Shown here: in pieces, positions 1-25,102 of the stretch | How positions within the stretch are numbered: position 1 is the stretch's first letter | Layout: each line of letters begins with the position of its first letter | Virus record (IMG/VR): IMGVR_UViG_3300021197_001050 | Location: 1 to 25,102 of that record | From: a virus | DNA length: 25,102 bases | Direction: 5' to 3' (one strand) | The notes under the pieces: model-generated | Databases searched by the model: none | What the model saw: only the letters and a program-made list of their open reading frames with translations | What the model was told of the DNA's origin: nothing | Translations under genes and position numbers: made by a program

Positions 1-3000
1 AAGTTACATTGGCTGTATCCGTTACGTCAGCACTAGCCTCAATGCCATCTAGCTTAGTCTTATCTCCATTAGCAAAAGCTCCTTCAGTGGGTTTAACCTG
101 TAGTGTAGAGATAGTAACCCCTTTAACGCCAGCTAAGTCGGTTAGCTCGCTATCCATTAGGGCGCCCGCTGCGGTCACATTGGTAGCATCTGTAACGTCT
201 GCCCCATCCTCAACATTAATCATAGTTCTAAGGTCTGCTGGCGATATTTCTTCTACGACGCCTGCTCCTGCACTATCTCTACCAAGGATTCTGTTTGTAG
301 CGGTCACGTTTTGCATCTTGGCGTAAGTTACAGCATCATCAGCTATTGTGCTAGTAATTGAGATGCCTGCCGAACCGTCGAAGTTTGCTGTACCCGTTAC
401 GTCTCCAGCTAACGCTATAGCTCTTGCTGCAGTAAGAGTGGCCGCACTTCCAGTTGTATTTTGGTTAAGTGTACCTATAGTGAACGTTAAGTCATACGGA
501 TCGCCGTCCGTTCCGTCACTAGTGTCGGTCCAATTGATGGTAAGTCCACCAGCACCAATAAATTTAACTTCTTTATTGTTATTGATGGTTACTTCATCGC
601 CGCTGTCATCCTCAAGAATAAACTGTGACATTGATCCGCCACCGCCACCTCCACCGCTTCCATTGGCGGCAGCAGTAATTCTACCTTGAGCATCAACCGT
701 GATGTCTGCATTTGTGTAACTTCCAGCAGTTACGGATGTGTTTGCAAGATGCGATGCACCAATGCCGTCAGCTTTAACTCTTAGTGAATCACTATTTATT
801 TCTATTGTGCTGTCATCAACATTTACACTTAAAGTATCACCCGTTAATGTTAAACCGTCACCAGCAGTAAGATTTGTGTCATCCCCAATGTCAATTTGAC
901 CCAGCGTTATTGCTTGGGTTGAAATTGAAAGATAATCATGACTTGATGTAACCAATGTTACATTCGTGGAGTTGTCAGTACCGGCAGCGTCTACACCTAG
1001 TGTAGTTCTCATCGCTGAAACATTCGCATCATCCAATAAACCCCTAGCTGCTGCTGTCAAGTCCGTAACAGCATACGTATCAGAGCCTGTGGTGTAAATC
1101 ATCTTGTCAGCAGCGGTAGTTAATCCAGCTATAGATGTCAAGCCTGCGTCTACAGCTTGTTTGCCAGCTAATGCAGTAGTAATAGTTGAGGCATAACTAG
1201 CATCGTCATTAATCGCTGCTGCAAGTTCATTCAGTGTATCTAAAGCTCCGGGCGCTCCACCAATAAGATTGGTTATCTCTGTGTCTACATAAGATTTAAT
1301 AGATTGCTGTGTAGCTAAATGACTAGCGCTATTGGAAGTCATGTCATCTTCATCTTTGACGGGAACGGTAAAGTCTATATTACCATCCGTATCGTCGTAA
1401 GTGACAGTTATAAATGTCTCATCACCATCTAGCATACCTCCCACAAAGTCCTCAACCTCCTCTTGGGTAAGTTGAGTATCTGTGTTTGTTACTGTCTCTG
1501 TTGCTGTTACCAATCCCGTAACATGTCCATTACTATCAAGAGTAATGTCTTGGATGTAAGTTCTACCAGAATTATCACTGCTTGAAGCAGCACTAATCGT
1601 CGGGTGCGCAGTTAAGTATCCAGCAGAACTGTGATCTCCCCACCCGTATGCCGTATCCCACTGACCAACCTTAGTGTCTGTAATCGTGTTAGTACCCATA
1701 TCAATGCTATTTCCGTTAGCATCTAATGTGCCACCCAGCTGAGGTGTTGCGTCTTCAACTATATTGGAAATACCACCACCACCACCAATTTCAGACCCAT
1801 TAAAATATAGGTCTCCACCATCATTATATAAAACATTGGTTGTGTTGGAGGGTTGACCATCTAGAAGCTGTAAACCACTACCAAGTTGTAGTTGACGATT
1901 GCCACTATCAAATATAAATAGAGGGTCTGTTTGTGAGCCACCAGCAGTTGTGTCAGACTTAGTAGTGACAAATGGAACACCACTTGCATTTAACTCTGCT
2001 TCTGATTTTAAGTCACCACCACCAAGTTTAGGATGACCGATTTGAACCAAGACGGAACCACTGGAATGACTTCTTATTACGTGACCAATAGCAACCTTGT
2101 AATTAGGAATCACGGGAGAAACATTTACACCACTACCAACTTCTGTTGCAGATAAGAATATTTCATCGCCAGCAGAGAAGCGAGAGGTATCTATGTCCCT
2201 AACGACACCATAGGTTGTAACATAGCCAAAAGAATTATGTTCAATACTGTGCGTAGCAAGACCAACAATCTGAGAGGAAGATTCTGAATTAGCAATAGCG
2301 CCTGAGATAGTGGGTGCAGCATTTCCATGTGCGCCATTAATAAGAACGGCAGTTCCGTTCTCGATAGTTGCGCCCGTATTATTTCTAACTCTTAGGAATT
2401 CCTCTTGACCAAGCTGTAGAGTTACATCTGCTTCGTCATTATATAAACTTAATGTATGGTTTTCATTATCATAAAAAAGAACACCCTCTTGATGAGGAGG
2501 ATAATTAGCTTCCGAAATAGGGGTCATATCTAAAGAATCAAATAAACCACTACTAGCCGTGATATTATTATTTACAGTTATAGCATTGGTAGTAACGCTA
2601 CCATTATCTGTGACAGACTGTAAATTGTGACCAGAAGCAAAGACAGCAATTCCAGATATATAAACAATGTTTTCGTCAGTTAAATCAACCCTAGACTCAA
2701 AGTATCCTGAGTTCGCAGTGATACTAGAAGAATTACTTGAAATGTTAGAATCTGATGAATCTACGCGAGACTCAAAGTACCCAGACAAAGAAGAATCGTT
2801 ATATAATAATCCAGATACAATTGCTATATCTGTTTTGTTTTGCGCAGCTATTCCTGAAGTAACAACACCGCTAGCAGAGTTTGCTCTTATTTCTTGCAAA
2901 TAATAATCGCCAGACGAAAAAGGTAATCCATCTACACCTCCACCGCCAGCAGTGGTTTGAATAGTACCGTCTGAAAATCTAATAGCATTAAACCTACCGC

Positions 3001-3835
3001 TTGGAGAAATAACATTTCCAGAAGTTTCAAAATCTCCATGTTGATTTATACTTGCTTTTTCATCAGTTGCCACACTCCAAGTTTGCAGATCGGCAGCATG
3101 ACTTACGCTAGACTCAATAGCAAAAACAGTATGTGCTACAGAGGTATTTTTGGCGGTGGTTGTTTCATCTGAAGATAGATCTAGGTTTTGAATGGCAATT
3201 TCACCGCCATTTTTGCGGATGTCAATAATATTTTTAAGTTGATGGTGTATTTGCAGCCCTTCAGAGTTTCCATCTCCAATACTTAGAATGGAAGAAGAGT
3301 TACCTCTAAGTTCAACAAAACCATCTTTGCCAGTAACCAACGCATAATATGGGGCAACAATTTCAGACGTGGTTGTTTTAAGTCCAAGTTTCCAAACGGG
3401 GTCTGTTCCTTCTTCAAGAAAAAAAGAAGAAACTCTATTTGTATGATCTGAAGATAGGACTTGCCAATAATCACCATCGTCTGATCTTCTAAAAACAAAC
3501 GGAACTGGTAGAACAATCGAATTGTCAGCGTCTTTAAAAACAAGCCTATCAGCAGGAACAACACAAAAAACAATTGCTGTGCCAGATATACTTATTTTAT
3601 TATCACTATTAGAGCTTTGAAATATAGTATCTCTGCTTAGTGTATTTGATGAGTATGTGCCAATACCAATTTCAAAATTAGCCTCATTTTGTATACAATA
3701 ATAGGTAGTATTGCCATCACCAATAGCGCTAGAAAAAGATTGGAAGCCACCAAACGTAGCGCCACTAAGGGTGATTGTTCCAGTACCTTCAGTTATAGTG
3801 GTTTCTTTTACTCTGTCTGCTATTATTAAAGCCAT
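1..3835 (-). CDS. giant tail fibre protein, C-terminus beyond the window
   Basis: The minus strand is open from an ATG at 3835 to the left edge, giving at least 1278 codons with no stop. The gene is partial. It starts MALIIADRVKETTITEGTGT, an N-terminal module I recognise from many marine phage fibres, where it is presumed to attach the fibre to the virion. Around residues 470-600 is a tail-protein domain (NGTAVLINGAHG ... GDEIFLS ... IGHVIRSHSSGSVLVQIG). Around residues 700-800 are WDTAYGWGDHSSAGYLTAHP and ITLDSNGHVTG segments common in phage fibres. The far end contains DVTDATNVTAAGA and DVTDTANVT repeats. The whole is rich in Ser, Thr, Gly, Asp and Asn, as expected for beta-structured trimeric fibres. 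Its likely role is receptor binding, and the tip lies outside the window. A late-type promoter element precedes it at 3871-3888. The exact domain borders are inferred. Confidence 0.9.
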   Translation of the reverse strand, partial: MALIIADRVKETTITEGTGTITLSGATFGGFQSFSSAIGDGNTTYYCIQNEANFEIGIGTYSSNTLSRDTIFQSSNSDNKISISGTAIVFCVVPADRLVFKDADNSIVLPVPFVFRRSDDGDYWQVLSSDHTNRVSSFFLEEGTDPVWKLGLKTTTSEIVAPYYALVTGKDGFVELRGNSSSILSIGDGNSEGLQIHHQLKNIIDIRKNGGEIAIQNLDLSSDETTTAKNTSVAHTVFAIESSVSHAADLQTWSVATDEKASINQHGDFETSGNVISPSGRFNAIRFSDGTIQTTAGGGGVDGLPFSSGDYYLQEIRANSASGVVTSGIAAQNKTDIAIVSGLLYNDSSLSGYFESRVDSSDSNISSNSSSITANSGYFESRVDLTDENIVYISGIAVFASGHNLQSVTDNGSVTTNAITVNNNITASSGLFDSLDMTPISEANYPPHQEGVLFYDNENHTLSLYNDEADVTLQLGQEEFLRVRNNTGATIENGTAVLINGAHGNAAPTISGAIANSESSSQIVGLATHSIEHNSFGYVTTYGVVRDIDTSRFSAGDEIFLSATEVGSGVNVSPVIPNYKVAIGHVIRSHSSGSVLVQIGHPKLGGGDLKSEAELNASGVPFVTTKSDTTAGGSQTDPLFIFDSGNRQLQLGSGLQLLDGQPSNTTNVLYNDGGDLYFNGSEIGGGGGISNIVEDATPQLGGTLDANGNSIDMGTNTITDTKVGQWDTAYGWGDHSSAGYLTAHPTISAASSSDNSGRTYIQDITLDSNGHVTGLVTATETVTNTDTQLTQEEVEDFVGGMLDGDETFITVTYDDTDGNIDFTVPVKDEDDMTSNSASHLATQQSIKSYVDTEITNLIGGAPGALDTLNELAAAINDDASYASTITTALAGKQAVDAGLTSIAGLTTAADKMIYTTGSDTYAVTDLTAAARGLLDDANVSAMRTTLGVDAAGTDNSTNVTLVTSSHDYLSISTQAITLGQIDIGDDTNLTAGDGLTLTGDTLSVNVDDSTIEINSDSLRVKADGIGASHLANTSVTAGSYTNADITVDAQGRITAAANGSGGGGGGGSMSQFILEDDSGDEVTINNNKEVKFIGAGGLTINWTDTSDGTDGDPYDLTFTIGTLNQNTTGSAATLTAARAIALAGDVTGTANFDGSAGISITSTIADDAVTYAKMQNVTATNRILGRDSAGAGVVEEISPADLRTMINVEDGADVTDATNVTAAGALMDSELTDLAGVKGVTISTLQVKPTEGAFANGDKTKLDGIEASADVTDTANVT

Positions 3836-3870
3836 ATTATTTTCCGTTTATTATAAATAACTTTCTGTAA

Positions 3871-3888
3871 CCTTATATTATAATACAC
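3871..3888 (-). promoter_or_regulatory. putative late promoter of the giant fibre gene
   Basis: The minus strand reads GTGTATTATAATATAAGG, 35 nt before the fibre ATG at 3835 and just downstream of the preceding gene's stop. It belongs to a set of six similar elements in this window. No TTGACA-like -35 box is evident. Promoter function is inferred from recurrence and position. Confidence 0.55.
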
Positions 3889-3900
3889 TATTTTATCTTG

Positions 3901-5742
3901 TTATAGAGGGTCTAGTTCTGGATCGTCATCATCGCCGTCGCCATCACCGTCATCATCGCCGTAGATATCACCGTCACTGCAACAGTTACACCCACAGCAC
4001 TCACAATCTGATATACCCCAAGCGCAAGGGCTTCCAGTATGTTGAGAACAATCAGTGTTTAGATCTGGAGACCAACTTAAAAAGACAGCCTGTTTGCCAT
4101 CTCTATCAGAGATGCTGGTTCCGACATTGTTAAACATATTCTGGTATACTTCGCAATCTTCCTGAGTTGTTAAAGAAGAAGCAACAACAAAGCCAACATC
4201 GGTGGCGGATTGATCAACACATAGACAACATACTCCAAGTGGAGCTTCAGTAGTAGTTGTAGTTCCTGCACTGATTCCCCCGCCGGTTCCGCCACCAGTT
4301 CCGCCACCAGTTCCGCCACCAGTTCCGCCACCAGTTCCGCCATCAGTTCCGCCATCAGTTCCGCCGCCGGTTCCGCCATCAGTTCCGCCATCAGTTCCGC
4401 CGCCGGTTCCGCCATCAGTTCCGCCGCCGGTTCCGCCACCAGTTCCGCCACCAGTTCCGCCACCAGTTCCGTCGCCACCGCCTGCACCGCCGCCAGTGGG
4501 GTCGTCGTCAGGAACGTCAGGATTATCAGGGTCTTCAGGGTCTTCAAAGCAATCCTCAAAACAATTAGTGTCAGGACAAGCAGGAGTTGCACAACAAGGT
4601 GCTAGGACAGCAGTAATGAAACAATCGGAACTAAATCTTCCTCCAATTCCATCGCAAAACTCCTCGGTCACATCCCGATAGAATATACCAGCGCCACAGC
4701 AGTCCGATGCGCAATCGCGGCAACATCCAAGTGGAGGGGCAGCGGTTGTAGTTGTAGTTGTGGTGTTAACGTCTGGGTCTGGACAGTCTAAGCAGCTATT
4801 ATATATGTCTCCAATTCCACCCCCCGGTTTATCGCTGCCTTTTACGTAACTTTTGCACTTTTGCCCCGGAGTCGCACTATTGGTGGCACATCCAGCAAGG
4901 TCGGTTTCCGTACAGCTTATTAAGCTAAGATCGACATCGCTGTAGCAGCAACAGATAATAACTGGAGCTTCAGTAGTTGTAGTTGTTGGAGCAACAGTCG
5001 TTGTAGTCGGGGCTTGGGTTGTGGTTGGAGTTGCGGTTGTTGTTGTTGTTGGGGTGGCGGTTGTAGTTGTAGTACATACGCCGGGGGAATCACACGACGG
5101 ACATTGAAAAATGGCAGCATCAGCGCAAGTACCCGGACCTTGAATTGGAAGCAAGCCCATGTTTAGAAGGTCTCTAGAATAAGCGCTTGCTTGGTCTTTA
5201 TTTGGAAATTCAACACACCTTCTAGTTTGCTGTGTTTTTTCAGGGCAATTAGGACAAGGCCGTGGTTCAAGACAAACAACTACGAAAAATGGCTCTTCAG
5301 GTGGATCAGTGGTTGAAGTCGTTGTTGTTGGGCCTTCTGTGGTAGTTGTTGTAGTTGGGCAGGAGTCATTGAAAGCAACAGAATAATCAAAACAAAGAGG
5401 TTCACAGCAGTCTCCATAAACGTTAGCACACGCTCCCTCAAAAGGATCTGAAGAATGTTGGCTATTCCATTCGTTTGCAATCGACGCTGTACTTGGGCAA
5501 GAACACTCCCTGTTAAAACAATTATATATTTCCCAAACATCTCGCCAAGCATTATCGGTGTATTCGTATCTACACTGTATGCCACCCTGATTAGCACAAG
5601 GTGGCGGTAGTGTTGTTGTTGGCGGTGGTTGCGTTGTTGTTGGCGGTGGTGGCGTTGTTGGTGGAAACAACGTCGTTGTTGTTGGACCAGCAGTCGTGGT
5701 TGTAGTGGGACAACAAGAATAACACTGTGTAGGTCTACCCAT
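3901..5742 (-). CDS. Cys-rich, Thr-linker and Gly-repeat surface protein, probably virion-associated
   Basis: This 613-residue protein alternates poly-Thr/Pro linkers (about residues 10-47, 128-150, 222-260, 325-337 and 495-502) with compact Cys-rich modules. Several modules begin in a similar way after a linker: LGCCRDC, LGVCCLC and VIICCCY. This suggests a duplicated disulfide-bonded or metal-binding unit. Residues about 420-492 are a TGGG/TDGG tandem repeat. The last 25 residues are a DG-rich acidic tail (DGDIYGDDDGDGDGDDDD) that resembles stacked EF-hand calcium loops. There is no signal peptide or membrane segment. It lies 1 nt after the stop of the upstream glycosyltransferase gene, with a GGAAAG ribosome site inside that gene's end, so the two are translationally linked. 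No known family was recognised; a decorated fibre or adhesin is the best inference from neighbours and composition. Confidence 0.8.
   Translation of the reverse strand: MGRPTQCYSCCPTTTTTAGPTTTTLFPPTTPPPPTTTQPPPTTTLPPPCANQGGIQCRYEYTDNAWRDVWEIYNCFNRECSCPSTASIANEWNSQHSSDPFEGACANVYGDCCEPLCFDYSVAFNDSCPTTTTTTEGPTTTTSTTDPPEEPFFVVVCLEPRPCPNCPEKTQQTRRCVEFPNKDQASAYSRDLLNMGLLPIQGPGTCADAAIFQCPSCDSPGVCTTTTTATPTTTTTATPTTTQAPTTTTVAPTTTTTEAPVIICCCYSDVDLSLISCTETDLAGCATNSATPGQKCKSYVKGSDKPGGGIGDIYNSCLDCPDPDVNTTTTTTTAAPPLGCCRDCASDCCGAGIFYRDVTEEFCDGIGGRFSSDCFITAVLAPCCATPACPDTNCFEDCFEDPEDPDNPDVPDDDPTGGGAGGGDGTGGGTGGGTGGGTGGGTDGGTGGGTDGGTDGGTGGGTDGGTDGGTGGGTGGGTGGGTGGGTGGGISAGTTTTTEAPLGVCCLCVDQSATDVGFVVASSLTTQEDCEVYQNMFNNVGTSISDRDGKQAVFLSWSPDLNTDCSQHTGSPCAWGISDCECCGCNCCSDGDIYGDDDGDGDGDDDDPELDPL
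4273..4475 (-). repeat. 12-bp tandem repeat coding TGGG/TDGG
   Basis: On the plus strand a 12-bp unit of the type CCGCCACCAGTT recurs about 17 times. Variants CCGCCATCAGTT (giving Asp) and CCGCCGCCGGTT (synonymous) are interspersed. All units keep the reading frame of the 613-residue protein. Such arrays expand and contract by slippage, so unit number may vary between relatives. Confidence 0.9.
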
Positions 5743-5743
5743 A

Positions 5744-6793
5744 TCACTTTCCGTAAATTGTTTTTGCTTCTTCTAAAAACTGATTATATTTATTTTCATC
5801 AAATTTAGCGTCTTCTACAAATTCTTTATATACAGGTGATAAGTCTAGATCTAATTCTGTAAACTCTAATACATAATTTCTAACTTTGTTGTCAATAGTC
5901 AATTCATATTTAACACCGTCTGGTCTAGAAAATCTGTGCAACCACTTTAAAAACGGTAAGCATAGTGCTTTTCTACCAGCCTTCCTGTACTTTTCATGTA
6001 TATAACATTCTTCACCACCAAAGCCCCTACAGTGTTCATTAAAGCCTAACCAAGATCTTTTAGAGGTAAAAAATAACCCAAGACCTTGTGCAAAAACCTC
6101 AAACTCGCTTTCGTCTGAATCAAATCCAACCCTTGTAAAACCAAGCTTTTCAAGTATGCTTTCATGGCGAGGGAAGGCTAATTCTTGCGGAAAAATAGTG
6201 TAGCAATGGTCGCACCACTGGATTTGTTTTTGATTTTCTAAATCTACTATTTTGCAAGCATTGTCTTTATTGATAACGCTAAAGTTTTTCTTTTTACATT
6301 TACAAGCCCAAGCGTTACCCCATCTTCCCCACATTTGACCTCCCCACTCGTCGTTAAAGTGGGTAGAAATCATTGTTAAATTATCATATACAAGTGGACC
6401 TTGATACAAATGCATTGTATTTGGGTATTTATCTATAAACTGAAATAATTTTTCTAGGGTTTGTACAACTGGGCATAGCAATACATGGCAATCCATAACA
6501 AGTACAAAATCAGTTCTTGCTTCTTCAATGATCTTGTTTCTTGTAGAAGATGTACCTTGAGAGTCTGGAAAATCTATGACTCTAAACTTATCGCCAAGGC
6601 CAGTGCCACCCTGAAGGCTTTTAACAGCTTGAGCATGTGCGCTTTCTTTTGCGTTCTCAATAATTACAAATTCAAGTCTATTTAATAAGTCCTCTCTTTT
6701 ATTAAATTTTAATTCTTTTATAATATCTTGAATACTAAAGTAAGTTCCATGAAAGTCCGAATGGTGTGCCATTCCTATGGTTATTTTCCTCAT
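5744..6793 (-). CDS. GT-A glycosyltransferase resembling polypeptide GalNAc-transferases (GT2/GT27-like)
   Basis: This 349-residue protein shows the GT-A pattern: GTSSTRNKIIEEARTDFVLVMD at about residues 80-101, ending in D101-C-H103. This is a D-x-H metal-binding motif of the kind used by polypeptide GalNAc-transferases, where classic GT2 enzymes have D-x-D. Residues 259-289 (GGEECYIHEKYRKAGR ... LPFLKWLHRF) parallel the GGEN...GG...PCS.VGH.FR block of GT27. An insert at about 164-197 has CKC and WCDHC pairs and may bind zinc. There is no transmembrane segment, so it should act in the cytoplasm. It sits directly between two genes whose products carry poly-Thr linkers, so those linkers are natural candidate acceptors; that is inference. 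It could instead be an ordinary GT2 enzyme acting on lipid-linked or host glycans. It is preceded by a late-type promoter element. Confidence 0.75.
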   Translation of the reverse strand: MRKITIGMAHHSDFHGTYFSIQDIIKELKFNKREDLLNRLEFVIIENAKESAHAQAVKSLQGGTGLGDKFRVIDFPDSQGTSSTRNKIIEEARTDFVLVMDCHVLLCPVVQTLEKLFQFIDKYPNTMHLYQGPLVYDNLTMISTHFNDEWGGQMWGRWGNAWACKCKKKNFSVINKDNACKIVDLENQKQIQWCDHCYTIFPQELAFPRHESILEKLGFTRVGFDSDESEFEVFAQGLGLFFTSKRSWLGFNEHCRGFGGEECYIHEKYRKAGRKALCLPFLKWLHRFSRPDGVKYELTIDNKVRNYVLEFTELDLDLSPVYKEFVEDAKFDENKYNQFLEEAKTIYGK

Positions 6794-6827
6794 TAATTTC
6801 TTTTCCTAAGTTAATTTCTAAGTTCCT

Positions 6828-6844
6828 GATTTAATATTATCCAC
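6828..6844 (-). promoter_or_regulatory. putative late promoter of the glycosyltransferase gene
   Basis: The minus strand reads GTGGATAATATTAAATC, 34 nt before the ATG at 6793, in the 62-nt gap after the preceding fibre gene. It differs from the other elements by one base in the GTGTATA core, so it is the weakest member of the set. Confidence 0.4.
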
Positions 6845-6855
6845 TCTTGTTGAAA

Positions 6856-9780
6856 TTATGTATTTGAAACATATGTATAAGCATTAGTGTTGCAATTAAA
6901 CGTAAATGTTACCGTTGCGCCATTGAACGGTGCGCCCCCCGGATATAAAGTTGCTATAATGGTCTCATCTAAGCTGCTACAGCTTTGACCACTGCTACAG
7001 TCTGTCGGGCAAGGTACGTTAGTTCCTGTCGCAGACCAACCGCCACTAAACGCATCATACTCCCAAGTACAAGTAATTATACATGACGGTGCAGCAGTAG
7101 TTGTGGTTGTCGTTGTAGGACCAGCGGTTGTAGTCGTGGTTGTAGTACAAGGACAGTTTAATTCGTAGTAGTCCTTGGCACTTTGCACGTCGTCTCTCAC
7201 GCATTTCAATGGAATAGCGTCTATCTCACTCTGAGTTCTTCCACCCCAGCGATTGTAGGCGCAACCACATCGGGTCATTGGTACTCTAGTGCTATGATCA
7301 TCCCATAGAGAATGCGTTACAACGCCACCAATAAAGGATTCGTCTAAAATATTAGAGCAAGGTCCGGTGTCAGTGAATTGCATCGGGTGACCACAACAAC
7401 CCCACGGAACCAAGGATTGGCATTCGCTACCACCATACCCGCTAGCCATTGTATACTCATGAACCATAGTGAAAACACCAGATCCGTAGTACTGACCTAC
7501 TACGTCTTCAGTAGGTGAAGCGTAAGGATTTTTAACTCCACTGTGAATAAATATTGGATCAACGACGTTGCCGCTCAAGGCAACCGCCCTGAAGGGATCT
7601 CCCGAATTAACACTTGAGTTTATACCTTTACCAAACAAGTCTTGAGGCTTACCTAATTCTTCGTTCCACAGGTAGAACCCAGAAGCAAACGGAACGCACA
7701 ATTTACTACCACCAGAAAGACTACCGGGATAACCTAAATCAAAACCACTAGCCACAGAGTCAAGCATTTGGAATTTATCGTCATCTGTTTGCAATATAGA
7801 CGAACCTTGAAGTTGAATGTCAGTATCAGCAGAGAATTTAGACTCACACAAAAGCTCTTTAAGGATAAAGTTCATATTGTCAATGTCTAAACAACTACCA
7901 GATGTATGAGCGCCTCTTACCCAGATAACACCATTACATCTCATGTAGTTATAAAATACATCAGAAGATGCAGCAACAATACCACTTAACTCTGTCATCG
8001 GACCGCATCTATCGTGATAACCTAGAATTAAAACTCCGCTATTATTGTGGGTTCCGTCAACCCCCATAGTCGTCCTGTTAGTAGGCCATGTCTCATAATT
8101 CAAATTGTCAACAAAAGATTTAAAGTTTGCAAGTGAGACGCCAGACACAAGCTGTGCTGTACTTGGGATAAGCTGACCGTCTGTTTGAAGGGCCATAAAG
8201 CCACTGCCCCAGCCGCTAGCGTCGGGGTTGTCGCTAACTATATCACACGCAGTAATACCAACACCCATCTGCTGCTCTCTGGCGAAATTTCCCTTCTGTT
8301 TCATCGTCAAGAAAAGATCCATAGATGGGTCTTCCGCATCACCTTGGAATGAAGTGTTGATAAATATAGACTTGGCTCCACTAGGAAACTCATGTGCATA
8401 GCCAACAGATGTATGCGGAACCGTTGCAGCAACCTGTTCAGCAGATGGATGTACGTCAATTGCTTCGCAACCAGCATACCCAAACGAAGGAATAGCTGTC
8501 GTAGTTGTGGTTGGTCCAGAAGTTGTCGTAGTCGTTGGCCCAGAAGTTGTCGTAGTCGTTGGTCCAGAAGTTGTCGTAGTCGTTGGCCCAGAAGTCGTTG
8601 TAGTAGTTGGGCCAGCAGTAGTTGTAGTCGTTGAAAGCGGATTTGTAGCGCAGCAGCTAACCCAGATAGGTCTCCATTCTTCGCCATGTTTAGCGAATTG
8701 TGCATATGTGCCGTTATAAATACTTAAACAAGCATCTCTGTTTACGGCATAAAAAGTGTCACCGTCCTCGCAGACACCTTCGCAAGTTCTTTTTTCTCTA
8801 AACAGGCCAGAGGTTGGATTGCAAAAGTCAGTTGCTGGACCTACATCTTCAATAAAGAAACCTTCAGCAAACCTCTGTAAACCAGAACCAGAAGGGCAAA
8901 CAGTGTCTCCATTAACTGTCAAATCGCCATAAATCTGCACATCTCTAAAAAATCCATCCCATCTTAGTTCAGGTGTTCCAAGGTCAAGTCCATCATAACA
9001 TGGTATAATATGTGATGTTGACTTTACAATATCAGAGTGTGGGAATTGAAGCTGACCATTTATAGACTTCCAAGCCCTATTGTCGTTACCAAGGTTAAAA
9101 GTTCTAGTTGCAGTTGGAGAGATATCTCCAGAAACTTGAAGTGTTCCGTAGTTATGTAACTCATTAGTACCAACAGCAAGTTTTAATTCTTGCAAATCTC
9201 CACGAAGCAGCGGAGTTCCAGAACCATCAAGACAACAATCCCCAGAAGCCTCTGGATGAGAGCCTAAATAAAATTGATAACTGTCTGATTTACCTACGTA
9301 GTAGCCAGCGCCATGACCAATAGCTATATTGAAATCACCACCTCTAAGGCCGTAAAGAGTTTTTAAACCAACTCCTACGTTTCCATCCCCCTCTACATTT
9401 CCAACTACAGACGAAAAACCAATAGCTGTGTTGTAGTTTCCATCTAAATTACAGCTAAGAGAGTAGGAACCAAGGGCGGTATTCTGTTTACCATATACAT
9501 TACCACCCATTGAAGAGTATCCAACGGCAGTATTGTCAACTCCGCTTTCGTAAGCAAGATCTAAACCATCTAAAGCTCGTTCCCCAACTTTTGTTTGTCT
9601 TAGGTGGGCAGATTCTATATTTAATGCTTTTATACTGTGTAGCTCAAGAAATCTGTGAGAAGAGTCTACAGCGTTTGTGAAAACATCTCTAACATCCTTG
9701 GGAGATATTTGTTCTGTACTATTGTCTGGTAAGAAAGTATTTAGCGATAGTATGAAATCATTTTCTGAGAACTCTGCCAT
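6856..9780 (-). CDS. tail fibre/virion protein with NTAVG repeats and mucin-like Thr linkers
   Basis: This is a 974-residue protein. Residues 82-160 hold five copies of an N-T-A-x-G-x-x-S-type repeat (DNTAVGYSS, QNTALGSYS, YNTAIGFSS, GNVGVGLKT, FNIAIGHGA), seen in many phage fibres and likely to form a beta-helical shaft. Residues about 382-427 are a mucin-like linker of TTTTTSGP units. A large Cys-containing domain of unknown fold follows (about 430-875). A second linker at about 877-900 (two runs of seven Thr) leads to a Cys-rich C-terminal module (CTWEYDAFSGGW ... CPTDCSSGQSC). That module looks similar to the first Cys module of the 613-residue protein (CRYEYTDNAWRDVW). The start has an AAGGTGGGG ribosome site. 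The gene follows the 155-residue virion gene with a 9-nt gap. A structural, surface-exposed role is likely; receptor specificity cannot be read. Confidence 0.85.
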   Translation of the reverse strand: MAEFSENDFILSLNTFLPDNSTEQISPKDVRDVFTNAVDSSHRFLELHSIKALNIESAHLRQTKVGERALDGLDLAYESGVDNTAVGYSSMGGNVYGKQNTALGSYSLSCNLDGNYNTAIGFSSVVGNVEGDGNVGVGLKTLYGLRGGDFNIAIGHGAGYYVGKSDSYQFYLGSHPEASGDCCLDGSGTPLLRGDLQELKLAVGTNELHNYGTLQVSGDISPTATRTFNLGNDNRAWKSINGQLQFPHSDIVKSTSHIIPCYDGLDLGTPELRWDGFFRDVQIYGDLTVNGDTVCPSGSGLQRFAEGFFIEDVGPATDFCNPTSGLFREKRTCEGVCEDGDTFYAVNRDACLSIYNGTYAQFAKHGEEWRPIWVSCCATNPLSTTTTTAGPTTTTTSGPTTTTTSGPTTTTTSGPTTTTTSGPTTTTTAIPSFGYAGCEAIDVHPSAEQVAATVPHTSVGYAHEFPSGAKSIFINTSFQGDAEDPSMDLFLTMKQKGNFAREQQMGVGITACDIVSDNPDASGWGSGFMALQTDGQLIPSTAQLVSGVSLANFKSFVDNLNYETWPTNRTTMGVDGTHNNSGVLILGYHDRCGPMTELSGIVAASSDVFYNYMRCNGVIWVRGAHTSGSCLDIDNMNFILKELLCESKFSADTDIQLQGSSILQTDDDKFQMLDSVASGFDLGYPGSLSGGSKLCVPFASGFYLWNEELGKPQDLFGKGINSSVNSGDPFRAVALSGNVVDPIFIHSGVKNPYASPTEDVVGQYYGSGVFTMVHEYTMASGYGGSECQSLVPWGCCGHPMQFTDTGPCSNILDESFIGGVVTHSLWDDHSTRVPMTRCGCAYNRWGGRTQSEIDAIPLKCVRDDVQSAKDYYELNCPCTTTTTTTAGPTTTTTTTAAPSCIITCTWEYDAFSGGWSATGTNVPCPTDCSSGQSCSSLDETIIATLYPGGAPFNGATVTFTFNCNTNAYTYVSNT
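8500..8633 (-). repeat. 24-bp tandem repeat coding TTTTTSGP units
   Basis: Four 8-residue TTTTTSGP-like units follow a TTTTTAGP unit, encoded by near-identical 24-bp repeats (plus-strand unit near GTTGTCGTAGTCGTTGGCCC). The copies differ mainly by synonymous changes, so they look recently duplicated and kept for the peptide composition. Confidence 0.9.
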
Positions 9781-9789
9781 GACCCCACC

Positions 9790-10257
9790 TTAGCTGAATT
9801 TAATTTTAAGATTTGTTACATCAAACTTTACAGCATCACCTTTATAGATGATTCTTGGGTTGGTTAGTTCTGAGTGCATTAAAAGATTTCCAGATCCAAA
9901 TTGAGAGTCGTCGGTAATTGCTATACCAGAAACAAAACCCCAGTCTAAGAGAGCTTTCTCGAATACTATAGACCCGGAGTTTTTAAGTACCCCACTACCA
10001 TAGTCCGCAACTTCTTGTTCAAAAATCCATTTTGTGTTACCCTGCGTAGAAGGGTCTCCGAGTGAGATTCTGGCATAACCAGTTCCGCTGCCGTTAATTC
10101 CGCTTGGAAGCTCAGGAATTGTTTCGCCAGTATGAGCATCTACTGGAACGCCACTACAGAGCGCAATGGCTATTTCGCTAGGTTTTATAAAAACCTCACC
10201 TTTAAATATGTGATGTAGTAAACCAGACTCAAGATAGTCCGACAAAGCAGTACTCAT
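9790..10257 (-). CDS. small virion protein (phage tail/fibre-associated family)
   Basis: This 155-residue protein starts MSTALSDYLESGLLHHIFKGEVFIKPSEIAIALCSGVP. The pattern (short N-terminal helix, then an I-A-L-C-S strand, then GSGTGYARISLGDPS) matches a widespread class of small phage proteins in tail or fibre regions, often with G-Y-A-R after an IYVALFTSDP-type strand. The fold is probably an all-beta sandwich. The ATG at 10257 has a good AGGAG ribosome site (taggagtctata). It is the first gene after the capsid terminator and is preceded by its own late-type promoter element, so it opens the fibre transcription unit. The exact role (adaptor or fibre base) is not determined. Confidence 0.7.
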   Translation of the reverse strand: MSTALSDYLESGLLHHIFKGEVFIKPSEIAIALCSGVPVDAHTGETIPELPSGINGSGTGYARISLGDPSTQGNTKWIFEQEVADYGSGVLKNSGSIVFEKALLDWGFVSGIAITDDSQFGSGNLLMHSELTNPRIIYKGDAVKFDVTNLKIKFS

Positions 10258-10287
10258 TATAGACTCCTATTCCTAAAAATATAGACA

Positions 10288-10306
10288 TTTATTGTATTAT
10301 ACACTA
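10288..10306 (-). promoter_or_regulatory. putative late promoter of the fibre unit
   Basis: The minus strand reads GTGTATAATACAATAAATG and lies immediately downstream of the capsid terminator, about 30 nt before the ATG at 10257. It includes a perfect TATAAT, but the bases 16-18 nt upstream are part of the terminator and do not form a -35 box. Confidence 0.6.
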
Positions 10307-10341
10307 AAAAAGGAGTTCCCCCTAAAAAAGAAGGAACTCCT
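10305..10341 (-). terminator. Rho-independent terminator after the major capsid gene
   Basis: On the minus strand a perfect 9-bp inverted repeat AGGAGTTCC/GGAACTCCT encloses a 13-nt loop and is followed at once by six T residues. It lies 27 nt past the capsid stop codon, a common position for limiting read-through from highly expressed capsid transcripts. Confidence 0.85.
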
Positions 10342-10368
10342 ATTTAATTCTACAAATTGGACTTTAAC

Positions 10369-11376
10369 TTAGAATGAACCCAAAAGGATTCTTCTGTTGT
10401 CAAGAACGCCAAAGCCTAGTTCAGCGAATCCATAGTAACCTGCTCTTTGCTGTCTGTGAAGAGTAGGGTCTTCAAAGACTTGAACAGCCTGCTTCATTGG
10501 CATTACAAAGCTGTCGTTAGCGCCTTGGTCGAGACCAATTACCAACTCAGCATCGCCACTAGCAAGGCCACCACTAAGAGAAGTGGTGAAGAAGTTTTGA
10601 TACTCTTGACCTTCGCCAAGCTCATCAACGTCGTGAAGCGCAACACCAAACACGTTGGTGATAGGAGCGCCATCGCCACCCGCATTGTAGATAGCGGTTC
10701 TGGTTGCGTCAGAAATCTGATCGAATCCCCAGTTACGGACATCTTCAAGAGCCTCTGGAGAAACATAAAGGTCGGTCAGACGACCACGATTTGCGGAACC
10801 AGTATTACCGCCAGCGTTACGACGCATAACAGTCTGCAATAAGCTAACAAGTCTCTTTGAAAACATGCCAGCAGTTGCGTCACCGTCGTAAACTAAAATG
10901 TTACGGTCAACACCAGCAGCAAGTAATGTGTGCCATCCGTCGTCATTCATCTTCTTGACGAATCCGGCTTCCAGAACTTGCATGGCGCGACCAACAATAT
11001 CCCAACGAGCCTCACGCGCAAAGCGCAGTAAGTAGTCAATGCTACTTGTGATGCTGTAAGTTGGGATCATTACGTAATCGCCTTCGACTGATCTCTCAGG
11101 AACACGACCGTGACCGGGATTGGTGTAAGCAACATGCTCACCCTCAAGTCCCGGACTAATGAGATCCAATGGATACTCAGTGCTTCCACCCGGCTCGACT
11201 TGAATAGTCTCGAAAATATTACCGAGGATATTTCCAACCAAAACGCCTTTGCGTAGAGGAAGCTCCAAAGCCTGCGCAAACTCTCTTTGAGCAGCGAAAG
11301 CTACATTTTGATCATTATCACCAGAGCGGCGAAGCAATGTGATAAACTCTTCACTTGGTCTTTCTTTATATGACAT
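10369..11376 (-). CDS. major capsid protein
   Basis: This 335-residue protein is called the major capsid protein from order and sequence style. It follows terminase, portal, protease-scaffold and a decoration-type protein, and ends in a strong terminator. Its sequence has features usual in HK97-fold capsid proteins. An N-terminal helical arm (residues about 1-45) is followed by a G-rich stretch, a long central helix region (ARWDIVGRAMQVLEAGFVKKMNDDGWHTLLAAG), a segment LTDLYVSPEALEDVRNWGFDQIS typical of the P/A-domain region, and a C-terminal GYYGFAELGFGVLDNRRI strand set. A strong AGGAG site precedes the ATG (ataggagataaataca). No late promoter element lies in the 27-nt gap upstream, so it is probably read through from the protease-scaffold promoter. 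Assignment to a named capsid family needs a profile search. Confidence 0.85.
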   Translation of the reverse strand: MSYKERPSEEFITLLRRSGDNDQNVAFAAQREFAQALELPLRKGVLVGNILGNIFETIQVEPGGSTEYPLDLISPGLEGEHVAYTNPGHGRVPERSVEGDYVMIPTYSITSSIDYLLRFAREARWDIVGRAMQVLEAGFVKKMNDDGWHTLLAAGVDRNILVYDGDATAGMFSKRLVSLLQTVMRRNAGGNTGSANRGRLTDLYVSPEALEDVRNWGFDQISDATRTAIYNAGGDGAPITNVFGVALHDVDELGEGQEYQNFFTTSLSGGLASGDAELVIGLDQGANDSFVMPMKQAVQVFEDPTLHRQQRAGYYGFAELGFGVLDNRRILLGSF

Positions 11377-11403
11377 TGTATTTATCTCCTATTAGATTAA
11401 TGT

Positions 11404-11895
11404 TCAGCTAAGGCCGTGGTTAGGAAGGTTGACGTAGAGTTTAGCGTAACCGTCTGCGTCCTTGTTGGACATCCAACGGCCAATAGCCAAGTTTCCAGAT
11501 GCTTGAGCAGTAGTGGCAATTGTAGAGACATTGCCTTTCGTTACTGCATCTGCATAAGCTACCTGACCGGGAGTTGGTGAGCCAGTGACATTACTTGTAA
11601 CAACCCAACCGCGAGTCATAATAGTAACCTTACCACCCTTTTGAACTTCATCTTTATATTGATTAAGATGGGTTCTTGTGAGGTCTTTATTTACAACGTC
11701 ATTCAACAAAATTCCTACAGGAACGTCTGTTGCTGCTGCTGTTTTATATTTAACTTTGTTTCCGCCTTGGTCCATCGCTGCACCAGAAGCAAGAACTGCA
11801 TCTAAAACAACAACACCACCACGGGTGGCAACGTCATCGTTATAGAAGAAGCTAATATCTGTTGATTCTTCGTATCTATCTGCTTTAAGAGCCAT
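11404..11895 (-). CDS. probable head decoration protein
   Basis: This 163-residue protein lies between the protease-scaffold and the capsid gene, the usual place of decoration proteins. The sequence is Ala/Gly/Val-rich and strand-forming: VATRGGVVVLDAVLASGAAMD, VPVGILLNDVV and VTIMTRGWVVTSNVTGSPTPGQVAYAD. This resembles capsid decoration proteins of the lambda gpD/DUF2190 type, in which a beta-tulip domain sits on the capsid. There is no signal peptide and no Cys. The start has an AAGGAG site (aaaggagatttaaca). Alternatives are a head-stabilising or fibre-tip protein; position and composition favour decoration. Confidence 0.75.
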   Translation of the reverse strand: MALKADRYEESTDISFFYNDDVATRGGVVVLDAVLASGAAMDQGGNKVKYKTAAATDVPVGILLNDVVNKDLTRTHLNQYKDEVQKGGKVTIMTRGWVVTSNVTGSPTPGQVAYADAVTKGNVSTIATTAQASGNLAIGRWMSNKDADGYAKLYVNLPNHGLS

Positions 11896-11913
11896 TGTTA
11901 AATCTCCTTTAAA

Positions 11914-12606
11914 TTACTTTTGTGAGAATACGTTATTGGAAAGCCAGTCCGCAATATGAGCGCGAGTTGACTCAAGCTGGTCGTCTGAATCTTCCGAAAC
12001 AAGAGTAGCTTCAGATGTTTCTACTCCATCAAAAGCTTCAGATGTAATTTCCTCTGCTTCGGCCTCATCTTCGGCTTTAGCTTCTTTTTCTTCTTTCTCT
12101 TTTTTCTTTTCAATCGCTTCCTTCAGTGCAGGAGGCAAACCGGCTTCAGCTTCTTTTTCTTTTTTGTCTGCTTTTGGCTTTTTGCCATACATAGCAACAA
12201 CAGAGTCGAAAGCTTCGTCAGCAAGACCATCAAATGCAGCAATAGCAGCATCTATGTCTTCTTGATCAAATCCAGCTTCTATAAGAGCAGCTTTACGCTT
12301 CTCCATTTTTTCTTTCTTCTTCATTTCGTCCATGTCTTTCATGGCAACGGTGAGATCTTCTTGAGATTTTGCGAGAGCATCCTCAAGTTCGGCAACGCGA
12401 GCTTGTGTGCTTTTGATACTCTCTTCAAGTTCAGCAATACTTGAATCTTTTTCTTGAACTTCAGCTTCAAAAGCCTCTACCTTGGAAGCAAATTCTTTAT
12501 CTTTTGCTTCTTCGATTTTAGCTTTAGCAGCCTGATTCTCAGCCTTGGCAGCAGTAAGTTCAGCGCGAACTTCTTCCAGCTGCTTTTCTAGCAAGTTATC
12601 TGACAT
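11914..12606 (-). CDS. nested scaffold protein from an internal in-frame start
   Basis: Inside the protease-scaffold gene an ATG at 12606 (Met261, MSDNLLEKQLEEVRAELTA) is preceded by the ribosome site AGGAGA at 12614-12619 with a 7-nt spacer, as good as any start in this window. It would give a 230-residue coiled-coil protein with the same C-terminus but no protease domain. The arrangement matches lambda C/Nu3, where the scaffold is made in excess from a nested gene. The break falls exactly between the globular and coiled-coil parts. Expression is inferred from the ribosome site. Confidence 0.7.
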   Translation of the reverse strand: MSDNLLEKQLEEVRAELTAAKAENQAAKAKIEEAKDKEFASKVEAFEAEVQEKDSSIAELEESIKSTQARVAELEDALAKSQEDLTVAMKDMDEMKKKEKMEKRKAALIEAGFDQEDIDAAIAAFDGLADEAFDSVVAMYGKKPKADKKEKEAEAGLPPALKEAIEKKKEKEEKEAKAEDEAEAEEITSEAFDGVETSEATLVSEDSDDQLESTRAHIADWLSNNVFSQK

Positions 12607-13386
12607 GTTGAAATCTCCTATATTAAAATCAGAATTGTCATCTAAATTGAAAGCAACACTCTTTAAAATAACACTTCTTGGGTTAGCAGGTTTAGAAACC
12701 AAGCCTTTACCAGAAAAAGCAATGTTAGAAAGTGCGCGACCTAGTTTATAACCTTCATATTCTCCACTACCGCCGTAAACTCTGAGGTGTTTTGTTAGAA
12801 AAGAAGACTCTTCATTTCTAGCCAAAACTTTCTTATCGCCATTGGCATTAGTTAACGCATAATCAAATCCAGCAAAAAGGCACTCCATCGAAACGTACCA
12901 CTTGCCTTCTTCTATTTCGGAAATTATTTTCTGCATCCTTTCGCGATTTTCACCACCAGTCCAACTGTTATAGAGAACAGCTTGAGTGATAATATCAAAA
13001 TCTTGAGGCATTTCTGAGTCATCGGCTACAGCCTTGCCGTCTTTTGTTAGGACGTAACTTCCAGTTATATGCCCAATTATATCGTTTTCATCGTGCATAA
13101 AATTAAATTGTTTGTCTTCAGGTGTGTTTCTAGCGGCCCAAGTTGCCTCTGGCATAAACACGTCGTCATTTTTATTCCAACCGCAAGATACCAATACCGA
13201 TTCTAAATAATATAGGTCTATTTGGTCTTTATTCTCTGCTACTATTTTATTAACTACGGTGCTTTCGGGATGAGCTATGTCGTTTTTGCATACAGTAGCT
13301 TCAGCACAGTACGCAACACTGGCTGTACTCTTTACGAGTTCGCCAATGCCGTCATTTATTTCGTTTTGGAATATTTTAATAGTCAT
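11914..13386 (-). CDS. prohead protease fused to scaffold
   Basis: This 490-residue protein has two parts. Residues about 50-240 look like a prohead maturation protease of the herpesvirus-assemblin/phage group, with H98 in NFMHDEND and S166 in KWYVSMECLF as candidate catalytic His and Ser, plus a conserved-looking region FSGKGLVSKPANPRSVI. Residues about 261-490 are highly charged, Glu/Lys/Ala-rich and coiled-coil, as expected of an internal scaffold removed during head maturation. Gene order portal, this gene, decoration, capsid fits. An internal start with its own ribosome site yields the scaffold alone (separate entry). The first ATG has AGAGGT 5 nt upstream and a late-type promoter element close by. 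Catalytic residues are assigned by pattern only. Confidence 0.8.
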   Translation of the reverse strand: MTIKIFQNEINDGIGELVKSTASVAYCAEATVCKNDIAHPESTVVNKIVAENKDQIDLYYLESVLVSCGWNKNDDVFMPEATWAARNTPEDKQFNFMHDENDIIGHITGSYVLTKDGKAVADDSEMPQDFDIITQAVLYNSWTGGENRERMQKIISEIEEGKWYVSMECLFAGFDYALTNANGDKKVLARNEESSFLTKHLRVYGGSGEYEGYKLGRALSNIAFSGKGLVSKPANPRSVILKSVAFNLDDNSDFNIGDFNMSDNLLEKQLEEVRAELTAAKAENQAAKAKIEEAKDKEFASKVEAFEAEVQEKDSSIAELEESIKSTQARVAELEDALAKSQEDLTVAMKDMDEMKKKEKMEKRKAALIEAGFDQEDIDAAIAAFDGLADEAFDSVVAMYGKKPKADKKEKEAEAGLPPALKEAIEKKKEKEEKEAKAEDEAEAEEITSEAFDGVETSEATLVSEDSDDQLESTRAHIADWLSNNVFSQK

Positions 13387-13395
13387 AATTTACCT

Positions 13396-13412
13396 CTAAA
13401 ATAAATATACAC
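13396..13412 (-). promoter_or_regulatory. putative late promoter of the protease-capsid unit
   Basis: The minus strand reads GTGTATATTTATTTTAG directly before the ribosome site of the protease-scaffold gene. The leader to the ATG would be very short (about 10 nt), unlike the roughly 30 nt of the other elements. This call is therefore weaker. Confidence 0.4.
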
Positions 13413-13448
13413 TAAAAATAACATTTTTGTAAAAACAGCTATTTTTAG
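13412..13448 (-). terminator. AT-rich inverted repeat after the portal gene
   Basis: CTAAAAATA at one end is perfectly complementary to TATTTTTAG at the other, with an inner T5/A5 pair. It spans the portal stop codon and the intergenic gap and touches the late promoter element. The stem is almost all A-T, so it may act as a weak terminator or as a processing signal. Confidence 0.35.
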
Positions 13449-15457
13449 GCTAAGACATAATCAACATACGAAGCAATAGCTGACCTTTTATACTCGTCTA
13501 TAGACATGTATTCTGTTGATATCTTGTTTTCTTCTAGGTGTCTTCTAAAACATTCTGGCATCTTCTTGTTTCCATAAAGAACATTTTTAAAATCTTCGCT
13601 TTCAATCTCTGACAATGGTTTTACGTTTAGCAATACATCCATTTTCATTTTTTCAAGATCTGAAACTTGAGCTTTTGTTAAAGATCTCATGTTCTTCTTT
13701 TCGTTTATTGCTAAGAATGCTTTATTGAAGTTTTCAGAAATAACGTCATAAGAACTTCCCGCCCATAGGATGAGTTCAGCAACTCCCGGCTTGGACTTTG
13801 GCGTTTCTACCCTCTTTTTTCGCGGCTCTTCGTCCTTCTTGTTTAAAGGGCGACCTGCGGGTTCTTTTGGTTTTGATTGCTCTTTGTTCTCAGCAACTTT
13901 TTCATTTATTTCTGCTTGTTTGTCCATTTTTTCTATTTCAAATTGCTTTTGCGGATTGTGGAATGGGCTAGCCTTCTCAGGAAGTTTCTCAGAATTTCTT
14001 GCCTTACCTTCTCTTTTTAGTCTCATTTTTTCAACACCCGGAACCTCTTTGAATCTTTCAAGAACTGTCTCATGAGATATTATGTCTCTATCTGCAAGTT
14101 GTATAAGAAGGTTTTTCTCTGCCGACTCATCTGAAAGGCTCATTTGATCATAAACAACATGTGCTGGCTTTCTAAAGCCCATAGAGCGACGAACAAGCTC
14201 AAGTTCTCTTTCCCAGAATTTAGTCAATTGATCTCGACCGTATTGCAGTCTTTCGACCAAGGTCTTTAAAGATATGAAATTGTTTGTAAAGCCACCCCCG
14301 TTATTAGCCATGCCAGTAAGTGTAGGGGGTACGCCTAACCCAGCGTATATACTGTTAAGGACAGACGTGTACTTTTCGGAGCCTAGAAATTTGTACACCT
14401 GACTGTTAGACTCAGTGTAGGAAAGCTCTGGACCCCAAACCAACTCCATCGTACCGCCGCCAGTATTACTTGCTAGAATGTTTCTAAGTTTATTTATAGC
14501 GGTTTTGTTAGGTAATATCTTATGATCTAGATTGCCAAGCGTCCAAAGGCGAATGTTAGATATGGCGCCATCTAAAGCAGACATGTCAGCTAGCCTCATT
14601 TTTTCAAGCATAACTATGTCGTCAAGAATAGCGTAAACCAAAGGGTTTGCCCATCTTTGCCAATCGTCCTTTTTATAATAAAAAATAGACAGCCTGTCTT
14701 TCTCTAGGTCTATTTTCTTCTGTCCCTTTTTAATGGCTTGTTTTACGTTTGGCGGCAAGGTGTCAAGAACGTGCGCTGGAACAGACCCTTCTTTAAAATT
14801 GTCTAAAAAAGCACCAGAATCAATTTCGTAATTTCTTACGCCTAGGAACATATTGATATTTCCATTCTTCATATCAATGTTTAGGGGATTGAAGAAATTA
14901 TACCTCCAAGGTATTTGATTTCGCTCTATCTCTGGTAGTTCTACGGTTATATCGTTAGCCATAGACTTTATGTATTTAGTTATATCTGGAGTGATGTTCG
15001 CATTACTTCTGTACACTACAGTTTGTCCGGTTCTATAAAGATTGTTAAGAAATCTTTCTGATCTTTCTTTTCCGTCTATCTTTTTAAACCACTGCTTGAA
15101 GAATTTTTCTACACTTTCGTTTTCGTGAACTATATTAATTCCTTGACATCCAAAATCACCCATTAAATCAATTATATTACGTATGATTCCAACCTTGTCA
15201 TAGGCGTCCATGCACATTTTTATAATGCGCTTCTGCTTGGTTGGGACTTGCTCTTCTGGTCGAAATGCGTAGTAGTCTTGGTGAGTAAACGATGGTTTGA
15301 CTGAGCGATTTGGTTCAACGTCAATAAAATCTCTGTGAAATCTAGAAGCTTTCGATACACCTTCGTAGGCATCTATAGATCCCGAAAATTTTTCAAACGC
15401 ATCTTTTTTGCTCTGTTGATTGCCTTCGTCCCACGTTATCATATGGTTGTCACTCAT
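13445..15457 (-). CDS. portal protein
   Basis: This 670-residue protein lies between terminase and the protease-scaffold, the standard portal position. It would form the dodecameric ring at one head vertex through which DNA is packaged. Visible portal-like features are an N-terminal segment DKVGIIRNIIDLMGDFGCQGINIV and a FFKQWFKKIDGKERSERFLNNLYRTGQTVVYR stretch. A central block LGVPPTLTGMANNGGGFTNNFISLKTLVERLQYGRDQLTKFWERELELV follows, with a Lys/Glu-rich C-terminal extension from about residue 475. The start chosen is ATG at 15457 (MSDNHMITWDEG), which has a GGAGAA site 5 nt upstream. A TTG 15 nt upstream is in frame but lacks a ribosome site. The gene is separated from terminase by 51 nt holding a late-type promoter element. 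Confidence 0.88.
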   Translation of the reverse strand: MSDNHMITWDEGNQQSKKDAFEKFSGSIDAYEGVSKASRFHRDFIDVEPNRSVKPSFTHQDYYAFRPEEQVPTKQKRIIKMCMDAYDKVGIIRNIIDLMGDFGCQGINIVHENESVEKFFKQWFKKIDGKERSERFLNNLYRTGQTVVYRSNANITPDITKYIKSMANDITVELPEIERNQIPWRYNFFNPLNIDMKNGNINMFLGVRNYEIDSGAFLDNFKEGSVPAHVLDTLPPNVKQAIKKGQKKIDLEKDRLSIFYYKKDDWQRWANPLVYAILDDIVMLEKMRLADMSALDGAISNIRLWTLGNLDHKILPNKTAINKLRNILASNTGGGTMELVWGPELSYTESNSQVYKFLGSEKYTSVLNSIYAGLGVPPTLTGMANNGGGFTNNFISLKTLVERLQYGRDQLTKFWERELELVRRSMGFRKPAHVVYDQMSLSDESAEKNLLIQLADRDIISHETVLERFKEVPGVEKMRLKREGKARNSEKLPEKASPFHNPQKQFEIEKMDKQAEINEKVAENKEQSKPKEPAGRPLNKKDEEPRKKRVETPKSKPGVAELILWAGSSYDVISENFNKAFLAINEKKNMRSLTKAQVSDLEKMKMDVLLNVKPLSEIESEDFKNVLYGNKKMPECFRRHLEENKISTEYMSIDEYKRSAIASYVDYVLA

Positions 15458-15491
15458 TGTTTCTCCAAGCAATTGGAATGGAATTGGAATA

Positions 15492-15507
15492 CATTTATAT
15501 TATACAC
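15492..15507 (-). promoter_or_regulatory. putative late promoter of the portal gene
   Basis: The minus strand reads GTGTATAATATAAATG, 35 nt before the portal ATG and abutting the terminase stop codon. It has a perfect TATAAT; the hexamer 17 nt upstream (ATGAAA) is at best a weak -35. It is the clearest copy of the shared element. Confidence 0.6.
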
Positions 15508-15508
15508 G

Positions 15509-17503
15509 CTAATAGACATCTTTCATAGAATTTGTAAACCAGCTTGGACCTATATACATATTTTTTTCTTTATCTTTAGATTTAGTACCTGTGGCAAAAC
15601 CTCCGTAAAAGCTGTACTCAGCTTGTTCTGGTGTTCTATCTATTATTCTGGCCGCCATATTAGCCATTAGTAAAGATGAATACCTGTCTTTTCTTTGTTT
15701 ACCCTTTTTTCCTGTGCCAACAACAGTCTCTGGGGTATCCCATCTATCTCTACCGGAGGTTGTTTGTGTCATTTGGATCATTGCTAGTTCGTCTTTTAGT
15801 TCTTCTATCTCCATCACGCACTGCTCTAGGGTGTCAAACAATCTACCTTTCATTTGATCTTCTGTGCTTGATATACCCAAGCTAATAGAATCGAAGCGAG
15901 GAAACAATAAAGCTTTGTCTTCAAAATCTTTTCTCATTCCATGATTTGCTTCAGCCAACCATTCATGTTTTGCAAATTGACACATTTCTAATATATGTAA
16001 ACCTTGCTCTCCGTCTGTATCTTTAGGCTTATCTTCGTTAATAGTAGGCCAGATAGGTAATTCACCATTTTCTATCTTGTCTTTATCGTGCATACCCTCC
16101 ATGACAGCAATTCCACCGCCCTGAGCGTCCAAGGCTATGTGAGCGCAAGGAAATAGCTTCATTAAGTCTCGTATTTTTCTAACACAATAGGAATAAAAGT
16201 CAGTTTCTTTAGAATAACCCTTTTTAACCTTTTCTTTATGTTCGCCCCTGTTTGTTGTCCAGCAGTGAACAATCCTTCTGTGGCCTTTATGTAGCTCTAA
16301 TACAACTATACTAAAGTTGTCTACCTCAGACGCAGGGTCAATTCCAAATACATATTTTTTATCTTTGTCGCCCATTAGTTTAGCTTCAAATACTATTGGT
16401 TGTTTTTTTATATCGAGTACAGCTTGATTGTCACCAGTAGCTTCATTTGAAACACACGACTCTATTAGGGTTCTTTTGAAAAACCCCTGAGAGTCGCGTG
16501 TAAAGCAAGCACCGAACTCCATCTGATATATTCCAGCATGAACTGTCGCTTTGGATCTGGCTACCTGTGAAGCATCCATAAAGCCTTCTGGTAGTAGTTC
16601 GTAAGGAACTCTGACGATAGAGTAGTCTTTCCAGTCAAAGTCTTTAGGGGGATCTTCACCGAATACATCTCTAAGTCTATTTTCCTTTCCTTGGCTTTTA
16701 ATTATAGCCTTCCATTTTTTCCAGTAGTCAGAAAAGTGGTTGAAATCATAGTATGCAGTGCCGCTTAATATGATTTGATTGTCTTTCTTTTCTATTGCAT
16801 CGTCTGACGATTCTTCTATTTCTATTCCAAGCTCTGCTGCTTTTTTCCTTGCAGCAATTTTCTTGACGTTTTCTATAGGATCAGAGCTAACAGCAGCAAA
16901 ACCAGCGACAACTGTTTCAAAGATATCTCTAGGGATAGAAGCAAACTCATCGCTAATAATATCATTAGCTCTCTGACCTCTAATTTTTTGCCCGTCACCC
17001 AAAGGGAGGCAAGTAACGCGAGACTTATTGATACGCATAACACAGCGATCAACATCTCGTCTAGGCCCACTGTTTGCATCACACATACTCCTTAGAATTG
17101 GCGCATTGTTCCAAACAGTTTCCATGTACTCAAACAGAACTTTAGACTGACGAAAAGCAGCGCCCACCACTACAACTTTTCTTTCAGGCAAAATTAACGC
17201 TCTAATCATAGAATATAAAGATAATATAAATGATTTACCGAATCCACGACTAGCTATAAGCATGGGAAATTTTCTGTTCCACATTTCACACAAAAATAAC
17301 GCTTGAGATGGTAATATATTAATGTTAAATACGTGCTTACAAAGGAAAGAGAAATATTCCGGTCTTGTCATTAGCCATATTAATCTTAGGTGGTAATCTT
17401 CCTCTTTGAAGCTGACCATCTCAAAAGGGTTTATTAAATATTCTTCGCTTACGTTGTCTATGTTTAGCCAAGCTTCATCTATGTTCTTTAAGTTGTTTTT
17501 CAT
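15509..17503 (-). CDS. terL: terminase large subunit
   Basis: This 664-residue packaging motor has both domains intact. The ATPase has Walker A IASRGFGKS at residues 83-91, Walker B DIISDE at 181-186 with the catalytic Glu, and a coupling motif SGTA at 247-250. The RNase H-like nuclease has acidic residues D389 in FGIDPAS, D459 in HIALDAQGGG and D606 in QRKDRYSSLL. It cuts concatemeric DNA and drives it through the portal. Its ATG overlaps the stop of the ClpP-like gene by 4 nt (ATGA), indicating translational coupling. No small terminase subunit was recognised; the 274-residue coiled-coil gene further upstream is a possible but unproven candidate. Length is somewhat above the usual 450-600 residues because of a charged insert at about 215-245. 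Confidence 0.93.
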   Translation of the reverse strand: MKNNLKNIDEAWLNIDNVSEEYLINPFEMVSFKEEDYHLRLIWLMTRPEYFSFLCKHVFNINILPSQALFLCEMWNRKFPMLIASRGFGKSFILSLYSMIRALILPERKVVVVGAAFRQSKVLFEYMETVWNNAPILRSMCDANSGPRRDVDRCVMRINKSRVTCLPLGDGQKIRGQRANDIISDEFASIPRDIFETVVAGFAAVSSDPIENVKKIAARKKAAELGIEIEESSDDAIEKKDNQIILSGTAYYDFNHFSDYWKKWKAIIKSQGKENRLRDVFGEDPPKDFDWKDYSIVRVPYELLPEGFMDASQVARSKATVHAGIYQMEFGACFTRDSQGFFKRTLIESCVSNEATGDNQAVLDIKKQPIVFEAKLMGDKDKKYVFGIDPASEVDNFSIVVLELHKGHRRIVHCWTTNRGEHKEKVKKGYSKETDFYSYCVRKIRDLMKLFPCAHIALDAQGGGIAVMEGMHDKDKIENGELPIWPTINEDKPKDTDGEQGLHILEMCQFAKHEWLAEANHGMRKDFEDKALLFPRFDSISLGISSTEDQMKGRLFDTLEQCVMEIEELKDELAMIQMTQTTSGRDRWDTPETVVGTGKKGKQRKDRYSSLLMANMAARIIDRTPEQAEYSFYGGFATGTKSKDKEKNMYIGPSWFTNSMKDVY

Positions 17504-18111
17504 TTGTAAATTCCATCAACGAATCCGTAATAGACAGCTTCATCTGCTGTCATATACCAGTCGCCGCCTCCTAGTTTTCTTTTTATGTACGATTTAGTTT
17601 TAGATAAATTATTTTGACGTTCTTTAAAATATTCTCCTTTTTGGCATCTTTCTGCATATATTTCTATCATTTGTTGCGCAATATATTTTTCAAAGTCAGC
17701 TAGGTTTTGTGTGGTTAGATAATGTCCACTTATCTCGCTACTACCCCAGTGAACCATAAACGCAGAGTTGTTAGTAACTAATCGTCTTGTTGCAGCTTGT
17801 ATAATAACAGTACCCATAGAGCATAACTGACCATAGCCAATAAAAGTGGTCTTGCATTTGCAATTCTTGATTGCGTCGTATATACCCATACCAGAATACC
17901 AGCAACCGCCTACTGTCTGCATATGTATTGTGATTGGATCTTTACTAAGATTTTTTAGTATGTTTATATTTTTAATAAAGTTTTGGAGCATTCTGTGGTC
18001 TACACCGGCAGACTCTCCTGAGTCATCGAACTCATTTATGTATATTTCTCTGTTTTTTACATCTATATTGTAAGTGTGGATTTCTCCAACGGTATCTCGA
18101 AACGTTGTCAT
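17500..18111 (-). CDS. ClpP-like serine protease (S14 type)
   Basis: This 203-residue protein follows the ClpP pattern: IHMQTVGGCWYSGMGIYDAI at about 62-81 (oxyanion Gly-Gly), nucleophile S98 in GQLCSMGTVI, His121 in AFMVHWGSS, and the C-terminal DWYMTADEAVYYGFVDGI. The third catalytic Asp of ClpP would fall near residue 180, where this protein has RKLGGG, so the triad Asp seems lost or moved. Many phage genomes encode such proteins near the head genes, where they act as prohead proteases, or they redirect host Clp proteolysis. Here a separate protease domain already exists in the 490-residue protein, so the role is open. It lies 2 nt after the ERCC4-type gene and overlaps terminase by 4 nt. 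Confidence 0.82.
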   Translation of the reverse strand: MTTFRDTVGEIHTYNIDVKNREIYINEFDDSGESAGVDHRMLQNFIKNINILKNLSKDPITIHMQTVGGCWYSGMGIYDAIKNCKCKTTFIGYGQLCSMGTVIIQAATRRLVTNNSAFMVHWGSSEISGHYLTTQNLADFEKYIAQQMIEIYAERCQKGEYFKERQNNLSKTKSYIKRKLGGGDWYMTADEAVYYGFVDGIYK

Positions 18112-18113
18112 GA

Positions 18114-18611
18114 CTACTCCAGTGCATATTTTTCATTTATTCTTTTTAAAATACTCAATACGGTCCATTTAGCGTTTTTCTTTGAGTCACAGAATATAAC
18201 GTTTACGTTGTGGTTTATCTGCATCTCCATGAGAAACCTTAACATGTATTTATTAGTTACTCTAAGTTTTTTTATCTCGCTGTTTGGTACGTCTGATCCC
18301 TCTGGAAAATCCATCAGGTCGGTCAATGAAAATTCTAGTACTAAAAATTTATGTGGGAATTCTTGCATTCTGTCTATTTCCGCCTCAAACCTGCGCCTGC
18401 TTACACCCACATTGTTCGCAAGCTCTACAACACTGGCTTTTCTTTCTATACAAACTTTATCTTCAAGACCTTCAATGCTATAGTCGCCCGTGTCTAACTT
18501 TCTGTTTACCATGCCTTTACAGACATGATATTTAGTTCTAGAAGCTTGGAATGTGTACCCTTGTTTTTCTCTGGTGTCTTTTATTATTGTAAAGGGTCTA
18601 ATTTTAGCCAT
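18114..18611 (-). CDS. ERCC4-type nuclease
   Basis: This 165-residue protein carries the ERCC4/XPF nuclease motif set in order: D12-x-R-E near the N-terminus (IIKDTREKQG), GDYS at 42-45, and the core ERK at 56-58 (CIERKASVVEL). The family consensus is ERKxxxDL; here the Asp position is held by Val-Glu, a conservative-looking shift that might affect metal binding. The domain cuts branched or flap DNA with divalent metal. In a phage it would serve recombination, replication-fork or packaging-related processing. The start overlaps the HNH gene by 8 nt and the end is 2 nt from the ClpP-like gene, so it is part of one tight operon leading into terminase. Confidence 0.82.
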   Translation of the reverse strand: MAKIRPFTIIKDTREKQGYTFQASRTKYHVCKGMVNRKLDTGDYSIEGLEDKVCIERKASVVELANNVGVSRRRFEAEIDRMQEFPHKFLVLEFSLTDLMDFPEGSDVPNSEIKKLRVTNKYMLRFLMEMQINHNVNVIFCDSKKNAKWTVLSILKRINEKYALE

Positions 18612-18873
18612 TGTTTTTTCTCACTATGCTTTGAAATAAAGATTGATAAAGATTTTCATGTCCTGTTACTTTCTTGTGACACCAGTAACAAAGTGTGATT
18701 CCATTGTCAATATCAAATCTCAAAGTAGATGCATTAGCCCATTTCTGTATGTGGTGTGCATTTAAACGTTTTTTACTTTTACATCCGGGCATTTGACATT
18801 TAAAGTCATCCCTTTTGTATATCTTTATTCTCCAGTCTTTATAGACAGGATCGTTAAAATCTCTTTTTGTCAT
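18604..18873 (-). CDS. HNH endonuclease
   Basis: This 89-residue protein is a small classic HNH domain. Zinc ligands are C26 and C31 (CQMPGC) and C62 and C65 (CYWC). H40-H41 lie in LNAHHIQKW, Asn57 in DIDNGITLC, and H66 directly follows the second zinc pair. Such proteins nick or cut DNA. Those encoded near terminase in cos-type phages assist packaging cleavage, while free-standing copies can be homing enzymes. Here it is embedded in overlapping genes (4 nt with the upstream dehydratase, 8 nt with the ERCC4-type gene) three genes before terminase, which favours a phage function over a recent insertion. The product is basic, as expected for DNA binding. Confidence 0.87.
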   Translation of the reverse strand: MTKRDFNDPVYKDWRIKIYKRDDFKCQMPGCKSKKRLNAHHIQKWANASTLRFDIDNGITLCYWCHKKVTGHENLYQSLFQSIVRKNNG

Positions 18874-19955
18874 TTTAAATCGCTCACAATCATCATTTTA
18901 ACTAAGTCTTTAAAGGAATGTCTAGGTTGCCAATTTAATTTTTCTTTTGCTTTTGAAGAGTTTCCTTTAAGGTAATCTACTTCTGCTGGCCTATAAAACT
19001 CTGGGTCTATAATTACATACTTTTCCCAATCTTCAATTCCAACAGAAGAAAAGGCAATTTGTAAAAATTCACTAATAGTATGAGTTTCACCCGTACAGAT
19101 TACGTAATCGTCTGGATTGTCTTGCTGCAACATTAGCCACATAGCCTCGCAGTAGTCTCCAGCATACCCCCAGTCTCTAAAAGCTTCTAAATTTCCTAAT
19201 CTCAGTTTTGGGAATTCAAAGCCTTGGCCTTTTGATGTCCTGCCAGAAATGTATAATTCTTCTTCTATGTTGCAATTAATAGTGTCTTGTGGCGTTACGC
19301 CCTTTTGGTTACACCACTTGATATAATCGCCTATCCATTTTGTGATTTTTCTGGTTACAAAGTTTTCGCCTCTCCGTGGTCCTTCGTGATTGAATAGTAT
19401 TCCAGCGCTTGCATGTAACCCATATCCCTCTCTGTATAGCCTAGTCATGTAGTGAGCGGCGCATTTAGCTATGGCATAAGGGCTTTGCGGCATAAATTTG
19501 GTGTCTTCATCTTGAAATTTACTTTCAGCGGTCATGCCTACTTCAATATCGTAATTCTTGCCAAACATTTCACTGCTGCTAGCTTGATAAAATCTAGAAT
19601 TTTTCATATCAAGGTCAATCATAGCCTGTAGAATATTTAAGCACCCTTTGCCAGTTATGTCCCATGTAAGTGCTGGTTGTTTGAAAGAAACCGCAACATG
19701 GCTTTGCGCAGCTAGGTTATATACTTCTGCGGCATCTTGGTGGTCTTTTAAAATGTTTATGACAGAGTGGGCGTCTGTAATGTCTCCACTCTCTATCTTT
19801 AGGTTTTTATGGTCTAGTATGTGTTTTATTCTAGAGGTTGTGCTTACGCTAACCCTTCTAGTCACCCCGACTACTTCGTAGTCTTTTTCCAGTAAAAGGT
19901 CTGCCAAGTGGCTTCCGTCTTGTCCCGTGATTCCAAAAATGATTGCTTTTTTCAT
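18870..19955 (-). CDS. gmd: GDP-mannose 4,6-dehydratase
   Basis: This 361-residue enzyme of the extended short-chain dehydrogenase family should convert GDP-mannose to GDP-4-keto-6-deoxymannose, precursor of GDP-fucose, GDP-rhamnose and GDP-perosamine. It has the Rossmann motif GITGQDG at 8-14, an NLAAQSHV segment at 80-87, the active-site region ASSSEMFG at 125-132 and the catalytic pair Y160-x3-K164 in SPYAIAKCAAH. The segments FNHEGPRRGENFVTRKI and RDWGYAGDYCEAMW are characteristic of GMD. Length is typical of the family. A 4-nt overlap links it to the HNH gene, and it sits near two glycosyltransferase genes, suggesting a shared sugar pathway. No GDP-fucose synthase (Fcl) is present in the window, so the second step must come from the host or from outside this region. 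Confidence 0.93.
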   Translation of the reverse strand: MKKAIIFGITGQDGSHLADLLLEKDYEVVGVTRRVSVSTTSRIKHILDHKNLKIESGDITDAHSVINILKDHQDAAEVYNLAAQSHVAVSFKQPALTWDITGKGCLNILQAMIDLDMKNSRFYQASSSEMFGKNYDIEVGMTAESKFQDEDTKFMPQSPYAIAKCAAHYMTRLYREGYGLHASAGILFNHEGPRRGENFVTRKITKWIGDYIKWCNQKGVTPQDTINCNIEEELYISGRTSKGQGFEFPKLRLGNLEAFRDWGYAGDYCEAMWLMLQQDNPDDYVICTGETHTISEFLQIAFSSVGIEDWEKYVIIDPEFYRPAEVDYLKGNSSKAKEKLNWQPRHSFKDLVKMMIVSDLK

Positions 19956-20076
19956 ATTCCTAAAGTTCCTTAATTTTAATTTATTTCTAAGAGAAATACA
20001 ATATTTTTATGTGTGCTTAAATGTCCGATGGTCTCATAAGAATCCAGAAGCTTATGATGTAGTGTTTCGGTGTGTG

Positions 20077-20685
20077 TTAATCTATTATAAAATCCTCTAA
20101 TTCAAAATTTGTTACTGGTCTAGTATGTCCATCTGTCTGAAAAAATACTGGACCCTTCTTGGGTGTTAAAAACAACTCTTTTTGTGAGTCGTATGCTAAC
20201 TCCTTGTCGTGCCAGTTTGTTACTTCTATTGATTTTTCGCAAAGGCTTATATAGTATTTTGCAGAGTCTTGTGTTGGTAGTAGTATCGCATGTGCTGCTA
20301 GTGAATTTTTTACTCTGTAGTAATCTTCGTTGTAGTCTGTTAATTCAAGTCTTCCTTGTCCTGCGTTGTGTAAACTTAAACCAAAGTAAATTAATTTAGC
20401 GTCTTCGTTAACATCTAAATCAAAAGGAAATTCATCTAACAACTCCGCGTCGTCCTCTAGTATCAAGCATGGAAGTTTATCGTTGTCTATTGCTATTTGC
20501 GAAGCATCTTTATGTCCACCGGAAACTATATTTACAGTTGCGCTACCGTTCTGAACTGCCACTGGCACTCTTTCGTATGGAAGCCCTAGCTCGTTAAGCT
20601 TTTCTTCCATTCTGATTCTTTTATCGTTAAACGCTGGTCTTTCAGAGTTTATGTAAAGTATACTTATATCGCGGCATTTATTCAT
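20077..20685 (-). CDS. glycosyltransferase, GT25-like
   Basis: This roughly 202-residue protein begins CRDISILYINSERPAFNDKR, the first strand of GT25 enzymes (LOS/LPS galactosyltransferases and collagen galactosyltransferases). It carries the family signature LILEDDAELL (LEDD at residues 76-79) followed by LIYFGLSLHNAG. The usual donor in the family is UDP-galactose. A second typical region (AHAILLPTQDSAKYYI) follows. The start chosen is ATG at 20685 with AGGG upstream; a GTG 21 nt further up is in frame but overlaps the GT6 gene more deeply and has no clear ribosome site. It overlaps the end of the GT6 gene by 8 nt. It is shorter than most GT25 proteins but appears complete. Specificity is unknown. 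Confidence 0.75.
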   Translation of the reverse strand: MNKCRDISILYINSERPAFNDKRIRMEEKLNELGLPYERVPVAVQNGSATVNIVSGGHKDASQIAIDNDKLPCLILEDDAELLDEFPFDLDVNEDAKLIYFGLSLHNAGQGRLELTDYNEDYYRVKNSLAAHAILLPTQDSAKYYISLCEKSIEVTNWHDKELAYDSQKELFLTPKKGPVFFQTDGHTRPVTNFELEDFIID

Positions 20686-21436
20686 ATACGTGAACCCTAT
20701 TGTCACTTATGTTGATTAATTTATTTTTATTTTTCTTTAATTCCTCCTTTATATCTGAGGTGTCTAGGTCCATACTTCTTGTGTATCCTATTCCAGACTT
20801 GTCGCTAACCAAAAATGGAAACATTTCTGTTTTTACAACGTGTGGCTCATTGTAATGAAAGTATTTATTCAAGTAACTCTCATCGTTCCACGGCGGTTCA
20901 TGCGGTATCTTTTTGTCTTCTATTTGCCAAGATCTTAGTAGTTCACACAATTCTATAAAGTTATCTCTTTCTCCACCAAAGAAAGCGCCATAGTAATACA
21001 TCTGTGGCAAATCTGTATCTTCGGGTACATAAGCTTTGGAGGCTGGGTTTCTATCAAAAGGCTTTGAGTCCTTCATCCAATCTCTATTTCCGTAGTGTTC
21101 ACCTCCAACTAGACCACCAATTAAATTAGACATATCAAAAGTCTGATTTACACTTGTGTCTGCATCTAGGTAAAATATGTAGTCAACATCCTTGTCTTTT
21201 AGTTTCATTATATTTTTAAACTTAGAGTTCGTACCTTCAACCCAGTCGGCGTGTTGGTCATGGTAGTACTCTATGTCTATTTCGTCTTGAATGTAGTCAC
21301 TTGGGTCTGTATCAGAAAAGAAGAAAAATTTTACTTGGTCTTCACCTTTATAAAAGTGATGAAACCTTTTTATAAACTTTATTCCTAGTACAAAGTATGA
21401 GTTTGTTGCTACTATTGCTATTCCTATCTTTTTCAT
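20678..21436 (-). CDS. GT6-family glycosyltransferase (histo-blood-group ABO type)
   Basis: This 252-residue protein matches the catalytic domain of GT6, the family of the human A and B transferases and alpha-1,3-galactosyltransferase. Diagnostic segments are the D-x-D motif in YLDADTSVN (D91, D93), MYYYGAFFGGERDNF at 147-160, and PPWNDESYLNKYF at 181-193, which parallels the vertebrate QWHDESHLNKYF acceptor and catalytic loop. Like bacterial members it lacks the stem and transmembrane anchor, but it keeps D-x-D, which many bacterial GT6 proteins have changed to N-x-N. Family members add Gal or GalNAc in alpha-1,3 linkage to galactosides, often fucosylated ones. It has a 4-nt ATGA overlap with the upstream gene. 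A GT6 gene is known in cyanophage P-SSM2, so a phage GT6 has precedent. Confidence 0.87.
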   Translation of the reverse strand: MKKIGIAIVATNSYFVLGIKFIKRFHHFYKGEDQVKFFFFSDTDPSDYIQDEIDIEYYHDQHADWVEGTNSKFKNIMKLKDKDVDYIFYLDADTSVNQTFDMSNLIGGLVGGEHYGNRDWMKDSKPFDRNPASKAYVPEDTDLPQMYYYGAFFGGERDNFIELCELLRSWQIEDKKIPHEPPWNDESYLNKYFHYNEPHVVKTEMFPFLVSDKSGIGYTRSMDLDTSDIKEELKKNKNKLINISDNRVHVYE

Positions 21437-22257
21437 TGGTCCCTGACCGTATCTGGAGTTAAAAACGGCTGGTCCACGCTTTGGTCTGTATACTGATGGA
21501 AAGCAGAAAGTCGTTCTTTCTCTTTCTCCATCGCTAGTCTCATCTTCTCCATAGTCGCTCCGTACTCTTTTGTTAGTTCTGGACTTGTAGCAAGGTGAGC
21601 CAACCAGCTTGTGAAATTGTGCTTGCTGTCTTCTAGTCTTTTGACTCTTTGCTCTCTGGTGGCCTTCATTTCTTTAAGCATGGAATTTTTTTTGGTTTGA
21701 AGCTCTCTATAGTCTTTGTTTAGAGACTCCTGAGAGGCTTTGTAAGACGCCACCTGTCGTTCCATATTGAATATCACGTCAGCGTCTTGGGCTTCTCTAG
21801 AGTGCGATCTCTCGGCCTCTAACATGGTTTCCAGTCTTGATATCTCTTGTATGTTTGTTTTATTTCCCTGAAGAGATCTGTTCATCAGTAACTCTAGTTT
21901 AATAAGGTCAACAACTTGCATCTCTTCTGTGGGTGTAACATCATCTTTGAATTGAGAAACAACTCTAGACCAGTGATACTTAAATAACTGCAATTCTTCC
22001 TCTGTAAACTGTTTTTTGAGTTCATTCCAATAAGGACGTATCGTAAGCTCATATTCAGCTTGCCTTTCTGGGTCGTGCGCGTCTAGCCACGAAGGGTTTT
22101 TGAAATCACCGCTTACAACCTTCCGGCGAATAAACTCAAGAACACTGTCTGAATCTCTGTTTAGCTCTTTTGCTAACTTTTCATGTCCAGCTTCTAAGTT
22201 TTGTTTTATATAGGATTCTTCTTTTTTAGAGATCCTACCTTTCTTCATAGTATCCAT
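21433..22257 (-). CDS. hypothetical coiled-coil protein with N-terminal HTH-like segment
   Basis: This 274-residue protein was not recognised as a named family. The N-terminus (ISKKEESYIKQNLEAGHEKLAKELNRDSDSVLEFIRRKV, residues 9-47) reads like a helix-turn-helix with a GHEKLAKEL...DSVLEFI pattern, as in small terminase subunits and phage DNA-binding proteins. Residues about 130-255 are strongly charged and heptad-like (MLEAERSHSREAQDADVIF ... LRELQTKKNSMLKEMKATREQR), so they should form a long coiled coil. It overlaps the sigma-like gene by 23 nt and the GT6 gene by 4 nt. A small terminase subunit is one possibility, given HTH plus oligomerisation helix and its place upstream of terminase in the same unit; a scaffold or transcription accessory protein is another. 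Function is undetermined. Confidence 0.7.
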   Translation of the reverse strand: MDTMKKGRISKKEESYIKQNLEAGHEKLAKELNRDSDSVLEFIRRKVVSGDFKNPSWLDAHDPERQAEYELTIRPYWNELKKQFTEEELQLFKYHWSRVVSQFKDDVTPTEEMQVVDLIKLELLMNRSLQGNKTNIQEISRLETMLEAERSHSREAQDADVIFNMERQVASYKASQESLNKDYRELQTKKNSMLKEMKATREQRVKRLEDSKHNFTSWLAHLATSPELTKEYGATMEKMRLAMEKEKERLSAFHQYTDQSVDQPFLTPDTVRDQ

Positions 22258-22750
22258 ATTCTTCTAAGATCTCCTGCATTTTTTGTACTACTTCCTCTCG
22301 CCTAGACTTTGGTATGTAAACGTCGTTTTGCATTTTTAGATAGTCTAGCCTCATAGAAGCTGGCAACTCTTTATCCACTATTTTAAATATTTGATCTTTA
22401 TCTATTTGGTCAAGCCAGTTAAGCCTTACGTCGATCCAGTGTTGTATGCTGTTGTCATTGTCAAGCTGGGCAGGTTGGTAAACTTTAGCCCTATTTTCGT
22501 CGCTGCAAGATACAAAATGCTTGTCCCTCACAAAGTTCTTTAGTCTATTGCTCAAATTCGCCGCCAGAAAGTTTTCAAGAGGCCGCTCTTCATCATATCT
22601 TTCCAAAGCTTCCATGCAGATGATGGTGGCCTCTTGTATCATGTCTTTTGAGTCGTAGCCGTAAAAAGTGTACTTGGGAGCAGATCGCTCGCAAACTTTA
22701 CGTATAACTTCTGTGACCTCTTCTTCTGTCATGTTTGATGGTATTTTCAT
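22235..22750 (-). CDS. sigma-70 region 2-like factor (gp55-type)
   Basis: Residues about 36-77 of this 171-residue protein match sigma-70 region 2: DMIQEATIICMEALERYDEE (core-binding helix), then RPLENFLAANLSNRLKNFVRDK, equivalent to the F..WA...I.N...R segment that contacts the -10 element. The C-terminal part (ELPASMRLDYLK ... IPKSRREEVVQKMQEILEE) is helical but short and has no clear region 4. This resembles T4 gp55 in size and layout, the late sigma factor that recognises only a -10-like TATAAATA box. It would direct host core polymerase to late promoters; the repeated leftward element in this window is the natural candidate target. It overlaps the genes on both sides (4 and 23 nt) and has a GGGGG ribosome site. 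Confidence 0.78.
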   Translation of the reverse strand: MKIPSNMTEEEVTEVIRKVCERSAPKYTFYGYDSKDMIQEATIICMEALERYDEERPLENFLAANLSNRLKNFVRDKHFVSCSDENRAKVYQPAQLDNDNSIQHWIDVRLNWLDQIDKDQIFKIVDKELPASMRLDYLKMQNDVYIPKSRREEVVQKMQEILEEYGYYEER

Positions 22751-23397
22751 TTTGCCCCCATTAGTAAAGGCCGCCAGTTCTTTCCGTCGTATCCCTCAAA
22801 GCATTTCTTCTTCTTGTTGAACCTGATCATGCCTTGGGTGGGTTTTTTGGTATTTTGTAAGAGGAGGGACCATAGCTCTTGTTGGTCTATGGACTGAATT
22901 GTACCATTTAGACGGCCAAGCAGCGTGTGGTCTTGTAGCTCGACAGGAGAGGGGCAACCGGCGACTTCAGTAGCCAATATAGTATTGGGTGTAGAGAATA
23001 GGTCTCTATAGTCTTTTGGTATATATGTTTGTATAAAAAGATATTTACTATCAGTGAATTCTACATGCCTAGTTATAGGACCATCTATAGAAGATAGTGG
23101 GGTAATTCTATTTAGATAGGTTTTATCATCGACTGTTTGTATGCAGCCAGTGCCGCGCTCTATTTCAAGCTCGTTGTCTGGTTGACGGGGACCATCTTTA
23201 TATTGAACAATCTCATAAAAGAATAGTTCATCTGGCTGAAAGTTTTTTAAAATACACCTATCATCTAGCAGATGTGCTATTTTCTGATAGGGGCAAGGTA
23301 CGTCTTTGAGTGCGCTTATATCCGAGAGGGTAATTTCATTATTTACTGACTCAGCAGAACAATAATAATTATTTCTCGTCTTCGGGTTGTTTGTCAT
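22747..23397 (-). CDS. hypothetical protein with virion-like C-terminus
   Basis: No family was recognised for the whole 216-residue protein. The C-terminal segment TQGMIRFNKKKKCFEGYDGKNWRPLLM is like the G-x-I-R-Y-N-x...F-E-G-Y-x-G-x-x-W motif frequent near the ends of phage fibre and baseplate proteins, suggesting a beta-rich surface module. The N-terminal half contains several Cys (YYCSAES, VPCPYQK, DRCILKN, GTGCIQT, AGCPSP) and aromatic-rich strands. The start at 23397 has GGAA about 9 nt upstream and lies inside the end of the 48-residue Cys gene (29-nt overlap). The end overlaps the sigma-like gene by 4 nt. A minor virion or tail-tip role is a guess from the C-terminal motif. Confidence 0.7.
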   Translation of the reverse strand: MTNNPKTRNNYYCSAESVNNEITLSDISALKDVPCPYQKIAHLLDDRCILKNFQPDELFFYEIVQYKDGPRQPDNELEIERGTGCIQTVDDKTYLNRITPLSSIDGPITRHVEFTDSKYLFIQTYIPKDYRDLFSTPNTILATEVAGCPSPVELQDHTLLGRLNGTIQSIDQQELWSLLLQNTKKPTQGMIRFNKKKKCFEGYDGKNWRPLLMGAK

Positions 23398-23515
23398 CCA
23401 ATAGTTCCTGTAGGGGCTTGTCTTCCTTCTTTATTTCCTCGCATGTCTCTTTTTCAAGTGCGGCAGTTGCCTTGCAAGTTAATTTGCAGCCGCATGTTTT
23501 TGTGACTTTACTCAT
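23369..23515 (-). CDS. small Cys-containing protein, first gene of the leftward block
   Basis: This 48-codon frame starts MSKVTKTCGCKLTCKATAAL and ends in an acidic tail (LQELLDDKQPEDEK). Cys8, Cys10, Cys14 and Cys25 could bind a metal. The ATG at 23515 has AGGA 7 nt upstream and is preceded at 23548-23562 by a late-type promoter element. The stop lies 29 nt inside the next gene, in a different frame, which suggests coupled translation. No family was recognised. It is short enough that chance cannot be excluded, but start site, spacing and promoter position all support it. Confidence 0.6.
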   Translation of the reverse strand: MSKVTKTCGCKLTCKATAALEKETCEEIKKEDKPLQELLDDKQPEDEK

Positions 23516-23545
23516 TTCAATTCCTATGTGAATGGTATCTGTTTA

Positions 23546-23561
23546 CATATATAATATACAC
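23546..23561 (-). promoter_or_regulatory. putative leftward promoter before the first gene of the block
   Basis: The minus strand reads GTGTATATTATATATG about 31 nt before the ATG at 23515, in the non-coding gap that faces the rightward genes. It shares the GTGTATA core with five other leftward elements. Confidence 0.55.
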
Positions 23562-23586
23562 CAAGACGGCTTTTTACATAAAAATC

Positions 23587-23615
23587 TTGAAATTTGGGCT
23601 ACAAAAGGGTATTAT
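23587..23615 (+). promoter_or_regulatory. rightward sigma-70-like promoter
   Basis: TTGAAA at 23587-23592 and TATTAT at 23610-23615 are separated by an optimal 17 nt. A transcript from here would include the structured region and lead into the DUF1289 gene. The function is inferred from spacing and position. Confidence 0.5.
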
Positions 23616-23677
23616 TGGTAAATAAATGTGTCTACGGATACTTGGAATTGATAATCTTATATAACGCTGTCACATAA

Positions 23678-23746
23678 AAAATCTGTCCTGTTTGTGGCGC
23701 TTGGACGGTAGAAATACCAGATATAGAAATTATTAAGGATTGTTAG
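23678..23746 (+). pseudogene. startless zinc-ribbon-like reading frame
   Basis: The frame reads KICPVCGAWTVEIPDIEIIKDC then stop. CPVCGAW plus a strand resembles the first half of small phage zinc ribbons that begin CPVCGAWT. A stop codon lies just upstream and no ATG, GTG or TTG is available, and there is no second Cys pair in the expected place. It could be a decayed gene, an unusual ATC start, or chance within an RNA element. Confidence 0.3.
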
Positions 23747-23755
23747 GAGTTGGAG

Positions 23756-23931
23756 TCAGGTGTTACCCGCGCCTGATACATTTGGCAGACGACCGGTTTT
23801 AGTAATAAAAAATTAAGTATAATTGCTTAGTTGTGAGTTAGTGGCTCTCACCCGAACCCCAAAGCAAGCGTCTGATTGGTGGCTCACTAATAAGTATCTA
23901 ATATCCTGCCCGGTACTTGCTTGGTAGGATA
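23756..23931 (+). ncRNA. candidate structured RNA with pseudoknot
   Basis: Several good helices lie close together. A 7-bp stem TCAGGTG/CGCCTGA (23756-23776, one G-U) has a 7-nt loop. CAGACG (23786-23791) pairs with CGTCTG (23869-23874). GTGAG (23833-23837) pairs with CTCAC (23847-23851), and the competing TTAGTG (23838-23843) with CACTAA (23885-23890). A 9-bp stem TATCCTGCC/GGTAGGATA (23902-23931, one G-U) has a 12-nt loop. Part of that loop, CTTGCTT (23916-23922), is perfectly complementary to AAGCAAG (23862-23868), so an H-type pseudoknot is possible. It ends 31 nt before the DUF1289 start and could be a leader regulating it or a free small RNA. No known riboswitch class was recognised. 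Confidence 0.4.
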
Positions 23932-23962
23932 AAAGCTAGGGGTTTATAAAGAGGGAATTTAT

Positions 23963-24163
23963 ATGAAATCTCCGTGTGTAAGAATATGTTCGCTTAATGA
24001 AGATAATGTTTGTGTGGGTTGTGGAATGACTGTTAGGGATTTAAGAATTTGGAGAGGTGCCAATGACGAAGAAAAACAACAAATCGTCACCGAAAGTAGT
24101 TTACGACTCAAAAGTGTGCGAGCGCTGCGGGACGAAGGTCTTTCTGATGATGGGGAAAAATAA
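23963..24163 (+). CDS. DUF1289-family small Cys protein
   Basis: This 66-residue protein matches the DUF1289 pattern: SPCVRICSLNEDNVCVGCGMTVRDLRIWRGANDEEKQQIV. Cys5, Cys9, Cys17 and Cys20 are the conserved set, followed by the W and the D-E-K-x-x-I helix. Members are short proteins of unknown function in proteobacteria and phages, thought to bind metal. The ATG has an AGAGGG site about 8 nt upstream. It is the first clear rightward gene after the control region. Its last third overlaps the start of the next small gene in another frame by 101 nt, but the domain core ends about where the second protein's zinc ribbon begins. Confidence 0.82.
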   Translation: MKSPCVRICSLNEDNVCVGCGMTVRDLRIWRGANDEEKQQIVTESSLRLKSVRALRDEGLSDDGEK

Positions 24164-24209
24164 ATATAAATGCGTCTTGTGTCGCGCTGTTAAAACGGAG
24201 AAGAAATAG
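24063..24209 (+). CDS. small zinc-ribbon protein overlapping the DUF1289 gene
   Basis: A 48-codon frame starts MTKKNNKSSPKVVYDSKVCE and carries two C-x-x-C pairs, CERC at residues 19-22 and CVLC at 37-40, 14 residues apart, a standard zinc-ribbon layout. Its ATG has the strong site GGAGAGG 5-9 nt upstream, inside the DUF1289 gene. It is basic and Lys-rich, compatible with nucleic acid binding. The overlap of 101 nt in a different frame is unusual in extent. Function is unknown; similar small ribbons occur widely in phage early regions. Confidence 0.65.
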   Translation: MTKKNNKSSPKVVYDSKVCERCGTKVFLMMGKNKYKCVLCRAVKTEKK

Positions 24210-24319
24210 CGGCTTGGCGTTACACCAATCTACAACCATTATGGTGGTACGACAATCTTGCGAAGAGCGACAAGCGGGACGAAGAAGAGGCGAATGAGAT
24301 TCAATGTGATTCAAAATGA
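24206..24319 (+). pseudogene. C-terminal HNH-endonuclease remnant, no standard start
   Basis: The frame reads AAWRYTNLQPLWWYDNLAKS then DKRDEEEANEIQ and a stop. The piece W-x-Y-T-N-L-Q-P-L-W-x-x-D-N-x-x-K-S-D-K is the typical last part of phage HNH nucleases (HYSNLQPLWA.DN..K..K), including the Asn of HNH. The HH-containing front half is missing. The frame is open only from 24194 and has no ATG, GTG or TTG before the motif. An ATA at 24206, with GGAG 5 nt upstream and overlapping the previous gene's stop, is the only conceivable start. It is best seen as the tail of a decayed HNH gene, though rare ATA initiation or frameshifting from the zinc-ribbon gene cannot be ruled out. Confidence 0.45.
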
Positions 24320-24530
24320 TATAAACATATATTTATATTTTATCTTTATAGATTGGGTAAGACATACAGTAAATTGCCCCTTACTGCAAACAAACCACCC
24401 CCACATGGGGGGGATACATCACGACAAAAATTCCACAAGTTACTTTACCACCCCCCCCTGTCAATAGCAAATCCTGCAAATAAGCAAAAAACTTTCTTGC
24501 AAAAACTTTCAGAATAACTGCACACACCTA
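24320..24530. other. non-coding stretch with hairpins and C/G runs
   Basis: No gene is visible. An AT-rich segment (24318-24352) is followed by hairpin CAGTAA/TTACTG (24367-24386). Then comes CCCCC-ACAT-GGGGGGG (24398-24413), and finally a run of eight C after CCA (24448-24458). These C/G tracts stand out in an otherwise AT-rich genome. The stretch ends at the first TTGACA promoter. Confidence 0.6.
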
Positions 24531-24558
24531 TTGACAAATGCCGATAAGTATGTATAAT
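24531..24558 (+). promoter_or_regulatory. early sigma-70 promoter, copy 1
   Basis: TTGACA (24531-24536) and TATAAT (24553-24558) are both perfect consensus, with 16 nt between them. The spacer contains GCCGATA, shared by all three copies. It drives the 34-residue gene. Confidence 0.88.
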
Positions 24559-24598
24559 GGGAGACATAACAAACACAACACTTACTAAGGTAAACAAC

Positions 24599-24703
24599 AT
24601 GAACAACGATCTTAAAATTATCTTCGACAACGCAACACAAGACGACATCGACGGTTTTGACGCAGCAACATTTGCTCTTTATATCGCCTATATTTCTTCC
24701 TAA
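24599..24703 (+). CDS. tiny early protein 1 (34 residues)
   Basis: The frame begins MNNDLKIIFDNATQDDIDGF and ends in LYIAYISS. It sits 40 nt after a consensus promoter and has the cassette's ribosome site AAGG followed by TAAACAAC. The product is acidic, with a hydrophobic end. The N-terminal I-I-F-D-N-A-T-Q-D resembles M-I-F-Q-N-A-S-N-D of the next cassette, so the two may be related. No family was recognised; tiny host-takeover proteins are the usual content of such promoter-driven early cassettes. Confidence 0.65.
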   Translation: MNNDLKIIFDNATQDDIDGFDAATFALYIAYISS

Positions 24704-24714
24704 AATTTTAGGAA
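24697..24714. repeat. 18-bp perfect palindrome between early cassettes
   Basis: TTCCTAAAATTTTAGGAA is its own reverse complement. It overlaps the stop codon of the first tiny gene and is followed by a second small hairpin AGGC/GCCT (24718-24729) just before the next TTGACA. It could be a stem-loop boundary element or a binding site for a dimeric protein. There is no T-run, so it is not a standard terminator. Confidence 0.7.
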
Positions 24715-24730
24715 TTAAGGCTAAAGCCTA

Positions 24731-24758
24731 TTGACAAAACAGCCGATATATGTATAAT
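24731..24758 (+). promoter_or_regulatory. early sigma-70 promoter, copy 2
   Basis: TTGACA (24731-24736), a 16-nt spacer containing GCCGATA, then TATAAT (24753-24758), followed by AGAAGCA as in copy 3. It drives the 48-residue gene. Confidence 0.88.
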
Positions 24759-24796
24759 AGAAGCACACAAGAGACAACAACAACTAAGGTAAAACA

Positions 24797-24943
24797 ATGA
24801 TTACAATGATTTTTCAAAACGCTTCCAATGACACCCGCTTCGTAATGTGCAATAAAGCACACGTTAACGCTTTCGTTTGGGATATGAACGATAAAGGGTA
24901 CAATTGGGTATCAACAAAAGTTTCTTTATTATTTAAGAATTAG
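24797..24943 (+). CDS. tiny early protein 2 (48 residues)
   Basis: The frame begins MITMIFQNASNDTRFVMCNK and continues AHVNAFVWDMNDKGYNWVST. It follows a consensus promoter by 38 nt and shares the leader ACTAAGGTAAAACA with the other cassettes. No family was recognised. It is rich in aromatic and Asn residues and is probably a small soluble beta-containing protein. An alternative start at Met4 is possible, but the first ATG fits the AAGG spacing (7 nt). Confidence 0.7.
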   Translation: MITMIFQNASNDTRFVMCNKAHVNAFVWDMNDKGYNWVSTKVSLLFKN

Positions 24944-24955
24944 ACTGGATAGGGG

Positions 24956-24983
24956 TTGACAAACTAGCCGATATCTGTATAAT
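24956..24983 (+). promoter_or_regulatory. early sigma-70 promoter, copy 3
   Basis: TTGACA (24956-24961), a 16-nt spacer with GCCGATA, then TATAAT (24978-24983) and AGAAGCA downstream. It drives the gene that runs off the right edge. Confidence 0.88.
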
Positions 24984-25024
24984 AGAAGCATACAACAAAC
25001 AACTACTAACTAAGGTAAACAACT

Positions 25025-25102
25025 ATGACTAACTTTCAAAACTTCATCAACAACGTCGATTGCACCGCCAACATCATCGTAAGCGGCAACGCTTGCAAGT
25101 GT
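25025..25102 (+). CDS. tiny early protein 3, cut by the window end
   Basis: The first 26 codons read MTNFQNFINNVDCTANIIVS then GNACKC and continue beyond the window. The start has the same leader as the other two cassettes (CTAAGGTAAACAACT). The N-terminal F-Q-N recalls F-Q-N-A of cassette 2. No function can be assigned. Confidence 0.6.
   Translation, partial: MTNFQNFINNVDCTANIIVSGNACKC

Follow-up and report, generated by a model that had tools for sequence, protein, structure and literature searches.

Possible mucin-type glycosylation of phage fibres by a predicted GT27-like enzyme encoded between threonine-linker genes

Why would a phage carry a glycosyltransferase (GT) gene between two genes for proteins with poly-Thr linkers? 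This is the arrangement found in the fibre module of the DNA analysed here, an IMG/VR virus record of 25,102 bases (hereafter, the window). Mucin-type O-glycosylation has been described mainly from animals and protozoa. On the basis of predicted fold, motifs, gene adjacency and co-occurrence, we think it rather probable that the enzyme O-glycosylates the Thr linkers of the virion. Hence, phage fibres may carry mucin-type sugars that the phage itself adds.

The locus and its threonine linkers

All large genes of the window are on the minus strand. They comprise sigma-like and sugar genes, a ClpP-like protease, terminase, a portal-sized ORF, a capsid gene and the fibre module (Table 1). The capsid-like protein has hundreds of relatives among viral contigs. 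Transcription of the fibre module runs from a gp80-like gene, through the genes for the 974-aa fibre, the 349-aa enzyme and the Cys-rich protein of 613 aa, to a long ORF. The enzyme gene thus sits in the structural module, and stops one base ahead of the next ORF's start codon. At the other end of the window (23.4-25.1 kb) the DNA is gene-poor, includes the plus-strand DUF1289 ORF, and differs from the remaining contig. This end may derive from the host, be a moron or reflect an assembly join.

Table 1. Features of the window considered in this analysis
Feature	Position	Strand	Evidence or remark
GT27-like GT-A glycosyltransferase, 349 aa	5744..6793	-	PF00535, AlphaFold2 model, Foldseek/VIA matches, 39-row alignment
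Virion fibre/tail-spike-like protein, 974 aa	6856..9780	-	PHROG 6002, 4636; upstream neighbour of GT, candidate acceptor
Thr linker block of 974-aa protein, aa 384-428	8497..8631	-	(TTTTT[AS]GP)n
Second Thr linker block of 974-aa protein, aa 879-895	7096..7146	-	
Cys-rich protein, 613 aa	3901..5742	-	Thr linkers and Gly/Thr tract; directly downstream of GT, candidate acceptor
Longest Thr linker block of 613-aa protein, aa 224-257	4972..5073	-	
Further Thr blocks of 613-aa protein	5671-5706, 5317-5355, 4744-4764, 4249-4263	-	
Thr-linker peptide			TTTTTSGPTTTTTSGP; candidate acceptor
Long virion-like protein	2..3835	-	MALIIADRVKETT...; end of fibre module, incomplete at contig edge
Major capsid protein-like gene	10369..11376	-	Weak tblastn match to Bacillus phage G major head protein; structural-module anchor
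GDP-mannose 4,6-dehydratase (GMD)	18870..19955	-	PF16363, 1e-110; considered, unlinked to GT
Small LEDD-motif protein	20077..20706	-	PHROG 24091, function unknown; 'GT25-like' by eye only
GT6-family glycosyltransferase	20678..21436	-	PF03414, 8e-17; considered, sporadic
DUF1289 ORF	23963-24163	+	Opposite strand to large genes

The poly-Thr linkers that the first-pass annotation had described in the two proteins flanking the GT gene are indeed real. The 974-aa protein has 8 runs of at least four Thr (TTTTTAGP, TTTTTSGP, TTTTTTTAGP and others) and the 613-aa protein, which also has 53 Cys, contains 10 (TTTTTATP, TTTTTEAP and others). In 2000 composition-preserving shuffles of the same proteins, the mean numbers of runs were 0.11 and 0.38, with maxima of 2 and 4, respectively. 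All four Thr codons are used, mixed inside the runs. Hence, these are not simple microsatellites, and the repeat is maintained at the protein level. Note that Thr-tract DNA matches in two other genomes (G003 and G089) were (ACA)n repeats, and were excluded from linker counts.

Both proteins had been called virion-like. For the 974-aa protein this is borne out by PHROG matches to virion and tail-spike families (6e-16 and 1e-11). For the 613-aa protein, 'virion' is a description taken from gene position, since its one PHROG match covers the Gly-rich tract. A Gly/Thr/Asp tract of the 613-aa protein, (TGGGTGGGTDGG)n at 4230-4520 of the window, is flanked by Thr linkers. In relatives with a GT-less locus, the MGRP-type gene at the position of the 613-aa protein can be without linkers (e.g. 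L082 and L100).

Motifs and predicted fold of the enzyme

The motifs D-C-H (residues 101-103), FGGEE (258-262) and HRF (286-288) show little or no variation across 39 relatives. In the 39-row alignment, D101, H103 and Y296 are invariant. The earlier description of a GT-A enzyme with D-x-H and a GGEE...HRF block, encoded between the linker genes, therefore stands. The spacing from GGE to H-x-F is 28 residues in 39/39 relatives and in GalNAc-T2, and that from D-x-H to GGE is 96-108 residues in insert-free members versus 107 in GalNAc-T2. Thus, the enzyme has the GT27 metal motif D-x-H, with the H-x-F ligand at the conserved distance from GGE. Where the GT27 Gal/GalNAc-T motif reads WGGEN, all 39 relatives read FGGEE. 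Marine members, including the enzyme in the window (about residues 163-200), have an insert with Cys pairs (CxC...CxxC), perhaps a zinc knuckle, that is absent from L048-L050.

A comparison of the predicted structure with GT27 and GT2 enzymes had been proposed beforehand, and the outcome favours GT27. The AlphaFold2 model, built from the 39-relative alignment, has a mean pLDDT of 92.8 and a pTM of 0.91. In a Foldseek search of the PDB, the best 50 rows were all GT27 polypeptide GalNAc-transferases (best E 1e-12). Aligned by VIA to the catalytic domain of GalNAc-T2 (135-416), the model gave a Z of 23.4, at 2.9 A over 261 residues. The best scores outside GT27 were 17.9 for GlfT2, 17.1 for K4CP and 16.5 for B4GALNT1. 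Hence, the model has a GT-A catalytic domain in the GT27 arrangement, 5.5 Z units above the next family.

Sequence comparisons point elsewhere, and bear on a rival explanation. An ordinary GT2-type enzyme, modifying host surface polysaccharide or lipid for receptor masking or superinfection exclusion, might be in the fibre module by chance. Consistent with this, the enzyme passes Pfam PF00535, and is thus named GT2 (34.9 bits against a cut-off of 23.3), NCBIfam gave sub-threshold GT matches only, mostly to polysaccharide enzymes, and the PDB matches of the enzyme family's profile were to GT2-type enzymes and confined to their N-terminal half. Conversely, the predicted fold scores over 5 Z units higher with GT27, a reading of the neighbouring ORFs revealed no obvious flippase or membrane partner, and adjacency of GT and linkers is kept in very distant phages. 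We consider this rival unlikely.

How should the enzyme be named? A PDB sequence search with the single protein gave no match, and hhalign of the enzyme family against GalNAc-T1/T2 gave a probability below 3%, which is not significant (over the portion compared, the GalNAc-T2 query is in agreement with its PDB counterpart). The GT27 resemblance therefore rests on structure and motifs. Furthermore, the 349-aa enzyme stops after the catalytic domain, with no ricin-type lectin domain and no second Pfam domain above cut-off. Given the lack of profile similarity, FGGEE in place of WGGEN and the missing lectin domain, we refer to the enzyme as GT27-like, rather than as a GT27 member.

Members of the family from freshwater phages and planctomycetes have about 280-350 extra C-terminal residues (L042:8985-10022, L050:8889-9767, L338:8928-9770 and others). 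The extra domain was modelled as a class I O-methyltransferase (Z 15-17.5), with a pLDDT of 75 overall and mostly 86-97 in the core blocks. The enzyme encoded in the window is without this domain.

Linkage of enzyme and linkers across relatives

If the linkers are the substrate, enzyme and linkers should occur together, and co-occurrence of the GT gene with poly-Thr proteins was a check that the first-pass annotation had asked for. We used 58 GT loci, from 50 viral contigs and 8 bacterial genome contigs, and scored an ORF on the same strand as Thr-rich if 30 residues held at least 12 Thr and at least 15 Thr/Ser/Pro. A Thr-rich ORF immediately adjoins the GT at 43 of the 58 loci. Counted by 90% identity clusters, a Thr-rich linker ORF adjoins the GT in 30/38 and lies at most two genes away in 34/38, where two-gene cases were added by hand. 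At related GT-less loci, Thr-rich segments occur in 4.5% of ORFs of at least 150 aa, and 8.8% of those of at least 350 aa. The pairing is kept at Chthoniobacter, Pirellulales, Planctomyces, Thermogutta and Chloroflexota loci, with 33-57% identity, Planctomycetes and Verrucomicrobia genomes included. At the bacterial loci (Chthoniobacter flavus, Pirellulales, Planctomyces, Thermogutta and a Chloroflexota MAG), the linker is directly upstream or one gene beyond, where upstream DNA is covered. These GT loci in bacterial genomes look like prophage fibre modules. The enzyme had no relative among 50,697 GenBank phages; hence, that collection provides no known isolate.

Five further linker-bearing genomes, of 97-136 kb, have no GT beside the linkers. 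In each, a diverged GT relative of 283-303 aa is encoded elsewhere; hence, co-occurrence extends in trans. Genes for the short, diverged form are at L414:1111-1959 and L415:1480-2343, where the adjoining gene is nuclease-like by eye (MLITYIRSSSYNNYGYCEMQYFMTYV...). PF01370 epimerases, which may or may not provide UDP-GalNAc, are also present, several of them in some large genomes.

Presence and absence were also compared between genomes. Among records of at least 80 kb, linkers are in 9/10 with the GT versus 1/5 without (Fisher about 0.02, uncorrected for relatedness, from records that are possibly incomplete). Of 46 capsid-clade regions, each read between the capsid gene and the closing ORF, 16/21 with the GT have linkers versus 7/25 without (Fisher 0.003). 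The capsid tree can be explained by just three changes in GT presence, of which two to three are concordant (sign test p 0.25). Hence, the capsid-clade association is not significant after phylogeny. These few independent changes, together with the mosaic nature of fibre modules, would suit an explanation by hitch-hiking, where the GT and the linker genes are functionally unrelated and only have a recombination hotspot of the fibre module in common. We regard this as very improbable: in five genomes the GT that accompanies the linkers is encoded a long way from the fibre module, and the pairing spans relatives at 33-92% identity and several host phyla.

Exceptions occur in both directions. One GT-bearing subclade (L025/L026/L028, L074, L255 and L256) has an intact GT and no Thr linkers in the fibre module, and L023/L024/L059, also with the GT, have just one T8 run. 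Linkers are present, and no GT was found, in the partial records G074 and G001.

Seen from the linker side, the picture is different. TTTTTxxPTTTT linkers are very frequent in environmental viral contigs, at no fewer than 120 loci (L132-L251), mostly with no recognisable adjoining GT. The GT is present at 1/120 of the loci listed, and 119/120 are without. Similarly, a Pfam scan of ORFs adjoining linkers (127) against distant ones (110) detected no general GT enrichment. Hence, Thr linkers as such do not imply the system. In two unrelated phage contigs, a GT of Pfam family PF11397 (GT60-type, GlcNAc) adjoins a Thr-linker gene (L170, near 3632-4348, and L210, near 3452-4174). Here, a second enzyme may have taken on the same task independently.

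The exceptions matter for another alternative, that the enzyme glycosylates the virion at non-linker sites, such as Cys-rich folded domains of the fibres, with the linkers acting as passive spacers. Both the linker-free subclade that retains an intact enzyme and the frequency of linkers without the enzyme are compatible with this. However, adjacency and trans co-occurrence track the linkers, and GT27-type active sites act upon extended Thr/Ser/Pro peptides. We judge modification at other sites to be distinctly unlikely. We conclude that the linkage is strong in one direction: the enzyme is nearly always with linkers, and linkers do not require the enzyme. The two computable outcomes that the first-pass annotation named as counting against its proposal, a structural match to GT2 enzymes and missing linkage in related phages, were not observed.

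Sugar genes, proposed mechanism and known systems

A more elaborate glycan had also been suggested, ABO-like or fucosylated and built by several enzymes, from a GT6, a GT25-like protein and GMD encoded on the same strand. Pfam matches uphold GT6 and GMD as sugar genes; the 'GT25-like' protein had no GT25 match in Pfam or NCBIfam, only PHROG 24091, and is found at 3/332 loci scanned. Che8 gp110 was considered as its homologue, and not accepted (blastp E 0.065). The GMD-like protein has a split profile match of 379 bits, under the TIGR01472 cut-off of 415, and its position is conserved in the clade. Most relatives in the capsid clade have GMD, also where the locus is without the GT. GT6 does not co-occur consistently with the enzyme, since it is at 4/332 loci scanned and two of the four are without the GT in the stretch examined. 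No fucose synthase was recognised in the 25,102-base window. Hence, although GT6 and GMD lie on one strand, the ABO-like or fucosylated glycan is unsupported, and of all the explanations we give this one the least credence.

We favour glycosylation of the linkers themselves. The phage would encode a soluble, metal-dependent GT-A enzyme with a polypeptide GalNAc-transferase catalytic core, expressed from the fibre gene cluster alongside its substrates. Inside an infected cell, the enzyme would move a sugar, with a UDP-sugar as the probable donor, onto Thr hydroxyls of TTTTTxxP linkers in both neighbouring virion proteins. The glycosylated linkers would be stiff, protease-resistant, mucin-like stalks that separate folded fibre domains. 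For the predicted enzyme, we infer a putative Thr acceptor, UDP-HexNAc donor and retaining chemistry, with stalk formation or shielding as the function.

A wider reading is conceivable, and we offer it tentatively, at somewhat less than even likelihood. Bacterial viruses might run true mucin-type O-glycosylation, adding alpha-HexNAc to clustered Thr of dedicated linkers, using an enzyme that shares the core of animal ppGalNAc-transferases. Such a system would be widespread, from marine to planctomycete phages, with a fused O-methyltransferase that could cap the sugar in some lineages, and may be an independent or ancestral branch of the GT27 fold. If linkers are glycosylated as proposed, viruses of bacteria construct mucin-like stalks, and the purpose of poly-Thr linkers in environmental phage fibres is explained, at least where the enzyme occurs. 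A compact, soluble, lectin-free enzyme would also be available with which bacterial expression hosts could O-glycosylate Thr repeats. Since enzyme and candidate acceptor are encoded side by side, the pair is directly testable.

Virion glycosylation has been reported for mycobacteriophages Che8, Corndog and Myrna (Freeman et al. 2023, as cited in PMC12363180), with capsid and tail tube as the known targets (PMC12363180). The likeness is that phage GTs modify the phage's own virion proteins, as shown for mycobacteriophages and proposed here. The proposed targets differ, being Thr linkers rather than capsid and tail tube. The enzymes also differ: Che8 gp108 is a GT2 with a methyltransferase, gp109 is GT2-like and gp110 is a GT25, and the profile of our enzyme family matched none of the three. 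The fusion in gp108, of GT2 to a TylF/Methyltransf_24 O-methyltransferase, parallels the fusion of GT and O-methyltransferase in relatives of the enzyme. Thus, phage virion glycosylation is already known. We found no mucin-type enzyme/acceptor pair in phages in the literature searched.

Among the next-best structural neighbours, K4CP (a GT2 bifunctional polymerase) and B4GALNT1 share the GT-A fold; they differ in scoring 6-7 Z units lower, and in having glycans or lipids as substrates. GT60-type enzymes, which include protozoan polypeptide GlcNAc-transferases acting on Thr, resemble the enzyme in adjoining Thr linkers in the two other phage contigs, but belong to another Pfam family and are absent from the window. 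The closest comparison is with GT27, the animal and Toxoplasma ppGalNAc-Ts. Unlike these, the phage enzyme has no significant profile similarity, reads FGGEE rather than WGGEN and is without a ricin-type lectin domain, the marine forms have about 50 extra residues containing Cys pairs, and donor and acceptor are putative. Like GT27 enzymes, it has a GT-A core of about 260 residues, superposing at 2.9 A, with D-x-H, GGE and H-x-F at the 28-residue spacing, and Thr/Pro-rich acceptors, which here are candidates.
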